Below are positions 1 through 64,000 of a stretch of 64,000 nucleotides of DNA, one piece after another. Every line of letters begins with the position of its first letter. Positions within the stretch are counted from its first letter, which is position 1. Where the stretch lies: NCBI RefSeq assembly GCF_003384035.1, contig NZ_QQAK01000010.1, forward strand, positions 186,001 through 250,000, read 5' to 3'. Position numbers and translations under genes: made by a program. The DNA is from Sporosarcina sp. BI001-red (GTDB lineage: Bacteria > Bacillota > Bacilli > Bacillales_A > Planococcaceae). The notes beneath the pieces are model-generated. The model made no database searches, had not been told where the DNA came from, and was given only the letters and a program-made list of their open reading frames with translations.

Positions 1-1071
1 GTGCTCCAGTAATTCTTCATAACGAATCACGCGTACTTCACCCACAGGCTCCGTTCTTTCTTGTTCACAAATCTTTTGGTAGGCCGTATTGCAAGCGCTC
101 ATCGCTTGAACAGCGACATCTGCAAACAGCTCCATAATTTCCGAAGCATCACGATCCATTAGAAATACGTTATAGAGAGAAGCAGCACGATAAGGTGTCT
201 GTGTCGAGTACGACGTCTTCAAATCCTTCAACTGAAGCGAGACGGGAAGGGGAGTTGTCTCTCCATAGTTCGTCTCTTTGAACAACGAATTGAATTCCAT
301 CGACTGAGCTAAAAATGAAGAGATATACGTTGCCGTCAATCCTTTCAATGGCTCCCCAACGTGCGTTTCTTTCCCGTAAAACAATGCAGCTGGCATGATT
401 TTACCAATCGTACCTGAGTAAACATACTCTTTAGGATCACCGGGTTCTTGTGAAAACGTCGGCTCGCTGTTCAAGAAGAGCTTATAGGAAAGACCATACA
501 CATCGCGCATTCTAACGAGTTCTTCAACAGCTGTCCGCATTCCCGCTGAATTCACTTCTTCATCCGGAACGGTCAGCAATACTAAATTGATAGGCCAATT
601 TTCAAGAGATGCCTTTTCAATAAGTGACATGTGAAGGGCCAATCCCATCTTCATGTCCATCGTGCCGCGACCGAATAAGTAGTCTCCGGATAGTAAATCC
701 TTCCGTGCATCTTCTGGAAGTTCATCTGTCAGTTGATGAAGTGCCGCCGTCAACTTTTCAGGATGATAAGCAAGTGGCTCCAATGCGCCATATTCTTCTG
801 TCCAAACCGTATCGAAATGACTGATCAAGACAACCGTGTCTGTCGCAGCGGGATTCTTATAAAGTGCGAGCACTGAATTTCTTCCAAGACCTGCATCGTG
901 CAACTTCAAATGCTCGGGATGATGCGTAAAATACGACAATGTCTTCAATTTCTCGGCAACACGTGTAGAAAACGTGCATTCACCATCCGTCGTTGTGCGG
1001 CTTTCCCAGCTTACGAGTTCATTCAGCAAGCCTCTCAGTGAAGCAGGTGTATTCCATTGTGAAGTACTCAT
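1..1071 (-). CDS. rocB: M20-family hydrolase, RocB-like (3' end beyond window)
   Basis: Zinc-dependent M20/M28-type hydrolase resembling RocB, the arginine-utilisation protein of Bacillus, whose exact substrate is unclear. The N-terminal half shows metal-site motifs in the usual order: SHFDTVW, then GRGTMDMK, then VPDEEV. The frame is open to base 1, so the C-terminus lies outside the window; 357 codons are present. The ATG at 1071 follows a perfect AGGAGG. It is the last visible gene of an operon read from about 4290 leftward, 35 nt behind an amino acid permease. Two guanidino hydrolases upstream suggest it acts on an arginine derivative or a product of one; that is inference. Confidence 0.85.
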   Translation of the reverse strand, partial: MSTSQWNTPASLRGLLNELVSWESRTTTDGECTFSTRVAEKLKTLSYFTHHPEHLKLHDAGLGRNSVLALYKNPAATDTVVLISHFDTVWTEEYGALEPLAYHPEKLTAALHQLTDELPEDARKDLLSGDYLFGRGTMDMKMGLALHMSLIEKASLENWPINLVLLTVPDEEVNSAGMRTAVEELVRMRDVYGLSYKLFLNSEPTFSQEPGDPKEYVYSGTIGKIMPAALFYGKETHVGEPLKGLTATYISSFLAQSMEFNSLFKETNYGETTPLPVSLQLKDLKTSYSTQTPYRAASLYNVFLMDRDASEIMELFADVAVQAMSACNTAYQKICEQERTEPVGEVRVIRYEELLEH

Positions 1072-1106
1072 TCTATAGCCTCCTGAATTGAGATGTAGGT
1101 GTTTTC

Positions 1107-2522
1107 TTAGTGATTCACTTCTGCAGGTTCCGCAACAACCGTTCCATTCGCGAGATGTTTCTTCTCGAGCCTAACCTTATAAAAGATCATGCAAGCAGCA
1201 AAAAATCCGATTCCATAGACCAATCCAATACGTTGCGTCGGATCAAATGCTAGGAAAATTAGGATTACTAAGCAGAAGATGATGCAAGTCAGTGGAACTA
1301 ACGGATAAAACTTCACTCGATATTGTAAGTCTTCTAGTTTTCCACCTTGTTTCAAGTAGCGCTTTCTAAACAACAGCTGAGATGTAGCAATACCCATCCA
1401 AGAAATCGTAACGGCAATTGCTGCGATAGACATAAGCAAAACAAATACTGCATCCGCTTCCATAACACTTGTTAGAAGTGAGAGTAACGAAAAAGCCATC
1501 GTGAAGATCAAAGCATTCAATGGGACTTTGCGTTTCGTTAATTTTCCGAAAAGCCGAGGTGCCATTCCGTCATTCGCCATGGACCAAAGTAAACGAGTCG
1601 ATGCGTACAAACATGAATTTCCGACAGATAGAATCGCTGTCAAAATGACGAAGTTCATAATCCCAGCGGCATAAGGGACACCAGCCATGTCCATCAATGT
1701 AACGAAAGGACTTTGCATTAATCCGAGGTCAGCAGCAGGGAAAATCGCTGACAAGACAACAATCGACGCGATATAGAATACAACGATTCGGAAAAGGATT
1801 GTACGAATTGCTTTCGGGATATTCTTCTCTGGATTTTCAGTTTCACCAGCAGCAATTCCGACTAATTCGGAACCTTGGTAAGAGAAGATGACATTCATCA
1901 TCGTAACGAAAACAATCGCAATCCCTGCTGGGAATAAACCTTTTGGTGCTAGGTTCGTTAAATGGGGCGTCGGTGTTCCATCCAGTGGAATCCATCCGAT
2001 AATCGCTGCTCCGCCAATAACGATAAAGGCCAAAACCGCAACGACTTTAATGCTTGCAAACCAAAACTCTGCTTCCGCAAAGCCTTTTGTAGTCAGTGCA
2101 TTCAGTACGAATAGTAAAACCATGAACACAGCACACCAAATCCAAATTGGAGTATGTGGAAACCAATGTTGCATTAGAATACCAGCAGCTGTAAATTCAA
2201 CGCCTGCTGTAGCGGCTGATCCTACAAAGTACATCCAGCCTAGTGAAAAGCCAGCAGAAGGACTGATATAACGGGAAGCATATTTTTGGAAGGATCCTGT
2301 CACAGGCATGTGGACAGCAAGTTCACCGAGACAAGTCATGACCATGTACAAGATTAGGCCACCAATTAGATAGCCTACAAGTGCGCCTCCAGGTCCAGCT
2401 TGGTTGATCGTATAACCGACGTTTAGAAACAATCCCGTTCCAATCACGCCACCAAGTGACAACATCATCAAGTGGCGGCTTTTCATGGAGCGATTTAATT
2501 GAGGTTCTTCCAGGGTTTTCAT
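1107..2522 (-). CDS. APC-family amino acid permease (RocE-like)
   Basis: Cytoplasmic-membrane amino acid/proton symporter of the APC superfamily, 471 aa with about 12 membrane segments. The first helix carries the substrate-binding signature GGVIGTGLF, and the rest resembles the basic and aromatic amino acid permeases RocE, LysP and AroP. The start is preceded by GGAGGAAGGA. It lies between a DDAH-like hydrolase (40 nt upstream) and the rocB-like gene (35 nt downstream), so it probably imports the guanidino amino acid used by this operon. Arginine or a methylarginine is plausible, but substrate cannot be read from sequence. Confidence 0.9.
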   Translation of the reverse strand: MKTLEEPQLNRSMKSRHLMMLSLGGVIGTGLFLNVGYTINQAGPGGALVGYLIGGLILYMVMTCLGELAVHMPVTGSFQKYASRYISPSAGFSLGWMYFVGSAATAGVEFTAAGILMQHWFPHTPIWIWCAVFMVLLFVLNALTTKGFAEAEFWFASIKVVAVLAFIVIGGAAIIGWIPLDGTPTPHLTNLAPKGLFPAGIAIVFVTMMNVIFSYQGSELVGIAAGETENPEKNIPKAIRTILFRIVVFYIASIVVLSAIFPAADLGLMQSPFVTLMDMAGVPYAAGIMNFVILTAILSVGNSCLYASTRLLWSMANDGMAPRLFGKLTKRKVPLNALIFTMAFSLLSLLTSVMEADAVFVLLMSIAAIAVTISWMGIATSQLLFRKRYLKQGGKLEDLQYRVKFYPLVPLTCIIFCLVILIFLAFDPTQRIGLVYGIGFFAACMIFYKVRLEKKHLANGTVVAEPAEVNH

Positions 2523-2562
2523 TGTTTATCCTTCCTCCCGATCGGTTCTCGTGTTGCATTCT

Positions 2563-3324
2563 TTAAAAACGAAGCGATAGGCAGCTTAGACCACCATCGT
2601 GCTTTTGAACTTCAGACATGTCCAATTCGATCGTTTGGTAGCCAGCTTCGGTGAATTTGCGATTTGTTTCCGGGAAGCCGCTTGGGATAATCACGTAATC
2701 GTTTACACGAATACAGTTCGCTGAGTATTCGTCTTCTTTACCAATGACAATCTTTTCATACGAGTCAAAAGCGGGATGATTCACGAACTCTCCAGCGACC
2801 ACTAACTGGTTGCTTCCGAGGTAGGCGATACCCGTCTTCAAATGGAAGAACTCTTTCAAAGGAATAATCGTAGCTTCGTAACCTTCAGACTCTAGAATTT
2901 CTTTGAGTTGTTTAGCGCCAACTTCGTTCGTACGTTCAGAAATTCCGATGTAAAACTGATCTTCAGCCTGAAGTACGTCTCCACCATCAAGTGTTCCAGG
3001 AGATTGGATGAAATAAAACTTCTTGTAAAACTTTTTGGTGACAGCCTCGATTTCAACAATTTCAGCGTTTCTGGATTGTGCACCAGGATTCGTGATCACT
3101 GCAAAATCTGGAGTCAATACAGCGGCATCTTCAACAAAGGTCGAGTCCGGGAACTCATCGCTTTCCTCAAGCTTCGTTACAGCAACTCCACATTTTTTAA
3201 GTGCTTCCACATATGCATCATGCTGTTTAAGCAAGAGTTCATAATCGGGCTTGCCTAAATCAGAAGTAGTGAGACCCTCCAAATAACTTTTACCTGGTTT
3301 CTTGACGATGACATTTGTGAACAT
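2563..3324 (-). CDS. Dimethylarginine dimethylaminohydrolase-family protein (DDAH)
   Basis: Guanidine-modifying hydrolase (253 aa) of the DDAH/arginine deiminase superfamily. DDAH converts N-methylated arginines to citrulline plus methylamines. Catalytic positions are recognisable: Asp66 in FVEDAAV, the GTLDGGDVL strand, His161 in FFHLKTG, and the nucleophile Cys248 in GGLSCLSLRF at the C-terminus. Length fits bacterial DDAH (about 250 aa). A good AAGGAG precedes the ATG. It is the second gene of the operon, directly after a more divergent paralog. The true substrate may be methylarginine, arginine or another guanidino compound. Confidence 0.88.
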   Translation of the reverse strand: MFTNVIVKKPGKSYLEGLTTSDLGKPDYELLLKQHDAYVEALKKCGVAVTKLEESDEFPDSTFVEDAAVLTPDFAVITNPGAQSRNAEIVEIEAVTKKFYKKFYFIQSPGTLDGGDVLQAEDQFYIGISERTNEVGAKQLKEILESEGYEATIIPLKEFFHLKTGIAYLGSNQLVVAGEFVNHPAFDSYEKIVIGKEDEYSANCIRVNDYVIIPSGFPETNRKFTEAGYQTIELDMSEVQKHDGGLSCLSLRF

Positions 3325-3357
3325 TGTATTCTCTCCTTTTTAACGTGCAAATATTTT

Positions 3358-4230
3358 TTAGCCTCGAACGACTGGGCATGTCAAACAAGTGGGACCGCCA
3401 GTACCTAACAGACTGATTTCTTGTCCTTTATATACATGTACCGTTGCACCGGCATCTTTTAGTTTTTGAATAGTGGAAGCGTTCTCATCCGTCAACACAC
3501 AAACACGAGGTGCGATTGCTAACACGTTACATCCCAGCGTATCGTATTCTTCTTTAGATACTTCAACTAGCTCGAATCCGCGTTCTAGTAACAGCTGACG
3601 AAGGAAGACAGGCATTAAAGGTGAGTGGACGACTGCAAGATCTTTGTCGACAACACTGATGAATGACATGAGGTGCAGACATTCTGCTTCGCCTTGGTCA
3701 TGTGGAAGTTGAACGACAATGAATTCATCTACTAAATCAGCTGTCATTTCTTTCAATTGGCGGATCGCTTCGTCATTTGTTCGATAACCTCGACCTACAA
3801 GTAACGTCCGATCATCGAGCCATACGATATCCCCAGCGTCTGAAACAGCGTCTCCAGTTAGTTCACCAACGATTGGAATTCCTTTATCTGAAAGGAACTT
3901 TTTGAAAACTTGAGCTTCAGGCTGACGAAGTTTTTTACCGGATTTTAAGATGAGTGCTCCAGCTGGTGTAAACTTCACTGGATCATGGGCATAAATTGAA
4001 TCCAAGCCGACCGTATCGCTTGAAGGAAGGTAATCGATTTGAGTACCTTGTTGTTCTATTGTATTTATCAATTCTGAAAATTCTTTGCATGCTTCATTGA
4101 AATCGGGCTCTCTAAGATAGTTGAATGTCTTCCAGTTTTCTGAAAGATGTTCTTGGGATATAAAAGCATCTTTAGGATGTTTCATAATCACGTGCGTTAG
4201 TGGGCTGTACATTGAACTGCTGTATCTCAT
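3358..4230 (-). CDS. Second DDAH/amidinotransferase-family hydrolase
   Basis: First gene of the operon, 290 aa, same penteine fold as the next gene but only distantly similar. Visible catalytic elements: Asp83 in AHDPVKF, the DAGDIVWLD strand, His186 in ECLHLMSF, and C-terminal Cys282 or Cys285 in GPTCLTCPVV. The frame is open 93 nt further upstream, but I place the start at 4230, where GGAGGCGGAA precedes ATG; the longer form would begin beyond the operators and the promoter. Two tandem penteine hydrolases suggest two steps on one guanidino substrate, or two related substrates. Confidence 0.82.
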   Translation of the reverse strand: MRYSSSMYSPLTHVIMKHPKDAFISQEHLSENWKTFNYLREPDFNEACKEFSELINTIEQQGTQIDYLPSSDTVGLDSIYAHDPVKFTPAGALILKSGKKLRQPEAQVFKKFLSDKGIPIVGELTGDAVSDAGDIVWLDDRTLLVGRGYRTNDEAIRQLKEMTADLVDEFIVVQLPHDQGEAECLHLMSFISVVDKDLAVVHSPLMPVFLRQLLLERGFELVEVSKEEYDTLGCNVLAIAPRVCVLTDENASTIQKLKDAGATVHVYKGQEISLLGTGGPTCLTCPVVRG

Positions 4231-4246
4231 ATTTCCGCCTCCTATT

Positions 4247-4283
4247 TTTCCGTCTATCGGAAAGTGTTTCCGTTGAAGGGAAA
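4247..4283. promoter_or_regulatory. Tandem 17-bp palindromes, probable IclR operators
   Basis: Two 17-bp inverted repeats, TTTCCGTCTATCGGAAA (4247-4263, perfect 6-bp arms) and TTTCCGTTGAAGGGAAA (4267-4283, 5-bp arms), are spaced 20 bp centre to centre, about two helical turns. They sit between the minus-strand promoter and the first hydrolase gene, so bound regulator could block transcription or prevent escape. The adjacent IclR gene is the obvious binder. Confidence 0.75.
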
Positions 4284-4294
4284 CCTTATCTGTT

Positions 4295-4323
4295 AATATA
4301 TTCTGAGTGTGGTATAATGTCAA
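4295..4323 (-). promoter_or_regulatory. SigA-type promoter of the guanidino-hydrolase operon
   Basis: On the minus strand TTGACA (4318-4323), a 17-nt spacer and TATATT (4295-4300). Transcription would start near 4288, immediately before the tandem IclR operators. Its -35 box shares a base with the -10 box of the divergent regulator promoter. Confidence 0.75.
4310..4318 (+). promoter_or_regulatory. Extended -10 promoter of the iclR-type gene
   Basis: TGGTATAAT is a consensus extended -10; no good -35 is visible. The box overlaps the -35 of the divergent operon by one base, so the two promoters probably compete for polymerase. The start codon of the regulator is 59 nt downstream. Confidence 0.6.
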
Positions 4324-4376
4324 TGTATTTAGAAAATAAATTCACATTTTTTTACTCACAATTAGGAAGTGAACTT

Positions 4377-5114
4377 ATGCAAACTATTGATCGGGTCATG
4401 CAACTTGCCAAAATTCTAGCATCAGAAAGTAATCCTACGGGCATTTCTATTTCTGACATAGCTAAGGAATGTGACTTAGCATTGAGTACACTTCACCGCA
4501 TTTTGAAGTCGATGGTGAAACAAGGCCTTGCTGAACAAGACGCTGATACGAAACTCTATAAATTGGGGCAGGTATGGATGGAATATGGGCTTCGCGCATA
4601 CGATACGATGGATTATGTATCGTCCATCCGACCAGAATTAGATCGATTAAGTAGGGAAGTTGAAGAGAGTATTTACTTGAGCAAATGTACGGGGTTAGAG
4701 GCGATTATTATCGAGCGAATCGATAATGAGAACAACCAGATTCGGATGTATGACAAACTGGGTCTGCGGATTCCTATGAATATAGGTGCAGCTAATAAAA
4801 TTATGCTGGCTTGTATGCCAACTGTAGAATCTGAGAAAATTATTAAGCAACTGGTGCCGGAACACGAACAGGAACCTTTCAAGAAAATGTTACAAGGGAT
4901 TGAGAAGCAAGGTTATGCAATTAGTCACGGAGAGCGGACGGAAGGCACGTCATCAATCGGAGTGGCAGTGCGTAATATTACAGGAGAAGTTGTGGGTGCG
5001 ATTAGCATTGGGTGTGTGACGTTTAACCTAACTGAGGACCGAATGCAGATGATGATCGAGAAAATCTTAGCTGCGAAAGACCGAGTGTCTGAGAAGATTG
5101 GGCGGAGTAGCTAA
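4377..5114 (+). CDS. IclR-family transcriptional regulator
   Basis: Regulator of 245 aa with an N-terminal winged helix-turn-helix (about residues 1-65, including ISISDIAKECDLALSTLHRI) and a C-terminal IclR ligand domain ending near GAISIGCVTF. The open frame begins far upstream, but the ATG at 4377 follows AGGAAGTG and starts at the usual IclR position before the HTH. It diverges from the guanidino-hydrolase operon and most likely controls it through the palindromes at 4247-4283. The ligand is probably an operon substrate or intermediate. Confidence 0.9.
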   Translation: MQTIDRVMQLAKILASESNPTGISISDIAKECDLALSTLHRILKSMVKQGLAEQDADTKLYKLGQVWMEYGLRAYDTMDYVSSIRPELDRLSREVEESIYLSKCTGLEAIIIERIDNENNQIRMYDKLGLRIPMNIGAANKIMLACMPTVESEKIIKQLVPEHEQEPFKKMLQGIEKQGYAISHGERTEGTSSIGVAVRNITGEVVGAISIGCVTFNLTEDRMQMMIEKILAAKDRVSEKIGRSS

Positions 5115-5129
5115 CGAAAACGATCCCAC

Positions 5130-5176
5130 AAAAAAAGCAGGGAGGAAATTGTTGCATTTCCTCGCCTGCTTTTTTC
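5130..5176. terminator. Bidirectional intrinsic terminator
   Basis: A-tract, long GC-rich hairpin (arms AAGCAGGGAGGAAAT and ATTTCCTCGCCTGCTT, the first offset by one base) and T-tract, between the convergent regulator and GNAT genes. Confidence 0.85.
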
Positions 5177-5190
5177 GTTTACACGTCTAC

Positions 5191-6027
5191 CTAATTAGTT
5201 ACTAAGGCTACGGGAACATCATAATAATCCTGCCGCTCCTGTTGCACAAACCCGATCCGTTCATACAACTTCAACGCATTATCATTCTTTGTTTCTACAT
5301 CTAATTTTATAATGTTCCCAGTAGGTAGCTCCTGTTTAACAATCCATTGCAATGCCTTACCTCCATAGCCTTGACCCCTACATTCAGATAGCACTGCGAA
5401 GCCGGATATATAGGATTCGTCTAGATTCCTCATGACTCTGATTTTACCGATTGGCTTTTCATCTACTTCTATAATGTATCTGCATTCTTTTTCCCGTGGT
5501 AATCTTTCATTATAGTAGGATTCGGCGTCTTCTAGTGAAAAGGAAAAGGCTTCCGCATCTAATGCAGTTTCAAACGCTTTGTCTTCTAGAGTAGACTCTC
5601 TTAGTACGATACCTTCTGTTTTAGAAAGCTCTTTATGATGCCAATGCATATGGAACTCTGAAAACGAGTAGTTGCATGGTCGAATTGCCATCCATCCTTT
5701 GGCGGATTCTGAAGTCCCGGGTGCATTGAACAACACCTTTTTGAATTCTTTATCTTCAATTACTCGCTGTGCCTGTTGCCAAAGATTTGTAAAGTGTCCA
5801 TTCCTGCGTTCTTCCGGTTTCACCATGCCACATACTTCGACTGTGGAACCGAACCCGTATAGTGCTAAGTAGGCAATAAGTTCATGATCCTTCCAAATAA
5901 AGAAATCCATCGTGTCGTTTTTCCGTTCTCGAAGCATTTCCCAATTCAATTTCAGTTCAATCTTGTCGTACTGCTCACATTGCTGTTGCAAGTGTTGTAT
6001 TCCTTCAATATGATTTGCTGTTAGCAT
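5191..6027 (-). CDS. Tandem-domain GNAT acetyltransferase
   Basis: Cytoplasmic acetyl-CoA-dependent N-acyltransferase with two GNAT folds in 278 aa. The N-terminal copy is degenerate. The C-terminal copy (about residues 145-278) keeps the acetyl-CoA pyrophosphate loop in CRGQGYGGKAL and a typical ending NALKLYERIGF. The start chosen at 6027 has GGAGG seven bases upstream; the frame continues 21 codons further without a ribosome binding site. It stands alone between convergent and divergent neighbours. Substrate unknown; both small molecules and protein N-termini are possible. Confidence 0.85.
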   Translation of the reverse strand: MLTANHIEGIQHLQQQCEQYDKIELKLNWEMLRERKNDTMDFFIWKDHELIAYLALYGFGSTVEVCGMVKPEERRNGHFTNLWQQAQRVIEDKEFKKVLFNAPGTSESAKGWMAIRPCNYSFSEFHMHWHHKELSKTEGIVLRESTLEDKAFETALDAEAFSFSLEDAESYYNERLPREKECRYIIEVDEKPIGKIRVMRNLDESYISGFAVLSECRGQGYGGKALQWIVKQELPTGNIIKLDVETKNDNALKLYERIGFVQQERQDYYDVPVALVTN

Positions 6028-6153
6028 GTCGTACCTCCAATGATTAGTAAAGTTAATTAGTTCAAGGTTTTCGTTCGCGCGTTCTACCAAAATTCGTGTT
6101 TTGCTACTATGCTATACTGTTTCAAATGAACCTCATAGAAAGAAGGAATTCAG

Positions 6154-6720
6154 ATGAAAAAAGATATGCGCTATATTTGTTACCCATTCATGAGAGAATC
6201 TGCATCTACGGTAGACTTTGAAATTCGTACTGATTCATTGACGACAAGAATCGGGGAAGCCTTATCCCTAACAGAAGACATTGAGAAAGTACAAACGGAT
6301 CTTCGCTGGCTCCAGCCTCTCGCATACCACTTAAATGGCTCAGTCCGCGGTAAACAAGCCATATTCCCAGAAGACTTACAGCGTTTAAGTGACGTATACG
6401 ATGAATATGTGAATGAACTTGGTGAGTTGATCGAACAATTCGTACTCCCGCAAGGAACCCATGCAGCTACCGTCCTTCACGTCTGTCGAAGTGAAGCCAA
6501 GAAATCTGTACGGGCACTCCATAAAGTGTCGTTAGAGCGTGAGGTACCTGAAATTCTATTCGATTTCGCCCAGCTGATGGCCAACGTGTTATTCGTAATG
6601 GCTGTCTATACGAACAAAGCACAAGGGTGTGACGAAATCCCATTCATCAGTAAATCGTATCCCGAATGGAAGAAGAAAAAGAAGCAAACCGACACGGTGG
6701 GCTCTTCCGCTGAATCGTGA
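6154..6720 (+). CDS. PduO-type cobalamin adenosyltransferase-like protein, degenerate
   Basis: A 188-aa helical protein resembling the four-helix bundle of PduO-type ATP:cob(I)alamin adenosyltransferases. The segment QFVLPQGTHAATVLHVCRSE matches the family block FxLPGGxxAAAxLHxAR. However, the N-terminal ATP-binding motif (KxGDxGxTxL), present in functional enzymes, is absent, and the arginine-rich RRAER block is altered to KKSVRAL. It could be a non-catalytic paralog binding cobalamin or a partner. AGAAGG precedes the ATG, and an extended -10 (TGCTATACT) lies at 6110-6118. No cobalamin genes are nearby. Confidence 0.6.
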   Translation: MKKDMRYICYPFMRESASTVDFEIRTDSLTTRIGEALSLTEDIEKVQTDLRWLQPLAYHLNGSVRGKQAIFPEDLQRLSDVYDEYVNELGELIEQFVLPQGTHAATVLHVCRSEAKKSVRALHKVSLEREVPEILFDFAQLMANVLFVMAVYTNKAQGCDEIPFISKSYPEWKKKKKQTDTVGSSAES

Positions 6721-6797
6721 TAGTTAAATCCAACCTGATCGATGAAAGTAACATATACTATTTGAATTAAAGGATTTATGCTCTCACGAAGTCATTA

Positions 6798-6920
6798 GTT
6801 TGTAGCGGAATGCGGCGACTCCGGAGGAATCAGCGAAGATTGAAGACCCCGCAGAGGCGAAGCTTCGAGGAGGCTGAAATCGAGCCCCTCGGAATGCGTC
6901 CGCATGGAGCGGAAAACAAC
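6798..6920 (+). repeat. Interspersed repeat copy R1 (123 bp)
   Basis: Shares with three other places in the window a core GGCGACTCCGGAGGAATCAG, then GAAGACCCCGCAG and ATCGAGCCCCTCGGAA. Ends are imperfect inverted repeats (GTTTGT and AAACAAC). A 75-codon open frame across it is spurious. Non-coding, MITE-like in layout. Confidence 0.85.
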
Positions 6921-7033
6921 GAGCGCCGGAAAATCAAATTAAACGGCATAAGTATATCTTATGTCATTCGTTCTAAACTATCGTATTACCTTATCTGCCG
7001 TGTAGAGGTATACTACAACAGAGAGGGGGGCAG

Positions 7034-7780
7034 ATGACAATGGATTACATTTTGCTCTTTTTTATAGCACTGATCGCAATGGTGCTTGGAACTCTCGCAG
7101 GTGGAGGGGGTCTTATTACGATGCCTGCTATGCTGCTGATGGGAATTCCAATCCATTCCGTGATCGGGGCCAGTAAAATCTCCACAACCTTCAGTTCTTT
7201 CACTACGTTTCTTACCGTTCTATTGAAAAAGCAAATTACACTCCGTGAGTCTTGGTGGATTCTTCCTGTGTCCCTAGGAGCCGGGACATTGGGCGGCGTC
7301 ACCGCAACCCATATCCAAGAGTCTACCCTATACAAACTAGCAATCGTGTTGCTGATTGGAGCATTTTTCACGTCATTTCTTTCTAAAGCTGACTTTGCTG
7401 GTCAAGCCATTTTGCACCCATCGAAAACGGGTGTGGCAGGACTAATCGGAATCGGATTATATGACGGATTGTTCGGTCCAGGTCAAGGGACGCTGCTCCT
7501 TTTTTTGTTCAATCATTTGCGGATTACTTACATGCGCTCGATTGGATTCATGCGTCTTGCTTCATTTTCGAGCGGACTAGGAGCTGCCATCAGTTTCATT
7601 GCCATGGGCAAAATCATTTGGCCAATTGCTCTCGTACTTGTAATGGGTTCTCTATCCGGTGCTCAAATAGGTGTGCGCATTGCGGAAAAGTTGAACCCTA
7701 AGCATGTTCGCATTCTATTGCGTTTAGTCATTATTGGACTGATTATCCAACTGACTGTGAAAGCCATACTGAATTACTGA
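7034..7780 (+). CDS. TSUP family transporter (TauE/SafE-like)
   Basis: Membrane protein of the TauE/SafE (TSUP, DUF81) family, 248 aa with about 8 membrane segments in two homologous halves. The signature glycine-rich loop after helix 1 (GTLAGGGGLITMPAMLLMG) and its second-half counterpart (GLYDGLFGPGQGTLLL) are clear. The family exports sulfite, sulfoacetate and other sulfur or carbon anions; substrate here is not evident. AGGGGGG precedes the ATG. It is a single-gene unit ending in a strong terminator. A second TSUP protein (57088) belongs to the sulfur operon. Confidence 0.88.
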   Translation: MTMDYILLFFIALIAMVLGTLAGGGGLITMPAMLLMGIPIHSVIGASKISTTFSSFTTFLTVLLKKQITLRESWWILPVSLGAGTLGGVTATHIQESTLYKLAIVLLIGAFFTSFLSKADFAGQAILHPSKTGVAGLIGIGLYDGLFGPGQGTLLLFLFNHLRITYMRSIGFMRLASFSSGLGAAISFIAMGKIIWPIALVLVMGSLSGAQIGVRIAEKLNPKHVRILLRLVIIGLIIQLTVKAILNY

Positions 7781-7821
7781 AAAACGAAAGCAGCCTATTT
7801 CATTGCCGCTTTCGTTTTTTT
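7780..7821. terminator. Intrinsic terminator
   Basis: Hairpin AACGAAAGC ... GCTTTCGTT flanked by A- and T-tracts, between convergent TSUP and rsgA genes; usable on both strands. Confidence 0.85.
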
Positions 7822-7833
7822 ATTGACCTGGCA

Positions 7834-8898
7834 TCATTTTCGTTGAGACTTTGTAAGTGCTTTCCAGCGTTTTCGTTCAGCAACCTGTGCTTGTGCATCC
7901 GTTTTTCGATCCAAGTATGCAATTTCTCGTTGCAATTTAAGATAGCTCGCGTAACGGTCTTCCGCGAGAGAGCCGTCACTTAACGCTTGGTGAATGGCAC
8001 ATCCTGGCTCGGCTTTATGGCTACAATCATTAAACTTACATGACTCTGAAAGTGCATCAATATCTGAAAAGCTACCTTCGATACTATCGCTGTCGTTCCA
8101 TAGTTGAAATTCCCGCATACCAGGTGTGTCTATCAAAACACCTCCTGCTGGCAACGCAATGAGTTCGCGGTGTGTCGTTGTATGGCGGCCTTTTGCATCA
8201 TCTTCACGAATTGTTTGGACTGTCATCGTTGCGTTCCCACAAATCGCATTGACTAAAGATGATTTTCCGACACCGGACGAACCTAATAGCGCCGCGGTTT
8301 TACCGTCTTCAAGCAGAGCAATGACCTGATCGATTCCATCACCAGTTTTACTGCTGACAGCGAGTACGTCTGTACCGAATGCAATGTCACGTGCTTGGTC
8401 AATGAAGTCGTCTGGACAATCGCAAAGATCCGCTTTTGTTAACACAATCACTGGAATTGCACCTGAGTCATAGGCAGCGACCAAGTAACGTTCCAGTCTT
8501 CGCAGATTGAAATCATCGTTCATCGATGTCACGAGAAAGACGATATCGATGTTGACCGCAATCAGTTGCTCCGTCATAGAGTCACCAGCAGTTTTTCGAG
8601 AAAAGACTGAAGTTCTCGGCAGAATCGAATGGATGATGCCGCGTTCTTCACCAGGCATGTGTTCAATCGCCACCCAGTCTCCAACGGCTGGGTAATCTCG
8701 CCGGTCGATTGCATGATGAAGTAAAGATCCAGAGCAGACAGCAAGCCACTCACCTTTTTCCGTAACGACTCGATACATATGTTTATGTTCCAATATCACC
8801 CGACCTACCGTGCAGTCGCTTGATTTGAATTCGTTTTGTTGCTCATTCCAATGTGTTTGATGAAGTTCGTTCCAACCATAATTTTGTAATGTTTTCAA
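7834..8898 (-). CDS. rsgA: Ribosome small subunit-dependent GTPase A
   Basis: Circularly permuted GTPase acting late in 30S subunit maturation, 354 aa. Order of motifs from the chosen start: OB fold (about 30-90), G4 TKAD (154-157), G1 GSSGVGKSS (206-214), G3 DTPG (257-260), then a zinc finger with Cys287, Cys292, His294 and Cys300. I assign a TTG start at 8898 because AGGAGG lies seven bases before it; the longer open frame would run back into the terminator hairpin. Upstream lie a promoter, a 21-codon leader ORF and an attenuator-like hairpin, so expression may depend on translation status. In other Bacillales an rsgA sits in the prpC-prkC cluster; this one is solitary. Confidence 0.92.
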   Translation of the reverse strand: MKTLQNYGWNELHQTHWNEQQNEFKSSDCTVGRVILEHKHMYRVVTEKGEWLAVCSGSLLHHAIDRRDYPAVGDWVAIEHMPGEERGIIHSILPRTSVFSRKTAGDSMTEQLIAVNIDIVFLVTSMNDDFNLRRLERYLVAAYDSGAIPVIVLTKADLCDCPDDFIDQARDIAFGTDVLAVSSKTGDGIDQVIALLEDGKTAALLGSSGVGKSSLVNAICGNATMTVQTIREDDAKGRHTTTHRELIALPAGGVLIDTPGMREFQLWNDSDSIEGSFSDIDALSESCKFNDCSHKAEPGCAIHQALSDGSLAEDRYASYLKLQREIAYLDRKTDAQAQVAERKRWKALTKSQRK

Positions 8899-8924
8899 CT
8901 GTTTTCCTCCTAAATATGGGCATA

Positions 8925-8963
8925 TAAAAAAGCATGGGATCCGATGATCGGACTCCATGCTTT
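8925..8963 (-). terminator. Attenuator hairpin upstream of rsgA
   Basis: On the minus strand, arms AAAGCATGG and CCATGCTTT enclose an inner GTCCGAT/ATCGGAT stem and are followed by TTTTTTA, 27 nt before the rsgA start. The 5' arm (8946-8965) is also complementary to 9010-9028 inside the leader ORF (18 of 20 positions), which would form a competing antiterminator. Terminator and antiterminator are therefore mutually exclusive. Confidence 0.8.
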
Positions 8964-8994
8964 CACGCGCATACCAGAAGAAACATGCCTAATT

Positions 8995-9060
8995 TTAAGG
9001 CACGGCAGGTGAAAGTATGGGTCCGATCCAATTTGCAATTGTCAAGTTGAAGTTTGTCAT
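8995..9060 (-). CDS. Putative 21-aa leader peptide of rsgA
   Basis: Short ORF starting MTNFNLTIANW and ending SPAVP, with AGGTGA seven bases before its ATG. It is the only ORF between the promoter and the attenuator. Codons 11-17 overlap the antiterminator half-site, so a ribosome moving through would free the terminator, while absent or early-stalled ribosomes would allow read-through into rsgA. Coding is inferred from position and ribosome binding site; the peptide resembles nothing I recognise. Confidence 0.55.
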   Translation of the reverse strand: MTNFNLTIANWIGPILSPAVP

Positions 9061-9091
9061 AGTCATCACCTGCTTTCTGTAAGTTACCTTT

Positions 9092-9120
9092 ATCATAAAT
9101 GAGAAACGTTTTGAAGTCAA
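9092..9120 (-). promoter_or_regulatory. SigA-type promoter of the rsgA leader
   Basis: TTGACT (9115-9120), 17-nt spacer, TATGAT (9092-9097) on the minus strand. Transcription would begin near 9085, giving a leader of about 185 nt. Confidence 0.75.
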
Positions 9121-9281
9121 TGAATTTTTAGATAATTATCAAGTATCCAAGGTAATTAACTTAGGACTTTTAACGAATATCTTTTCTCAACACCTACAAC
9201 CGCAATGCGTCAGCAAATTATGATACACTTAAACTCACTATATGTGTTGAACTAGTGATTTCCATAGTTTCATACATATTA

Positions 9282-9408
9282 GTTGTTTGAAGCAGAAGGC
9301 GGCGACTCCGGAGGGATTAGCGAAGATTGAAGACCCCGCAGGAGCGCTAGCGACGAGGAGGCTGAAATCGAGCCCCTCGGAAAGCGACCGCCTGGAGCGG
9401 AAAACAAC
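9282..9408 (+). repeat. Interspersed repeat copy R2 (127 bp)
   Basis: Same family as R1 with well-preserved ends GTTGTTT and AAACAAC. Core GGCGACTCCGGAGGGATTAG. Lies between the rsgA promoter and the next gene; the rest of this intergenic stretch holds nothing else recognisable. Confidence 0.87.
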
Positions 9409-9477
9409 GGTGCCATGTCGTATTGTTTAATTCAATTTATATAGCAAACTAATAACAGCATTAGATGAGGTGACTCT

Positions 9478-10905
9478 ATGAAGTCTTATATAGTAAACAT
9501 AACAATGGTGCACGTTGAACCAGCAGTAAGGCGAAGAGTGATCATGCCCGCAGGCGCCACTTTTAACCGTCTCCATGAAATGATTCAGCAAATGACAAAT
9601 TTTGAAAGTTACTTAACGGATCAACCGTATCACTTTTTTGAAGTTGAAGTGGATGGCTTGTGCATCACTGACAATCCTGTTCAACGAGAGGAACTTAAAG
9701 ACTCCAAGAGGCTTACTCCAAAACTGCCGACTCGAGTCAAAATAGATAAATACTTAGAAGAGCACAAGCAACTGATGTATACGTATGATTTCGGAGATGA
9801 TTGGCGCTTTTTAATTGAGCTGGAAGAAATCGTGGAAGATTATCACTTCGGTTTCCCGACACTGCTGAATGGGGAAGGAACGGCACCACCTGAAGATGCA
9901 GGAGGGCCACCGGGCTTCGCTTCGTTCTTGGCGATTATGGAAGATCCCACACACCCAGAACACGAGACTATGAAACAATGGGTTTCAAGTGCGAGATATG
10001 AGGAGTACGATAAAAACGGAATTAATCAATCGTTGAAACTCGTGAAGTATAAGAAAACAGAATGGGATCACATTAACCATCAAAATTATGTAATTATTAG
10101 TGACCCATACCGCGAATCTGAACTGTCTGAGGAGCAAGTAACTGCGAAACCCGAGAAATTGGTTTCAAAGAAGTCAAAAAAACATGCACTCACTTCGTTG
10201 CAGCAGGAAGAAGTTGAGCTGTACATCAAAGCCATGACCCGATTATATGGAATGATGCATTTTGAGCAAGTCGTCACACTGTACAACTTACAAAATGAGC
10301 AGAAAATTACTATTGGAGACTTGCAAGACCTTCTCGCTTCAGGTGAACTCGATTCAAGCTTGCAGAAAGAAGATATCTACTATAAAGAGACGGTTTTCCT
10401 AGGCCCGAAACTTGCCGGCATCGTCCCAGAGCAATTTGTTAGAGAAACCATCGAGAAGCCGTACTATCAACCTCCAAAAGAACAGTTGCTACGTTATGCG
10501 GATTCTGGATATTTCGATGAGTCGGTGGAATTGCTCCATCTGGAGAAACTATTCCTGAAGGAGAATATTCCACAAATCCAGATCGATCGGATGTTGCATA
10601 CATTCATGAACGGGCTGTCTATGTGGCATGCAAACTTCATGGAAGTTATAGGTAAACTGATGGCGCAAGCAGGTCCATTACCAGAGGAACGTGTGAAGCA
10701 AATTGTCCCAGTTGCTATCAATGTGGCCAATGCAGTTCGTATCATTGAAAATCGGGGACATACCCCTCAAGAGATGTATGAAATGGGACGACCTGAAGTG
10801 AAGCCACTGACAGAGCAGTCTACTGTGCCAAAAGTGAAAGTCGGTCGCAATGATCCGTGTCCGTGTGGCAGCGGGAAGAAATATAAGAAATGCTGTGGAC
10901 GATAA
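9478..10905 (+). CDS. pRiA4b ORF-3-like protein with C-terminal SEC-C zinc motif
   Basis: Protein of 475 aa with an N-terminal pRiA4b ORF-3-type domain (about residues 1-180, with [16 protein letters not shown] and the [11 protein letters not shown] block), a helical middle region, and a C-terminal SEC-C zinc-binding motif ([19 protein letters not shown]). The function of the N-terminal family is unknown although it is sometimes called a transposon passenger protein; the SEC-C tail is shared with SecA and many unrelated proteins. Start ATG follows GAGGTGA. No transposon ends or transposase are near, so I treat it as a chromosomal gene of unknown role. Confidence 0.85.
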
Positions 10906-10926
10906 CCAGTTAACATATTCAAGTCA

Positions 10927-10967
10927 AACAAGAGCACACAGACGATTGTTGTCTGTGTGCTCTTGTT
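10927..10967. terminator. Hairpin between convergent genes
   Basis: Perfect 17-bp stem (arm AACAAGAGCACACAGAC) with a 7-nt loop. No long T-tract on the plus side; likely shared by both convergent genes. Confidence 0.7.
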
Positions 10968-10969
10968 CA

Positions 10970-12280
10970 TTAGTCTACCTTCATTTTTAAGTCAGTGAGT
11001 ACTTGGGCAAAAATCCCGAAGAACAGGTCAATCTCCTCGACAGTATTGTAATGGACGAGACTGATACGAAGCGCGCTTCCGCCAAAAGGTTCAGCCAACC
11101 GCTTCATAAGATTAATGGCTAAGTAGTTCCCTGTCCGAGCTTCAATACTTGCATCATTTAATGCGTGACCAAGTGTATCCGTTTCAATTCCTTCGATATT
11201 GAACGAGAAAACGGGAAGACGTTCATCAGCCTGTTCAGCAGATTTTCCATATAGGACAACGCCTTCAACGTCTGCTAGTTTAGCTAGGAAGTGATCCGTG
11301 AGTTGTTGTTCATATTCATGAGCGAAATGCATGGCACCTGCGATTTCATGACGACTTGGACGGGAATTTGCAAGTGGTGTTTTATCCAATGAAAGACCGT
11401 TACCTTCAGCATCTTTCGTTACCTGGGCTAAGTATTCCATGGAGCCGATGAATCCTTCAATGCCTTCGTGGTTCTGTGATCCGACTTCAAAGAAATACGA
11501 ATCCCTCTCCAATTCGTGCTGAATACGCCACCCCTCTAACCGCTCGAGTCGATCTCGATTCACATATCCGAATCCCATATGAGGTCCGAAGATTTTATAT
11601 GTGGAAAACGCTGCAAAGTCGACGTCTGCTGCTTTTACATCCATCGCGATGTGACTTGCAGCTTGTACGCCATCTGCCACAACGAGTGCGCCTGCGCGAT
11701 GAGCCATCGCTGTGATACGTGGCATGTCATGAATAGTGCCCGTAGCGTTTGACGCCCATCCGACTGCGACGAGTTTTGGTTTTAGCGCAAGCAGTTGTTC
11801 ATAGTGATCAAAGTCCAGGCTTCCTTGTGCATCGACATTCCATAAGTGAACGTGAATATCCCGTTCAGCAAGCTCCATCCACGGGTTCACATTTGCATGA
11901 TGATCCGCCTCTGTAATGATGATATGATCACCTGCCTGTAGATCTCTACCTAGATGATGCGCGTACAAATGAAAGAAGTTTGTCGCGTTTTGTCCAAATG
12001 CAATTTCCGTATGATCCGTTGCACCGACCAAATCCGCGGCGAGTTGCCGAGCATCGACAATCGTTTGCTGCATCTCTGCTGTGCGCGTGAAAATCGTCCC
12101 TTTTTGTGCATTACGATGAATATAATAATCGGTGACACGGTCAATGACGAATTGTGACACTTGTGCACCCGCCGAGTTGTCGAAAAACAGGACAGGTCGG
12201 CCTTTATAGGAGTTTCCAAGACTAGGAAAGTAGGTGCGAGTGTGTTCAAATGTATGTTTTAGTGCCTGTGCCTCGTTCAT
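10970..12280 (-). CDS. Cysteine desulfurase-like class V aminotransferase
   Basis: PLP enzyme of 436 aa from the SufS-like subfamily. PLP-site elements are visible: the ADHHANVNPW loop, VADGVQAASH with its aspartate, and the Schiff-base lysine in FSTYKIFGPHMG. The stretch that in SufS holds the persulfide-forming cysteine reads EARTGNYLAIN and has no cysteine, so canonical cysteine desulfuration is unlikely. This fits the separate desulfurase-like subfamily ending in LVHYNTVEEID. Start at 12280 has AAAGGA upstream; the frame extends 20 codons further without support. Substrate unknown. Confidence 0.83.
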   Translation of the reverse strand: MNEAQALKHTFEHTRTYFPSLGNSYKGRPVLFFDNSAGAQVSQFVIDRVTDYYIHRNAQKGTIFTRTAEMQQTIVDARQLAADLVGATDHTEIAFGQNATNFFHLYAHHLGRDLQAGDHIIITEADHHANVNPWMELAERDIHVHLWNVDAQGSLDFDHYEQLLALKPKLVAVGWASNATGTIHDMPRITAMAHRAGALVVADGVQAASHIAMDVKAADVDFAAFSTYKIFGPHMGFGYVNRDRLERLEGWRIQHELERDSYFFEVGSQNHEGIEGFIGSMEYLAQVTKDAEGNGLSLDKTPLANSRPSRHEIAGAMHFAHEYEQQLTDHFLAKLADVEGVVLYGKSAEQADERLPVFSFNIEGIETDTLGHALNDASIEARTGNYLAINLMKRLAEPFGGSALRISLVHYNTVEEIDLFFGIFAQVLTDLKMKVD

Positions 12281-12383
12281 GGAATCATCCTTTCTTTGAA
12301 AGAAGTATAGCACGAATGACTTGTTGACCGTAGCGAACATGAGGTGTCCGTTTGTGAAAGAATGGCATACTACTCATCTACTA

Positions 12384-12413
12384 TTGAATGAATACCTATG
12401 ATAGGTTCATAAT
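12384..12413 (+). promoter_or_regulatory. Promoter with internal palindrome
   Basis: TTGAAT (12384-12389), 18-nt spacer, CATAAT (12408-12413). The spacer contains the 13-bp palindrome ACCTATGATAGGT (12394-12406), a possible repressor site for the ankyrin-TPR gene. Confidence 0.45.
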
Positions 12414-12488
12414 TTTATGTGAGGTAAAAAACAGTAACATCGGGTACACTGAGGGGAGCAGGTAGTCGTTTTGAAAAGGAGATAGAAC

Positions 12489-13649
12489 ATGGAAGGAAAC
12501 AACACGTTAATAGAGGCCGTACAGCAAAGAGACCATCAACGCATTGCACAATTGCTAAAACAACATCCAGACGTTGAAGCGACTGATGAAATGGGGCGTA
12601 CTGCGCTCATGGTTGCGGTTGTGCACAATGACATCGAAGCAGTTGCCCAATTGCTTGTGTCCGGAAGTGATCCGAATCATCGCGATATAACTGAGTTGAC
12701 GCCTTTCATTTGTGCGGGGGCAAATGGATTTACGGCTCCGCTGAAACTGATGGCGGCATCGGGTGCAGACGTGACGAGTGTCAACCGTTTTGGTGGTACA
12801 GCTTTACTACCCGCCGCTGAAAAAGGTTACTTACACACTGTTGAAGCGTGTCTAGCGGTAGGTGTCCCAATTAATCACGTGAACCATCTCGGTTGGTCTG
12901 CTTTGCTAGAAGCAGTTGTTCTAGGAGATGGCGGAAGATTGTATGCAGATGTGGTACAGACGTTGCACGACGCAGGAGCTTCGGCACATTTACAAGACTT
13001 TGATGGGAAATCTTCAGTATATTATGCAGATGCACAGAAACAAGATCGCGTACTGGAAATACTGACAGATACACAGGAAGACCCACATCACCCTACAATC
13101 TTGGAAGCGAAGTCTTTTGCAGCGAATGGTGAGTGGTCAGCCGCATCCCAAACCGTACAGGCTGCACTTGAGTCAGATGGTGACAACCTGGATTTGTTGT
13201 ACTATGCAGGATATTACTTATCTGCACAAGGGCGCTACATAGAGGCGCTTGAGCAGTATAGTAGAGCGTTAGAAGTTGTGCCGGACGCGCTTGAATTCTA
13301 TTTTTACACAGCGGGCTGTTATCGTTTGATGAACCAAGTGGAGGATGCGCTTCAAGAGTTTGATAAAGGCGCTGCATTGTCTTCGGAAAACTCCTTTTTC
13401 TTATATCATAAGTCGAACTACTTACGTGAACTCGGTCGTCACGAAGAAGCGGTTGAAGTGATGGCTGAGCTCGTTCATCGACATCCTGAACGCTATGATT
13501 TCTGGTTCCATAAAGCAAACAGCTTGCGCTCACTGGGACGTCACGGAGATGCAATCGCGGCGATTGGATATGCAATTGAATTGCAGCCGGATAATCCTCT
13601 GTATACGAAACACAAAGCTCAATCTGAGCATTTGTTAGAACGTCAATAA
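12489..13649 (+). CDS. Ankyrin-repeat and TPR fusion protein
   Basis: Cytoplasmic scaffold-type protein of 386 aa. Residues 1-200 hold about five ankyrin repeats (for example DEMGRTALMVAVVHNDIEAV and GGTALLPAAEKGYLHTVEAC). Residues about 205-386 hold about five TPR units (LLYYAGYYLSAQGRYIEAL, LYHKSNYLRELGRHEEAV, and others). No signal peptide or membrane segment. AAGGAG lies before the ATG. Both repeat types bind proteins, so it presumably bridges partners; which ones cannot be told from its isolated position. Confidence 0.88.
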   Translation: MEGNNTLIEAVQQRDHQRIAQLLKQHPDVEATDEMGRTALMVAVVHNDIEAVAQLLVSGSDPNHRDITELTPFICAGANGFTAPLKLMAASGADVTSVNRFGGTALLPAAEKGYLHTVEACLAVGVPINHVNHLGWSALLEAVVLGDGGRLYADVVQTLHDAGASAHLQDFDGKSSVYYADAQKQDRVLEILTDTQEDPHHPTILEAKSFAANGEWSAASQTVQAALESDGDNLDLLYYAGYYLSAQGRYIEALEQYSRALEVVPDALEFYFYTAGCYRLMNQVEDALQEFDKGAALSSENSFFLYHKSNYLRELGRHEEAVEVMAELVHRHPERYDFWFHKANSLRSLGRHGDAIAAIGYAIELQPDNPLYTKHKAQSEHLLERQ

Positions 13650-13660
13650 TTCGGTGGATA

Positions 13661-13692
13661 GCTGCTTTGTCTTCGGGCAAGGCAGTTTTTTT
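13661..13692 (+). terminator. Intrinsic terminator
   Basis: CTGC-TTG stem with a TCTTCGGG loop, interrupted by one mismatch, followed by TTTTTTT. Confidence 0.75.
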
Positions 13693-13826
13693 GTTCTTAG
13701 AAAATGGTTAGTATAGAGGAACAAATCTGTGTGAGTTGATGTGGGGCACAAAATACCAACGCTTCTTTGTAAGGCATTTTAATGATAAACTGTATAAAAA
13801 CTCAGAAATGGAGAATACCACTTATA

Positions 13827-14765
13827 ATGAAGAAACACGTACTGATCTATGGCGATGTATTCGTCGATTATATCGCGGAAGACGAAAAAAATTCATCATT
13901 CACTACATATTTAGGCGGTGCAACTGTCAATGTGGCTGCTGGCATCGCGCGATTAGGCGCACCCGTATCCTTCATCACTGTAACCGGAGACGACGAGACG
14001 TCTGAATTTGTGCGCAGAGAACTGGAGAAGGAAGGAGTGGACTTGACCCCTTCTATCCTCACACCCGCGAAACGGGTTAACGGGGTATACGTCCATCTAA
14101 CGAAAGAACATGATCGTGTTTTTGCGAATTATCAAAACGAAACACCTGATATTCAAGTAACACCAAGAGATTTACAAGAAGAGACCTTTCAGCAAGCATC
14201 TATTCTCCATATTTGCTCAGGTACGATGTTCCATCCTGTAGCTCTGGAAACAACGCAAAGAGCGGTACAACTTGCGAAGGAGACGAATACACGGGTCTCT
14301 TTTGATGCAAATATTCGCCCGTTACGTTGGGAAAGTGAGGAGATCTGTCGTGACACAACGAATTCTTTTTTGACGGTTGCAGATCTTGTCAAACTAACTG
14401 AAGAAGAGCTAACCTTCATGATGAATACGGAGACGTTGGAGGAAGGGCTGTCCAAACTCGAATCGTTCGCAATTCCTGTAGTTTTGATTACTAGAGGGGA
14501 CTTAGGGACGATTGCGATTATCCACGGAGAACAGTTTCATGTTCCTTCTGTCCAAGCGGTAGCAGTAGATACGACTGGAGCAGGGGATGCATTCATGGCT
14601 GGGGTATTGCGTCAGCTTCAATTGTACGGATACCCATCGGATACTTCAGAGTGGAAAAAAGTAGTTCGTTTCGGCAATCAGATGGGGGCGTTGTGCGTGA
14701 CGAAAACTGGCGCGTTGTCAGCGATGCCTTGTTTAAATGAATTGGATAATTCTATTCTAGAATAA
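13827..14765 (+). CDS. PfkB-family carbohydrate kinase
   Basis: Ribokinase/fructokinase-type sugar or nucleoside kinase of 312 aa. The N-terminal PfkB signature GGATVNVAAGIARLGAP and the C-terminal ATP/catalytic motif DTTGAGDAFMAGVL, with its catalytic Asp, are intact. I start at MKKHVLIYGD, the usual family beginning, although only a distant TGGAG precedes it; an ATG at 13782 with AAGG upstream is the alternative. No sugar transporter is adjacent, so the substrate is open; fructose-like sugars are the most common for this branch. Confidence 0.85.
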   Translation: MKKHVLIYGDVFVDYIAEDEKNSSFTTYLGGATVNVAAGIARLGAPVSFITVTGDDETSEFVRRELEKEGVDLTPSILTPAKRVNGVYVHLTKEHDRVFANYQNETPDIQVTPRDLQEETFQQASILHICSGTMFHPVALETTQRAVQLAKETNTRVSFDANIRPLRWESEEICRDTTNSFLTVADLVKLTEEELTFMMNTETLEEGLSKLESFAIPVVLITRGDLGTIAIIHGEQFHVPSVQAVAVDTTGAGDAFMAGVLRQLQLYGYPSDTSEWKKVVRFGNQMGALCVTKTGALSAMPCLNELDNSILE

Positions 14766-14834
14766 TGATTGTCGGCACATAAATCAATTCAACCTACATC
14801 TTTACGAACAAGTAAACTATTCTATTAATAAATT

Positions 14835-14870
14835 AAAAACTTTTTTCAGACTTCTGGAAAGAGTTTTTTT
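14835..14870 (+). terminator. Intrinsic terminator
   Basis: Stem of CTTTTTTCAG with CTGGAAAGAG around an ACTT loop (one offset), followed by seven T. Confidence 0.75.
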
Positions 14871-14980
14871 ATTTATTTAAACGCCAAAGTACTTTCGAAA
14901 AATGATATACTATGATGGTTGGACATGTCGTGGATTATCAAAGGTACGTGCATTATAAAAGAGAATAAGGTGGGATTATT

Positions 14981-16243
14981 GTGGATAAGACAAAAAATAA
15001 AATTCATTACGCTTGGTGGATACTAGTTGGTCTTTGTTTAATGGTCGGATTGGGAAAAGGCGCACTTAATAATACGGCGGGTCTTTTCTTACCTCCAGTT
15101 GCCAAGGATTTAGGAGTTGGTACTGGGAACTTGACGCTTTACTTGAGTATCTCTTCAATCGTCACATTGATTTTCTTGCCAATTGGCGGAAAGATGATGG
15201 CGAAGTATGACATTAAAGCGCTACTTATTGGTGCAATCATTTTGCAGGCAGGAGCATTTGCTGCATTCGGCTTCATGAGAGCTGTATGGGGCTGGTACAT
15301 CTTGTCTATTCCGTTGGCAGTGGGTGGCGTGTTCATCACTGTTATTGCGGGTCCAGTTTTGATCAACCAATGGTTTAAGAAAAGTAACGGACTAGCACTT
15401 GGAATCATGGGTGCGGCTGCAGGAGCACTTGGTGCGATTTCTCAACCTATCGCTGGTAATCTCATTGCGAGTAGAGGCTGGAGTCAGACGTATATTATTA
15501 TAGGTGTAGCAGTTTTAATCATCGTGATTCCGGTCATTCTTTTGCTTATCCGTAAATCACCTAAAGACAAAGGATTACAACCATATGGCGCTGTTCCAGT
15601 TTCTGCAGATGGTGAAGCGGCAGAAGATTTGAATGATAAAGGGATTGCAATGGCGGTTGCAAGGAAATCCGGAGCATTCTATGCGTTGACACTCTTTTTC
15701 TTCCTAATCACCGCAATTGCAAGTTTCTCGATTCACATCCCGACGTTCCTTGCGAACAAAGGGTATTCTGTTGAATTCTCTGGAACCGTTATGGGTATCT
15801 ATATGATCGGCGTTTTACTAGGCGCGCTGATCCTAGGTGTACTGAGTGATAAAATTGGTTCTAAAAACACGTCATTGCTCGCAATGGTTCTTGGTATTTT
15901 GTCCATCCTTATGTTACTGTTCTTCTCTGAGAGTGCGACACTCATTACAGTGGCAGCAGGGATTCTTGGCTTCATGGCAGCGTCAATTGGTACGCTTGCA
16001 CCAACACTTGCATCTACACTGTTCGGTAGTAAAGACTATAGCCAGATCTATGCAATGGCATCACTTGGTCTCGCGGTTGCATCCATCATCGCGTTGCCGG
16101 CATATGGGTATGTCTATGATTTCACTGGAACATACACAATAGTTCTCTGGATCATCGCAGCTATGTTTGTCATTAACATTTTTGCAATCCTATATGCATT
16201 CAAGAGTAAAAAACAACTGGTTGATCAAGGTCACTGGAACTGA
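14981..16243 (+). CDS. MFS transporter, OFA (oxalate/formate antiporter)-like
   Basis: Major facilitator of 420 aa with about 12 membrane segments and a hydrophilic central loop (about residues 205-228). Its layout resembles the OFA/monocarboxylate branch: WWILVGLCLM at the start, QWFKKSNGLALGIMGAAAGA in helix 5, and GVLSDKIGSKNTS between helices 8 and 9. The GTG start follows AAGGTGG. Solitary gene ended by a strong terminator. Likely substrate is a small carboxylate, but this cannot be settled from sequence. Confidence 0.85.
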   Translation: MDKTKNKIHYAWWILVGLCLMVGLGKGALNNTAGLFLPPVAKDLGVGTGNLTLYLSISSIVTLIFLPIGGKMMAKYDIKALLIGAIILQAGAFAAFGFMRAVWGWYILSIPLAVGGVFITVIAGPVLINQWFKKSNGLALGIMGAAAGALGAISQPIAGNLIASRGWSQTYIIIGVAVLIIVIPVILLLIRKSPKDKGLQPYGAVPVSADGEAAEDLNDKGIAMAVARKSGAFYALTLFFFLITAIASFSIHIPTFLANKGYSVEFSGTVMGIYMIGVLLGALILGVLSDKIGSKNTSLLAMVLGILSILMLLFFSESATLITVAAGILGFMAASIGTLAPTLASTLFGSKDYSQIYAMASLGLAVASIIALPAYGYVYDFTGTYTIVLWIIAAMFVINIFAILYAFKSKKQLVDQGHWN

Positions 16244-16264
16244 TTGTCTCATTAACCTATTGTA

Positions 16265-16298
16265 TCCCCACTTCTATTTTTCGAAGTGGGGATTTTTT
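16265..16298 (+). terminator. Intrinsic terminator
   Basis: Arms CCCCACTTC and GAAGTGGGG, then ATTTTTTT, 22 nt past the MFS stop codon. Confidence 0.9.
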
Positions 16299-16317
16299 TA
16301 CCTATCTCCATCAAGTC

Positions 16318-16365
16318 AAAAAGGCTGTCAGCCCGTCAATATAGACGGGCCGACAGCCTTTTTTT
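16318..16365. terminator. Bidirectional intrinsic terminator
   Basis: AAAAAGGCTGTC-GCCCGTC stem with a 6-nt loop and T-tract. Placed to end the minus-strand GGDEF-EAL gene and back up the MFS terminator. Confidence 0.88.
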
Positions 16366-16406
16366 CGGAAACGAGCGGGTGCTTCATTTGAACGGTATAG
16401 GGAGAG

Positions 16407-17978
16407 TCATTTCACTTTCAGTAATGTGGAAAGGCAATACGTCCTCTCGATTTCTTCAGAGGGGAGTGGCTTACTGAACAAATAACCTTGCCCGAATTGA
16501 CAACCGCACTGTGCGAGAAGTGTTGATTGGCCTTCTTCTTCAATTCCTTCTGCAATGAGTTCCATATCCAGGTTACGTCCCATATCGATAATCGTTTGGA
16601 CTATGGATTGCATAGGTTTATGGGTCAGCATCTCCATCGTAAAGGACCGGTCAATTTTCAAATAATCAATCGGTAAAAATCCGAGCTTACTTAAAGAAGA
16701 ATAGCCCGTCCCGAAGTCGTCAATTGCTAACTTCACGCCAAGTGTCCGAATCTCTTCTATAATCCGCACTGACTCTAAATCATCTTGCATCATAGACTCT
16801 GTAATCTCTAAAATGAGTAAATGAGGGGGAAATTGTGTACTTTCAAGCACGTCTTTTACGAAACTAGGAAACTGTGGATCTCTGAACTGACGGATGGAGA
16901 CGTTCACCGCAAGACCTAAGTTCTCATTGGCACTATGCCATTGTTTCACCTGATGACAGGATGATTCCAATACCCATGTGCCAATGTCGTTGATCAAACC
17001 TGACCGCTCCGCAACAGGTATGAATTCTCCAGGTGGCACGAGTCCTATTTTGGGATGATTCCACCGTACAAGTGCTTCAAAGCTTTTAAGACGACCCGTT
17101 GCAAGGTTGATGACAGGTTGATAATGGATGAGTAACTGTTCGGTCTCTAAAGCTTTCCGAAGATCATTTTCAATCATCAATTGTTTCTGATCATCATTTT
17201 CCGCTAGCTGGGAAAATACTTTAAAGGTGTTTCCACCGAGCTCTTTAGCCCGATACATGGCCCGGTCTGCATTTTTTAAGAGAGTCACAGAATCTGAACC
17301 GTGCTCTGGGAGATGGCTAATGCCGATACTTGCTGATGTATAAAGTAACGTGTTATTGACCTCGAATGGCTCTTTGAACGCTTCCAGTATAGATTCAGCA
17401 ATTTTAACTGCTCTTGAATTCTCCAGTTCTGACAAGATGACGAACTCATCCCCTCCGTGACGAAATACTTGAGCTCCCACTGGAATCGCTTGCTTGAGTC
17501 GAATACTGACGAGTTTTATAAATTTGTCGCCTGATAAATGTCCCATCGTGTCATTGATAGACTTGAAACGATCGAGGTCAATAAATAGGATAGCGAGCTC
17601 GGAGCGCTCTGCCGTCAGCTTGTTGAGTACGCTAAATAATCTGTAACGATTTTGTAGTCCAGTTAGAAAGTCATGGTTGGCGTTATAATCTAATTCGATA
17701 TTGGATAACGTCAGTTTTTGATGAATTTCTTTGTTCTCAACAAGTTGGTTTTGTAGAGTAAGAGCAGTCTTATCCGTTTTTCGGAATAAGTATATAAAAA
17801 TAGGTGTAGAAAAGAGGAGCATAGTTGCTGATCCTAAGATGTCATACCAGAGTTGGTTTTTGAACTCCAAATGATAAATTTGTATAAGCAACTCTTTAGC
17901 AACAGAGGGCAAAAGAACTACGAACAGGATCATTAAAAAAAGACGCTTAAATTTAAATCTTTGAGTTGTTAGCTCCAT
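16407..17978 (-). CDS. Membrane-bound GGDEF-EAL cyclic-di-GMP enzyme
   Basis: Protein of 523 aa that may make and/or degrade c-di-GMP. Two N-terminal membrane helices (about residues 12-30 and 45-66) lead through a short coil to a GGDEF domain (about 95-255) with intact HGGDEF, then an EAL domain (about 270-510) with intact FEALVRW, the metal/catalytic motif IDDFGTGYSS, LKIDRSF and AEGIEEE. No RxxD inhibitory site sits before GGDEF. Both active sites look competent. Start ATG follows AGGATGG. No PilZ or flagellar gene is nearby. Confidence 0.92.
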   Translation of the reverse strand: MELTTQRFKFKRLFLMILFVVLLPSVAKELLIQIYHLEFKNQLWYDILGSATMLLFSTPIFIYLFRKTDKTALTLQNQLVENKEIHQKLTLSNIELDYNANHDFLTGLQNRYRLFSVLNKLTAERSELAILFIDLDRFKSINDTMGHLSGDKFIKLVSIRLKQAIPVGAQVFRHGGDEFVILSELENSRAVKIAESILEAFKEPFEVNNTLLYTSASIGISHLPEHGSDSVTLLKNADRAMYRAKELGGNTFKVFSQLAENDDQKQLMIENDLRKALETEQLLIHYQPVINLATGRLKSFEALVRWNHPKIGLVPPGEFIPVAERSGLINDIGTWVLESSCHQVKQWHSANENLGLAVNVSIRQFRDPQFPSFVKDVLESTQFPPHLLILEITESMMQDDLESVRIIEEIRTLGVKLAIDDFGTGYSSLSKLGFLPIDYLKIDRSFTMEMLTHKPMQSIVQTIIDMGRNLDMELIAEGIEEEGQSTLLAQCGCQFGQGYLFSKPLPSEEIERTYCLSTLLKVK

Positions 17979-18213
17979 AGTAGACCGCCATCCTAAATAG
18001 TGTTTAATAAATTGAAGTAATTGGGAAAAAATCCATCTGAAGGATATACGTCATTTATCGACAAAATTTTGACGGTTTTAATAGGTTTATTGGCATGTGT
18101 ATGGAGGTTGTAGGACCTAATTGAAGAGAACTCAATCTTTAATAAAATTAACAGTTTTGGATAGTATAGAGAATATTTGCATACAGTATGCTATAATTAT
18201 TTGAAAATTGGTA

Positions 18214-19080
18214 TTATTCGGAGGGCTGATGTAACAGGTTAATAATAAGATCCGGCCTGTCGGTGAAGACACCATTTACTCCCAGTGAAATGAGAGTTGA
18301 AGCTTGTTCGGATTCATTAACCGTGAAAGGGTGTATGGCTAGCCCTGCCTGATGAACGGTTTCTACAAGCTGTTTTGTAACGACCTCGGCATTCACACCT
18401 ACACCAGAGGCATATTGACTGACTTGTTTTAGTTTGGAAGGGGATAATTTAGCTTTTTCTTTTAGTGAATATAGTTGAATGAGAGGAGTTGCGGGACTCA
18501 ATTCATGTACTTTTTTTAAACTATCACTGCTGAAAGATTGGATGATCACTTTCGGAATCGGATCATCTCGGTCTAGCAGATGATGACCGTCCAATTGGTC
18601 AATTAACTGCTGTTCGATGCCGGGATACCGTTCTGGTGACTTGATTTCAATATAATAATTGGTACTATCTCCGAATTCACGAAGCACTTGTTCCAAAGAA
18701 GGGACTCGAAGGCTCGCAAATCTCTGAGATGCGAATTGGTTAGTGGGTTGGTTAAATTCTTCGGCTGGTTTGAAAGCGCTTAATGTATCTGAAGTGATCT
18801 CATCAATCTCCAATTCACTGCCATTCAATTCAATTGAATCATTGTGAAGAACGACAAGTTTTCCGTCTTTCGTCCGATGGAGATCGAGTTCTATGTAATG
18901 GGCCCCCATTTCAATCGCGAGCTCGTAGGATGGGAAGGTGTGAGCGGGCGCATATGCCGAGGCGCCACGGTGTGCGATAACTAGAAATGGTTCTGACGGT
19001 AACGATACGGGCTGCTTGTAAGTGGGGGAGCAGCCAGAAAGGAAGAGAAGGAGCAGAGTGACAACCTTTAGGACCTTCAT
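18214..19080 (-). CDS. GlpQ-like glycerophosphodiester phosphodiesterase lipoprotein
   Basis: Exported lipoprotein of 288 aa (signal with lipobox LSGC, Cys17) of the GDPD family. It hydrolyses glycerophosphodiesters, and GlpQ in Bacillus also teichoic acid, to glycerol-3-phosphate. Conserved blocks: AHRGASAYAP, IELDLHRTKDGKLVVLHN, YYIEIKSPERYPG and HPFTVN. One oddity: the PEHT/PENT glutamate that binds the metal is alanine here (PAHT). GGAGG precedes the ATG. It diverges from the ugp transporter and a Pho-box-like array lies just upstream, which fits scavenging of glycerol-3-phosphate during phosphate shortage. Confidence 0.88.
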   Translation of the reverse strand: MKVLKVVTLLLLFLSGCSPTYKQPVSLPSEPFLVIAHRGASAYAPAHTFPSYELAIEMGAHYIELDLHRTKDGKLVVLHNDSIELNGSELEIDEITSDTLSAFKPAEEFNQPTNQFASQRFASLRVPSLEQVLREFGDSTNYYIEIKSPERYPGIEQQLIDQLDGHHLLDRDDPIPKVIIQSFSSDSLKKVHELSPATPLIQLYSLKEKAKLSPSKLKQVSQYASGVGVNAEVVTKQLVETVHQAGLAIHPFTVNESEQASTLISLGVNGVFTDRPDLIINLLHQPSE

Positions 19081-19104
19081 GTGTGTAACCTCCGATCATG
19101 TGGA

Positions 19105-19144
19105 ATTGTAAACCTTGTGTAAAAGTGACGTTAACTTATGTAAA
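19105..19144 (-). promoter_or_regulatory. Pho-box-like direct repeats plus -10 box
   Basis: On the minus strand TTTACA occurs at 19139-19144, 19118-19123 and 19107-19112, with TTAACG at 19129-19134: four elements at 10-11 bp spacing, as in PhoP sites (TTWACA-type repeats). The last element overlaps a -10 box TACAAT (19105-19110) for the GlpQ-like gene. An effect on the divergent ugp operon is possible. Confidence 0.7.
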
Positions 19145-19235
19145 TAGTACGAAATCTTGTTATTGAAAATGATACCATGACCTTGATAAGAACGACAGGT
19201 CATCTGGGAGTTGACTACCCGAAAGGATGGATTGG

Positions 19236-20369
19236 ATGAAAAGAGTCGAACTGATTGACGTGTCAAAGTCTTATGACAAACAAGTCGATGTGATTTCAAA
19301 TATCGACGTAACGATTGAGCCCGGAGAGTTTTTTGTTCTAGTCGGTCCGTCAGGGTGCGGCAAAAGTACGATGCTGCGGATGATCGCGGGACTGGAAGAG
19401 ATTACAGGAGGAGTACTGGAGATTGGCGGAAAGCGTGCGAATCATTTGTCTCCTGATAAGCGTGATCTATCCATGGTATTTCAAAACTATGCATTGTATC
19501 CCCATTTGACAGTGGGCCAAAATATTACATTTGGACTCGATGTGAAGAAAGTGAAGAAAACAGTCCAAATGGAAAGAGCAAAGGAAGTCGCTGAGATGCT
19601 TGGGTTAACCGACTATTTGAAGCGAAAGCCTCGTGAACTATCGGGGGGACAGCGACAGCGGGTTGCACTTGCACGGGCGATTGTGAGCGAAGCGCCAATT
19701 TGTTTGATGGATGAACCCCTTTCTAACTTGGATGCGAAATTGCGGGCGCATATGCGGACAGAGATTCGTAGAATTCAACGTAAGCTTGGCATTACGATGA
19801 TCTATGTAACGCACGACCAAGTGGAAGCGATGACGATGGGTGACCGGATTATGATCTTGCATGATGGTAAGATTCAGCAAGTAGGAAAGCCGATTGATAT
19901 CTATAACTACCCAGCGAATCCTTTTGTTGCCTCATTTATCGGAGCACCACCGATGAATATCAGTCCAGCAAGGATGGAACCTTCTAAGTCAGGGATTTTC
20001 ATTGAGGATACAATCCATGTTTCCATGAATGAGGCGCAATCGATTGCGAGCTCTGCTAGATCGTTGCTTGCAGGGATTCGTCCAGAGCACATCAAGCCAG
20101 TGATAACAGGGGCTGAAGAAGGAAATAAAATTCAAGTAGACGTGACAAATGTAGAAATACTGGGTAATGAAACTGTATTCTCCTTCCAAGTTGGGCAACG
20201 GGAATGGATGGCGAAATGGAGTGGACAATGGGACATGGCAATTGGTGACAAGGTGCCGATTCTATTAGGGTCAGAATACTTCTGTGTATTTGACGAAGAG
20301 ACAGGAGAGCTAATTCGTAAACCAGAAGGTCTTGAGCACCTTTCGATTGCAAAAGAGGTGAGCATATGA
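19236..20369 (+). CDS. ugpC: ABC transporter ATPase, UgpC/MsmX type
   Basis: Cytoplasmic ATPase (377 aa) of a CUT1-type importer. Walker [10 protein letters not shown] (37-45), signature LSGGQRQR, Walker [12 protein letters not shown], switch histidine in VTHDQ, and a C-terminal MalK-like regulatory domain from about residue 240 (IGAPPMN, GIRPEH). Start moved to 19236 because AAAGGA lies eight bases upstream of it and directly abuts the earlier ATG at 19227. First gene of the ugpC-A-E-(repeat)-B unit; overlaps the permease by 4 nt. Substrate sn-glycerol-3-phosphate is inferred from the divergent GlpQ-like gene and from UgpB. Confidence 0.88.
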
Positions 20370-21268
20370 CGACGGTTCGAGCTCCTGGAGTCTGGAAACG
20401 TTCTGCAAACTTGCGTGTTGGCTTTTTATATTTATTGCCGTCCATCATCTTGTTTTCGGTATTCTTATTTTATCCAATGATCCGAACGATCTACTTAAGT
20501 TTCTTTCTAACCGACCAAAATGGAAATGCAGCGGTCAATGTAGGTTTTGAAAACTACAGCTACTTACTCACATCACCTGCATTTTTGAATAGTATGAAGG
20601 CAACTGGGTTATTTGTCCTGTACACGGTGCCAATAGGAATTATCCTTGCGTTATTTTTTGCATTACTCGCAAATGAAAAGCTCAAAGGAATTGGGTTTTT
20701 CAGAACGATGTATTCGTCGACAATGGGAATTTCCGTTGCAGCATCATCCGTCATTTGGTTGTTTTTGTTCCATCCAAGTGTTGGTCTGTTCAATCGAATA
20801 TTACTTGCTATCAATCTCCCACAAATCCAATGGTTACTAGATCCGGAGTGGGCGCTGGTATCCATTGCAATCTCCACGATTTGGATGAACACGGGTTTCT
20901 CGTTTCTAATCCTTCTGGGAGGATTACAAAACATCGATGAGCATTTGTATGAAAGCTCGCGAATTGATGGGGCTGGTTATTTTTATAGACTTCGGCGCAT
21001 TACGATTCCCATGTTATCGCCTACGTTGTTTTTCATCATCACGATTTCTCTTATCAATGCATTTCAAACCTTTGGACAAATAGATATATTGACCAAAGGG
21101 GGACCATCCCAATCGACAAACTTAATTGTCTATTCGATTTATCGGGAAGCGTTCATCAATTATCAATTTGGAACAGCTAGCGCACAAGCGGTTATTTTAT
21201 TCATCATCATCCTTGTGGTCACTGTCCTTCAATTTAAGCTTCTTGAAAAGAAGGTGCATTATCAGTGA
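20366..21268 (+). CDS. ugpA: ABC transporter permease, UgpA-like
   Basis: Inner-membrane permease of 300 aa with about six helices. The EAA loop for ATPase contact is seen at ESSRIDGAGYFYRLRRITIP. It belongs to the CUT1/MalF-UgpA branch by its N-terminal SLLPSIILF-like start (YLLPSIILFSVFLFYP). It overlaps ugpC by four bases (ATGA) and ugpE by four, which implies translational coupling. With UgpE it should form the channel for glycerol-3-phosphate or its diesters. Confidence 0.88.
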   Translation: MTTVRAPGVWKRSANLRVGFLYLLPSIILFSVFLFYPMIRTIYLSFFLTDQNGNAAVNVGFENYSYLLTSPAFLNSMKATGLFVLYTVPIGIILALFFALLANEKLKGIGFFRTMYSSTMGISVAASSVIWLFLFHPSVGLFNRILLAINLPQIQWLLDPEWALVSIAISTIWMNTGFSFLILLGGLQNIDEHLYESSRIDGAGYFYRLRRITIPMLSPTLFFIITISLINAFQTFGQIDILTKGGPSQSTNLIVYSIYREAFINYQFGTASAQAVILFIIILVVTVLQFKLLEKKVHYQ

Positions 21269-22083
21269 GAGACTCTACACTTAAGAAAGTTTGGATTTAC
21301 TTTTTATTGATCGTCACATCAGTCATGGTGTTCTTCCCTGTGTTGTATGCATTCATGATTTCGTTTATGAGTGGACCGGAAATTTTACAAGGTAAATTTT
21401 TTCCTGAATCGTTCAAGTTCGATAACTATCTGAAAGTGTTTGATAGACTCCCGTTGGTGAAATATCTATTGAACAGTTTCATTGTTTCATTGACGGTGAT
21501 GGTTGGGCAACTAGCCGTTTGTAGTCTGGCAGCCTATGCGTTTGTTTTCATCCCGTTTAAAGGAAGGGATTTCGTTTTCTTCATATTCATTTCCACGATG
21601 ATGATTCCGTGGGAAGCGACGATGATCCCGAACTTCTTTACAATCCAAAAGCTCGACTGGTTGAATACGTATCAAGGCATGTCATTGCCGTTTTTCGCGC
21701 TCGCGTTTGGAACGTTTTTATTGCGACAGCATTTTAAAACGATTCCGAAAGAGTTGCAGGAAGCTTCCCAAATTGCGGGCCTCAGTCGTTTTGCGTTCTT
21801 CTGGAAAGTGATTTTGCCAGTCTCGAAAACAAGTCTTGTCACGCTTGGGGCATATGGATTCCTAACGACATGGAATATGTATTTGTGGCCATTGCTCATC
21901 ACGACCAATAGTTCAGTGCGAACGGTTCAAATTGGATTAAAGCAATTGCAGTCCCAGGAGATGTCAACAGATTGGGGGGTGGTCATGGCTGGAGTCATCG
22001 TCGTCATCATTCCGACGTTATTGCTTTTATTTATCGGACAGAAGCAACTTCAGAAAGGCTTGTCGCAAGGGGCGTTGAAGTGA
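21265..22083 (+). CDS. ugpE: ABC transporter permease, UgpE-like
   Basis: Second permease subunit (272 aa, about six helices), CUT1/MalG-UgpE branch. EAA loop at EASQIAGLSRFAFFWKVILP; conserved PWEATMIPNFFTI segment and a C-terminal QKQLQKGLSQGALK tail characteristic of these subunits. GTG start in the overlap GTGA with ugpA, with AAGGTG upstream. A 233-bp interspersed repeat separates it from the binding protein gene. Confidence 0.88.
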   Translation: MRDSTLKKVWIYFLLIVTSVMVFFPVLYAFMISFMSGPEILQGKFFPESFKFDNYLKVFDRLPLVKYLLNSFIVSLTVMVGQLAVCSLAAYAFVFIPFKGRDFVFFIFISTMMIPWEATMIPNFFTIQKLDWLNTYQGMSLPFFALAFGTFLLRQHFKTIPKELQEASQIAGLSRFAFFWKVILPVSKTSLVTLGAYGFLTTWNMYLWPLLITTNSSVRTVQIGLKQLQSQEMSTDWGVVMAGVIVVIIPTLLLLFIGQKQLQKGLSQGALK

Positions 22084-22123
22084 TGGTGTTGTATAAATGA
22101 ATTTGCAACTTCAAATATTCTCC

Positions 22124-22356
22124 GTTGATTGAAGCGGAAGACGGCGAGTTAAGTGCTCTCAACGCTTCGCTTTTGTTCGCAAAAGTCGTTCTACGTAACG
22201 ACTTTTCCTGCGGAATCAGCGAAGATCGAAGACCCCGCAGTAGACTGCTGCCTTAATTTCTGCAAAGAACGCAGAAATACGGCCAATCGAACTCTTCGTG
22301 GTTCGATTGGCTGAGATCGAGCCCGCGGAAAGCGTCCGTCTGAAGTGTAAATCAAC
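22124..22356 (+). repeat. Interspersed repeat copy R3, long form with nested hairpins
   Basis: Ends GTTGATT and AATCAAC are perfect inverted repeats. The shared core (CCTGCGGAATCAGCGAAGAT, GAAGACCCCGCAG, GATCGAGCCCGCGGAAAGCG) is interrupted by two extra blocks. They hold three perfect hairpins: AAAAGTCGTT/AACGACTTTT, ATTTCTGC/GCAGAAAT and CCAATCGAA/TTCGATTGG. It sits inside the ugp operon between ugpE and ugpB. Confidence 0.85.
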
Positions 22357-22412
22357 ACCGTTTTTTAGCCAACGAAATAGATGAAAAACTTTGAGATGGG
22401 GTGCAGAGGAAT

Positions 22413-23789
22413 ATGAGAAAAACTGTGAAGCTTATGTTATTATTTCTAACGATTATTAGTTTGGCGGTACTTGCAGCATGTACGAATAGTGATTCAAGCA
22501 CGAAAGAAGAAGGAACTAAGGGAGAAGGAGAAGACACGAAAGGCGAGGCAACGAAGACTGAGGATGGGAAAGTGTCGATCGAATTTTGGCACGCGATGTC
22601 CGGAACAGGGCAAACTTCGTTGGATGAAATCGTTGCAAACTTCAACGAGTCGCAAGATAAATACGAAGTGAAAGCAGAATTTCAGGGAACGTATGAAGAG
22701 TCACTGACAAAGCTAAGAAGTGTCGGTGGAACGAAAGACGCTCCTGCCATTACACAAGTCTTTGAAATTGGTACGAAATATATGATCGATAGTGGCTATA
22801 TTGAACCGATCCAGAAGTTTATCGACAAGAATGATTTTAACGCAGATGAGCTTGAACAAAATATCTTGAACTACTACAAAGTGGATGGCGAGTTGTACTC
22901 TATGCCTTTTAACTCTTCCACACCAGTGATGATCTATAATAAAGAAGCATTTAAAGAAGCTGGACTCGATCCTGAAAAAGCTCCAGAAACCTTTTCAGAA
23001 GTCATCGATGCAGCTGCAAAGCTGAAAAAAGGGGAAATGTACGGATTCTCAATGCTAACGTACGGTTGGTTCTTTGAGCAATTACTCGCTACACAAGGTG
23101 GCGACTATGTGAACGAGAACAACGGTCGTACTGGAGATGCAACAGAAGCTACGTTCAATAATGACGAAGGACGACGTGTATTTGAAACACTTAATACAAT
23201 GAATAAAGCAGAAACCTTCGGTAACTTCGGAACAAACTGGGACGATATCCGTGCGGCATTTGCTTCTAAAAAAGTAGCGATGTATCTGGATTCATCAGCA
23301 GGTGTTGCAGGAGCAATTGAAACTGCTCCATTTGAAGTCGGAGTGGCATACATTCCATACGCGGATGAAGTGAAGCGCAATGGTGTCGTCATTGGTGGAG
23401 CATCACTTTGGATGTCAAAAGGTATTGCGGAAGAGGAACAAGACGCTGCTTGGGAATTCATGCAATACTTAACAACGCCTGAAGTACAGGCGAAGTGGCA
23501 TTTGGATACTGGCTACTTTGCAATCAATCCGAAAGCATATGACGAAGAAAACGTGAAAGAGAAGTGGGCGGAGTTCCCTCAATATAAAGTGACGGTAGAT
23601 CAGCTTCAAGACACAGTGCCAGGCTATGCAACTCAAGGAGCCCTCATCTCGGTGTTCCCGGAATCGCGTCAACAAATTGTGACGGCACTTGAAGATATGT
23701 ATCAAGGAAAGGATCCGGCAGAAGCATTGGATCAAGCCGCTGAAGAAACAAACCGTGCAATTGAAGTTGCAAATAAAACGAAACAATAA
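22413..23789 (+). CDS. ugpB: ABC transporter substrate-binding lipoprotein, UgpB-like
   Basis: Solute-binding lipoprotein (458 aa) anchored outside the membrane. Signal peptide with lipobox LAAC, then an acidic Ser/Thr/Glu-rich linker, then a family 1 binding domain starting VSIEFWHAMSGTGQTSLDE, typical of UgpB. The SSTPVMIYNKEAFKEAGLDP block is also characteristic. The start at 22413 has GGGGTG nine bases upstream; a GTG at 22401 is less likely. Separated from ugpE by the long repeat, whose hairpins might raise or lower its relative expression. Confidence 0.87.
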   Translation: MRKTVKLMLLFLTIISLAVLAACTNSDSSTKEEGTKGEGEDTKGEATKTEDGKVSIEFWHAMSGTGQTSLDEIVANFNESQDKYEVKAEFQGTYEESLTKLRSVGGTKDAPAITQVFEIGTKYMIDSGYIEPIQKFIDKNDFNADELEQNILNYYKVDGELYSMPFNSSTPVMIYNKEAFKEAGLDPEKAPETFSEVIDAAAKLKKGEMYGFSMLTYGWFFEQLLATQGGDYVNENNGRTGDATEATFNNDEGRRVFETLNTMNKAETFGNFGTNWDDIRAAFASKKVAMYLDSSAGVAGAIETAPFEVGVAYIPYADEVKRNGVVIGGASLWMSKGIAEEEQDAAWEFMQYLTTPEVQAKWHLDTGYFAINPKAYDEENVKEKWAEFPQYKVTVDQLQDTVPGYATQGALISVFPESRQQIVTALEDMYQGKDPAEALDQAAEETNRAIEVANKTKQ

Positions 23790-23795
23790 GACTGA

Positions 23796-23826
23796 ATGCG
23801 CTCCGCTATGGCGGGGCGTTTTTTTA
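23796..23826 (+). terminator. Intrinsic terminator
   Basis: GC-rich hairpin (GCGCTCCGC with GCGGGGCGT, imperfect) and a seven-T tract just after ugpB. Confidence 0.75.
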
Positions 23827-23896
23827 TGTACTTGGAAGGATTACAAGGGGATGTGTGGAAGATACTAGGAATTGAAAATGGAAGAGGTGTCGTCTT

Positions 23897-24043
23897 GTGA
23901 ATGGAAAACAAGCGAAGCGCAATAAGAAGAAAGAAGAGAGGGGTTGCTTGTCAGATTTGTTCTTTGTATTTCCCGAGGTCGTCTTTGCACCGTTTCAGTG
24001 GCTGTTTCGTGGAATCATCGCATTTTTAAGGAGTGTATGGTGA
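23897..24043 (+). CDS. Small hypothetical protein (48 aa)
   Basis: GTG-started ORF preceded by GAGGTG with normal spacing. The product has a lysine/arginine-rich N-terminus (KQAKRNKKKEERGC) followed by a hydrophobic, aromatic half (LSDLFFVFPEVVFAPFQWLF) that could lie in or on the membrane. It sits between the ugp terminator and the repeat array with codon use like its neighbours. I do not recognise the family; a membrane-associated peptide is the best guess. Confidence 0.5.
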   Translation: MNGKQAKRNKKKEERGCLSDLFFVFPEVVFAPFQWLFRGIIAFLRSVW

Positions 24044-24090
24044 GAATGAGTTGGCAATATGAAAGAATCAATCGGCAACGAGATACCATT

Positions 24091-24763
24091 CAACCTCGTT
24101 AAGGGATTAATTGGTAGCGCTTCGCTTGTTGAGGGACGGGCTATGGTGCTGAGAGCTAGGCATGCTGTGTTCTCCGACAGTTCGTAGTAATTGTCCGACT
24201 ACCGGAGTGTGTTCTTTGACACTTAAGAGGGTTTCTCCATCACACCGGTTAATTTCTCCGACACATAGCGAAGTTTCTCGATAACGGGACACAATTCAAC
24301 CTCGTTAAGGGATTAATTGGTAGCGCTTCGCTTGTTGAGGGACGGGCTATGTTGCTGAGAGCTAGGCATGCTGTGTTCTCCGACAGTTCGTAGTGATTGT
24401 CCGACAACCAGAGTGTGTTCTTTGACACTTAAGAGGGTTTCTCCATCACACCGGTTAATTTCTCCGACACATAGCGAAGTTTCTCGATAACGGGACACAA
24501 TTCAACTTCGTTAAGGGATTAATTGGTAGCGCTTCGCTAGTTGAGGGACGGGCTATGGCTGAGAGCTAGGCATGCTATGTTCTCCGACAGTTCGTAGTAA
24601 TTGTCCGACAACCGGAGTGTGTTCTTTGACACTTAAGAGGGTTTCTCCATCACACCGGTGAATTTCTCCGACACATAGCGAAATTTCTCGATAACGGGAC
24701 ACAATTCAACCTCGTTAAGGAATTAATTGGTAGCGCTTCGCTTGTTGAGGGACGGGCTATCCC
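24091..24763 (-). repeat. Tandem macro-repeat array A of about 206 bp, built of 21-nt phrases
   Basis: Three full copies (starting 24091, 24297 and 24503; periods 206, 206 and 204) and a partial fourth. Read on the minus strand, each copy holds about six 21-nt units with the core TGTCGGAGAA at a fixed place and a variable 9-nt part, then a spacer with AACAAGCGAAGCGCTACC and AATTAATCCCTTAACGAGG. Open frames of 61 codons start at the same GTG in copies 1 and 2. Their three differences are all amino-acid-changing, so coding is doubtful. Confidence 0.9.
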
Positions 24764-24784
24764 ATCATGAAAAGAGGTCAATAG

Positions 24785-24830
24785 CACAAAAAAGTCGCTA
24801 GCATCCTGTAGTAGACAGGATGCTAGCGAC
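24785..24830 (-). terminator. Intrinsic terminator of pepQ-like gene
   Basis: Perfect 17-bp stem beginning GTCGCTAGCATCCTGTA with a short loop; on the minus strand it is followed by TTTTTT. Confidence 0.9.
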
Positions 24831-24845
24831 ACTTCAAATTTTTTA

Positions 24846-25952
24846 TTACCCTAAGATTCTTAGTTCGCGTGGGAAAGTGGAAAGCACTTCCACTTCACCG
24901 TCTTCATTGATATAGACAGTATCTTCGATGCGGACGCCGCCTTCACCAGGGATGTAGATGCCTGGCTCGATTGTGAACACAAGACCGGGTTCTGCAATGT
25001 CATCGTTTTTCATGTGAATGGAAGGCTCTTCGTGCACTTCGATACCGAGGCCATGGCCGACACGATTATTGAAATACTCACCGAAACCAGCTTCTTGAAT
25101 GACACTGCGTGCAGCGATGTCGAATGTTTTCACAGGGTTACCAGCTTGAACGGCATGGATACCTGCCTGGTTCGATGCAAGCACGGTATCGTAAATGAGG
25201 CGCTGGCGATCGGATGCTTCTCCTATTATGAATGTCCGCGTTGTATCGGACATGTAGCCGTCTTTTGCGACTCCGAAGTCGATTAGCAAATAATCCCCGA
25301 TTTGCAGTTTGCGCTCGCCTGGTTCACCGTGCGGTAATGCAGCTTTTTCACCGGACAAGACAATCGATGAGAACGATGGACCATCTGCACCGAATTTACG
25401 CATTAAGTATTCAAGCTCAGCTGTCAATTCGGATTCAGTCATGCCAACTTTTACTAGCTTGATGCCTTCTTCAAGAACGCGCTCGATTATTTCAATTGGC
25501 TTTTTCAATGCGGCAATTTCTTCACGTGTTTTACGTTTACGTAATTTATTGATGAACGATTGGACATCAGCTACTTCTGCAGTAGGGAATGCAGTGAGGA
25601 GTTCGTTGTAACGGAAATAGCTGAATGCTTTCGCTTCAATTCCCACACTGCCAGAAAGTTCTCCTACAGTTGAACGGATGACTTCGAACGGAAGTTGTTC
25701 ATCTGAAATTGAGACAATCGTTTTGATATCTGAGCTCTCTGCCGCTGCATCTTTGTCGAGAGCCGGGGTGAATAGGATGGTTTTTCCATCCATAGCTTCT
25801 ATATATAGACCTAAGAAACGCTCGTGTGGATCTGAGTTGAATCCAGTGAAATAGAATACGTTCGCTGGGTCCGTTACGAGCACTGCAGTAAGTGATTGGT
25901 CTTGAAGATGAGTGCGTAGCGCATGGCGCCGGTTTTCGTACATGTTAGTCAT
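24846..25952 (-). CDS. pepQ: Xaa-Pro dipeptidase, M24 family (PepQ-like)
   Basis: Cytoplasmic metallopeptidase of 368 aa that cleaves X-Pro dipeptides. An N-terminal creatinase-type domain (about 1-135) precedes the pita-bread catalytic domain. The five metal ligands are visible: Asp in IDFGVAKDG, Asp in MSDTTRTF, His in GHGLGIEVHEEP, Glu in FTIEPGIYIP and Glu in GVRIEDTV. AGGAGG is eight bases before the ATG. Solitary gene with its own terminator. Confidence 0.92.
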   Translation of the reverse strand: MTNMYENRRHALRTHLQDQSLTAVLVTDPANVFYFTGFNSDPHERFLGLYIEAMDGKTILFTPALDKDAAAESSDIKTIVSISDEQLPFEVIRSTVGELSGSVGIEAKAFSYFRYNELLTAFPTAEVADVQSFINKLRKRKTREEIAALKKPIEIIERVLEEGIKLVKVGMTESELTAELEYLMRKFGADGPSFSSIVLSGEKAALPHGEPGERKLQIGDYLLIDFGVAKDGYMSDTTRTFIIGEASDRQRLIYDTVLASNQAGIHAVQAGNPVKTFDIAARSVIQEAGFGEYFNNRVGHGLGIEVHEEPSIHMKNDDIAEPGLVFTIEPGIYIPGEGGVRIEDTVYINEDGEVEVLSTFPRELRILG

Positions 25953-26033
25953 GATGAATTCCTCCTGGATATGCAGGTTATAGCTTTATTATGACGCAGT
26001 TATTAGAGGAACGACAGAAATTTGCATAGTGAG

Positions 26034-26065
26034 CAAACAAAAAACCGGCTACTAAGAGCCGGTTT
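26034..26065 (-). terminator. Intrinsic terminator of gltS
   Basis: AAACCGGCT/AGCCGGTTT stem, followed on the minus strand by TTTTTTGTTTG. Confidence 0.88.
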
Positions 26066-26071
26066 CGCATG

Positions 26072-27280
26072 TTAACTAAAGATATTGATTGTCGTAATGA
26101 TGATCGGCATCGAAACAACGTCAATTAGGAACGCACCGACAATCGGGACGATTAAATACGCTGTACGTGATGGGCCGTAACGTGCGGTTACAGCAGCCAT
26201 ATTGGCCATCGCATTTGGAGTGGCACCCAGTCCGTGTCCTGCAAAACCTGCACACATGACTGCTGCATCATAGTTTTTGCCAAGGATGCGGAACAGAACA
26301 AAAATCGCAAATAGGACAAGGAATACAACTTGTACAAAGACAATGACAAGTAACGGTAGTGCGAGTCCAGCGACTTCCCAAAGCTTTATGCTCATAAGTG
26401 CCATGGACAGGAAGATGCCCAGAGCAACGTCGCCGATGAGAGTAATGCTACGCATGTGGACAATATTCCCGTTAATGCGATCGACAACATTACGAATGAC
26501 AACTGCAACAAACATCGCGCCTACGTAGTTAGGCAAGACAATAGGGTTTTCCATAAAGGTACTTGTAACTCGCGTAAACACATCACCTAGCAATGAACCG
26601 CCTGCCATTGAAGCGACAATAAGGAACGCTTGCATTGTGAAATTATCGACATTGATTGCAGGATCATGTGCTTCTGCAACGTATTCGTGTGATTCTTCGA
26701 CTTCAGTGGATTTTAAGTCGTGTTTTTTGATCAAATATTTAACGAGCGGTCCGCCGACCAAGCCACCTGCAATCAATCCAAATGTTGCGGCGGCAATTCC
26801 GATAGAGAACGCGGAATCGATTCCCATTGCTTCCACAGTCGTTCCATAAGCAGTCGCACCGCCATGTCCGCCTTCCATGGAAACGGCTCCTGCCATCATT
26901 CCGATAAGGGGATGGATATTAAACAAGTACGACATGGACACACCGATGACGTTTTGCATAATCGCGAGGAACCCACACGCGACCCAGTAGATAATTAGTA
27001 GTTTACCACCCAATTTAATGAGGGCAAAGCTCGCGCCAAGGCCGACGGTTGCGAAAAATGTCAGCATGAATAAGTTTTGTAGGGATGTGTCAAGATTAAA
27101 ACTAACAAGTCCTGTTGCTTTCAAAATCGTTGCGAGAATCGCAAATAGCAATCCACCTACAACGGGTGCAGGAATGCAAAACTTCTGGAAAATTCCAATC
27201 TTGCGCACAAGGAAGTTACCTAATAAAAACAGCGCCATCGCGAGGAATAGCGTTGTTACTTGATTCAATTCAATCGTCAT
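26072..27280 (-). CDS. gltS: Sodium/glutamate symporter
   Basis: GltS-family sodium-coupled glutamate carrier, 402 aa as in the family, about 10-12 membrane segments. Both inverted-repeat pore loops are recognisable (AGAVSMEGGHGGATAYG and CAGFAGHGLGATPNAMANM). GGAGG lies before the chosen ATG at 27280; the open frame runs 12 codons further without support. Its start overlaps the end of hutG by 11 nt, so the two are co-expressed: HutG releases glutamate inside the cell and GltS moves it across the membrane, or supplies more. Confidence 0.92.
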   Translation of the reverse strand: MTIELNQVTTLFLAMALFLLGNFLVRKIGIFQKFCIPAPVVGGLLFAILATILKATGLVSFNLDTSLQNLFMLTFFATVGLGASFALIKLGGKLLIIYWVACGFLAIMQNVIGVSMSYLFNIHPLIGMMAGAVSMEGGHGGATAYGTTVEAMGIDSAFSIGIAAATFGLIAGGLVGGPLVKYLIKKHDLKSTEVEESHEYVAEAHDPAINVDNFTMQAFLIVASMAGGSLLGDVFTRVTSTFMENPIVLPNYVGAMFVAVVIRNVVDRINGNIVHMRSITLIGDVALGIFLSMALMSIKLWEVAGLALPLLVIVFVQVVFLVLFAIFVLFRILGKNYDAAVMCAGFAGHGLGATPNAMANMAAVTARYGPSRTAYLIVPIVGAFLIDVVSMPIIITTINIFS

Positions 27281-28235
27281 TCTGTGTACCTCCAAGCAGT
27301 GAGACAATCGCTTCATTCGTCAAGTAAGCACCGAGTTTAACCGTACGCCCTCCCTCGTCGAGTAAAGGATTGATTTCTGAGATGTCAAATGAAAGCATTT
27401 TCTGTGCAGATGCAACCATACGGATGAGTTCCCGTACTTGCTTCGCAGAGAGTCCAAAAGGGGATGGTGCACTGACACCAGGTGCAATAGCCGCATCCAA
27501 TACATCGGAACAAAGCGTAAGCATAATATAATCTTGTGTTGCGATAAATTGATAAAGTTGAGTATAGATGTGTTCAACAGGCATCTCTTCTAACTGACGT
27601 TCTGTAATATAGTGAACGCCAAGACGATCCGCTTCGTCAAATAATAGTTGTGTGTTGCCGAACTCTTGAATTCCTAAGACGTAATAAGTAGTGTTCGCAT
27701 TCATGTCAAGAATTTGTTTAAACATAGTACCAGAAGACGTTTGTTCGTCATAACTCCGCAAGTCGAAATGGGCATCGATGTTAATGACACCAATTTTTGC
27801 ATCCGGTCCTACGAATTCCCGTACACCCAAGTAATGACCGAAAGCGGTTTCATGACCACCCCCGAGAATTACAGGGATTTTGTTAGCGGTTAAGCTCTGG
27901 CACACAGTTTGACCGAGTTCACGCTGTGCATCCTCTAATTTCCCATTTTCGCAAATGACATTTCCTAAATCTTCTATAAGATGGTCGGCTGGTTGTCGCC
28001 ATGGAAGTTTCGCAAGTTCACTGCGAAGTGAATCAGGTCCATTAGCAGCGCCCGTGCGACCGTTATTTCGTCGAACTCCTTCATCAGATGAAAACCCGAT
28101 CAACGCACAAGTAGGGCTGGTAGCGCTTTCTTTCGGAGTGTTCAGCTGCATCACTTGATGGAGACGAAACGCTGCTCGATTGGTAACATCGTCAATTCGG
28201 CCGCTCCAGACATCTGGTTTCGTTGCGTTGATCAT
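27270..28235 (-). CDS. hutG: Formimidoylglutamase (arginase superfamily)
   Basis: Manganese enzyme of 321 aa hydrolysing N-formimidoyl-L-glutamate to glutamate and formamide, the last step of one histidine route. Metal motifs: GGGHETAFGH, NIDAHFDLR and CSDVLDAAIAPGVSAPSPFG, the last being characteristic of HutG rather than arginase or agmatinase. The chosen start at 28235 follows AAGGGTGA. No hutH, hutU or hutI is in the window, so it works with genes elsewhere. Divergent from a LysR regulator that probably controls it. Confidence 0.88.
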   Translation of the reverse strand: MINATKPDVWSGRIDDVTNRAAFRLHQVMQLNTPKESATSPTCALIGFSSDEGVRRNNGRTGAANGPDSLRSELAKLPWRQPADHLIEDLGNVICENGKLEDAQRELGQTVCQSLTANKIPVILGGGHETAFGHYLGVREFVGPDAKIGVINIDAHFDLRSYDEQTSSGTMFKQILDMNANTTYYVLGIQEFGNTQLLFDEADRLGVHYITERQLEEMPVEHIYTQLYQFIATQDYIMLTLCSDVLDAAIAPGVSAPSPFGLSAKQVRELIRMVASAQKMLSFDISEINPLLDEGGRTVKLGAYLTNEAIVSLLGGTQNDD

Positions 28236-28272
28236 AAGAGTCACCCTTTCAAAGTTACGTGCAATACGCTTC

Positions 28273-28301
28273 ATTATACGAGGTGTCATTTATTAATTCA
28301 A
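28273..28301 (-). promoter_or_regulatory. SigA-type promoter of hutG-gltS
   Basis: TTGAAT (28296-28301), 17-nt spacer, TATAAT (28273-28278) on the minus strand. It lies in the divergent region shared with the LysR gene. Confidence 0.7.
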
Positions 28302-28311
28302 ATAACTAAAA

Positions 28312-28340
28312 TTCATTTACTTATGCATTTTGGTTATAAT
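28312..28340 (+). promoter_or_regulatory. Promoter of the LysR-type gene
   Basis: TATAAT at 28335-28340 with a weak TTCATT 17 nt upstream. Ten bases separate its -35 from the hutG -35, so one LysR tetramer could cover both. Confidence 0.55.
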
Positions 28341-28365
28341 AGATCGAAAGAAGGAGATGAGAACA

Positions 28366-29244
28366 ATGGACATTAAACAGCTCCGTTACTTTGTCGCTGT
28401 CGTCAAAGAAGGTGGTTTTTCAGGCGCTGCTATTAAGCTGCATTTGTCTCAACCTTCACTCAGTAAAGCAATCCGAACGCTGGAAGAGCAAATCGGCTTC
28501 CAGTTACTTGAACGGACAACGAAACGTGTAGACCTAACGGAATCTGGGCGAGTGTTTTACGAGCGTGCCCTGCATATCTTATCTGAAATGAATATTTTTG
28601 AAAAAGAAGTGAACGAAGTGAAAGTGGCGGGCAGCGGGGAAGTCCGACTTGGTATGATTGAGTCAGTGAAAAACTGGATACCTAACGTTCTGAGCTGGTA
28701 CAGACAGGGATACCCGGATATGCACGTGGTCCTAAAAGAAGTGCTTGGACGTAATGACATTGAGCATGCGCTTCGGGATTATGCTGTGCATATTTGTTTG
28801 ACAAACGAATTCATCGACGAACCGGATATTATAACTGTCCCTTTGTATACAGAGAAACTGGTTCTTGTCATGAACTCCCAGCACCCTTTAGCAACTCGAG
28901 CAAATGTTCAATTTCACGAGATTGCAAAGGAACCATTTATCATCACAAGTAAAGGTTTTCAAACACGTACAAATATTACAGAAGCATTTGAAAAAGCGGG
29001 TATCGCCATGAATAGTTGCTATGAGGCAGATCGCTTTGAAACCATTTTGACTTTAGTCGAAGCGGGGATTGGAATTTCAATTATCCCGAGAAATTATATT
29101 GGGGAAGTCGTGCCCGACCATCTAGCGATTCAAGAACTAGATAGTCCAAGCCTCGAACGGACCGTGTACCTCGCCTACGTGAAAAACCGATATCGTCCAC
29201 CAGCGATCGATGCATTGTTGCAAAAGATGCTGGAGAGTGAGTGA
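28366..29244 (+). CDS. LysR-family transcriptional regulator
   Basis: Regulator of 292 aa: N-terminal winged HTH (MDIKQLRYFVAVVKEGGFSG and LSQPSLSKAIRTLEEQIG) and a periplasmic-binding-like effector domain from about residue 90 (VRLGMIES ... GIGISIIPRNYIG). AAGGAG is nine bases before the ATG. Divergent from hutG-gltS, the classic LysR arrangement, so it likely activates them in response to a histidine-pathway or glutamate-related ligand. Confidence 0.9.
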   Translation: MDIKQLRYFVAVVKEGGFSGAAIKLHLSQPSLSKAIRTLEEQIGFQLLERTTKRVDLTESGRVFYERALHILSEMNIFEKEVNEVKVAGSGEVRLGMIESVKNWIPNVLSWYRQGYPDMHVVLKEVLGRNDIEHALRDYAVHICLTNEFIDEPDIITVPLYTEKLVLVMNSQHPLATRANVQFHEIAKEPFIITSKGFQTRTNITEAFEKAGIAMNSCYEADRFETILTLVEAGIGISIIPRNYIGEVVPDHLAIQELDSPSLERTVYLAYVKNRYRPPAIDALLQKMLESE

Positions 29245-29254
29245 TAGGAAATCG

Positions 29255-29294
29255 AAAAAGAGCAATCCTTCAGAGGCGAAGGGTTGCTCTTTTT
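29255..29294 (+). terminator. Intrinsic terminator
   Basis: AAAAAGAGCAA-CCTTC stem with a 6-nt loop, closing GAAGG-TTGCTCTTTTT. Confidence 0.87.
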
Positions 29295-29432
29295 AGTATT
29301 CAATGAAATCGGAAATAGGATGAAATTGTATTGAAAGCAGGTAAATAGTATAAAAGTGATGTCTATCCTGATGTTAAATAGCTTAAAGACGAACAATGAG
29401 TGATAAATAATAACTATTGTTCATAAAAACAC

Positions 29433-29461
29433 TTGTGATTGAATAGCAATCTATGTATACT
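29433..29461 (+). promoter_or_regulatory. Promoter of the purine riboswitch operon
   Basis: TTGTGA (29433-29438), 17-nt spacer, TATACT (29456-29461). Transcription would start near 29468, just before the aptamer. Confidence 0.7.
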
Positions 29462-29484
29462 GACGAAGTATAAGAAATGAATAT

Positions 29485-29560
29485 ATTCTCGTATATGCTC
29501 AGTAATAGGGTCTGAGCGTCTCTACCAGGTTCCCATTGAAAGAACCGGACTACGAGTTGA
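29485..29560 (+). promoter_or_regulatory. Purine riboswitch aptamer, guanine class
   Basis: P1 arms CTCGTA (29488-29493) and TACGAG (29551-29556) enclose the family core: TATATGCTCAGTAATAGGGT, CTGAGCGTCTCTACCAGG and ACCGGACTAC. The specificity base in GGACTAC is C (29550), as in guanine/hypoxanthine sensors; adenine sensors have U. Bases AACCGGAC-TACG (29543-29554) can pair with CGTAGGTCCGGTT (29636-29648), giving an antiterminator. Ligand binding would thus favour termination. Confidence 0.93.
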
Positions 29561-29638
29561 AGAATAGTGCGCATACCTTGTCGTTCTTTGTGCTTTTTAG
29601 CATGAAATGAAGGTATACATGCACCCTTTGACTTTCGT

Positions 29639-29682
29639 AGGTCCGGTTTGCAATAGTTTTTGCAAACCGGACCTTTGTTGTT
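29639..29682 (+). terminator. Riboswitch-controlled terminator
   Basis: GGTCCGGTTTGCAA/TTGCAAACCGGACC hairpin followed by TTTGTTGTT. Its 5' arm is the part captured by the antiterminator when no purine is bound. Confidence 0.88.
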
Positions 29683-29753
29683 GCATACGTATGCGGTGGT
29701 TCGAGTTACCTGTTGAACTTTATTCTAATGTTAAAATTATAGGAGGATTGCAG

Positions 29754-31070
29754 ATGAATGCAAAGAGCATAACGGAGAAACTTTTTAAACTAAAGGAATT
29801 CGGTACCACACCTCGAACGGAAATGGCTGCGGGTCTTACTGTTTTCATGACGATGCTCTATGTTCTGATTGTTGTTCCGGGCATGTTGGAAAACGCGGGA
29901 TTGCCGAAAGGCCCTGCAACGGTCGCTGTTATTTTGATGACAGGAGTTATTACCATTATTATGGGGCTATACAGCAACCGGCCGTTTGCACTCGCACCAG
30001 GTCTTGGATCTGTTGCCTTTCTATCAGTCACACTTGTCCTTGCAGAAGGAATTCCTTGGCAGACAGGTATGGGGATGGTGTTCATCTCAGGGGTTCTATT
30101 CGTTCTATTTACCATTTTGGGACTTAGAAAACTGATTGTCCGGCTCATGCCACCGGCTATCAAGCTTTCCATTGGTGCAGGCGTAGGGTTGTTCATTGCA
30201 CTGATTGGATTCCGTAGTGCGGGTCTAGTAGAAGCGAGTGAAAAATCGAACTCACTACAACTAGGGGATTTAAGCTCACCGAATGCAATTCTTGCCTTGA
30301 TTGGATTTTTCATCATGGCAGTATTATTGGCACGTAAAGTCCGTGGCCATTTACTGATTGGAATTGTATTAGTAACAATCATTGGAATTCCGATGGGCAT
30401 TACAAAACTTCCGACTTCTGTTTTTTCCATGCCGGAAAGTATTGCACCGGTTGCCTTCAAACTGAATATATTGGATGCTGTGAAATTGGAGTATTTCCCG
30501 TTCTTGCTGGCGTTTTTCATTCCTGACTTTTTCTCAAGCCTTGGAACGATGCTAGGTGTCGGAAGTAAAGGGAATATGTTGGACAAAAACGGTGACTTGC
30601 CGAATATCGATAAGCCATTTCTCGTCGATGCAGGTGGAACAGCGCTAGGATCATTATTTTCAGTTCCAGTGATGACAACGTATGTAGAGTCAGCAGCCGG
30701 TGTTGAAGCCGGTGGACGTACTGGACTGACTGCCGTCACTACAGGACTTCTGTTTTTGTTGACGATCTTCATTACGCCGTTAATAATGATTATCCCGAAA
30801 GAAGCAACCGCACCTGCATTGATATTAGTAGGATTGACAATGCTGTCAGCAGTCCGCAATATTAATTTTGAGGATGTCACGGAATCCCTTCCAGCATTCA
30901 TGACAATCGTCATTACGATTTTCACCTTCAACTTTGGTAACGGAATCGCAGCGGGAATCATTATCTATGTTCTCGTCAAAGCACTTTCCGGGCGTCACAA
31001 AGAGATTCACCCTGGGCTTTATGTACTCACTGTACCGCTCATTTTATACTTCATTACAATTGCAAACTAA
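29754..31070 (+). CDS. pbuG: Guanine/hypoxanthine permease (AzgA-type NCS2)
   Basis: Purine base importer of 438 aa with about 12-14 membrane segments. The start GTTPRTEMAAGLTVFMTMLY and the ALAPGLGSVAF block are typical of the AzgA/PbuG branch. The sodium/proton-type core FFIPDFFSSLGTMLGVG is intact. AGGAGG precedes the ATG at 29754; the frame is open further upstream, but only through the riboswitch terminator. First gene of an operon with adenine deaminase, 22 nt apart, under the guanine-class riboswitch, which supports guanine/hypoxanthine as substrate. Confidence 0.9.
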   Translation: MNAKSITEKLFKLKEFGTTPRTEMAAGLTVFMTMLYVLIVVPGMLENAGLPKGPATVAVILMTGVITIIMGLYSNRPFALAPGLGSVAFLSVTLVLAEGIPWQTGMGMVFISGVLFVLFTILGLRKLIVRLMPPAIKLSIGAGVGLFIALIGFRSAGLVEASEKSNSLQLGDLSSPNAILALIGFFIMAVLLARKVRGHLLIGIVLVTIIGIPMGITKLPTSVFSMPESIAPVAFKLNILDAVKLEYFPFLLAFFIPDFFSSLGTMLGVGSKGNMLDKNGDLPNIDKPFLVDAGGTALGSLFSVPVMTTYVESAAGVEAGGRTGLTAVTTGLLFLLTIFITPLIMIIPKEATAPALILVGLTMLSAVRNINFEDVTESLPAFMTIVITIFTFNFGNGIAAGIIIYVLVKALSGRHKEIHPGLYVLTVPLILYFITIAN

Positions 31071-31092
31071 CTTTAGATAGGGGATAAAATAT

Positions 31093-32856
31093 ATGTTTAC
31101 TCGCGAACAAATTACAGCAGCTGCACGTGGAGATGTCAAAATGGATACGGTGATCGAAGGCGTTCAGCTCGTCAACGTATTTACGGCGGAAGTTTATCAA
31201 GCGGATATTGGGATTAAAGAAAACCGATTCAGTGCGATTGCGCGCTACGAAGATGGACAACCCGATTTCAAACTTGAAGGGGAAGTTATCGTGGACGGTC
31301 GTGGAAAGTACGCGATTCCTGGGCTAATCGACTGTCACGTTCATATTGAAAGTACAATGGTTACACCAGATATGTTTGCTAGAGCATTAATTCAACGAGG
31401 AACGACCGTTGCGGTCATCGACCCTCATGAAATTGGGAATGTGCTAGGAGCTGAAGGGGTTCAGTATATGGTGGAAGCGAGTCGTGGGTTACCTGTTCAA
31501 ATCTTGACGACAATACCTTCGTGTGTGCCTGCTGTACCAGGCGTGGAGACAGCTGGAGCTGAATTTGGACCAGCTGAAGTCGCAGAACTACTGAAATTAC
31601 CGGATGTTGTCGGGATTGCAGAAATCATGGATTATATTGGCGTCATTCAACAAAATGAGCGTATGGCGGGAATCGTCCAAACTGGTCTCGATGCAGGCGT
31701 GTTGAATGAGGGGCATTTGCCACGTGCAGGCGGACGTGATCTTGCTGCGTATTTAGCAGCAGGTGTAAATTCCGATCATGAAAGTCGTACAGTTGAGGAA
31801 ATCGTTGAGAAATTGCGTGCGGGAATGCTCATCTACATTCGTGAATCGAGTGTCAGCCAGTTTGCGGATATCGCCGCTCAAGCATGGCAACAGTTGCCCT
31901 ATGCAACCAATATCGCGATGTGTACAGATGACGTAGAACCGAATGATATGCTGCATAATGGTCAGCTGAACCGTGTTGTCCGTCGTTGTATCGAAGAAGG
32001 AATTCCAGCACCACTTGCAATTCGCTTTGCTACATTACATGGTGCACAACGCTTTGGACTACATGACCGTGGCGCCATCGCACCGGGCTACATTGCAGAC
32101 TTCTCATTAGTAGAGTCACTCGAATCCATGAAAGTGGAAGACGTTTGGGCAGACGGTCGGATGGTTGTGAAATCTGGCGAGCTTCTTGAAACGGTCGAAA
32201 GTGCAGTGCCTCCATTGACGAAGAATACTGTCAAGTTACCAGAACTCCATATGACTGATTTTGTTCTCAAAGCACCGATTGAGAACGGTAAAGTCACAGC
32301 AACAACGATGGAAATGACGAAGATTGGCACAACTGAACAAGGGACAGTGGAACTGGACGTTACAAATGGTGTGATTTCCGAGTTACCGGAAGGGTATCTG
32401 TTCGCATCCGTTACAGGACGCCATGGACAAGGTCGTAAGCCGTTCGTAGGTATCCTGAAAAATGCAGGCTTACGTGAAGGAGCCTATGCAACAACTGTCG
32501 CGCACGATAGTCACAATCTCGTATCCGTCGGGACAAACCCCGCTGATATGTTTGCGGCTTCTCAAGCCTTAGCTAGTTCAGGTGGCGGTTTGTGTTTGAT
32601 TAAAGATGGGGTCATACAAGCACAAGTTGAGTTACCAATCGCAGGGCTGATGGCAGCTGAACCAATCGAAGAACTTGGTCCAAAAGTTGAACAGTTCAAT
32701 GAGGTAGCGCGTGCTATGGGAGTGCAAGTGGGACGTCGCTCGCCATCAATGGCACTATCATCACTGACACTCACAGTTATCCCTAATATCCGCATCACAG
32801 ACCTTGGATTAGTTGATGTTCATACACAGCAGATGATCCCTTTGTTTGCGGAATAA
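31093..32856 (+). CDS. ade: Adenine deaminase
   Basis: Amidohydrolase-fold enzyme of 587 aa (B. subtilis AdeC about 577) converting adenine to hypoxanthine and ammonia. Metal ligands are visible in PGLIDCHVHIESTMVTP and in NEGHLPRAGG, with NSDHESR and CTDDVEPNDM as family blocks; the C-terminal domain contains TVAHDSHNLVSVG. Co-transcribed with the purine permease, so adenine taken up or formed inside is channelled to hypoxanthine, itself a potential ligand of the upstream riboswitch: a feedback loop. Confidence 0.95.
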   Translation: MFTREQITAAARGDVKMDTVIEGVQLVNVFTAEVYQADIGIKENRFSAIARYEDGQPDFKLEGEVIVDGRGKYAIPGLIDCHVHIESTMVTPDMFARALIQRGTTVAVIDPHEIGNVLGAEGVQYMVEASRGLPVQILTTIPSCVPAVPGVETAGAEFGPAEVAELLKLPDVVGIAEIMDYIGVIQQNERMAGIVQTGLDAGVLNEGHLPRAGGRDLAAYLAAGVNSDHESRTVEEIVEKLRAGMLIYIRESSVSQFADIAAQAWQQLPYATNIAMCTDDVEPNDMLHNGQLNRVVRRCIEEGIPAPLAIRFATLHGAQRFGLHDRGAIAPGYIADFSLVESLESMKVEDVWADGRMVVKSGELLETVESAVPPLTKNTVKLPELHMTDFVLKAPIENGKVTATTMEMTKIGTTEQGTVELDVTNGVISELPEGYLFASVTGRHGQGRKPFVGILKNAGLREGAYATTVAHDSHNLVSVGTNPADMFAASQALASSGGGLCLIKDGVIQAQVELPIAGLMAAEPIEELGPKVEQFNEVARAMGVQVGRRSPSMALSSLTLTVIPNIRITDLGLVDVHTQQMIPLFAE

Positions 32857-32956
32857 CTTTCACACCAGATGGAACTCCAACTGTGGTTTGAACAAGGCAC
32901 GGAGACGTGAAATCGAATCATAAAAAATGCCATTACCCAAATAGGAATCATAAAAA

Positions 32957-32988
32957 GAAACCGTGCATGAACGTTATGCACGGTTTTT
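32957..32988 (+). terminator. Intrinsic terminator
   Basis: AAACCGTGCAT/ATGCACGGTTTTT hairpin, 100 nt after ade; nothing else recognisable in this 290-nt gap. Confidence 0.88.
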
Positions 32989-33149
32989 CCATATAAGTAG
33001 ATAGACGATTTATGCGCAATTTGTAATCTTAAGAAATCCTTCATGAATTCCCTATATACTTCAAATGAAAAATTTGTCATAATAGGGATGTCCAACTTCC
33101 ATAAGAATGGATAAACATCGGTTCAAGAAATGTGAGAGGAGGAGTAGGG

Positions 33150-33884
33150 ATGAAGAAATGGGGACTGACTTTCATTGCTTCAGCCATGCTGCTATATAGC
33201 TTATACACTTATGTCACAACGCTATTTATACGTGTAACGAGTTTTGGAATTCGAAAAAAAGTACGTGGTGGAAAAGGAATCGCGTTAACATTCGATGACG
33301 GCCCGAATCCACTTTACACACCGAAATTACTCGATTTGTTAGCACGTTATCATATCCGAGCAGTCTTTTTCGTTGTTGGGAAGCATGCTGAACGATATCC
33401 AGAAATCATCCAAAGAATGTATGCTGAAGGCCACTCCGTCGGCATCCATCACTATGAACACGTTTCCACGTGGCGACTCACTCCTAAACAAACCCACCAA
33501 CAAATCCAATATACAGCCAACGTGATTAAAAAGATTACGGGAAGCGAACCTACTTTTTATCGTCCTCCTTGGGGACGTTTCAATCTAGCGACCTTGACTG
33601 TCTCCCGTCCATTCATCCCGATCATGTGGACGCACATTTTAGGAGATTGGAAGATCCGAACTTGCGATGAAACACTGTCTGAAAGGTTACGAGCTATTCC
33701 GCCAGATGGTTCAATCGTAGTGTTGCACGACGACGGGAGCAACCCTGGGGCGGATGATGAAGCCCCTGCACATATGCTTCGCGTACTGGAATCTTTTATA
33801 CAGGAAGCAACTGAAAAAGAACTCAAGTTCATAACACCGGATGAGCTGATGATATGTAGTCGGGAGCCAGGTCATGTCCATTGA
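33150..33884 (+). CDS. Polysaccharide deacetylase (NodB/CE4)
   Basis: Membrane-anchored carbohydrate de-N-acetylase of 244 aa. One N-terminal hydrophobic helix (about 5-25), then the NodB domain: motif 1 TFDDGPNP, motif 2 HHYEH (metal histidines, in GIHHYEHVS), motif 3 RPPWGRFN, and VLHDDG as the last motif. Start at 33150 follows GAGGAGG. Overlaps a DedA gene by 11 nt, and a lipid-type glycosyltransferase follows, so the trio probably acts on one envelope glycan or glycolipid rather than on bulk peptidoglycan. Confidence 0.9.
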   Translation: MKKWGLTFIASAMLLYSLYTYVTTLFIRVTSFGIRKKVRGGKGIALTFDDGPNPLYTPKLLDLLARYHIRAVFFVVGKHAERYPEIIQRMYAEGHSVGIHHYEHVSTWRLTPKQTHQQIQYTANVIKKITGSEPTFYRPPWGRFNLATLTVSRPFIPIMWTHILGDWKIRTCDETLSERLRAIPPDGSIVVLHDDGSNPGADDEAPAHMLRVLESFIQEATEKELKFITPDELMICSREPGHVH

Positions 33885-34470
33885 AGTGCTGACAAACTAT
33901 CTCGTTCAGTATGGCAATATCGTCATTTTTATTCTATTGTTCTTTGGGATCGTTGGGATTCCTTCACCGGAAGAATCACTTATTTTTTTGATTGGAGTTC
34001 TGATTGCGCAACATCAGCTCCATTTGGTACCTTCTGCTATGGCTGCCGTCTCAGGTGCATTCACGGGCATGTTGACCGCTTACGCGGGAGGTCGATTCAT
34101 CGGATACCCCTTGTTGCATAAAGTGGGGAAATTCATCGGTCTAACGAAGGAGCGTTGGGAGCGCGCGGAGCAATCGTTTAAACGGAGACGTAAACGAACA
34201 GTCGTATTAGGGTTTTACATGCCGGGAATCCGGCAGATTAGTCCATACTTTGCAGGATTGACAGCCATGCCTTTCTATCAGTTCATCGGGCTAGCTCTCT
34301 TTGGAACACTCCTTTGGGTGATGCCTTTTCTGATTGCAGGTTTTGTGCTAGGCCGTTCGTTCCATGTCAATCCAAGTTACGCTCCCCTCGTAGGTGTGTT
34401 TTTCTTAGTGGTCATGTTAGGCTGGTTCCTCTTGAAAAAAGTCAAGTCGAAGAAAACAGTAGAAGACTGA
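33874..34470 (+). CDS. DedA-family membrane protein
   Basis: Polytopic membrane protein of 198 aa with the DedA/SNARE-associated domain: the re-entrant GIPSPEESLIFLIGVL segment, the GMLTAYAGGRFIGY block and the RTVVLGFYMPGIRQISPYFAG block with conserved arginine. Family members flip polyprenyl phosphate or phospholipids. It is translationally coupled to the deacetylase upstream (11-nt overlap) and 27 nt before the glycosyltransferase, suggesting lipid recycling or flipping in the same pathway. Confidence 0.9.
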   Translation: MSIEVLTNYLVQYGNIVIFILLFFGIVGIPSPEESLIFLIGVLIAQHQLHLVPSAMAAVSGAFTGMLTAYAGGRFIGYPLLHKVGKFIGLTKERWERAEQSFKRRRKRTVVLGFYMPGIRQISPYFAGLTAMPFYQFIGLALFGTLLWVMPFLIAGFVLGRSFHVNPSYAPLVGVFFLVVMLGWFLLKKVKSKKTVED

Positions 34471-34497
34471 AAAACGTGTACTTGGGAGGTGCGAAAG

Positions 34498-35676
34498 ATG
34501 AAGAAGATCTTGTTTTTTCCGCATTTGCAAATGCAATCAGGACATCATCAGGCGGCGGAAGCACTAATGGATTTGGTTCAGCAGCGGTATCCTGACGCTG
34601 AAGTGAAAAAAATTGACCTACTGTCGGAAACGAATAAGTTGCTGGAACGAGTCATTACAACAGGCTATATGCAATGGATTAAACTAGCACCTCGTTTGTA
34701 TAGCAAAACCTATAAAAAACTCTATTTCGGCCAACAACCTCTGGACGAACAGTATATTTGGCATCAACCGTTGTTTTTGCATAAATTGAAAAGAATATTG
34801 AAAGAAGAGCAGCCCGATCTCATTTTCTGTACGCACAGTCTGCCTTCCTGCATGCTCAGTAAATTAAAACTTTCCGGCCAATGCCATGTACCCGTAGTGA
34901 ATGTCTACACAGACTTTTTCGTACATGATTACTGGGGACATCGTGGAATTGATGCACATTTCCTGCCGACTCTGGAATCGAAGGATCAGTTGTCGAATGA
35001 TCCGAACGTACCTGGACAGCTGATTGTCACGGGAATCCCGGTTCACCGGAAAATCAGACGTCCTGACAGCGATTCTTCAAGTCACCAGAAACATCGTAAA
35101 CCCGTCATTCTTCTAGCAGGTGGAAATAGCGGGTTAGGGTGCCCGTCCCAAATGTTCCAAGAACTTGAATATGTAAAGGATTTTCAATTCGTTGTATTGT
35201 GCGGCCATAACGACCGGTTGTATCGTAAAATCGAATCCTGGAAGCTCCCTCATATCACACCATTAGGATACGTATTTTCACGAGAAGAGATGAATGATCT
35301 GTATGAAGCTGCGGATGCCCTCGTCACGAAACCGGGTGGAGTCACAGTGAGCGAAGCGCTTCGCAAGAGGATACCGATGTTCATCCACTCCGCATTGCCT
35401 GGTCAGGAAGAGATGAACTTAGAAACACTGATACCAAAAGGACTGGTCACGCAACTAGTACCAGGTCAACCACTAGGTGATCAGTTGAGGGAGTCATTAT
35501 CTGATAAGCAACGGATGAAAACTTGGCGTAAAGCTATGGATTCATATGCAGCCGAATTGGCATTCCAAACCGATGAAGAGATTATACAGGTCATCGAAGA
35601 ATTACTAGCTCCAATAGATGAAAAAGTTATAGGTAAAACGCCATCTATAAAACGGCGATCGGTAACCGCGACTTGA
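34498..35676 (+). CDS. MGDG synthase/UgtP-type glycosyltransferase
   Basis: GT-B glycosyltransferase of 392 aa related to diacylglycerol galactosyl/glucosyltransferases and MurG. N-terminal MGDG-synthase-like part (residues about 13-170: SGHHQAAEALMDL, VYTDFFVHDYWGH), then a GT28-type C-terminal part with LLAGGNSGLG, the nucleotide-sugar loop VTKPGGVTVSEALRK and PGQEEMN. GGGAGGTG precedes the ATG at 34498. With the deacetylase and DedA genes it implies synthesis and modification of a membrane glycolipid; acceptor and sugar are unknown. Confidence 0.87.
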   Translation: MKKILFFPHLQMQSGHHQAAEALMDLVQQRYPDAEVKKIDLLSETNKLLERVITTGYMQWIKLAPRLYSKTYKKLYFGQQPLDEQYIWHQPLFLHKLKRILKEEQPDLIFCTHSLPSCMLSKLKLSGQCHVPVVNVYTDFFVHDYWGHRGIDAHFLPTLESKDQLSNDPNVPGQLIVTGIPVHRKIRRPDSDSSSHQKHRKPVILLAGGNSGLGCPSQMFQELEYVKDFQFVVLCGHNDRLYRKIESWKLPHITPLGYVFSREEMNDLYEAADALVTKPGGVTVSEALRKRIPMFIHSALPGQEEMNLETLIPKGLVTQLVPGQPLGDQLRESLSDKQRMKTWRKAMDSYAAELAFQTDEEIIQVIEELLAPIDEKVIGKTPSIKRRSVTAT

Positions 35677-35728
35677 GGGGGGCTGCTCCATCAATTGATT
35701 CGTTCGAACTCATAGCTATTTAATTTTG

Positions 35729-35763
35729 AGCCTGCGTGCATCCTTGCATCGTAGGCTTTTTGT
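35729..35763 (+). terminator. Intrinsic terminator
   Basis: AGCCTGCGTGCA/TGCATCGTAGGCT hairpin (mismatches inside) and five T. The following 200 nt up to the protease gene hold no clear feature. Confidence 0.8.
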
Positions 35764-35972
35764 TGTGTGCTCACAGAAAAGGCAACAATCGAATCGATGA
35801 TCTCATATAGGTACATCAATCTCCAGCTAATTCCTTAACAAGGATTTGGTAAGGAAGATCATTAGCGCAATTTAGTGGGGAGAACTAATTTCTCTAACCC
35901 CCCTTTCTAAATCCACTCTATTCGTTGCCGATATACCTAATGAAAATTCAATGCTGAAAGAAGGAAGATAGA

Positions 35973-37796
35973 GTGGGAAAGACACGCTTTTGGTTTACTT
36001 TTGTCGCCGCAATCCTTGTGCTAACTGCCAGTCTGTTATCCGGAAATCCGGTTTTTGCTACTGTAGAAAGGACTCCAGCTCAACCTTCTGTTCCCAATGA
36101 ACCACCGAGTGAGTTGCTCGTACAATATGTAGATATGCCGAGATCGATTGCAACTGTCCCCTCAGTACCTGCCGAAACCGAAAGCATTACGGACATTGCG
36201 CCATCAGTCCAACTTCTCAGATTTGAGACAGCATCCGATATGGAAGAGGCAGCTCTACAATTGGAAAGCCAACCGCTAGTTGAATGGGTTGAACCGAATT
36301 CTGAGCGCACAGTGTCCCTCGTAGTGAATGATCCCTATTATCGCAACCAATGGTGGATTCCCCATGTGAAAGCGCCGAGCTTTTGGAACCTTTCAAGTGA
36401 ACAAGTCAAATCTGCTGTTGTCGCCGTTATCGACTCTGGAATCGATCGTTCAATTCCGGACTTTAAAGGCCGGATTGCTCCAGGAGGGTATAACTTTGTA
36501 GAGAATTCCAGCAATGTAAACGACACGCATGGTCACGGTACGAGTGTCTCAGGAGTTATTGCTTCGGTGATGAATAATCAGTATGGGATTACTGGAATTA
36601 GCGGTCCTTTTGATGTCTCTATTTTGCCACTTAAAACAATTCGTGAAGATGGGACAGGTACGGTTTCTATGAACATACAGGCTATTGACTATGCAATTCA
36701 ACAACATGTCGATGTCATTAATATCAGTCAAGGTGGAGAGACTTCTTCGCTAATCGAAAAAGAAGCGATTCGCCGCGCAGCAGAAGCAGGAATTCTCATT
36801 GTTGCATCTGCAGGAAATGACGCAGAAAAAGGGAATCCGATCATGTATCCAGCAGCATACGAGGAAGTACTTTCTGTCGCATCTGTAAATGAGTTGAATC
36901 ATCACTCTGCTTTTTCTACGTATAACGAAGGAGTCGATATTAGTGCACCTGGAGAAAAGATTGCTACTAATCATCCAGGCGGGCAACTCGTTTACGCATC
37001 CGGGACCTCATTTTCGGCACCGATTGTAGCAGGTGCCGCAGCGATGATCCGAACGGAACTGCCGACTATTAGCCCTGATCAACTGGCAGACCTATTAACA
37101 AGTACATCACATGATTTGGGGACTCCAGGAAAGGATCCATACTATGGCTCAGGCGTTCTAGATATGGAGAAACTAGCAACTGCGATGAGTAAGAAAGTTA
37201 AGGAAGCCAGAGTCATCCATCCATCGGGTATCCAACTGGACCGGAATAACCTGTCGTTGACCGTAGGAAATCCAGCGACACGATCATCTGCTTCACTAAA
37301 AGCAACCATAGTACCGGAGAATTCCACGAACCATGCAGTAACTTGGAAGTCTTCTAATCCATCTGTCGCTTTGGTGGAGGAAACGGGTACTGTCGCAGCA
37401 CAAAGTGAGGGAAAGGCAATTGTTACAGTCACGACCGCAGATGGTGGTTGGAGTGCTTCAGCAACCGTCATAGTTACAAAAGTTGCACCTTTTACTGGTG
37501 ATTTTCCGGATATGAACATCGATGATGCTAAGATCTTTTCCGTGAAATTCAGTACGCCTCTTAAAGCAGATTGGAATTATGCAAAAGATATTGCGATTTC
37601 CCGCAACGCGGATGGAACAGATGTTAGTAGTGGAGTAATCGTAAATTTGGATCCAGGAAATCCTCAAATTCTTTATATAGAACCTTTGGAACGCTGGGAA
37701 CGAGGTACATTCTATCTCACTATCAAAAAAGGTTTGCTTGCAAATTCCGGAAAATCATTGATTCGTGATACGAAACTAAAGTTTATTGTCAACTAA
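35973..37796 (+). CDS. Secreted subtilisin-like serine protease with Ig-like tail
   Basis: Extracellular S8 protease of 607 aa. Signal peptide (about 1-30, cleavage after VFA), a propeptide-like region (about 45-115), then the catalytic domain with Asp154 in AVIDSGID, His188 in HGHGTSVSG and Ser346 in SGTSFSAP, plus the oxyanion Asn in SAGNDAE. From about residue 410 a bacterial Ig-like (Big_2) domain (WKSSNPSVALVEETGTV) and a second Ig-like/SbsA-type module reach the end. GTG start with AAGGAAG upstream. No LPXTG or SLH anchor, so the tail may bind the wall or substrate. Confidence 0.92.
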   Translation: MGKTRFWFTFVAAILVLTASLLSGNPVFATVERTPAQPSVPNEPPSELLVQYVDMPRSIATVPSVPAETESITDIAPSVQLLRFETASDMEEAALQLESQPLVEWVEPNSERTVSLVVNDPYYRNQWWIPHVKAPSFWNLSSEQVKSAVVAVIDSGIDRSIPDFKGRIAPGGYNFVENSSNVNDTHGHGTSVSGVIASVMNNQYGITGISGPFDVSILPLKTIREDGTGTVSMNIQAIDYAIQQHVDVINISQGGETSSLIEKEAIRRAAEAGILIVASAGNDAEKGNPIMYPAAYEEVLSVASVNELNHHSAFSTYNEGVDISAPGEKIATNHPGGQLVYASGTSFSAPIVAGAAAMIRTELPTISPDQLADLLTSTSHDLGTPGKDPYYGSGVLDMEKLATAMSKKVKEARVIHPSGIQLDRNNLSLTVGNPATRSSASLKATIVPENSTNHAVTWKSSNPSVALVEETGTVAAQSEGKAIVTVTTADGGWSASATVIVTKVAPFTGDFPDMNIDDAKIFSVKFSTPLKADWNYAKDIAISRNADGTDVSSGVIVNLDPGNPQILYIEPLERWERGTFYLTIKKGLLANSGKSLIRDTKLKFIVN

Positions 37797-37818
37797 AAAA
37801 TCGAAGTGAATTAGTGGA

Positions 37819-37848
37819 TCGTGTGATTTCTTTCACACGGTTCTTTTA
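37819..37848 (+). terminator. Intrinsic terminator
   Basis: CGTGTGA/TCACACG stem followed by TTCTTTT, 25 nt past the protease stop. Confidence 0.75.
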
Positions 37849-38023
37849 TTTGATCAGAAGTTTAGTCTTGATTGAAGGATGCATCATTTAATGGTCCGCA
37901 AGGCAGGTTTTATAAGTAATCTCTTATGGAACTAAGTTATCCTAATAAAGGAAATGAATACGAATGCAATTATGGAAAAACTTTTCAGCATCATCAATCC
38001 AGTAAAGCCAAGGAAGTAAGCGA

Positions 38024-38040
38024 TTACAATTAATTTGTAA
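38024..38040. promoter_or_regulatory. Palindrome upstream of permease operon
   Basis: TTACAATTAATTTGTAA: perfect 6-bp arms with a 5-nt centre, 35 nt before the -35 box. Position suits an activator site. The rest of the 37849-38074 gap shows nothing recognisable. Confidence 0.4.
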
Positions 38041-38074
38041 ATGACAGAAAAGTCGAAAGGTGTAGAAAAAACTA

Positions 38075-38103
38075 TTTACATATAAAAAAAGAGGTGATAT
38101 ATT
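38075..38103 (+). promoter_or_regulatory. SigA-type promoter
   Basis: TTTACA (38075-38080), 17-nt spacer, TATATT (38098-38103), about 60 nt before the permease start. Confidence 0.65.
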
Positions 38104-38164
38104 AAATATCTCGCATCAGTGGTATTGCGAAATAATAAACAATAACGATTAGGGGATGAGCCCA

Positions 38165-39343
38165 ATGCTTTCAAATCCACTCATAGCAACCGTGTTAATA
38201 CTATCTTTAATTGCCCTCGGTGAATGGCTCTCCATTATTTCAAGAGCAAGAGTTCCGATGCTTCTAACAGCTATGGTTGGGTACTTAGTACTCTCTTGGA
38301 CTGGGATATTCCACACTGACCTTTTAGAAATCTCTCAATTTGCCGCACTCGGTGCAATTCTAATCGGACCGGCGATTGTTCATATGGGAACAATGATTCC
38401 ATTATCCCTCTTGAAGACGCAATACAAAGCTGTCATTATCGCGCTTGGCGGTGTCTTGTTTTCAGGAATTCTAATTTTAATAATCGTTCCATTGATCTTC
38501 GACTACCCTACAGCTGTTGCAGGGGTTGGGCCGATCAGTGGTGGTATCATCGCTCTTCTCGTAACAACTGAAAAGTTGAAAGAAATTGGTTTGACGTCAA
38601 TCGTCATTATTCCGGCTCTCGTTGTCGCGTTCCAAGGTGTGGCAGGTATGCCGCTTGCAATGCATTTCATGAAGAAATACTCAGGTGTCATGCAGCGACA
38701 AATAGACGATGGCACATTTGTTTCAATGACAGGGAAATCTTTTACGGAAGAAGAAGTAGAAGAAAAAGTTGCACCTAAAAAGAAAAGTCCGCTCCGCTCA
38801 AGTGCAGTTCTAAAGTTATTCTTTGTATTTGCCGGTGCCGGAATTGGCGTCATGCTAGGCACAGTAACACCAATCCACTACACACTATGGTGTTTAATAA
38901 TTGGTATCATTGGCCTGAAACTAGGTGTGTTTGAGTCAAGTGAATTGGAACGTGCAAATTCATTTACAATTACAATGATTGGAATCATCTTTGTCGTCAT
39001 CGGATCGATGGCTGGCGTAACTCCAGGTCAGGTGCTAGAAAACCTGCCTGCGATTCTTACCATCCTCGTGATTGGTACGATTGGAATTTCAATCGGCGGA
39101 TATCTTACAGCAAAACTCGTCAAATGGCACCCGTACAAAGGAATGCCAGTTGCGTTGACTGCGTTATTTGGCTTCCCGGGAGACTATATTCTTTGTGAAG
39201 AAGTCAGCCGGAGCTGTGCACGAAACGAGAAAGAAGAAAAGCTGATCTTCAATGAATTGCTTGCACCGATGATTATCGGAGGATTTACGACCGTAACGGT
39301 TGCATCCGTAGTCATTGCAGGTATTTTGATCAATACACTATAA
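38165..39343 (+). CDS. Uncharacterised multi-pass permease
   Basis: Integral membrane protein of 392 aa with about 10-11 hydrophobic segments and one charged central loop (about residues 185-225, rich in Glu and Lys). Glycine-rich segments VAGVGPISGGIIALL and LTALFGFPGDYILC may line a substrate path, the two-halves layout recalling GltS-type carriers, but I cannot name the family. Start at 38165 has AGGGG nine bases upstream; the ATG at 38156 lies too close to it. It is 16 nt before an amidohydrolase, so it probably moves that enzyme's substrate or product. Confidence 0.7.
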   Translation: MLSNPLIATVLILSLIALGEWLSIISRARVPMLLTAMVGYLVLSWTGIFHTDLLEISQFAALGAILIGPAIVHMGTMIPLSLLKTQYKAVIIALGGVLFSGILILIIVPLIFDYPTAVAGVGPISGGIIALLVTTEKLKEIGLTSIVIIPALVVAFQGVAGMPLAMHFMKKYSGVMQRQIDDGTFVSMTGKSFTEEEVEEKVAPKKKSPLRSSAVLKLFFVFAGAGIGVMLGTVTPIHYTLWCLIIGIIGLKLGVFESSELERANSFTITMIGIIFVVIGSMAGVTPGQVLENLPAILTILVIGTIGISIGGYLTAKLVKWHPYKGMPVALTALFGFPGDYILCEEVSRSCARNEKEEKLIFNELLAPMIIGGFTTVTVASVVIAGILINTL

Positions 39344-39359
39344 ACTGGAGGGGTATATT

Positions 39360-40601
39360 ATGACAAAAACAATTATTAAAAATGGACTACTCATCGACGG
39401 AACAGGTACGGAAGCAAAAGTTGGCCAAATTGTGGTAGTTTCGGATAAAAGAATTGACTATGTAGGGGACGAGTCTGGGTATACCGCAACTGGGAATGAA
39501 ACCACAATCGATGCACAAGGCGGGACGATTACTCCAGGATTCATCGACACGCATGTTCATATGATGTTTGAATACTCACCCGTGTCACAGCGTCTGGCTA
39601 CTCCGTTTTCTTACATGTATTATCAAGTCCAAGAGTATTTGAAAACAACGCTAAATGCGGGGGTTACATCAGTTCGTGACGCACTCGGTACCGATCTAGG
39701 AGTGAAGAAAGCTGTCGAAGAAGGTCTGATTTCAGGACCACGGATGCAATTGAGCATCAACGCTCTAACGACTACGGGTGGACACGGTGACGGCTATACC
39801 GTTTCAGGGAATACGCTAGATTTAATGCATTCAGACTATCCCGGCATGCCAAACGGGATGTGTGATGGCGTCGAGGAAGTTCGCAAAAAGACGCGTGAAA
39901 TGCTGCGTGCTGGTGCGGAAGTCATTAAAGTTCACGCAACTGGCGGCGTATTGAGTGCAACGGATCACCCTGAATTCACTCAGTTTTCATTGGAAGAACT
40001 AAAAGTGATTGTGGAAGAAGGAAAGTTCCGCAAAAACACACGCGTTATGGCTCACGCACAAGGTGCGGAAGGGATCAAGAACGCAGTGCGTGCAGGAATT
40101 CACTCGATTGAACACGGGATCTTCATTGACGATGAAGCGATTGAGCTCATGGTCGAAAATGGAACGTTCTTAGTGCCAACATTGCTCGCTCCTGTAGCGG
40201 TTCTCGAAACGGCTGACGAAACGGGAATGCCAGCAAGTGCAGTTCAAAAGTCAAAAGAAGTGATTGATATCCACGTTGCCAGCTTCACAAAAGCGTATAA
40301 AGCAGGCGTGAAAATCGCTATGGGCACAGACGCTGGAGTGTTCAAGCACGGCACGAACTTACGTGAACTTGAACTCATGTGTAACGCAGGAATGACGCCA
40401 ATGGACGCCATCGTTGCGTCAACGAAAACTGCAGCAGAATGTCTCGGTTGGGAAGAAAACGTCGGTACTATCGAAGCCGGCAAATTTGCGGACATCCTTG
40501 TCATCAAAGGGAATCCGTTAGAAGATATCAAGTCATTATCGAATCATGACACGATTCAAGTTGTTATTAAAGACGGCAAAGTAGAAAAAGACATTCGATA
40601 A
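39360..40601 (+). CDS. Metal-dependent amidohydrolase (Xaa-Arg/imidazolonepropionase-like)
   Basis: Cytoplasmic zinc amidohydrolase of 413 aa. Metal motif DTHVHM near residue 60, bridging lysine in VIKVHATGG, histidines in MAHAQG and SIEHGIF, and the final Asp in MGTDAGVFKHG. The layout matches the cluster including prolidase-like and Xaa-Arg/Xaa-Lys carboxypeptidases. GGAGG precedes the ATG. Paired with an unknown permease, so a small peptide or N-acyl amino acid substrate is likely. An imidazolonepropionase role is less likely because the hallmark hut neighbours are missing. Confidence 0.82.
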   Translation: MTKTIIKNGLLIDGTGTEAKVGQIVVVSDKRIDYVGDESGYTATGNETTIDAQGGTITPGFIDTHVHMMFEYSPVSQRLATPFSYMYYQVQEYLKTTLNAGVTSVRDALGTDLGVKKAVEEGLISGPRMQLSINALTTTGGHGDGYTVSGNTLDLMHSDYPGMPNGMCDGVEEVRKKTREMLRAGAEVIKVHATGGVLSATDHPEFTQFSLEELKVIVEEGKFRKNTRVMAHAQGAEGIKNAVRAGIHSIEHGIFIDDEAIELMVENGTFLVPTLLAPVAVLETADETGMPASAVQKSKEVIDIHVASFTKAYKAGVKIAMGTDAGVFKHGTNLRELELMCNAGMTPMDAIVASTKTAAECLGWEENVGTIEAGKFADILVIKGNPLEDIKSLSNHDTIQVVIKDGKVEKDIR

Positions 40602-40612
40602 CCAAACCAACT

Positions 40613-40660
40613 AAAAAGGCTATCCTAGAAGGTCTTACGACTCTTCTAGGATAGCCTTTT
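40613..40660 (+). terminator. Intrinsic terminator
   Basis: Perfect 18-bp stem starting AAAAGGCTATCCTAGAAG with an 11-nt loop and closing TTTT. Confidence 0.9.
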
Positions 40661-40690
40661 AGTAACTCATGAATCGAGGGTTAGACAGTA

Positions 40691-40776
40691 TTGATTTACG
40701 TTACAGGTGGACGCTTTCTGCGGGGGCTTCAGGCTTCGCTAGTCCCTCCGGAGTAGCCACTTTTCACTTCAATCAA
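40691..40776 (-). repeat. Interspersed repeat copy R4, short form
   Basis: About 86 bp in opposite orientation to R1-R3, with ends TTGATT and AATCAA. Core (minus strand) CTACTCCGGAGGGACTAGCG, then GCCCCCGCAG and AAAGCGTCC; the middle part of the longer copies is missing. The following 110 nt show nothing. Confidence 0.78.
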
Positions 40777-40888
40777 CGTGTATTCTTATATTTAGTTATG
40801 AAATTCCCTCTAGAACAATTCATCTTGAAGAAAAAGCTGCCACAGTTATCGGTTTCTAGTGATAATTTGGTAAGACTTTTTCATTACA

Positions 40889-42040
40889 TTAAGCACTAGG
40901 AATCGGATGAGTCGTATCCACCTCAGTAATACGCTCAGAGCTGATCAATACTTTGCTCAGCTTCTCTCGATCCACTTCGTACCCGATGCCATCACCCTTA
41001 GGAACGTGAATGATTCCGTGATCCATAACGATTTCTGGTGTCACGATGTCCTCTTTCCAGTAGTGGGCAGAAGGGGCGGTATCGCCGGGAATCGTGAAGT
41101 TCTTTAATGTCGTGAGCTGGATGTTATGCGCACGGCCGATACCAGTCTCGAGCATCCCGCCGCACCAAACAGGAATTCCTTTCTCTAAGCACAAATCATG
41201 AATCCGCTTAGATTCATACAAACCGCCAACACGTCCGATTTTAATGTTGATGATTTTACAGCTTCCTAGCTCAATCGCCTTGCGTGCATCGTCAAGGGAG
41301 TGGACGCTTTCATCTAAACATACAGGAGTCGTTAGTTCTTGCTGTAAAATACGATGATCGACAATGTCGTCATGGCTTAACGGCTGCTCAATCATTAAGA
41401 GATTCAACGCATCCAGCTTTTTTAAGTGATCGATATCCTCAAGTGTATACGCTGAGTTTGCATCTGCCATCAATGGGATGTCAGGGAATTCCTTGCGTAC
41501 TGCGTTCAGGTATTCTAAATCCGCACTAGGCTTAATCTTCACTTTGATTTTTTTAAAGCCTTCATCCACGAAAGTACGGACCTTTTCAACTAATAGAGCA
41601 GGCGTATCTTGAATGCCGATACTTTTACCAACCGGAATTTCAGTTTGCGTTCCGCCGAGCAATTCAGCAATCGACGTGTTATTTTTCTTTGCGAACACAT
41701 CCCAAATCGCCGTTTCAATTGAAGCTTTTGCAATATTGTTGCGTCGCACAAACGCTAAGCTGTCGTGTACAACGTTTGGATGAGAAATCTCTTGTTTTAA
41801 CAAACGGGGAATGAGAAATTCTTTCAACATGTACACAGCTGTAGCAGTAGTTTCTTCATTATAGTAGGGCTCATTGCTCGTGACGGTTTCGCCCCAACCA
41901 GAAACACCAGATTCATCGATGACTTCGACGAGGCACACGTCTTTATCGACCATTGTGCCGAAACTCGTTGTAAAGGGTGCGATTAAAGAGACTGTCGTAT
42001 GATGTAGAATTACTTCTTTAATATGAACCGATTGCATCAT
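40889..42040 (-). CDS. N-acylamino acid racemase/o-succinylbenzoate synthase family
   Basis: Enolase-superfamily enzyme of 383 aa, clearly of the NSAR/OSBS branch: APFTTSFGT at the start, catalytic lysine pair in KKIKVKIKP, metal ligands in MADANSAY, IEQPL and CLDES, second catalytic lysine in IINIKIGRVGG, and the C-terminal WCGGMLETGIGRAHN and PGDTAPSAHYW. The family racemises N-succinyl or N-acyl amino acids. Not beside menaquinone genes but overlapping by 4 nt an M20 deacylase, so a role in amino acid (D to L) conversion is favoured over menaquinone synthesis. Confidence 0.88.
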   Translation of the reverse strand: MMQSVHIKEVILHHTTVSLIAPFTTSFGTMVDKDVCLVEVIDESGVSGWGETVTSNEPYYNEETTATAVYMLKEFLIPRLLKQEISHPNVVHDSLAFVRRNNIAKASIETAIWDVFAKKNNTSIAELLGGTQTEIPVGKSIGIQDTPALLVEKVRTFVDEGFKKIKVKIKPSADLEYLNAVRKEFPDIPLMADANSAYTLEDIDHLKKLDALNLLMIEQPLSHDDIVDHRILQQELTTPVCLDESVHSLDDARKAIELGSCKIINIKIGRVGGLYESKRIHDLCLEKGIPVWCGGMLETGIGRAHNIQLTTLKNFTIPGDTAPSAHYWKEDIVTPEIVMDHGIIHVPKGDGIGYEVDREKLSKVLISSERITEVDTTHPIPSA

Positions 42041-43170
42041 TCAACATCTCCTTCAGCATGTAGTTTTACAATAGTTGTCATAATATCGATACCGTTATAC
42101 ATCGCATCCCGATCGAATGTCATATTTGGATGATGAAGACCTGGCCCCAGGTCACAGCCTAACCCAATCATCGTAGCCTTCAAATGTGGTTTCTTAATCG
42201 TGTAGAAGTGGAAGTCGTCTCCACCCGGTGTGATAATCGGCTCAATTGTATTTTCTTTTCCCAGGCTTAGTTCAATGGCGCGTTGTGCAATTCTTTGTGC
42301 ATCCGGATCTACACAAGCAGCTGCAATTCCATGTTCATTGGTAACTTTCACACTAGATTCGAATAAGTCATTAGCTGAATCGATGACTGCGTGCACTTTC
42401 CTTTGCAGCTCCTCCATTAGCTCGTTCGTTTGAGCCCTGATGTCGACTGCCAATGATGCATTACCAGGGATGATATTTGTATTCAGTCCGCCAGCTTGAA
42501 AACGAGTAACTTTTGCGGAGTGTGGGATTGTCGGATCCAGATAGATCGTATGGATGGCATTGACCAAGTACGTACCTACCTCTACCGAATTCGAGTTCAA
42601 ATGCGGACGGGCTCCGTGTGCATCGTCTCCGCGTACTTCAATTTCAATCGAACCCGTAGCGCCATGAATAATAGCAGGTGACGCTTTACCATTCTCTGTT
42701 TCCTGAAAAGGACGTAAATGGATGCCATAATAGTAATCAACATCGTCGACAACACCGTGTTCGACGAGCTTCAATGCGCCAGCACCTACTTCTTCAGCAG
42801 GTTGGAAGATGAAGCGAACCCCAATCTTTTCAAGTAGTTCTGGAGAGTCTTTCAACTTCCAAAGCGCCCCCAGCACCATCGTCATATGAGCATCATGTCC
42901 GCACGAATGATTCGCTTGAAGTTTCCCATCGACTTCTTGCCACAGGGCATCCATATCTGCTCTTAATGCAACGATAGGATTGCCTTCATTAAAATTCCCG
43001 ATATCTCCAATGACCCCAGTACAATCATCGAAAACACGCACCTTGCAGCCAGCTTCTTCAAGCTTCTGTTTAATGAATTCTGTCGTCTCGTATTCTTTCC
43101 AGCTCAATTCAGGATTGGCATGTAAATGGGCAAACGTCTCGGTTACTTTGTCTTTGCTAAATGAGGTCAT
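42037..43170 (-). CDS. M20-family amidohydrolase (N-acyl-amino acid deacylase-like)
   Basis: Cytoplasmic M20D metallo-amidohydrolase of 377 aa. Metal-site blocks: ALRADMDAL, NHSCGHDAHM (Cys and His ligands), FQPAEEVGAG and a C-terminal GLHHPNMTFD; a dimerisation domain around residues 180-290. AAAGGAG precedes the ATG. It overlaps the racemase gene by 4 nt and is 15 nt behind the RpiR regulator. It probably removes the acyl group from L-amino acids after racemisation, as in known NSAR gene pairs. Confidence 0.88.
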   Translation of the reverse strand: MTSFSKDKVTETFAHLHANPELSWKEYETTEFIKQKLEEAGCKVRVFDDCTGVIGDIGNFNEGNPIVALRADMDALWQEVDGKLQANHSCGHDAHMTMVLGALWKLKDSPELLEKIGVRFIFQPAEEVGAGALKLVEHGVVDDVDYYYGIHLRPFQETENGKASPAIIHGATGSIEIEVRGDDAHGARPHLNSNSVEVGTYLVNAIHTIYLDPTIPHSAKVTRFQAGGLNTNIIPGNASLAVDIRAQTNELMEELQRKVHAVIDSANDLFESSVKVTNEHGIAAACVDPDAQRIAQRAIELSLGKENTIEPIITPGGDDFHFYTIKKPHLKATMIGLGCDLGPGLHHPNMTFDRDAMYNGIDIMTTIVKLHAEGDVE

Positions 43171-43185
43171 ATGAAAAACTCCTTT

Positions 43186-44001
43186 TCAATTTTGTTCAGG
43201 GTCTTCGTTAATGAAATAGTTACTCGTTGGATTTACGAAACCTAGCTTTCCATTCTTCTTCGCGATATGGAGAAGTATGCTGTTTAAAAATGAAAACGTG
43301 ACAGGTCCTTTTTCCAAGATAGATTTCTGGGAAATCGGGATGACTAGGGTATAATCAGCAAACTCATTAGCTGGACTCACGAGCGAATCCGTAATGATAA
43401 TGACTGTGTTCCCTCGCTCTTTCGCTTCTTTGGCCAATCGGATCGAACCAAGCGCGTATCGATAAAATGAAAAAAGAACAACACAGTTTTCTTTACCAGA
43501 AGTCGAAATACCAATTTCAGTTTCTGGATGATAAAGGGACGAATTCCCAAGTAAACTATTTAGCAAAAATGTGAACCAGTGTGCATATGCATACGATTGA
43601 TAATAGCCTACGACTTTCACAGAAGTAGAAGCGGATAAATGATCCACAACGTCTTCCGTCGTCTTCCAATCTAGTTGGTTGGCGATTTGCGAGATGTTTC
43701 TACTATCACTCTCCATTACTCCCGCATAAGGATCAGTAATGGGTGCATTTTCCACGCCGTTCGGTGGCGTTAGTGATAGAAGACTTCTCTGAATTTCGGT
43801 CTGTAGCATTCCGAAACCAGGATAGCCAATAGATTTTGCGAACCGGATGATCATCGTTTCACTTACGTCAATTAAACTCGCAATCTTCTTGGCTGGATGT
43901 GTGGCGAACATAATTGGATTAATCAATAAAGCCTCGGCAACTTTTTTCAAACCTGACGTTAAATCAGGATAAGTGGCCTTTGTTTTTTCAATAAAGTCCA
44001 T
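43186..44001 (-). CDS. RpiR/MurR-family transcriptional regulator
   Basis: Regulator of 271 aa with an N-terminal HTH_6 domain (about 1-77; FATHPAKKIASLIDVSETMI and RFAKSIGYPGFGML) and a SIS domain (about 120-250; TSGKENCVVLFSFYRYA and IIITDSLVSPANEFAD). SIS domains in this family normally bind phosphosugars, yet the neighbours handle acyl-amino acids. It heads the operon with the M20 and racemase genes and diverges from a YfcC transporter; the inverted repeat at 44026-44059 is its likely operator. Confidence 0.9.
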   Translation of the reverse strand: MDFIEKTKATYPDLTSGLKKVAEALLINPIMFATHPAKKIASLIDVSETMIIRFAKSIGYPGFGMLQTEIQRSLLSLTPPNGVENAPITDPYAGVMESDSRNISQIANQLDWKTTEDVVDHLSASTSVKVVGYYQSYAYAHWFTFLLNSLLGNSSLYHPETEIGISTSGKENCVVLFSFYRYALGSIRLAKEAKERGNTVIIITDSLVSPANEFADYTLVIPISQKSILEKGPVTFSFLNSILLHIAKKNGKLGFVNPTSNYFINEDPEQN

Positions 44002-44025
44002 TTACTCTCCAACTTTCGAATGAAT

Positions 44026-44068
44026 CTTATAATTTATTATTGTCAAAATGAATTATAAGCTTTATTAT
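44026..44068. promoter_or_regulatory. RpiR operator overlapping YfcC promoter
   Basis: Perfect 9-bp inverted repeat CTTATAATT (44026-44034) and AATTATAAG (44051-44059). The plus-strand promoter TTGTCA (44040-44045), 17-nt spacer, TATTAT (44063-44068) encloses the right half-site, so binding would repress the transporter. Confidence 0.68.
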
Positions 44069-44115
44069 AGAAACAGTCAACGAAATGTTAAGACAATTCA
44101 GAGCGAGGTGTTCAA

Positions 44116-45519
44116 ATGAACGGAGAAAAACAAAAAAGACGTTGGGGGATCCCTGATGCATACGTAATCCTTTTTTTAATATTGGCACTCATGGCAGTAT
44201 TAACGTATATTATTCCAGCAGGAGAATTTGAACGCCAAGAAATTGACGGAGTAACGGTTGTTGTTCCGGGTGGCTATGAACAAGTCGCCAGTACACCTGC
44301 TAGTTTCATGGACGTATTCATAGCAATTCAAGAGGGCTTAATCGCCTCAGCACCATTAATTTTCTTAGTCCTAATAATTGGTGGTTCGTTTGCAGTCATT
44401 GAATCCACAGGTGCAATTGACGCAATGATATTAAAGACTATTGAAAAGACGAAGAATAAAGAACTTGTCCTCATCACAATTGTGATGGTACTGTTTTCGA
44501 TTTTCGGAACACTAGGAATTATAGTAAATGCTGTAATTGCATTCATTCCAATTGGTATTATCTTGGCGAGGTCAATGAAGTTAGATGCTGTAGTCGGTGT
44601 CTCAATCATCTACTTGGGAGCATACGCAGGATTTAATACTGCATTTCTAGACCCTTTAACAACGGGGACTGCACAGCAAATTGCTCAGTTGCCTTTATTC
44701 TCAGGAATCGGGTATCGAGTGATAATTTATATCGCTATTCTTTTGGCGACAATCCTTTATATAGCATGGTACGTTAAAAAAATTCAAAAGAATCCAGAGA
44801 AAAGTGTACTAGGTTCAAATCCATTTCCAAAGATTGAAGAACGAGATGAATTGAACAAAGAAGTGAAAATTACGGGCACACATAAACTAGTACTTATATG
44901 GTTGGTTCTAGGAATTGCTGCATATGTATTTGGTGTATTTAAATATGGATGGTCTTTAAATGAAATGGCGGCCATTTTCCTGATCATTGCAGTTGGAACC
45001 GCTGTGATTGCAAAATTAACACCCAATCGACTAGTCAAAGAATTCTTTAATGGTGCCAAAGGATTGGTTTATGGTGCGATGATTATTGGAATGGCTCGCT
45101 CGATTGTGGTCGTACTAGAAAAAGGGAACATTCTAGATACAATCGTAAATGGAATGGCCCACGTAATGACACCATTTACAAGTGTCAGCGGTGCGGTCGT
45201 CATGTTCATCGCAAATGAGCTTTTCAATGTCCTTGTATCATCAGGAAGTGGACAGGCTGTTATCGTCATGCCAATCATGACACCGCTTGCTGATCTAATG
45301 GAAATCCCAAGACAAGTGGCGGTTCAAGCGTACAAAATGGGGGACGGATTCACAAATGTCATTACGCCGACTTCCGGTATTTTGATGGCGAACTTAGCAA
45401 TTGCAGGGATCTCGTGGACAAAATGGGTGAAGTTTGTTTTCCCGCTTTTATTAATTTGGACGGCATTGGGAATTATCTTCCTCGTTATCGGCGTGTTGAT
45501 GAATTGGGGCCCTATGTAA
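44116..45519 (+). CDS. YfcC-family carrier (DcuC-like)
   Basis: Membrane carrier of 467 aa with about 12 segments in the YfcC/C4-dicarboxylate-carrier family. Family features include the N-terminal PAGEFERQEIDG loop, the TLGIIVNAVIAFIPIGIILA helix and the C-terminal hairpin FNVLVSSGSGQAVIVMPIM and DGFTNVITPTSG. GAGG precedes the ATG. Divergent from the RpiR-M20-racemase operon and sharing its operator region, so it likely imports an N-acyl amino acid or dipeptide for those enzymes. Confidence 0.83.
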   Translation: MNGEKQKRRWGIPDAYVILFLILALMAVLTYIIPAGEFERQEIDGVTVVVPGGYEQVASTPASFMDVFIAIQEGLIASAPLIFLVLIIGGSFAVIESTGAIDAMILKTIEKTKNKELVLITIVMVLFSIFGTLGIIVNAVIAFIPIGIILARSMKLDAVVGVSIIYLGAYAGFNTAFLDPLTTGTAQQIAQLPLFSGIGYRVIIYIAILLATILYIAWYVKKIQKNPEKSVLGSNPFPKIEERDELNKEVKITGTHKLVLIWLVLGIAAYVFGVFKYGWSLNEMAAIFLIIAVGTAVIAKLTPNRLVKEFFNGAKGLVYGAMIIGMARSIVVVLEKGNILDTIVNGMAHVMTPFTSVSGAVVMFIANELFNVLVSSGSGQAVIVMPIMTPLADLMEIPRQVAVQAYKMGDGFTNVITPTSGILMANLAIAGISWTKWVKFVFPLLLIWTALGIIFLVIGVLMNWGPM

Positions 45520-45575
45520 GTGCATAGACTAACTCATAAAAGAATAGACTTCAAGATCAGGTAGGTAGTCCAATA

Positions 45576-45615
45576 AAACACTTCTCCACAGAATGACTGT
45601 GGGAAGTGTTTTTAA
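45576..45615 (+). terminator. Intrinsic terminator
   Basis: AACACTTC-CCACAG/CTGTGG-AAGTGTT stem with one offset and TTTTT. Confidence 0.85.
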
Positions 45616-45706
45616 TTACTTCCCTAATTTATTGGAAGACTTAAAGGCGAAGAAATGAATAACCTACTAAATTTTAGTAGTTTCCAGAACTTTTAAAAAA
45701 TTTATT

Positions 45707-45784
45707 CGACAAAAGTGCTGTCGACTATTGACGAATCTCGAAAACCTATTTACTATATAATCATTCTATTGAAAGTATTCAATA
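45707..45784 (+). promoter_or_regulatory. abg operon promoter with flanking palindromes
   Basis: TTGACG (45728-45733), 17-nt spacer, TACTAT (45751-45756). Upstream lies CGACA/TGTCG (45707-45723). Downstream lies the perfect 18-bp palindrome TATTGAAAGTATTCAATA (45767-45784), placed where a repressor would block transcription start. No regulator gene is adjacent. Confidence 0.55.
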
Positions 45785-45803
45785 TATCGAGGGGGAGAAA
45801 TTA

Positions 45804-47237
45804 GTGAGTTTGCAAACGTTCACAAAAGAGTATATCGAGAAACACGCAGCCTATTTCGAGGAAATCAGTGAATACATCTTCAATCATCCAGAAACACGAT
45901 TCGAAGAATATGAATCTGCCAAGTATTTATCCGAAAAATGTGAAGAGCGAGGCTTCCACGTAGAACGAGGTGTTGGCGGAATTGAAACCGCATTCACCGC
46001 GACTTTTGGAGAAGGCCATCCTGTCATTGGATTTCTGGGGGAATTCGATGCGTTGCCTGAGCTAAGTCAGGAACCAAATTCTATTGAAGAAAAACGCTGG
46101 GAACGACATATTGGCCATGGTTGTGGTCATAATCTGCTAGGGACAGGTGCTTTTGCAGCCGCATGTGCGGCGAAAGCCTATTTGGAACAACATCAGCTAT
46201 CCGGAACTGTGAAATTTTACGGTTGTCCTGGTGAAGAGGGGGGATCTGGCAAGACGTTCATGGCTCGTGAAGGCGTGTTTGACGGAACGGATCTCGCACT
46301 CTCGTGGCACCCATCACCGACGAACAGCATTATGAGTTTGAGTACACTTGCGAACATTCAAGTGTTTTATCGATTCAAAGGGGTTCCATCACATGCCGCT
46401 AGCACACCGCATTTAGGTCGCAGTGCACTCGACGCATTGGAACTAATGAACACGGGTGTTCAATACCTACGAGAGCATATGCCGGACCAGGCACGCATTC
46501 ACTATGCAATCACTAATACAGGCGGATTTGCACCGAACGTCGTTCAAGCGAATGCAGAAGTACTGTATTTGATTCGCGATGTCGATACCGAAAGCGTTAT
46601 GGATTTGTTTGAACGAGTGAACAAAGTAGCTCAAGGTGCTGCTCTCATGACTGAAACAACTATGACCTATGAAGTAGATAAAGCGTGTTCAAATTATATT
46701 CCGAACCGCGCACTGGAAGGCATTCTGTATGAAAGTTTAACGGAAATTGGAATTGAGCCGCCTACTGAAGAAGAGAAAGAATATGCAAAAGGAATTTTTG
46801 AATCACTCTCTAAAGGAGAACAGAAAGATTACCTTGGCGTCATGAAAGGATTCGGATATGTAGGGAACGGCTCTGAATTCAAAGGAAAGTACGTGTCAGA
46901 TTGTATTGCACCGTACGAAGTACCAACCGAAGTTTTGACCGCTTCCACAGATGTCTCCGATGTTAGCTGGATATTGCCGACAGCGCAGTTATCAACATCG
47001 ACATCAGCACTCGGGACACCGCTTCATACGTGGCAGATGACGAGCCAAGGGCTATCAACAAATGCACATAAAGGGATGTTACGAGCAGGGGCATCTATGG
47101 CGCTCACGGCATTGAAGATTTTTGAAAACACAGACTTACTTGCGCCGATTCGTGATGAATATATCGAGTTTGCCAAGGAAAATCCATATACATGTCCGAT
47201 ACCTGACGGCGTAATGCCTTCACCACTCGGAAGCTAA
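45804..47237 (+). CDS. abgB: p-Aminobenzoyl-glutamate hydrolase subunit B
   Basis: M20-family subunit (477 aa; E. coli AbgB 481) that with AbgA cleaves p-aminobenzoyl-glutamate, a folate breakdown product, to p-aminobenzoate and glutamate. Characteristic blocks: FLGEFDALPELSQ, GHGCGHNLLGTGAFAAA, CPGEEGGSGKTFM and STDVSDVSWILPTAQ. GTG start with GAGGGGGAG upstream. First gene of the operon abgB-abgT-abgA, 20 nt before the transporter. The family also includes indole-acyl and other amide hydrolases, so substrate is by homology and gene company. Confidence 0.9.
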   Translation: MSLQTFTKEYIEKHAAYFEEISEYIFNHPETRFEEYESAKYLSEKCEERGFHVERGVGGIETAFTATFGEGHPVIGFLGEFDALPELSQEPNSIEEKRWERHIGHGCGHNLLGTGAFAAACAAKAYLEQHQLSGTVKFYGCPGEEGGSGKTFMAREGVFDGTDLALSWHPSPTNSIMSLSTLANIQVFYRFKGVPSHAASTPHLGRSALDALELMNTGVQYLREHMPDQARIHYAITNTGGFAPNVVQANAEVLYLIRDVDTESVMDLFERVNKVAQGAALMTETTMTYEVDKACSNYIPNRALEGILYESLTEIGIEPPTEEEKEYAKGIFESLSKGEQKDYLGVMKGFGYVGNGSEFKGKYVSDCIAPYEVPTEVLTASTDVSDVSWILPTAQLSTSTSALGTPLHTWQMTSQGLSTNAHKGMLRAGASMALTALKIFENTDLLAPIRDEYIEFAKENPYTCPIPDGVMPSPLGS

Positions 47238-47257
47238 GAAGAATAGGGGGAATGAGC

Positions 47258-48775
47258 GTGGAAACAGCGAAGAAGGGGTTTTTTAACAAAGCATTGAACG
47301 GCATTGAACGAGTGGGGAATCGTTTGCCGGATCCGTTCATCCTATTTGTAGGAATGGCTGTAGCAGTCATGATTGCATCGTTCATCTTCAGTATGTTCGA
47401 TGCATCGGTAAAGCACCCGGGTACTGGCGAAATAATGCCAATTAACAATTTACTATCAGGTGAAGGATTAAAGTACATTCTAGAAACGATGATTACGAAC
47501 TTTACAGGCTTTGCACCACTTGGCATCGTACTTGCAATGATGCTCGGTATTGGATTGACTGAAAAAGTTGGATTATTCGATTATGCAATCAAGAAATCGA
47601 TTATGAAATCACCGCCTTGGTTGCTAACTTATGCAGTTGCATTCGTAGGTATCATGGGGAACATTGCATCAGATGCAGCGATGCTTCTAGTTCCGCCGCT
47701 AGCAGCAATGATTTTCTACAAAGTAGGACGTCATCCACTTGCGGGTCTAGCAGTTGGTTATGCTTCAGCAGGTGCAGGATTTACCGCCAATCTTTTCATC
47801 GTAGGAACAGACGCATTGCTATCTGGTATATCAACAGAAGCTGCGAAGATTGTAGATGATTCAATTACTGTTTCACCAGTGGATAACTGGTACTTCAATA
47901 TGGTTTCTGTATTCATGCTTACACTTCTCGCAGGTTTCATCACATCTAAATTTATCGAGCCGCGTCTAGGTAAATACAAAGGCGATGCTGTTGAATTGGA
48001 AGTGGAAGAAGAAGATCCGCGTTCTGGAAAAGCGCTACGCAACTCAATGATTGCAGGTCTTTTATACCTCGCAATCCTAGCAGTAGGAATCTTTTGGCCA
48101 AACAGTCCTCTTCGTGGTGAAGGAGGCACAATGATTCCGTCGCCGTTCATCTCAGGGATTGTTCCAATTATTCTATTCCTGTTCTTAGTAGTAGGAATTA
48201 CGTTCGGGATCTCGGTAGGGAAGATTAAGAGCGGAAAAGATATTGCGGGTTACATGGCGGATTCGATGAAAGACATGTCAGGTTATATCGTTCTGATCTT
48301 CGCTATTTCTCAGTTCATTGCCTACTTCAGCTGGTCGAACATCGGTACTTGGATTGCAGTAAATGGTGCCGAGTTCTTAGAATCTGTTAACTTTACCGGA
48401 ATCGGTCTTATTATTGGCTACATTATTTTTACAGCAATGATGAACTTCTTAATTACATCCGGATCTGCAAAGTGGGCATTAGAAGCACCAATCTTCGTGC
48501 CGCTCTTTATGCAACTTGGCTATCACCCAGCGTTCACTCAAGTTGCGTATCGTGTTGCCGATTCATCGACAAACATTGTTACACCACTATTGCCATACAT
48601 GGTTGTCGTGCTGACATTTATGCAAAAGTACGATAAAAAGGCGGGAATTGGAACGCTCATTTCACTTATGCTTCCGTTTTCGATTTGTTTCTTGATTGCT
48701 TGGATTCTGCTTATTCTCTTATTCTTCTATGCAGGCATTCCATTCGGACCAGGAATCACACCATTTTTGAAATAA
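47258..48775 (+). CDS. abgT: AbgT-family transporter
   Basis: Inner-membrane p-aminobenzoyl-glutamate transporter family member, 505 aa, about 10-12 segments. Family blocks: NRLPDPFILF, MLGIGLTEKVGLFDYAIK, GNIASDAAMLLVPPLAAMIF and the C-terminal RVADSSTNIVTPLLPYM. I choose GTG at 47258 because AGGGGG is seven bases upstream; the ATG at 47252 is only one base behind that site. Lies between abgB and abgA, so it imports their substrate. Some members instead export sulfonamides. Confidence 0.9.
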   Translation: METAKKGFFNKALNGIERVGNRLPDPFILFVGMAVAVMIASFIFSMFDASVKHPGTGEIMPINNLLSGEGLKYILETMITNFTGFAPLGIVLAMMLGIGLTEKVGLFDYAIKKSIMKSPPWLLTYAVAFVGIMGNIASDAAMLLVPPLAAMIFYKVGRHPLAGLAVGYASAGAGFTANLFIVGTDALLSGISTEAAKIVDDSITVSPVDNWYFNMVSVFMLTLLAGFITSKFIEPRLGKYKGDAVELEVEEEDPRSGKALRNSMIAGLLYLAILAVGIFWPNSPLRGEGGTMIPSPFISGIVPIILFLFLVVGITFGISVGKIKSGKDIAGYMADSMKDMSGYIVLIFAISQFIAYFSWSNIGTWIAVNGAEFLESVNFTGIGLIIGYIIFTAMMNFLITSGSAKWALEAPIFVPLFMQLGYHPAFTQVAYRVADSSTNIVTPLLPYMVVVLTFMQKYDKKAGIGTLISLMLPFSICFLIAWILLILLFFYAGIPFGPGITPFLK

Positions 48776-48793
48776 CCGTTAGGGGGAAACAAG

Positions 48794-50080
48794 ATGGTTT
48801 ACACGCTTGAAGAAAAACTAACGGAATGGCGCCGCGACTTGCATCGCCATCCTGAGCAAGGATTTCTAGAAATGCGGACGGCTTCTATTGTAGCTGCGGA
48901 AGTAACTAGGCTTGGATTTGAAGTTCGACTTGGAAAAGACGTAATGGTAGAGAATGAAATACTAGGCAAACCGTCAAATGAACAGGTAGCGGCACACGTA
49001 CAGTGGGCTATTGATCATGGAGCAGTTGAAGAGTTTTTACCTTACTTTAAAGAAGGCTTCACAGGAGTTGTCGCGGATTGGAATACAGGTCGGCCTGGGC
49101 CTATTACTGTATTCCGTGTCGACATGGATGCGCTGCCGATCTTTGAGTCAAAAGATGATGCACACGTACCAGGGCAACTGGGTTTCCGCTCAATTGCGGA
49201 AGGCTCCATGCATGCATGCGGTCACGATGCGCATACAACTATCGGACTTGGACTTGCGACAATGGTTGCAGAAGATCCGGATGCATTCAATGGAACGATC
49301 CGAATTGTGTTCCAGCCAGCGGAAGAAGGCGCTCGCGGTGCTAAATCGATGACGGAAGCAGGCGTTGTCGATGATGCAGATTTTTTCATTGCAATCCATA
49401 TCGGCACAGGCGTCCCACACGGTGAATTTGTGTCAGCGGCGAACGGATTTATGGCGTCCACGAAAATGGACGTCACGTTCAAAGGACGCGCATCCCACGC
49501 TGGAGCACAGCCGGAAGAAGGAAAGAATGCATTGCTCGCAGCAGCGAGTGCAACATTGAACTTGCATGCAATTTCACGGCACTCAGGAGGAACTTCACGA
49601 GTGAACGTCGGTGAGCTTCAAGGTGGTGGAGGACGCAATGTCATTGCGGATACAGCCATCATGCAACTTGAAACTCGTGGTGAAACTTCTGAAGTGAATG
49701 AATTCATCCGGAAGCAAGCAGAGAACGTACTACGCGGTGCGGCGATCATGTACGACGTGGAGTGTTCGATTGACATTGTCGGTGAAGCAATCAGCTGCAA
49801 ATGCTCGGAAGGGTTAGCCGCAATGATGGGTGCAGTTGCAAACGAGACGATTGGGATTACAAAAGTCCATCATGCAGACAATGCATCTGCAGGGTCAGAA
49901 GACGCGACGTACTTTATGGAACGCGTGAAGGAAAAAGGCGGTCAGGCGACGTACTGTATTTTCGGCACGGAGCTTGCGGCGGGTCATCATAATGAACGAT
50001 TTGATATTAAGGAAGAGACTTTGCCAGTAGCGGTCGATGTATTGCATCGAACAGTTCTTGCACTGAATGGTCGAGAATAG
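48794..50080 (+). CDS. abgA: p-Aminobenzoyl-glutamate hydrolase subunit A
   Basis: M20D subunit of 428 aa (E. coli AbgA 436), partner of AbgB. Metal-site motifs: FRVDMDALPI, HACGHDAHTTIGLGLA, FQPAEEGARGAKS and SEDATYFMERVKEKGG; dimerisation domain roughly 200-330. AGGGGGA precedes the ATG, 18 nt behind abgT. The order B-T-A differs from the abgA-abgB-abgT order of E. coli. Followed by a strong terminator. Confidence 0.9.
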   Translation: MVYTLEEKLTEWRRDLHRHPEQGFLEMRTASIVAAEVTRLGFEVRLGKDVMVENEILGKPSNEQVAAHVQWAIDHGAVEEFLPYFKEGFTGVVADWNTGRPGPITVFRVDMDALPIFESKDDAHVPGQLGFRSIAEGSMHACGHDAHTTIGLGLATMVAEDPDAFNGTIRIVFQPAEEGARGAKSMTEAGVVDDADFFIAIHIGTGVPHGEFVSAANGFMASTKMDVTFKGRASHAGAQPEEGKNALLAAASATLNLHAISRHSGGTSRVNVGELQGGGGRNVIADTAIMQLETRGETSEVNEFIRKQAENVLRGAAIMYDVECSIDIVGEAISCKCSEGLAAMMGAVANETIGITKVHHADNASAGSEDATYFMERVKEKGGQATYCIFGTELAAGHHNERFDIKEETLPVAVDVLHRTVLALNGRE

Positions 50081-50090
50081 AATAAGTAGA

Positions 50091-50137
50091 TCCTCGGTTG
50101 AGCCGTTTAAGAAAACGGTGAAGCCGGGGGTTTTTTG
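50091..50137 (+). terminator. Intrinsic terminator of abg operon
   Basis: Two-part stem (CCTCGGTT with AGCCGGGG, inner GCCGTTT with AAACGG) followed by TTTTTT. Confidence 0.85.
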
Positions 50138-50158
50138 ATGTGTACATGGGTCATGTTT

Positions 50159-50990
50159 AAACAATCGAAGCTCAACTAATTAATCACTTTAAAGGGGGTG
50201 AATTGTGTCCCGTTATCGAGAAACTTCTCTATGTGTCGGAGAAATCTTGCTATGTGATCGAGAAGTTGACTGCAATGTCCGAGAAATATCCCCATGTGTA
50301 CGACAAACACGAAGAACTGTCGGGCAACGAGTGAAGCTGCGTAACAGTGGAGGAGTCCATCCCCCAACAAGCGAAGCGCTACTAATTAATTCCTTAAAGC
50401 AGCTGAATTGTGTCTCGTTATCGAGAAACTTCGCTATGTGTCGGAGAAATCTTGCTATGTGATCGAGAAGATGACTGCAATGTCCGAGAAATATCCCCAT
50501 GTGTACGACAAACACGAAGAACTATCGGGCAACGAGTGAGGCTGCGTAACAGTGGAGTAGCCCATCCCTCAACAAGCGAGGCGCACCCAATTAATCCCTT
50601 AAAGCAGCAGAGTTGTGTCCCGTTATCGAGAAACTTCGCTATGTGTCGGAGAAAACTTGCTATGTGACCGAGAAGTTGACTGCAATGTCCGAGAAATATC
50701 ACCATGTGTACGACAAACAAGAAAAACTGTCGGGCAACGAGTGAAGCTGCGTAACAGTGGAGGAGTCCATCCCCCAACAAGCGAAGCGCTACTAATTAAT
50801 TCCTTAAAGCAGCTGAATTGTGTCTCGTTATCGAGAAACTTCTCTATGTGTCGGAGAAGTCTTGCTATGTGATCGAGAAGTTGGAATAAGTGTCGGAGAA
50901 AACAACAGGTGTGTCTGACAATTATCTTGAGATGTCGGACAACGTGGATGGGGAAATCACAGGCGAGATAGGTCATTCCTAAACAAGTGA
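50159..50990 (+). repeat. Tandem macro-repeat array B of 205 bp, built of 21-nt phrases
   Basis: Equivalent points recur at 50205, 50410, 50615 and 50820, exactly 205 bp apart; the last copy diverges and a partial left flank starts near 50159. Each copy holds 21-nt units such as TTCTCTATGTGTCGGAGAAA and TTGCTATGTGATCGAGAAG with a fixed core and variable ends, then a spacer with CAACAAGCGAAGCGCTAC. Open frames of 85 codons overlap in different frames because 205 is not a multiple of 3, so they are not credible genes. Confidence 0.92.
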
Positions 50991-51094
50991 AACATTAATC
51001 TTCAATAATGTATTCACTTTCTAGCATGTTAGGGCATTCTTCGAGTACACTGAAAATACACTTATAGAAACAAATCGTTCAGGAGGTGCAGCAG

Positions 51095-51793
51095 ATGGAC
51101 TTTTGGCTGGAAGCAGAAATGATTATGAAGTTGAGCATATCGGCAGTTCTAGGTCTGATAATCGGTCTGGAGCGCGAACTAAAAAGCAAACCGCTCGGCC
51201 TGAAAACAAGCCTTGTCATTAGTATCGTCAGTTGTTTGTTGACGATTGTTTCTATTGAATCGGCATACTCGTTTCCGGATAGTATGAGCGGAGTCAAAAT
51301 TCAGATGGATCCTCTCAGATTAGCTGCTCAAATTGTATCGGGTATCGGTTTCTTAGGTGCTGGCGTAATCTTACGACGTGGAAATGAAAGAATTTCAGGT
51401 CTGACAACGGCTGCGATGATTTGGGGAGCAGCTGGAATCGGGATTGCAGTAGGTGCTGGTTTTTACACGGAGGCCATTTTCGGTGTGCTATTACTCATAC
51501 TGAGTGTAGAACTGATTCCTTACATTGTTACTAAATACGGACCAAAACGGTTGCGTTACCAAGAGCTAACATTACGAATCAAAGTGAACGAACAGTCGAG
51601 TATTGAAACGGTGATGCTGGAATTACAACGTCAACGCTTTAAAATATTCCAATCTCGTATTAAAGATCTTGACGAGGAAGATATGCATTTGTTGGAGATC
51701 AAGGCAAGAGTCTCCGTCAAACGAACCCTTCCGGGGATCTATAACTTGATCAAACAAATTGAATTCGTTCACACAGTGGAAGTCATCAGCTAG
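51095..51793 (+). CDS. MgtC/SapB-family membrane protein
   Basis: MgtC-family protein of 232 aa: N-terminal membrane domain with four to five helices carrying the signature LGLIIGLERELKSKPLGLKT, then GIGFLGAGVILRRG and GLTTAAMIWGAAGIGIAVGAG; C-terminal cytoplasmic ACT-like domain (about 150-232). AGGAGGTG lies six bases before the ATG at 51095. MgtC proteins affect magnesium homeostasis and ATP synthase in pathogens; role in soil bacteria is unclear. No magnesium riboswitch is visible in its short leader. Confidence 0.88.
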   Translation: MDFWLEAEMIMKLSISAVLGLIIGLERELKSKPLGLKTSLVISIVSCLLTIVSIESAYSFPDSMSGVKIQMDPLRLAAQIVSGIGFLGAGVILRRGNERISGLTTAAMIWGAAGIGIAVGAGFYTEAIFGVLLLILSVELIPYIVTKYGPKRLRYQELTLRIKVNEQSSIETVMLELQRQRFKIFQSRIKDLDEEDMHLLEIKARVSVKRTLPGIYNLIKQIEFVHTVEVIS

Positions 51794-51878
51794 TAAATGC
51801 AGGACTTTGCACCTCGTAACGAGTACAGTAAGGATAGAATCTATTAATGCGAACTAGAAAAAAGGAGACGATTTGCTC

Positions 51879-53519
51879 ATGAAGCCATTTTCACACACGA
51901 ATCGAACTCATATTTTACAACAACTTTCGAACTCTCATTACGATGTCATCGTCGTTGGTGGAGGTATTACTGGAACCGGTATTGCGTTGGATGCTACGAC
52001 GCGTGGGTTAAAAGTACTTCTAATAGAAATGCAAGACTTTGCAGCAGGAACGTCAAGCCGCTCCACTAAACTGGTTCATGGCGGTCTTCGCTATTTAAAA
52101 CAACTTGAAGTGAAACTAGTTGCAGACGTTGGGAAAGAGCGAGCAATTGTCTATGAAAATGCACCTCATGTAACGCACCCCGAATGGATGCTGCTGCCAT
52201 TTTATAAAAGCGGAACGTTCGGCAAGTTCTCGACGTCGTTTGGTCTTCAAGTGTACGACTTTCTAGCAGGAGTGAAAAAGTCTGAACGGAGAAAGATGCT
52301 GTCTAAAGAAGAAGTACTCGAACATGAACCTCTATTGAATAAGGAAGGATTAATCGGTGGTGGCGAATATGTGGAGTACCGTACAGACGACGCCCGATTA
52401 ACGATGGAGGTCGCAAAAAAAGCCCATGAACAAGGGGCAGATTTGATTAATTACACAAAAGTTACTAAGTTTTTATATGATGAACAAGGTCAGGTCAATG
52501 GTGTCCAGATGGAAGACCAGCTCACTGGTGAACCGTATGCTACACTTGGTGCAATTGTCGTGAATGCAGGAGGACCGTGGGTGGAACAAGTGATGGATCT
52601 TGACGAAAAAGTGGAAGGCAAGAAATTGCTGTTGACGAAAGGTGTCCATTTAGTATTCGATCGTTCCGTATTGCCACTCCATCAACCGATTTACTTTGAC
52701 ACGCCAGACGGACGAATGATCTTTGCGATACCGCGCAATGGAAAAACGTACGTTGGAACGACAGACACTGTTTATGAAACGGATCTTAAAAATCCTAAAA
52801 TGACTGATGAGGATAAGGAATATTTATTGCGTGCAATCACAAAAATATTTCCCAATGCGTTTATCGGAATGAGTGATATTGAATCTACATGGGTAGGGGT
52901 GCGTCCGCTGATCCAGCAAGAAGGCAAAGGGCCGTCTGAAATCTCACGAAAAGATGAGGTGTGGACTTCTTCAACTGGACTGCTAACGATCGCAGGCGGG
53001 AAACTGACAGGGTATCGAAAAATGGCACAGTCCATTACAGATACAATCAGTGAAAAGCTGGAAGCACAAGGTGTTAAAGCGGGACCTTGTGTGACGAAGA
53101 CTCTGCCTTTGTCTGGCGGAGATTTTAACAAATCCAGTGATTACTCGCATTATGTAGAAGATCGAGCACACGAACTGACAAAGCTTGGTTTGTCTTTCCA
53201 AGATGGACTCAATATAGCATCTATGTACGGAACAAACACGAACCAAGTCGCAGAACTTGTGAGTCGTGTGAATCCATCCAGCGAACTACCGCGCGCGATC
53301 CAACTCACTCTGCTATACGCGATTGAGTACGAAATGGCGATGACACCTGTCGATTACTTCATGCGCAGAACAGGCGCCATATTCTTTGATATCAACTGGG
53401 TTGAGAAATGGAAAGCACATGTCATTTCTTATATGAAGGAAGTTCTTAATTGGTCAAGTGAACAAACGAACCAGTACAGTGAAGAACTCGAAGCAAGGTT
53501 AGCAGACGCGAAAGGGTAA
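51879..53519 (+). CDS. glpD: Aerobic glycerol-3-phosphate dehydrogenase
   Basis: FAD enzyme of 546 aa, peripheral on the inner membrane, oxidising glycerol-3-phosphate to dihydroxyacetone phosphate and passing electrons to quinone. N-terminal dinucleotide fold VVGGGITGTGIALDATTRG, then SSRSTKLVHGGLRYLKQ, KGVHLVFDR, and the STWVGVRPLIQ/GGKLTGYRKMA blocks; C-terminal helical domain. GGAG lies 11 bases before the ATG; a TTG at 51873 is an alternative start. It would use glycerol-3-phosphate delivered by the ugp transporter at 19-24 kb. No glpF, glpK or GlpP antiterminator site is visible here. Confidence 0.95.
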   Translation: MKPFSHTNRTHILQQLSNSHYDVIVVGGGITGTGIALDATTRGLKVLLIEMQDFAAGTSSRSTKLVHGGLRYLKQLEVKLVADVGKERAIVYENAPHVTHPEWMLLPFYKSGTFGKFSTSFGLQVYDFLAGVKKSERRKMLSKEEVLEHEPLLNKEGLIGGGEYVEYRTDDARLTMEVAKKAHEQGADLINYTKVTKFLYDEQGQVNGVQMEDQLTGEPYATLGAIVVNAGGPWVEQVMDLDEKVEGKKLLLTKGVHLVFDRSVLPLHQPIYFDTPDGRMIFAIPRNGKTYVGTTDTVYETDLKNPKMTDEDKEYLLRAITKIFPNAFIGMSDIESTWVGVRPLIQQEGKGPSEISRKDEVWTSSTGLLTIAGGKLTGYRKMAQSITDTISEKLEAQGVKAGPCVTKTLPLSGGDFNKSSDYSHYVEDRAHELTKLGLSFQDGLNIASMYGTNTNQVAELVSRVNPSSELPRAIQLTLLYAIEYEMAMTPVDYFMRRTGAIFFDINWVEKWKAHVISYMKEVLNWSSEQTNQYSEELEARLADAKG

Positions 53520-53583
53520 GTATGCCAACTAGTCATTTAGAAGGAAAATATTGACAGCCGTGAAGGTGAGGAGGAACTATTAG

Positions 53584-53970
53584 ATGAACACATATATTAA
53601 AGAAACTACTAAAACACGCAACGAAGCGATTCAAGCGATAGAAATATCTTTGCAACAAGCAAAATTCGGAGTGCTTTGGAACTTTGACTTGAGTGCAAAA
53701 CTTGAGGAGAAAGGCGTTCAGCCACCAGCGCCATATACAGTTCTTGAAGTTTGCAAACCATCTATAGCTGCAAACGTTCTAAATGAAAGTTTGCTAGCAG
53801 GAGCCTTCTTGCCATGTAAGATTGTCGTGTATGAAGAAGATGAAGTCATTAAGATTGCCATGCCTTTACCGACTAAGTTAATGGAAGGCTTTGACAACGA
53901 ACGTATTCTTACCGAGGTTAAAGAAGCTGAGCAGCAACTAATCAGATGCATCGATCAAGCCGCTGATTAA
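53584..53970 (+). CDS. DUF302-domain protein
   Basis: Soluble protein of 128 aa matching the DUF302 fold (YTVLEVCKPSIAANVLNES and PCKIVVYEEDEVIKIAMPLP). Function unknown; family members often lie near sulfur or redox genes. A strong GGAGGA precedes the ATG. It follows glpD by 64 nt and ends in its own terminator, and lies about 350 nt before the cst-like sulfur operon, which may be relevant. Confidence 0.82.
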   Translation: MNTYIKETTKTRNEAIQAIEISLQQAKFGVLWNFDLSAKLEEKGVQPPAPYTVLEVCKPSIAANVLNESLLAGAFLPCKIVVYEEDEVIKIAMPLPTKLMEGFDNERILTEVKEAEQQLIRCIDQAAD

Positions 53971-53985
53971 TGATAGAAGTATGTT

Positions 53986-54014
53986 GAACGCCTCCTTGGA
54001 TGGAGGCGTTTTTG
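53986..54014 (+). terminator. Intrinsic terminator
   Basis: AACGCCTCC/GGAGGCGTT hairpin with TTTTTG. Confidence 0.88.
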
Positions 54015-54071
54015 CTTGGTTAAAGGGTACTAGGGCTGGGCAAGTTGTAGGGGGGTATGAAAGTTTATGAT

Positions 54072-54144
54072 TTGCTCATAAATCACGAAAAGTGATCATA
54101 AAGATGAGATTGCGCTCATAATTCACAGAAAGTGATCATAACCC
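54072..54144 (+). repeat. Four-unit phrase array with exact 20-nt period
   Basis: The core TCATAA recurs with its CATAA part at 54077, 54097, 54117 and 54137, exactly 20 nt apart. Preceding bases alternate between GC and GTGA-type (GCTCATAA, GTGATCATAA). The intervening bases are variable. A different phrase from arrays A-C but the same architecture. Confidence 0.8.
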
Positions 54145-54216
54145 CAGATTTTCGCACATCGGTTTCTCTCACCTATGCTATTTATCTTATTTTCATTACT
54201 AGCCAAAACACGGACT

Positions 54217-54258
54217 TTGACAAGCAACTATATACTGTGTAATATACGGCATGGGGTA
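54217..54258 (+). promoter_or_regulatory. Sulfur operon promoter with CsoR/CstR-like site 1
   Basis: TTGACA (54217-54222), 17-nt spacer, TAATAT (54240-54245). Overlapping the -10 and start is TACGG-CATG-GGGTA (54245-54258), a degenerate version of the downstream palindrome. Confidence 0.65.
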
Positions 54259-54290
54259 TTTATTCCTAAATATATTTTTATCTAAAATTA

Positions 54291-54304
54291 TACCCCTACG
54301 GGTA
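54291..54304 (+). promoter_or_regulatory. CsoR/CstR-like operator 2
   Basis: TACCCCTACGGGTA (arms TACCC and GGGTA, AT-rich flanks) resembles the G/C-core pseudopalindromes bound by CsoR/CstR-family repressors, which respond to copper or persulfides. It lies 46 bp (centre to centre) downstream of site 1 and 18 bp before the first gene. No such repressor is encoded in the window. Confidence 0.65.
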
Positions 54305-54322
54305 ATTTGGAGGCGGAAGATA

Positions 54323-54622
54323 ATGATGAAAGAAATAACACCACAAGAAGTACAACAGCTACTAGCTGGTAAGCAACCTATTCATTTGATTGATGTGCGT
54401 GAAACAGATGAAATTGAAAGTGGCAAGATTCCTGGAATCACACACATTCCGCTTGGTCTTCTTGAATTCAAATTACAAGACTTAGATAAAGCAAAACACT
54501 ACATTGTGGTATGTCGCTCAGGTGGACGAAGTGGCCGCGCCGTGCAACTTCTTGATGATCACGGTTACCAAGCCATGAACATGGTAGGTGGAATGATGGC
54601 TTGGGACGGAGAAATCGTATAA
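54323..54622 (+). CDS. Single-domain rhodanese (sulfurtransferase)
   Basis: Cytoplasmic sulfurtransferase of 99 aa, first gene of the sulfur operon. Rhodanese fold with IHLIDVRETDEIESGKIPG and the active-site loop VVCRSGGRSG, Cys being the persulfide carrier. The frame is open upstream, but GGAGG nine bases before the ATG at 54323 sets the start; a second ATG follows immediately. It corresponds to the N-terminal domain of the three-domain CstA of staphylococci; here it is a separate gene, 38 nt before the TusA-rhodanese gene. Confidence 0.88.
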   Translation: MMKEITPQEVQQLLAGKQPIHLIDVRETDEIESGKIPGITHIPLGLLEFKLQDLDKAKHYIVVCRSGGRSGRAVQLLDDHGYQAMNMVGGMMAWDGEIV

Positions 54623-54660
54623 CACCAGTTGATGAACTAGCTGGAATTGGAGGTAGCGAT

Positions 54661-55275
54661 GTGATTAAGACTGAACATATTCTTGATGCCAAAGGGCTCG
54701 CGTGTCCAATGCCAATTGTGCGTACGCGAAAGGCGATGAATGACTTGTTTTCCGGAGACATTTTGGAAGTATTGGCGACTGACAACGGCTCGACCGCAGA
54801 CATAAAAGCTTGGGCGGCGAGTTCTGGCCACGCCTACTTAGGAACAGAAACTGAAGGGGATGTGTTGCATCATTTCATGAAGAAAGATAGCGCCAACGTG
54901 GAAGTGAAACAAGAAGTTCCAGTGATCAAACTGGATACATTTTTGAGAAAACTTGAGCAAGATTCCTCACTGGTGATTATCGACGTCCGTGAAGTGAAGG
55001 AATATAACGAAGCCCATATTCCAGGTGCTATCCATTTCGCTCTAGGTGAAATCGAAACAAGTATGCATGAATTGAACAAAAGCGAAGACATATATCTAAT
55101 CTGTCAAACAGGAAGAAGAAGTGGAATAGCTGGGATCCAACTAGCAGAAAATGGCTTCAAACACGTATACAACGTAGTACCAGGCATGACCGAATGGAAA
55201 AAAAAACAGACAAAAGGGGAAATTAATTATGACAACTCGTACAGCAATTATCGCAGCAAATGGAGAACTTTTTGA
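54661..55275 (+). CDS. TusA-rhodanese fusion (CstA-like)
   Basis: Two-domain sulfur carrier of 204 aa: TusA domain (about 1-75) with the sulfur-binding Cys15 in GLACPMPIV, then rhodanese (about 85-185) with VIIDVREVKEYNEAHIPG and the loop LICQTGRRSG. GGAGG seven bases before a GTG defines the start. With the preceding gene it makes up the domain set of CstA. Its last 46 bases overlap the dsrE-like gene in another frame, giving an unusual basic tail (SYSNYRSKWRTF). Confidence 0.87.
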   Translation: MIKTEHILDAKGLACPMPIVRTRKAMNDLFSGDILEVLATDNGSTADIKAWAASSGHAYLGTETEGDVLHHFMKKDSANVEVKQEVPVIKLDTFLRKLEQDSSLVIIDVREVKEYNEAHIPGAIHFALGEIETSMHELNKSEDIYLICQTGRRSGIAGIQLAENGFKHVYNVVPGMTEWKKKQTKGEINYDNSYSNYRSKWRTF

Positions 55276-55624
55276 CGCGTACAAGGTATTCAACATCGCA
55301 ACTGCAGCAGCTGCAAGCGAACACGAGGTCACCATCTTCTTTACGTTTGAAGGCTTGAACTTGATCCACAAACAAGCATCTGCCAACCTTCCATTACCTG
55401 AAGGGAAAGAGCATTTTGCAAAAGGATTCAAAAATGCAAACGTGCCAGCCATTCCGGAATTGATTGCGATATCGCAAGAGCTTGGTGTGAAATTCATTGC
55501 GTGCCAAATGACAATGGACGTCATGGGGTTGGAAGTTGACGCATTTGTAGACGGTATCGAAGTTGGCGGCGCAGTAACATTCCTGGAGTTTGCGAAAGAA
55601 GCAGACGTGACACTAACGTTTTAA
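55229..55624 (+). CDS. DsrE/DsrF-family sulfur-relay protein
   Basis: Soluble protein of 131 aa of the DsrE-like family. The pattern AIIAANGELFDAYKVFNIATAA at the start and VKFIACQMTMDVMG, with the conserved Cys92, matches DsrE2-type persulfide carriers. AAGGGGA precedes the ATG, which lies inside the end of the upstream gene. It likely passes sulfane sulfur between the rhodanese/TusA proteins and the persulfide dioxygenase. Confidence 0.87.
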   Translation: MTTRTAIIAANGELFDAYKVFNIATAAAASEHEVTIFFTFEGLNLIHKQASANLPLPEGKEHFAKGFKNANVPAIPELIAISQELGVKFIACQMTMDVMGLEVDAFVDGIEVGGAVTFLEFAKEADVTLTF

Positions 55625-55657
55625 CTAGAGATTTAATCATAGAAAGAGGTTGTAATC

Positions 55658-56779
55658 ATGCCAGTTCGAATTATGAAACCACAAGAAGTTGCACGATACA
55701 GTATCGACAAAAAGCCTCTCTTCATCCTAGATGTGCGGAATGAAGATGCGTTTACAGATTGGAAAATTGAAGGTGAGTCTATTGAGTACTTGAATATTCC
55801 GTATTTCGATTTATTGGACGGTGTCGATGACATTAAAGGAAAATTACCTAAGGACCGGGACATTCTTGTTGTTTGTGCTAAAGAAGGGTCTTCACAAATG
55901 ATAGCGGAAATGCTTTCTGAGGAGGGTATAAAAGTTTCATATCTCGAAGGCGGTATGAAAGCTTGGAGTGAATACTTGGAGCTTGTGAAAGTTGGCACGT
56001 TAAAAAGTGGTGGAGAACTCTATCAATTCGTCCGTCTAGGCAAAGGGTGCCTCTCCTATATGGTGATTGACGCAGGCAAAGCAGCAGTCATCGACGCAAC
56101 ACGCATGACAGATGTATTCTTCAACTTTGCGAAAGAAAAGGGAGTTACAATCGAGCACGTTTTTGATACGCATTTGCACGCGGATCACATTTCGGGTGGA
56201 CGTGTCATTGCAGAAGCAACAGGTGCGAACTATTACTTACCGAGTCAAGATGCAGAAGAAGTCGTCTTTGACTATCACAAATTAGCAGATGGGCTTTGCA
56301 TCACTGTAGGCGAAACGTCAATAGAGGCTGTATTCTCACCAGGTCATACAAGTGGATCAACGTCATTTGTCGTAGATGAAGCTTACTTGCTCACTGGAGA
56401 TATTTTGTTCATCGACTCGATCGGACGTCCTGACCTTGCAGGTATGGCGGACGATTGGGTAGGCGACTTACGTACGACACTCTACAATCGCTATCAACAG
56501 TTATCTGAGGACCTGCTCGTGCTACCTGCGCACTTCATGGAAATGAAAGAAGTGAATGTAGACGGTAGCGTCGCAATGAAACTCAGCACACTCTTCTCAG
56601 AAAATCACGGGTTGCAAGTTGAGGATGAAAACGAATTTCGTACACTCGTAACAGAGAATTTACCACCACAACCAAATGCGTATCAAGAAATCCGTAAAAC
56701 CAATATGGGTGTCCTCACTCCAGACGATGAAACACAGCGCGAGATGGAAATCGGACCGAATCGTTGTGCCGTACGATAA
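55658..56779 (+). CDS. Rhodanese-MBL persulfide dioxygenase-like (CstB-type)
   Basis: Cytoplasmic enzyme of 373 aa combining an N-terminal rhodanese domain (about 1-105, active Cys73 in [10 protein letters not shown]) and a metallo-beta-lactamase-fold persulfide dioxygenase (about 115-330). Metal motif THLHADH (His172, His174, Asp176, His177), [11 protein letters not shown] and LPAHFMEM. The pair oxidises low-molecular-weight persulfides to sulfite/thiosulfate. Domain order differs from staphylococcal CstB, which I recall as having its rhodanese parts C-terminal. AGAAAGAGG lies before the ATG. Confidence 0.9.
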
Positions 56780-56798
56780 CTAAGGAGGAATTTTGAAA

Positions 56799-57026
56799 AT
56801 GAAAGTAGATCACTTTTTAGACGCAACGGGACTGTCTTGCCCGATGCCAATCGTTAAAACACGCAATGCAATGAAAGACATCAACTCAGGAGAAATCCTT
56901 GAAGTGAAGACAACTGACAAAGGCGCAAAAGCTGATTTGACTGCGTGGACAAAGTCAGGTGGACATGAACTACTGGAGCAAACAGAAATAGATAACGTCC
57001 TTACGTTCTTTATTAGAAAAGGATAA
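56799..57026 (+). CDS. TusA-like sulfur carrier protein
   Basis: Small carrier of 75 aa with the TusA signature CPMPIVKTRNAMK and active Cys14. GGAGG ten bases upstream of the ATG; a TTG at 56793 is closer but less likely. A second TusA domain in the operon besides the fusion protein, so several sulfur relays coexist. Next gene is a TSUP exporter, 61 nt away. Confidence 0.88.
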   Translation: MKVDHFLDATGLSCPMPIVKTRNAMKDINSGEILEVKTTDKGAKADLTAWTKSGGHELLEQTEIDNVLTFFIRKG

Positions 57027-57087
57027 GTTTGAAAAAAGAAAGAGGACATGTATGTCTCCTTCGTTTTCTTGAAAGAAGGTTTGTGAG

Positions 57088-57864
57088 ATGAGTATCAGTT
57101 TCATCGTCGTTTTATTTCTAATCGGGTTTGTCGGGTCGTTTTTATCGGGAATGGCAGGTATCGGCGGCGCCATCGTCAAATATCCGATGCTCCTATTCAT
57201 CCCACCGTTATTCGGATTAACCGCGTTGACAGCTCATGAAGTGAGTGGAATCAGTGCAGTAGAAATCTTCTTTGCGACGATTGCGGGAGTTTGGGTATAT
57301 CGTGGAACAGGACTTCTGCACAAGACGCTCATCCTTTATATGGGTATATCAGTGTTGGTAGGAAGTTTCATCGGGGGACTTGGTTCGAGTTGTCTATCTG
57401 AGCAAGCGGTCAATATGGTGTACGGTGTGCTTGCAGTGGTTGCGGCAATTCTGCTATTCATTCCACGAAAAAAGGTGGAGGATCGACCAGCAAGTGAAGT
57501 GACATTCAATAAGTGGCTTGCGGCAGTGCTTGCATTTGTCGTTGGAGTAGCTTCAGGAATTGTCGGGGCAGGAGGCGCGTTTGTGCTCGTTCCAATCATG
57601 TTGACCGTCCTCGGGATCCCGACTAGAGTTACAGTTGCGTCGTCCCTTGCGATTACGTTCATTTCTTCGATTGGTTCTGCGACAGGAAAAATCGCAACAG
57701 GGCAAGTGTTATGGGGCCCAGCGATTGTCCTCATTCTGGCGGCACTCATTGCAGCACCACTTGGCGCGAAGGTCGGACAGAAAGTGAATCCCAACGTGCT
57801 GAAATGGATTCTTGCGATGCTGATTTTAGCGACTGCAATCAATATTTGGAGCGATTTGTTATGA
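57088..57864 (+). CDS. TSUP family transporter (TauE/SafE), sulfite export candidate
   Basis: Membrane transporter of 258 aa, about 8-9 helices, with both TSUP repeats: [19 protein letters not shown] and [25 protein letters not shown] precedes the ATG. As last gene of the cst-like operon it matches the TauE of staphylococcal cst loci and probably exports sulfite or thiosulfate formed by the dioxygenase. No terminator separates it from the following DMT gene, so read-through is possible. Confidence 0.9.
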
Positions 57865-57912
57865 CGGTATGTGGTAAAATACTATCGTATTTACCATAGA
57901 CCGGAGGCTATT

Positions 57913-58794
57913 ATGACAAATCGTAACAAAGGAATATTATTGCTTTTAGCGTCGGCACTCGGCTTTTCACTTATGACCGCATTCGTGAAATTGTCCGGAG
58001 ATGTCCCAACGATGCAGAAAACGATTTTCCGTAATGGCGTATCGATGATTATCGCATTTTTCTTCGTCATTCACTTCAAAGAAAGATTGTTCGGTAAGCG
58101 AGAAAATCAGCGTCTGCTGCTGGTGCGGTCTGCACTCGGAGCAATCGGCATCGTGTTATATTTCTACGCGATTGACCATCTCGTTTTGGCGGATGCCGAT
58201 ATGTTGAACAAAATGAGTCCATTCTTTACGATTGTGTTCGCAGCACTATTTTTGAAAGAGCATGTAAAACCATTTCAGATGTATAGCATTTTACTCGCGT
58301 TTCTCGGGACGTTGTTCATCATCAAACCGTCGTTTTCACTCGATGTTCTCCCCTATGCAGCAGGGATTTTATCGGCCATATTTGCAGGTGGTGCATATAC
58401 CGTATTGCGTGCACTTGGGAGTCGTGAACAGTTTTACACCGTCGTATTTTACTTTTCGACATTCACGACCGTCGTGCTATTGCCGTTCGTGATTTTCACC
58501 TATCAATCCATGACATTACAACAGACAGTGTATTTGTTAGCAGCTGGCGTGTTCGCGACTGTTGGTCAATTCGGGATTACGCTCGCGTACAAATACGCAC
58601 CGGCAAAAGAAATCTCCGTGTTCAACTATTTCACGGTCTTGTTCTCTGCGATCCTTGGCTTCGTGCTGCTCGGACAAATTCCGGATGTCTATAGCTTCAT
58701 TGGCTATTTCATTATATTTGGAGCATCACTCTACATGTTTTTACGCAATCGTGGCGGGGAAGAAGTGCCTGCTGAATTGGTAAGTAAAAAGTAG
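57913..58794 (+). CDS. EamA/DMT-family transporter
   Basis: Drug/metabolite transporter of 293 aa with ten predicted helices in two EamA halves (start GILLLLASALGFSLMTAFVK; second half GILSAIFAGGAYTVLRALG). GGAGG five bases before the ATG at 57913 sets the start. It follows the sulfur operon by 48 nt with no obvious terminator between, hence may be its last gene, and ends at a strong terminator shared with the convergent S-box gene. Substrate unknown; family members often export amino acids such as cysteine or threonine. Confidence 0.87.
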   Translation: MTNRNKGILLLLASALGFSLMTAFVKLSGDVPTMQKTIFRNGVSMIIAFFFVIHFKERLFGKRENQRLLLVRSALGAIGIVLYFYAIDHLVLADADMLNKMSPFFTIVFAALFLKEHVKPFQMYSILLAFLGTLFIIKPSFSLDVLPYAAGILSAIFAGGAYTVLRALGSREQFYTVVFYFSTFTTVVLLPFVIFTYQSMTLQQTVYLLAAGVFATVGQFGITLAYKYAPAKEISVFNYFTVLFSAILGFVLLGQIPDVYSFIGYFIIFGASLYMFLRNRGGEEVPAELVSKK

Positions 58795-58806
58795 TTTTGT
58801 TATGAA

Positions 58807-58851
58807 TAAAACCCTCATTCTCACGAGATTTCGTGGGAATGAGGGTTTTTG
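58807..58851. terminator. Bidirectional intrinsic terminator
   Basis: AAAACCCTCATTC-CACGA stem with a short loop, T-tract after and A-tract before; between convergent genes. Confidence 0.9.
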
Positions 58852-58853
58852 CG

Positions 58854-59141
58854 TTATTTGAATAGATGTGTCGCATCTGGACCGAATGTGTCCTGAAGCA
58901 GTTTTTGTTTGCGTGTTTGAATCTGGCTAGTCAGCTCATCAGCCTGTCGTTGCATCGCCGCGATTTCTTGCAGTTCTTTCTGAAGTGATTTTTTCGATAG
59001 CAAGTCGCCCTGGTCGAAGTAGTCAATTTTTTGCTGTACACGTACAAGTGTCTGATGACGCTTCATAGCACCAGCTGTACTGCGTGGTTGTTCTTTTAAA
59101 ATCTGCTCTTTTTCTGCAATAAATCGTTCAATCGTTCTCAT
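58854..59141 (-). CDS. Small coiled-coil protein under SAM riboswitch control
   Basis: Charged, helical protein of 95 aa with heptad-like spacing (IERFIAEKEQILKEQ, then KKSLQKELQEIAAMQRQADE) and no membrane segment or cysteine. I do not recognise the family. The middle (AMKRHQTLVRVQQKIDYFDQ) resembles short ATPase- or DNA-associated coiled coils only in general terms. Start at 59141 has GAGGAG eight bases before the ATG; a GTG at 59150 is inside the ribosome binding site. It is the only gene after a complete S-box riboswitch and terminator, so it is predicted to be induced when S-adenosylmethionine is low. Confidence 0.75.
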   Translation of the reverse strand: MRTIERFIAEKEQILKEQPRSTAGAMKRHQTLVRVQQKIDYFDQGDLLSKKSLQKELQEIAAMQRQADELTSQIQTRKQKLLQDTFGPDATHLFK

Positions 59142-59168
59142 CTGGATCACTCCTCAAAAATTTGCCAA

Positions 59169-59201
59169 ACAAAAAACTCTTCCCCCGAGCAGAGAAGAGT
59201 T
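59169..59201 (-). terminator. S-box controlled terminator
   Basis: AACTCTTC/GAAGAGTT stem followed on the minus strand by TTTTTTGTTT. The 5' arm and loop (TCTTCTC) can pair with GAGGAGA of the aptamer P1 3' strand as an antiterminator. Confidence 0.88.
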
Positions 59202-59214
59202 GCTTAAGCGCAAA

Positions 59215-59318
59215 TTCTCCTCATCGTCCAGGTTTCCCTGTTGGCAGCAGCACCTTGCGTGAGCAGGTTGCTGAGACGTCATCGGGCCAAGTCCCTCGGT
59301 CTCTCTGGATAAGAAAAG
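59215..59318 (-). promoter_or_regulatory. SAM-I (S-box) riboswitch aptamer
   Basis: On the minus strand: P1 5' arm TTCTTATC, then AGAGAGACCGAGGGACTTGG, CCCGATGACG, CAGCAACC, AAGGTGCTGCTGCCAACAGG and GACGATGAGGAGAA. These are the conserved S-box core elements in order, including the kink-turn GAGGGA/GATGA and the GCAACC segment. Confidence 0.95.
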
Positions 59319-59340
59319 AGTCGTTCATTTAGTTAACGTA

Positions 59341-59369
59341 AGTGTAGCATATCGCACCGCACAGGGCAA
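59341..59369 (-). promoter_or_regulatory. Promoter of the S-box transcript
   Basis: TTGCCC (59364-59369), 17-nt spacer, TACACT (59341-59346) with TGC extension on the minus strand. Start would be near 59334, about 15 nt before the aptamer. Confidence 0.6.
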
Positions 59370-59414
59370 TATGCCCTTTAGGTGGGCTACTCCGTTGTAG
59401 GAGATATTTGACCT

Positions 59415-59604
59415 AACACGTTGTCCGACAGTTCTCAAGGTTTGTCGGACACCTAGCTATATTTCTTCGACACATATGCCAACTTCTCGATCACGCCGCA
59501 AGATTTGTCCGACACCTAGCGAAGTTTCTCGATAACGGGACACAATTCAACAACTTTAAAGGACTAATTGGGTGCGCTACGCTTGTTTGGGGAGGGCTAT
59601 ACCG
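59415..59604 (-). repeat. Phrase-repeat array C (single macro-copy)
   Basis: One diverged copy of the unit seen in arrays A and B: about six 21-nt units (TTGTCGGACACC, TTCTTCGACACA, TTCTCGATCACG, TTGTCCGACACC, TTCTCGATAACG on the plus strand), then the spacer with GCGCTACGCTTG. The stretch 59605-59838 continues with remnants such as ATCGGCAACGAGACAC, also found at the left edge of array A. Confidence 0.85.
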
Positions 59605-59838
59605 CTGTTAGGGTGAGCATCGGCAGATCCAGACAACAATCGGCCACATCAAGGGATTAATCGGCAACGAGACACAACTTAGCCAAGGGAATTCCCTATT
59701 TCATTGGTGGAAACATTGTCTGGGGATTCGGGGAGGCGTATGCTTGAGTAAGAAGTCATTAGCACGCCTGTGTAGACACATAATCTTAGCATCCGTGCGC
59801 ACAAAAGTGGAATTGCCAACTACAAAGGAGGCGCTCAT

Positions 59839-60183
59839 ATGAGCCAGATGACAGCAGTGAACGTGATACGTATCGAAAAAGGAAAAGGAGCCGAAGTAGC
59901 CGAACGCTTCGCAAAACCCAAATCAGTCCATACCTTTCCTGGATTTGTTCGGATGGAAGTATGGATGAAAGAAAATCCTGAAGACCATGATGAGCTCCAT
60001 GTTTGCACGACTTGGAAAGACGAAAAATACTTCACGGAGTGGCGTGAAAAGCGTGCAATCGAAAAGGCGAAGATTCGCGCTGAACAAGAGAAGAACCAAA
60101 CCGGTACACCCCCTCATAATCCGATTCTTGGTACTGAATTATCTACGTACGTCACAATGGTTCAATATTTACCTACAGAATAA
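59839..60183 (+). CDS. ABM-domain monooxygenase, IsdG/HmoA-like
   Basis: Small ferredoxin-like-fold protein of 114 aa of the antibiotic biosynthesis monooxygenase/heme oxygenase family. Asn8 in AVNVIRI, FPGFVRMEVW and VCTTWKDEKYFTEW correspond to the Asn and Trp of IsdG-type enzymes. The helix that should carry the heme-binding histidine reads RAIEKAKIRAEQEK and has none, so heme cleavage is uncertain; the nearest histidine is in PPHNP. AGGAGG seven bases before the ATG. Monocistronic, with its own terminator; no heme uptake genes or Fur box recognised. Confidence 0.75.
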   Translation: MSQMTAVNVIRIEKGKGAEVAERFAKPKSVHTFPGFVRMEVWMKENPEDHDELHVCTTWKDEKYFTEWREKRAIEKAKIRAEQEKNQTGTPPHNPILGTELSTYVTMVQYLPTE

Positions 60184-60193
60184 AAATAGATTC

Positions 60194-60226
60194 AAAAAGC
60201 TTTGCCTTGTGCAAAGCTTTTTTTTA
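60194..60226 (+). terminator. Intrinsic terminator
   Basis: AAAGCTTTGC/GCAAAGCTTT hairpin with a T-tract. Confidence 0.9.
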
Positions 60227-60308
60227 TGGAAAAGTAAAAGAAGTTACTGATAAATATGATACAATGTATTAATTCCAATATATTAGAATACTTATAAGGG
60301 AGGATTCT

Positions 60309-61319
60309 ATGAAAATTTTCGACTTACATTCAGATTTGTTTACGGACATCGCCTTTCGAAGAGCCCGCGGAGAGACGAACGTTTTTGACAGAATCCATTA
60401 TCCAGCACTAGAAAAAGGGGGCGTGAGTTCAATAATATGTGTGTTTTGGACGGAACCTATTTTTTCTGAACAACCACTAGAGCGTTTTTATGATCTTATC
60501 AAGTACGTTGAAGCAGACTTACTAGAGTCTAAATACGCGGTTGTTCAGCCTCTCGAAGGTATTCATGAAGAGTCTATTTCAGATGGGAAAGTTAAGGTTT
60601 ATCTAGGTATAGAGGGTTTATCCTCCTTAGATCAGTGGATTACGGAGTCAGAAAATGAAGCAATCGACACCGCTTTCGATTTCATGAAAGAAAGAGATAT
60701 TCAACACATCATCATGGCATGGAACGAACAAAATGCTTTCGCGAGCGGGACGGGAGCACCCTCTATCAAGGGGGACCTGGGGGTATCTTCACTGGGTCTC
60801 GATTTGCTAGCCCAGTCGGAAAAGTCAGGCTTCATCATCGATGTCTCCCATTTAGATGAACCAAGTTTCTGGGATGTCATCCACAACACAACCGCCCCCA
60901 TTATCGCTTCGCATAGCAATGCACGTGCTATATGTGATCATGAACGAAATCTAACGGATGATCAAATCCGTGTCATATCTGAACAAAACGGGTTAATCGG
61001 GTTGAATGCTTATGGAGAATTTGTAGATGAACGGCATCCAACCGTTGACCGATTTATTGATCACATCGACCATATTGTATCCATTGCAGGCATCCATCAT
61101 GTTGCATTTGGATTCGACTTTCTTGATTACTTAAGTGATCATCCGCTAGGCGGAGGGATGGATGTATTAACGGAAGGGCTAGAAGATGTCACGAAAGTTC
61201 CAGCATTACTGGAAAAGATGAAACACCGTGGGTATTCTGAAGGTGACATTGAAGCCATCAGTTACAAAAATGCCGAGCGGTTCATGACCAATCTAATATC
61301 AGAAAGAAGGCGCACATAA
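60309..61319 (+). CDS. Membrane dipeptidase, M19 family
   Basis: Zinc dipeptidase of 336 aa related to renal dipeptidase; hydrolyses dipeptides including some with D-residues. Metal ligands: FDLHSDLF (His6, Asp8), the bridging Glu in YLGIEGLSS, His in IDVSHLDE and His in IASHSNAR; Asp in FGFDFLDY. No signal peptide, so cytoplasmic despite the family name. GGGAGG before the ATG. It overlaps the next gene (DUF819 transporter) by one base (TAATG), implying coupled uptake and cleavage of a dipeptide. Confidence 0.92.
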   Translation: MKIFDLHSDLFTDIAFRRARGETNVFDRIHYPALEKGGVSSIICVFWTEPIFSEQPLERFYDLIKYVEADLLESKYAVVQPLEGIHEESISDGKVKVYLGIEGLSSLDQWITESENEAIDTAFDFMKERDIQHIIMAWNEQNAFASGTGAPSIKGDLGVSSLGLDLLAQSEKSGFIIDVSHLDEPSFWDVIHNTTAPIIASHSNARAICDHERNLTDDQIRVISEQNGLIGLNAYGEFVDERHPTVDRFIDHIDHIVSIAGIHHVAFGFDFLDYLSDHPLGGGMDVLTEGLEDVTKVPALLEKMKHRGYSEGDIEAISYKNAERFMTNLISERRRT

Positions 61320-62545
61320 TGACGAATACATGGATTCAGCCAGACGACACGCTCACACTATGGGGGATTATTGTCGTAGTGGCATCTCTCAGTATCTATT
61401 TAGAACAACGTTTCAGTTGGGCTTCCAAGATTTCGGGAGCAATCATTGCGCTAGTTGGCGCTATTTTTCTATCAAATACAGGTATCATACCTACTGAATC
61501 TCCAGTGTACGACGCAGTATGGGGTGTCATTATCCCACTCGCAATTCCGCTCTTACTTTTCCACGTCAACATTAAGAAAATATGGACAGAGAGTGGTAAA
61601 CTACTCGCGCTATTCCTATTAAGCTCAATCGGAACAGTAGCTGGAACCATAATTAGCTTCTTTCTATTGAAAGATCACATCCCTTATCTAGATAAAATCG
61701 GTGGGATGATCAGCGCGTCTTACGTCGGAGGAGGTGTGAACTTTGCAGCGATGGCAGGCAAGTTTGAAGCACCTGGTGACCTCGTATCTGCAACAGTCGT
61801 CGCAGATAATCTCATGATGGCCGTGTACTTTGTCATCTTAATGCTCATTCCGACAATCGGATTCTTTAGAAAACGCTTTTCTACACCACATATCGATCAG
61901 GTGGAAAAAGGAGTATCAACTGAAGACGGCAAGACTCTAGCAGAAAGTTTTTGGAAGAGGAAAGACATTTCGTTAAAAGATATCGCGATGGCGGTGGGGA
62001 CAGCATTCTTCCTTGTTATCGTATCGTTCAAACTAGCGGACTTTATTGGTGGTCTAATTCCTTCTGGTGAAAATGTTTCAGGAATTATGAACTTGGCAAA
62101 CGCGATTTTTGGAGATAAATATCTTGTGTTGACCACGGTGACGTTTATCGTTTTGGCGTTGTTCCCATCTTATTTCGAAAAAATCAATGGCAGTCAAGAG
62201 TTCGGGACATTTTTGATTTATTTATTCTTTGTAGTCATTGGAATCCCAGCATCGATTCCATTAATCGTACAAAATGCGCCATTGCTTCTTGTTTTCGTAT
62301 TCATCATTGTTATGGTTAATATGGTCGTTTCGTTGACGGCAGGCAAACTGTTGAATGCCAATCTAGAAGATACGCTTTTGGCGAGTAATGCCAACATTGG
62401 TGGGCCAACAACTGCTGCTGCATTGGCAATTGCAAAAGGGTGGAAAGACTTGATTGGCCCAATATTAGTCATAGGAACACTTGGTTATATTATTGGGAAT
62501 TACATCGGTACGGTACTAGGGCTTTGGTTTTCAACTTTAATTTAA
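61319..62545 (+). CDS. DUF819-family membrane protein (putative transporter)
   Basis: Integral membrane protein of 408 aa, about 11-12 helices. Family blocks GGMISASYVGGGVNFAAMAG and the second-half repeat LASNANIGGPTTAAALAIAKGW mark DUF819 (YjcL-like), seen in many Bacillales. Its two inverted glycine-rich motifs resemble those of ion-coupled carriers. Co-translated with the M19 dipeptidase, which suggests transport of dipeptides or the released amino acids. AGAAGG precedes the ATG. Confidence 0.85.
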   Translation: MTNTWIQPDDTLTLWGIIVVVASLSIYLEQRFSWASKISGAIIALVGAIFLSNTGIIPTESPVYDAVWGVIIPLAIPLLLFHVNIKKIWTESGKLLALFLLSSIGTVAGTIISFFLLKDHIPYLDKIGGMISASYVGGGVNFAAMAGKFEAPGDLVSATVVADNLMMAVYFVILMLIPTIGFFRKRFSTPHIDQVEKGVSTEDGKTLAESFWKRKDISLKDIAMAVGTAFFLVIVSFKLADFIGGLIPSGENVSGIMNLANAIFGDKYLVLTTVTFIVLALFPSYFEKINGSQEFGTFLIYLFFVVIGIPASIPLIVQNAPLLLVFVFIIVMVNMVVSLTAGKLLNANLEDTLLASNANIGGPTTAAALAIAKGWKDLIGPILVIGTLGYIIGNYIGTVLGLWFSTLI

Positions 62546-62584
62546 GAAGTATCCGAAATTTCACCGATACTTGTATGAATAGAC

Positions 62585-62617
62585 AAAACGCTTTGCCTTC
62601 TGTGCAAAGCGTTTTTT
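62585..62617 (+). terminator. Intrinsic terminator
   Basis: AAACGCTTTGC/GCAAAGCGTTTTTT hairpin. Confidence 0.9.
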
Positions 62618-62619
62618 GA

Positions 62620-62635
62620 TATGACAAGTGTCATA
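62620..62635. promoter_or_regulatory. Palindrome before ABC exporter, NarL/DesR-type site
   Basis: TATGACAAGTGTCATA: perfect 7-bp arms with a 2-nt centre; an extra half-site ATGACA follows at 62643-62648. The form matches sites of NarL/LuxR-type response regulators, which often accompany YvfRS-like exporters. The regulator would lie to the right of the window. Confidence 0.5.
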
Positions 62636-62705
62636 CGAACCGATGACAGAAGGGACTGCAACGCACTCGCGACTTTCATTACCATAAAGTCAAAGGAGTG
62701 ATTGT

Positions 62706-63602
62706 ATGACAACGATCATCGATTGTATGGCAGTGGGAAAGTCATTTAAAGGAAAGTCCGCTGTAAAAGACCTGTCTTTTCAGATGAAAAAAGGAGAAGT
62801 GGTGGCGTTATTAGGACCGAATGGAGCTGGGAAAAGTACAACAATCCAGATGCTTCTTGGTCTAATGGAACCTTCAGTAGGGAGGGTCACCATTTCAGGA
62901 CAGAACCCTAAATTGAAGGCAGTCCGTGAACGAATAGGTGTCATGTTACAGGAAGTTCGATTGTTGGATACTGTCACCGTAAAGGAAATCCTTCAGCTAG
63001 TTCGAGGATATTATCCACGCCCGCTTTCGATGGAACAGTTAACCAGGTTAACCGGATTGGATGAATCTTCACTGAATACGCGTACTGAAAAGCTGTCTGG
63101 CGGCCAAAAACAACGTGTCAGTTTTGCACTAGCGCTAGCTGGTAATCCAGATATGCTGTTTTTAGATGAACCAACTACCGGCATGGATGCTATTGCACGA
63201 AAAACGTTTTGGAAATCAATTCGGGAACTTGCAGAACGTGGAACAACCATCATTTTCACTACACATTATTTGGATGAAGTGGAGGTTGCAGCGACCCGCG
63301 TTTTGATGATGAATCACGGGGAACTGATTGAAGATGCGACGCCCGCAATGATGAAAAAGAAGTTGGGGATGCAACGAATTTCATTCCTAACTGACGCGGT
63401 GTATCGTCCCGAAACTTATCAAGGGCTTGCTGCTACCGATATTCGTATAGACGGAAAGAAAGTGACCATTCTCACCGGGAATGCAGATCACTCATTGAAA
63501 ATTTTGTATGCACTTGAACTTGAAATCAGTGAAGTGACCGTTAATAGAGGCACACTAGAAGAAGCTTACAGTCAGCTAACGGACAGTCCGGAGGTGAGCT
63601 GA
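62706..63602 (+). CDS. ABC exporter ATPase (YvfR-like)
   Basis: ATPase of 298 aa driving an ABC-2 type exporter. Walker A GPNGAGKST (about 37-45), Q-loop MLQEVRL, signature LSGGQKQR, Walker B MLFLDEPTTG, H-loop TTHYLDE. The C-terminal part carries the short domain typical of drug/linearmycin/hemolysin exporters. AAAGGAG before the ATG. Ends four-square against the permease gene, whose TTG start directly follows its stop codon. Confidence 0.9.
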   Translation: MTTIIDCMAVGKSFKGKSAVKDLSFQMKKGEVVALLGPNGAGKSTTIQMLLGLMEPSVGRVTISGQNPKLKAVRERIGVMLQEVRLLDTVTVKEILQLVRGYYPRPLSMEQLTRLTGLDESSLNTRTEKLSGGQKQRVSFALALAGNPDMLFLDEPTTGMDAIARKTFWKSIRELAERGTTIIFTTHYLDEVEVAATRVLMMNHGELIEDATPAMMKKKLGMQRISFLTDAVYRPETYQGLAATDIRIDGKKVTILTGNADHSLKILYALELEISEVTVNRGTLEEAYSQLTDSPEVS

Positions 63603-64000
63603 TTGAAAATATTATGGAATGAATGCTGGTTAGAAGCATTACGTGTCTTCAGGAATCGCTACTTCATCTTTTGGTCGCTCATAATGCCGATTGTCTTTTA
63701 CGTATTTTATACTAAAGTCATGGTTCAAGATGTTGGGGATCCTAAGCTTTGGGAAAAGCATTTACTCATGTCAATGGCTGCGTTCAGTGTAATGGGAAGT
63801 TCGATTATGACGCTTGGACTTCGTCTCGTTCAGGAGCGGAATCAGGGATGGACGACATACTTGAAAACAACTCCGGTGTCTGGAGCTGTATATTTCATTG
63901 CAAAAATGGCGGGACAGACATCGGTCCATATTTTTACGATTTCAGTGATTTTTACAAGCGGTGGGTTGATTAATGGAATTTCGATGCCTGCTATCGAATG
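63603..64000 (+). CDS. ABC-2 type permease (3' end beyond window)
   Basis: N-terminal 132 codons of the partner permease. A charged start (MKILWNECWLEALRVFRNRY) leads into a helix (FIFWSLIMPIVFYVFY), an external loop, and further helices (LLMSMAAFSVMGSSIMTLGL); the layout is that of ABC-2 permeases such as YvfS. The TTG start at 63603 is supported by GGAGGTG six bases upstream and directly follows the ATPase stop. The frame stays open to base 64000. A sensor kinase and response regulator would be expected downstream. Confidence 0.82.
   Translation, partial: MKILWNECWLEALRVFRNRYFIFWSLIMPIVFYVFYTKVMVQDVGDPKLWEKHLLMSMAAFSVMGSSIMTLGLRLVQERNQGWTTYLKTTPVSGAVYFIAKMAGQTSVHIFTISVIFTSGGLINGISMPAIE

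Follow-up and report, generated by a model that had tools for sequence, protein, structure and literature searches.

A putative uORF-controlled transcription attenuator ahead of rsgA2, an accessory RsgA-type GTPase gene of Sporosarcina and its relatives

Introduction

Where a gene is controlled by a ribosome-stalling leader, its product usually responds to drugs or rescues ribosomes, as HflXr and VmlR do. In the vmlR leader of B. subtilis, the anti-antiterminator contains a short upstream open reading frame (uORF); lincosamides stall the ribosome at the uORF start, and initiation on the uORF is essential (PMC9226507). Experiments on hflXr (PMC6310831) and tlrB (PMC6851288) have established that loss of uORF translation abolishes induction. 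An RsgA-type gene has been linked to antibiotics in Streptomyces coelicolor, in which one of two such genes (RsgA/EngC; SCO6149/SCO5211) belongs to the antibiotic-responsive WblC regulon (PMC7157823).

The locus described here lies in a stretch of 64,000 nucleotides, referred to as the window, from Sporosarcina sp. BI001-red (Planococcaceae; contig NZ_QQAK01000010.1). We consider it likely that its leader, placed ahead of an accessory RsgA-type GTPase (RsgA2), attenuates transcription under the control of a uORF, in the manner of vmlR and HflXr. The observed basis of this reading is the set of parts, their conservation, their covariation and a predicted switch that stands out against controls. 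From these we infer that the attenuator would also work in the cell.

The vmlR leader (PMC9226507) resembles the RsgA2 leader in having a uORF, an anti-antiterminator that includes the uORF, an antiterminator and an intrinsic terminator, although the NusG pause is only a candidate motif here. The inducing stall in vmlR is at the very start of the uORF, and uORF sequence variants work; the same stall position is predicted for RsgA2. The vmlR uORF has 3 codons (MIN), whereas RsgA2 leaders have about 19-26. The vmlR gene encodes an ABCF ATPase with proven drug induction, whereas RsgA2 is a GTPase whose switch is predicted from sequence and folding. The rli80-hflXr locus of Listeria monocytogenes (PMC6310831) and the Bacillales hflX motif uORFC-6-1 (PMC8632094) combine, as does the RsgA2 locus, a uORF attenuator with a duplicated ribosome-associated GTPase and a separate housekeeping copy. 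However, the hflXr leader encodes a 14-residue peptide with an RLR motif that the RsgA2 leader does not have, and HflX works from the E site to split 70S ribosomes while RsgA acts on the 30S subunit. The tlrB (yxjB) leader of B. subtilis (PMC6851288), with its need for leader translation, NusG-dependent pausing and intrinsic terminator, is similar in parts. It differs in its RYR stall motif, in serving an rRNA methyltransferase gene and in having no identified overlapping antiterminator. The likeness to the antibiotic-linked Streptomyces pair SCO6149/SCO5211 (PMC7157823) is that one gene of an RsgA-type pair is under antibiotic-responsive control, whatever the clade of SCO6149; control by a transcription factor in the WblC regulon is unlike the RsgA2 leader attenuator.

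Results and Discussion

Layout of the leader

The sequence of the window has a sigma-A-type promoter, a leader ORF, an antiterminator, an intrinsic terminator and a TTG-start rsgA gene, all on the minus strand. The promoter (9092..9120) has the -35 box TTGACT, a 17-base spacer and the -10 box TATGAT, a 10/12 match. The leader ORF (8995..9060) runs from ATG 9060 to TAA 8995 and encodes, in 21 codons plus stop, the peptide MTNFNLTIANWIGPILSPAVP. Its Shine-Dalgarno (SD) sequence is in element A (GCAGGTGA, 9066..9073), which is also the 5' strand of the anti-antiterminator A:B'. The partner of A, element B' (TCACCTGC, 9005..9012), is at the end of the ORF. Element B (9009..9028), also inside the ORF, is the 5' strand of the antiterminator and pairs with element C (8946..8966), the 3' strand, which overlaps the 5' arm of the terminator. 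Over the leader stop codon there is a small hairpin (8985..9003), listed as terminator-like in the scan and possibly a pause hairpin, and the T-rich motif TTTCTTCTGG (8968..8983) is a candidate NusG-type pause site. The intrinsic terminator hairpin C:D (8929..8963; about -20 to -22 kcal/mol) is followed by a T-run. A simple terminator scan missed this hairpin (8963..8929), which is clear on folding. The gene itself (rsgA2, 7834..8898) begins with TTG at 8898 and has AGGAGG upstream.

Folding of the window leader gives a B:C helix of 19 bp with one unpaired base per strand (-27.5 kcal/mol) and an A:B' helix of -14.8 kcal/mol. The leader folds better than 200 of 200 dinucleotide shuffles (z = -5.1). 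The first-pass annotation, made from the sequence alone, had proposed a leader-peptide attenuator here, and each part that it named (promoter, 21-codon ORF with SD, terminator, AGGAGG and TTG) is present. The ORF segment that it reported as complementary to the terminator 5' arm pairs over 18 bp in its slightly shorter limits and over 19 bp in full. Helix A:B', the hairpin over the stop codon (9003..8985) and the status of the gene as a second rsgA were missing from it. Elsewhere in the window there is a dispersed repeat, in which 9285-9409 resembles 6798-6921 at 89% and, in part, 40718-40777 (reverse) at 82%.

Conservation in the family

The upstream regions of more than 130 loci were read. 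A leader ORF was counted when its SD had at least six matching bases, and expectations were taken from dinucleotide shuffles. A leader ORF precedes RsgA2 in 84 of the 92 loci from the family of the window, against 2.1 expected; under this strict SD criterion none was detected in the other 8. In 87/91 family loci a terminator separates the leader from the gene, with a median of -19.9 kcal/mol. A promoter matching at least 10 of 12 positions was found for 60 of 85 family leaders (3.2 expected). The -10 box mostly ends 31-36 nt upstream of the leader ATG, a near-fixed distance. The ORF is kept in relatives and its length shifts by whole codons only. The motif TTNTTY occurs past the leader stop in 57/91 family loci (16.9 expected) and is a candidate for the NusG-type pause motif described in PMC12288461.

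The pairing between B and C is also conserved. Among 38 leaders of the Sporosarcina group, 93.2% of the B:C cells are paired and six pairs have changes on both sides, a result reached in 0 of 500 shuffles; slid control versions of B:C in the same leaders were just 27-45% paired. The sequences of B and C differ in distant genera, yet the pairing persists (median z about -3 versus shuffled ORFs). For A:B' (9073..9066 with 9012..9005), 96.7% of cells are paired in the 38 relatives with just two both-side changes, so the covariation apparent in the alignment is modest. The C:D columns were misaligned in MAFFT (60.8% paired), and the terminator was therefore scored by per-sequence folding. The check for conservation in relatives that the first-pass annotation had proposed thus gave a positive result for both the ORF and the antiterminator stem. 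Its mutually exclusive terminator and antiterminator agree with the covariation of B:C and the overlap of C with the terminator 5' arm. Insert-like sequences are present between the terminator and rsgA2 in five relatives (L018, L019, L057, L058 and L061).

Predicted switch

The folding models predict a leader that is OFF without translation, OFF with normal translation and ON with a ribosome held at the start. In the default state, A:B' would tie the leader SD to the end of the ORF, and C:D would form as the terminator. A ribosome that reads the ORF through to its stop would cover B, again giving the terminator. A ribosome arrested at the first codons would instead cover A and leave B free, and free B would capture C before D is made, so that no terminator would form and rsgA2 would be transcribed. 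A:B' would be an anti-antiterminator, and its opening would need a ribosome at about codons 1-4. A NusG-type pause would time the switch.

At equilibrium without a ribosome, the window leader favors A:B' plus the terminator at -60.1 kcal/mol versus -47.2 kcal/mol for the antiterminator form with D unpaired. With a ribosome mask at codons 1-3, B:C is in the best full-length fold; with the mask at codon 9 or beyond, and likewise at the stop, the terminator is preferred. Averaged over 99 leaders, the terminator probability is 0.90 when no ribosome is present, falls to 0.40-0.42 with one at codons 1-2, and is back at 0.97 for codon 14 and 0.88 for the stop. A switch was defined as a terminator probability above 0.7 dropping to below 0.3. 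It was predicted for 46/99 real leaders and for 0/396 controls in which the leader was shuffled and the terminator was unchanged. Equilibrium rules, which include neither kinetics nor pseudoknots, predict a switch in no more than about half of the leaders. In minimum-energy folding of the growing transcript without a ribosome, A:B' forms first, B:C replaces it for about 20 nt, and A:B' plus the terminator follows. Since B:C is favored for this short stretch of transcription, the no-ribosome state of the window leader may be leaky.

The idea that ribosomes crossing the ORF shut the gene off is in line with these models. As inducers, the first-pass annotation had offered early stalling or poor initiation; the former agrees with the folds, but the latter does not, as the no-ribosome fold is the one with A:B' and the terminator. 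Poor initiation is central to the alternative in which the leader senses translation capacity. A shortage of ribosomes or a failure of 30S assembly would leave the leader untranslated, B would be free, the antiterminator would form and rsgA2 would be made. Transcription yields B ahead of C and D, and for some 20 nt without a ribosome no fold is better than B:C. B also adjoins B', so that A:B' and B:C might be present together in a pseudoknot, a structure beyond the folding program; such a leader would be ON without ribosomes, which would rescue the capacity sensor. A few leaders (e.g., L036 and L110) are predicted to be ON without a ribosome, and the weak constraint on the leader peptide also suits this alternative. 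However, the equilibrium fold without a ribosome is OFF across the 99 leaders, the conserved A:B' helix is sensible as a lock, and blocked uORF initiation prevents induction in vmlR, hflXr and tlrB. Sensing of translation capacity is therefore an unlikely explanation.

RsgA2 as a second rsgA gene

The genome has two rsgA-type genes above the TIGR00157 cut-off of 100 bits. The copy on contig C9 (rsgA1) scores 254 bits and the window gene 185.8-187 bits. RsgA2 has a PF03193 score of 182.3 against a cut-off of 30 and is 34% identical to the C9 housekeeping copy. In a tree of 48 proteins, 28 RsgA2-type proteins are on one side of a branch with a support of 87, and the rsgA1 side has a support of 99. 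A housekeeping rsgA with simple feedback was considered and is ruled out by the second genome copy and the separate clade. The first-pass annotation had suggested that a 30S maturation factor regulates its own gene; since the gene is an accessory paralogue, this feedback does not follow.

RsgA2 retains the P-loop GSSGVGKSS, a GRHTTT segment and a C/H zinc-type motif, and therefore it is probably active as a GTPase. It shares the RsgA GTPase domain, P-loop and zinc motif with the housekeeping RsgA/CpgA (YloQ) of Bacilli, which differs in its low identity, in its separate clade and in having no leader ORF. Unlike RsgA/CpgA, RsgA2 has an N-terminal extension with a (Y/L)GWN motif. In a check for an N-terminal OB-fold, the Pfam OB-domain models gave no match to RsgA2 at an E-value of 0.001.

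The gene is present in 212 of 261 genomes of the family and in 188 of 399 sampled genomes of the class. Named carriers include Sporosarcina, Lysinibacillus, Planococcus, Brevibacillus, Paenibacillus, Exiguobacterium, Clostridium, cyanobacteria and Phenylobacterium, and the nearest named matches are at 67-68%. One genome of the same genus encodes a third, very divergent RsgA-like protein on a very long branch (G023:C1:3124500-3126600, L180). RsgA-type matches were found on 134 plasmid records at E 1e-40. On plasmid pMGMM7 of Lysinibacillus fusiformis (L263), a fosM gene of the fosfomycin-resistance type directly follows RsgA2.

Once made, RsgA2 would help the 30S or 70S ribosome to recover. It is also conceivable, though improbable, that the switch is real and that RsgA2 serves ribosome shutdown, as in hibernation or a phage response, rather than drug tolerance. 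This alternative concerns the function of the gene and overlaps with the attenuator reading. RsgA of E. coli is reported to block phage T4 through the inactivation of ribosomes (PMC10475562), but RsgA2 has no match to a defence-system family beyond generic GTPase similarity.

Leader peptide and likely inducers

The leader peptide varies freely between genera, with weak constraint on its residues and no RLR motif. This variability fits the sensing of an arrest at the first codons, where the peptide sequence matters little, and such sensing would make initiation-stage or early-elongation inhibitors the likely inducers. More generally, any drug or stress by which ribosomes become arrested during initiation or immediately afterwards would be a natural inducer, and antibiotics that cause start-of-translation arrest probably induce the gene. 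The membership of one of the two S. coelicolor RsgA-type genes in the WblC regulon (PMC7157823) is an independent pointer to such inducers, although SCO6149 may or may not be an RsgA2.

A sequence-specific arrest peptide, in which IGPILSP would act like RLR or similar motifs and stall a ribosome carrying a drug, is quite doubtful. IGPILSP is kept in the nearest relatives, and synonymous changes in the C-terminal half exceed expectation in some groups (35 vs 14 expected). However, IGPILSP coincides with RNA element B, and a stall at that site would put the ribosome on top of B and keep the gene OFF. Other genera of the family have unrelated peptides, e.g., MANLIENVKLRIGMFQVSHHTYAF and MAILFLNTQIQSIMSRSVYR. 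A drug-specific arrest peptide of the HflXr/Erm type was rejected, as no RLR or other stall motif is common to the genera of the family. An amino-acid/tRNA attenuator, T-box or metabolite riboswitch would share the general terminator and antiterminator architecture but is very improbable, given that the leaders contain no run of one regulatory codon and the gene is not biosynthetic. Neither the window nor the sampled relatives had an Rfam match exceeding the gathering score, except for rliD elsewhere in a Listeria record.

Leaders outside the family

Leader ORFs also precede RsgA2 in other families of Bacilli (27/50 vs 1.7 expected), in named Bacilli (28/50 vs 1.3) and in named genomes outside Bacilli (16/29 vs 0.5), the last including Clostridium, cyanobacteria and alphaproteobacteria. 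None was found in 19 regions upstream of rsgA1 (0.5 expected). The locus sets share taxa and related sequences and are not independent draws; therefore, the weight rests on the rsgA1 control and on the spread over phyla.

In Listeria monocytogenes, the RsgA2 gene (L262) adjoins pnp and its leader encodes MAIVKMENLIINTGVFYL. After this leader comes a segment with two possible pairing partners, the ORF and the gene's own SD, and the leaders of Oceanobacillus and Brevibacillus resemble this arrangement. The pairing potential suggests translation attenuation in these three genera. Among them, O. limi receives some support from the fold model, in which SD accessibility is 0.25 without a ribosome and 0.79-0.88 at codons 2-4, and it is also 1.0 at the stop; the result for Listeria is less clear and that for Brevibacillus is flat. 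The SD-sequestering leaders outside the family have no clear switch on average in the fold model, and so translation attenuation is a sequence-level proposal for a few examples.

The alphaproteobacterial and cyanobacterial leaders are conspicuous by their SD statistics. In two cyanobacteria (L219 and L224) the leader ORFs have SPQNR in common, and a near-identical hairpin, TTCTTCTGCGTGCCTTGTG...CACAAG...ACACGTA, lies immediately upstream of RsgA2. The alphaproteobacterial loci (L220, L221, L228, L231, L247, L249 and L253) are mainly from Phenylobacterium. Their peptides, e.g., MTPIVRAALRCVAVVCA and MKPIAAALRRVAVRVA, have a common arginine-containing core such as ALR(R/C)V, which is a possible stall motif. 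In two Exiguobacterium-like loci (L144 and L256), the end of the leader ORF falls within a GGGAGGG/CCCTCCC palindrome, the second arm of which also matches the gene's SD, a logic unlike that of the other leaders.

Conclusions

No published leader before an rsgA gene was found in open-licence papers, which does not prove that none exists. The mechanism itself is already known; what appears to be new is the gene under its control and how broad the association is. The gene is annotated as plain rsgA, and so RsgA2 will probably be taken for the housekeeping copy. The models suggest that this spare rsgA copy is probably turned on only when ribosomes are stuck.

A broader proposal, to which we give about an even chance, is that RsgA2 is a widespread and hitherto unrecognised translation-stress GTPase, a 30S-side counterpart of HflXr. 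It would be silenced by its leader in several phyla and induced by start-of-translation arrest whatever the leader peptide. Depending on the lineage, this would occur through transcription attenuation (the family of the window) or through sequestering of its own SD (e.g., Listeria, Brevibacillus and Oceanobacillus). The stalling-type control before an accessory RsgA across Bacilli, together with the leader ORFs in other phyla, makes a large unstudied family a candidate for a translation-stress factor acting on the 30S subunit.

Follow-up and report, generated by a model that had tools for sequence, protein, structure and literature searches.

Anatomy of the array

The window is the whole stretch of DNA that was analysed, 64,000 nucleotides that make up C10:186001-250000 in the 3.52-Mb genome of Sporosarcina sp. 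BI001-red. At 45804-50080 of the window an AbgT-like transporter ORF lies between two M20-type amidohydrolase-like ORFs, names that come from reading the translations. The upstream M20-peptidase-like gene has an intrinsic terminator, a hairpin and T run read in the sequence at 50089-50136 on the plus strand. A repeat array starts directly after this hairpin. From the translations we take the neighbours of the array to be an M20-type peptidase-like protein and a MgtC-type membrane protein-like product.

Four copies of a 205-bp unit span 50212-50952, and each copy has six 21-nt phrases. The phrases belong to a family we call F1. They read [N]TG[A/T]NNGA[G/C]AA followed by 9-10 variable bases, which gives the core TGWNNGASAA, and the six of each block include the head phrase GTTATCGAGAAAN9. 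All parts of the array are on the plus strand. It opens at 50160-50211 with AACAATCGAAGC...TTGAATTGTGTCCC, a diverged partial copy of the conserved leader. Phrase block 1 (50212-50337, six phrases) is joined to block 2 (50417-50542) by a spacer and leader, CAACAAGCGAAGCGC...AATTAATTCCTTAAA...TTGAATTGTGTC, at 50338-50416, whose consensus is found again at other F1 loci of C10. Further spacer and leader segments at 50543-50621 and 50748-50826 lead to block 3 (50622-50747) and block 4 (50827-50952). The layout of a unit is a leader with TTGAATTGTGTCCC at its end, then six exact 21-nt phrases, then a spacer, with 79 nt of spacer/leader between successive blocks. Copy 4 is unlike copies 1-3 from phrase 3 onward (phrases 3-6), and its block is closest to a single unit in S. 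gallistercoris.

A first-pass annotation had described a 205-bp macro-repeat with 21-nt phrases nested inside it. This description holds. TRF gives a period of 205 at 50160-50883 with 3.5 copies, 90% matches and 0% indels, and period-21 sub-arrays are nested within. The block starts (50212, 50417, 50622 and 50827) are exactly 205 apart. With at most 2 mismatches allowed, the window has 49 occurrences of the core TGTCGGAGAAA, whereas shuffled sequence has 22.9 +/- 4.6 and none of the shuffles reached 49.

Coding potential

Since 7 codons are 21 nt, one can propose that the array is translated into a heptad-repeat peptide. A length of 21 nt is a multiple of three, the sequence offers overlapping ORFs of 85-120 aa, and one forward frame is without a stop in 45 of 63 blocks. 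That open frame is unsurprising because the core cannot hold a stop in it, and a stop is present in the other two forward frames in 63 of 63 blocks. Tandem units diverge to the same extent at first, second and third codon positions, whichever phase is taken (0.153-0.168). Core position 9 is G 154 times, C 78 times, and A and T once each, which is no codon pattern. Positions 8 and 11 are almost fixed even though they would be third codon positions of the open frame. The 205-bp unit shifts the frame, and there is no Pfam match above cut-off. Some families, such as F4 described below, have a period of 20 nt, and therefore the arrays are not 7-codon repeats. We consider a heptad peptide highly improbable. 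A coding repeat in general was rejected, with neither codon-position bias nor a consistent open frame and with period-20 families in existence. The first-pass annotation had argued that no continuous protein could form here, and it named translation under purifying selection as the result that would overturn its reading. The frame stops, the flat codon-position profile and the 20-nt families all leave that argument in place.

Other arrays and their families

Two more F1 arrays are in the window, both on the minus strand. The second has three macro-copies spaced 204-206 bp (24170-24694), and the third has one unit and lies upstream of a SAM riboswitch (59421-59535). These two arrays go beyond the first-pass annotation. 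So do three findings described below: the cores come in many dialects, other species have orthologous arrays, and the distribution is restricted by clade. A short F4 array with the core GTGATCATAA/GCGCTCATAA and a period of exactly 20 nt is at 54072-54141 (C10:240072-240141) on the plus strand.

About 1.2 Mb of the 3.5 Mb was examined base by base, and the remainder was covered by pattern and BLAST searches. On the 500 kb of C10 that were covered there are 63 F1 units in 20 intergenic loci, with 1-8 head matches per locus. BLAST with one F1 unit gives 93 matches, part of them partial, the majority on C10. The same search finds no match on C9 (620 kb). The F1 arrays are strongly concentrated on the one contig, at C10 108000-473000. 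The first-pass annotation took equivalent points to be exactly 205 bp apart. This is true of the window array and specific to it, since the spacing of F1 units at other loci is 156-226 bp, mostly 204-218.

Phrase sequence and order in F1 are uniform inside a locus and different from locus to locus. The leader/spacer of F1 is common to several loci and to a block of another family, F3. The families of the source genome are told apart by their cores: F2 has AACCCGCYCGTT, F3 has GGCCGATTC and F5 has TAACCGCTCGATT, all with period 21, and F4 has GYGMTCATAA with period 20 and 253 adjacent phrase pairs genome-wide. F6 is GTGATCAAGC alternating with CCGCTCAAGC at 20 and then 21 nt, so its period is 41 nt; its loci are L059, L070, C10:27441, C10:319662 and C10:340498. 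Families adjoin in some intergenic regions, F4 with F1 at C10:142-439 and C12:105k, and F3 with F1 at C10:183.8k and C14:57k. The half-words GTGATC and CCGCTC are common to the cores of several families. A first half like GTGAT or CGCTC in F1, F4, F6, F2 and F5 suggests, at the level of spelling, that these families may have drifted from one system.

Constraint on the core

Tandem copies in the same array differ at 5% of sites in the core bases TG, GA and AA and at 25% in the variable half, a difference of about fivefold. In each of the 14 arrays the core is the less diverged of the two (Wilcoxon p = 1.2e-4). The copies were found with a motif that covers phrases 0 and 1, so the test was redone on phrases 2-4 alone. 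The core is then at 0.058 and the variable half at 0.278, again in 14 of 14 arrays with p = 1.2e-4. Among arrays that were found without reference to a core, 5 of 10 have a contiguous conserved half that reaches significance (permutation P < 0.05).

The spacing rule

The first-pass annotation noted that 21 nt is two helical turns, and it proposed a genome-wide motif search in which random phasing elsewhere would count against it. Phasing turns out to be near-exact. In the sampled genome 333 successive F1 cores are spaced at 21 nt, against 4-19 at each other spacing from 14 to 28. F2 has 112 of 112 spacings at 21 nt and F4 has 144 of 152 at 20 nt.

This can also be seen with no core specified. 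A periodicity scan (84-nt windows, self-match of at least 46, lags 12-32, outside ORFs of at least 150 aa) was run on the source genome, ten congeners, members of the same family and other families of the class. The best lag of the non-ORF hits is almost exclusively 20 or 21. Hits at lags 20 and 21 number 3 and 20 on C10, 11 and 8 on other contigs, and 2 and 6 in the congeners. In other genera of the family, four hits are at 21 and a single one is at 15. Over the same lags, other families of the class gave no non-ORF hits. A wider scan of 2.6 Mb from the source genome and relatives (lags 8-60, threshold 50) found non-coding periods of 20, 21, 40, 41, 42 and 60. Two non-coding arrays are exceptions, the first with a period of 11 and the second with a period of 39. 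Arrays inside ORFs have periods that are mostly multiples of three. Lower thresholds bring in more background, with 20-21 and 40-42 still dominant.

The spellings that follow this rule are unrelated. There are at least 12 different cores across species, and those of congeners and related genera include TTATCACCG, GTTGGASRCTTC, TTTACTACCG, GCGCCAATA, TAATTGCAACT (period 20), AATAATCGCCA and AGTTGGAACTC, so the 20/21-nt rule extends to other species and genera. Non-coding short-period tandem repeats as a rule have many period lengths. In this group of related genomes, a near-uniform period of two turns whatever the spelling speaks for a geometric requirement and not for slippage.

One rival explanation is static curvature, in which the period itself would bend the DNA and no sequence-specific protein would be needed. 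F2 and F5 arrays are predicted to be highly curved (z about 5-6 for full-length arrays). However, F1 (z of 1.6 for the window array), F3 and F4 are low to moderate and mostly near shuffled values. The scores rest on wedge angles taken as general background, and a periodic sequence inflates them. Curvature also gives no reason why the core bases T, G, GA and AA are conserved exactly. We regard it as improbable, though less so than the peptide.

Species distribution and orthologous arrays

When three phrases in register are required, F1 is limited to 7 Sporosarcina species out of about 68 (G000, which is the source, and G007, G010, G020, G025, G038 and G065). F2 has the identical seven-species distribution, and F4 is present in 15 Sporosarcina species. 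The few other single-genome hits in Sporosarcina have a different core or a coding-like look. About 130 genomes of other genera gave one F1-pattern hit, and it is coding-like. Across 84,980 species scanned, the array form turned up in Sporosarcina sp. D27, sp. ZBG7A, S. gallistercoris, S. aquimarina and a Sporosarcina MAG; many of the remaining hits resemble coding repeats. Bacillus fonticola (L170, 5070-5200) has a candidate 21-nt phrase array with the F1-like core TTTGATGGACAAA. The first-pass annotation mentioned phrase-like repeats from other Bacillaceae, and a setting in the Bacillaceae and Planococcaceae is supported.

The arrays are at matching intergenic sites between species, with flanking genes about 80-86% identical. 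At the window locus S. gallistercoris has one unit and the source genome 3.5, and that unit comes after the same terminator hairpin and before the same MgtC-like gene. At C10:423k Sporosarcina sp. D27 has two units and the source genome four. At C10:472k ZBG7A has one, D27 two and the source genome three, with the order of phrase types kept. Between species the orthologous arrays differ by 0-0.12 in the core and 0.28-0.47 in the variable half, values that come from few phrases.

These comparisons bear on the main rival explanation, a self-propagating or neutral satellite that does the host no good, with tandem units that spread and are kept alike by recombination or a putative mobilising enzyme. 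The core would be preserved since the propagating machinery, and not the cell, recognises it, and core constraint taken by itself could equally be expected of such an element. Unit number at the same locus does vary by species (1 vs 3.5, 2 vs 4, 1-2 vs 3), units are homogenised within each locus and distinct between loci, and several loci share a leader/spacer with an F3 block. On the other hand, the positions are syntenic, and no insertion signature was seen. The F1 unit has no match in plasmid and phage collections. A neutral satellite does not predict a common period for unrelated cores, and the constraint falls on the core, phrase by phrase. We think a satellite is somewhat unlikely, but it is the alternative to be taken most seriously. 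A mobile element carried by a plasmid or phage was rejected, with the F1 unit unmatched in those collections.

Genomic context and transcription

On C10 31 of 31 arrays are outside genes by simple ORF calls. The arrays have a slight preference for convergent gene pairs on this contig, as terminator-linked elements would, but it is not significant (7/27 vs 30/197, p = 0.17).

An intergenic array could be transcribed, and its repeated motifs could then work as a regulatory RNA, as a sponge or as an element within an mRNA. Arrays often lie just past the terminator of a gene or near the next gene, and each has a well defined strand. Against this, neither strand of the phrase blocks folds more stably than shuffled sequence (z -0.55 to 0.55), and one strand of the spacer has a z-score of -1.62. 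No Rfam family matches the array, while elsewhere in the window Rfam finds SAM and purine riboswitches. The strand of an array does not follow that of the genes beside it, and none of the gene-pair classes shows significant enrichment. An RNA role is therefore unlikely in our view. The first-pass annotation offered arrayed protein-binding sites or a structured transcript; the fold scores speak against the second, and the first, with a putative protein, is our best reading. The Rfam matches in the window are a purine riboswitch at 29469-29572 (plus strand) and a SAM riboswitch at 59218-59315 (minus strand).

Comparison with known repeats

Plasmid iterons and parS/parC centromere arrays are direct repeats of about 20-22 bp with a fixed core and helical phasing, on which protein assembles along one face. 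Each of these lies at one locus, next to a rep or par gene. The Sporosarcina arrays share the spacing by integral helical turns (20-21 nt), but they are scattered over the chromosome in several core families. No dedicated gene was noticed next to them, and by their translations the neighbours of the window array do not look like rep or par genes. The bcr repeats of the Bacillus cereus group likewise lie dispersed between genes in Bacillales, but in general they are longer, stand as single elements and do not form phased phrase arrays.

The nearest known kinds are STAR and BOX elements. STAR elements of Staphylococcus have a 14-bp GC-rich motif, T(G/A/T)TGTTG(G/T)GGCCC(C/A), and successive motifs are separated by 40 bp or more of recurring sequence (PMC3532100). 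They resemble our arrays in being direct repeats interspersed between genes, with a short motif that stays fixed and spacers that vary and are specific to each locus. Copy number also shifts at fixed loci, there are signs of purifying selection and no function is assigned (PMC3532100). The difference is that the Sporosarcina motif recurs every 20-21 nt with strict spacing and in many unrelated spellings, TGWNNGASAA and others in place of the STAR motif. BOX elements of Streptococcus pneumoniae have predicted stem-loops, terminal inverted repeats and presumed mobility (PMC3049150). They too are modular intergenic elements with a leader, a variable tandem array of inner modules and an end module, and their size varies by locus (PMC3049150). 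The Sporosarcina arrays have no fold signal, with z about 0 for phrase blocks and -1.62 for the spacer on one strand, and their positions are syntenic. No terminal inverted repeats or target duplications were noticed when the loci were read by eye. Prokaryotic satellites are described in 'Satellites in the prokaryote world' (PMC6749651), and no 20-21 nt non-coding class was seen in the parts of that article consulted here. A search of the open-licence part of PMC found no published description of this class of array, and one may exist elsewhere.

A model for the arrays

We argue that the arrays are helically phased recognition sites read on one face of the DNA by a putative protein, and we hold this with roughly even confidence. 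The argument follows from a one-turn core that recurs at two-turn spacing regardless of its spelling, in intergenic regions and at stable positions. Each word would occupy about one helical turn and recur every two turns, which would put all copies on the same side of the duplex. A putative DNA-binding protein would read the one-turn core and assemble along one face of the array, and the variable turn would serve for spacing alone. Several word families may mean several readers, or one reader family with drifting specificity. Unequal exchange or slippage between 205-bp units would alter copy number. The likeliest use would be in chromosome organisation or in a step linked to replication or segregation. 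What the analysis shows is the anatomy of the arrays, the 20/21-nt rule, the constraint on the core, the placement between genes and in synteny, and the non-coding character; the protein, its assembly and its cellular role are what we infer from these observations.

Some findings count against the model. The core is no known site, and its spelling differs by family, which calls for several readers or a drifting one. F1 is restricted to 7 of about 68 members of the genus. Helical phasing is deduced from the spacing, and families at 20 nt and at 21 nt cannot both fit one helical repeat exactly.

More tentatively, the arrays may be a new class of chromosomal cis-element in which spelling drifts by clade and the two-turn spacing stays fixed. 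It would be genus-wide at least and probably extend to related genera, with co-evolving putative proteins that organise the chromosome. We find this broader idea possible and less probable than the model itself. The arrays could lead to a chromosome-organising system that was overlooked because annotation leaves them blank or puts spurious small ORFs in their place.

Strand and GC skew

In 24 of 28 cases the strand of an F2-F5 array agrees with the sign of GC skew of its contig (C9, C10, C11, C12 and C14; this is a contig average, and local skew agrees less). F1 on C10 is mostly on the strand opposite to the skew, with 5 plus and 15 minus (Fisher p = 6e-4). For some families, this skew-linked strand bias is a hint of a polarity tied to replication.
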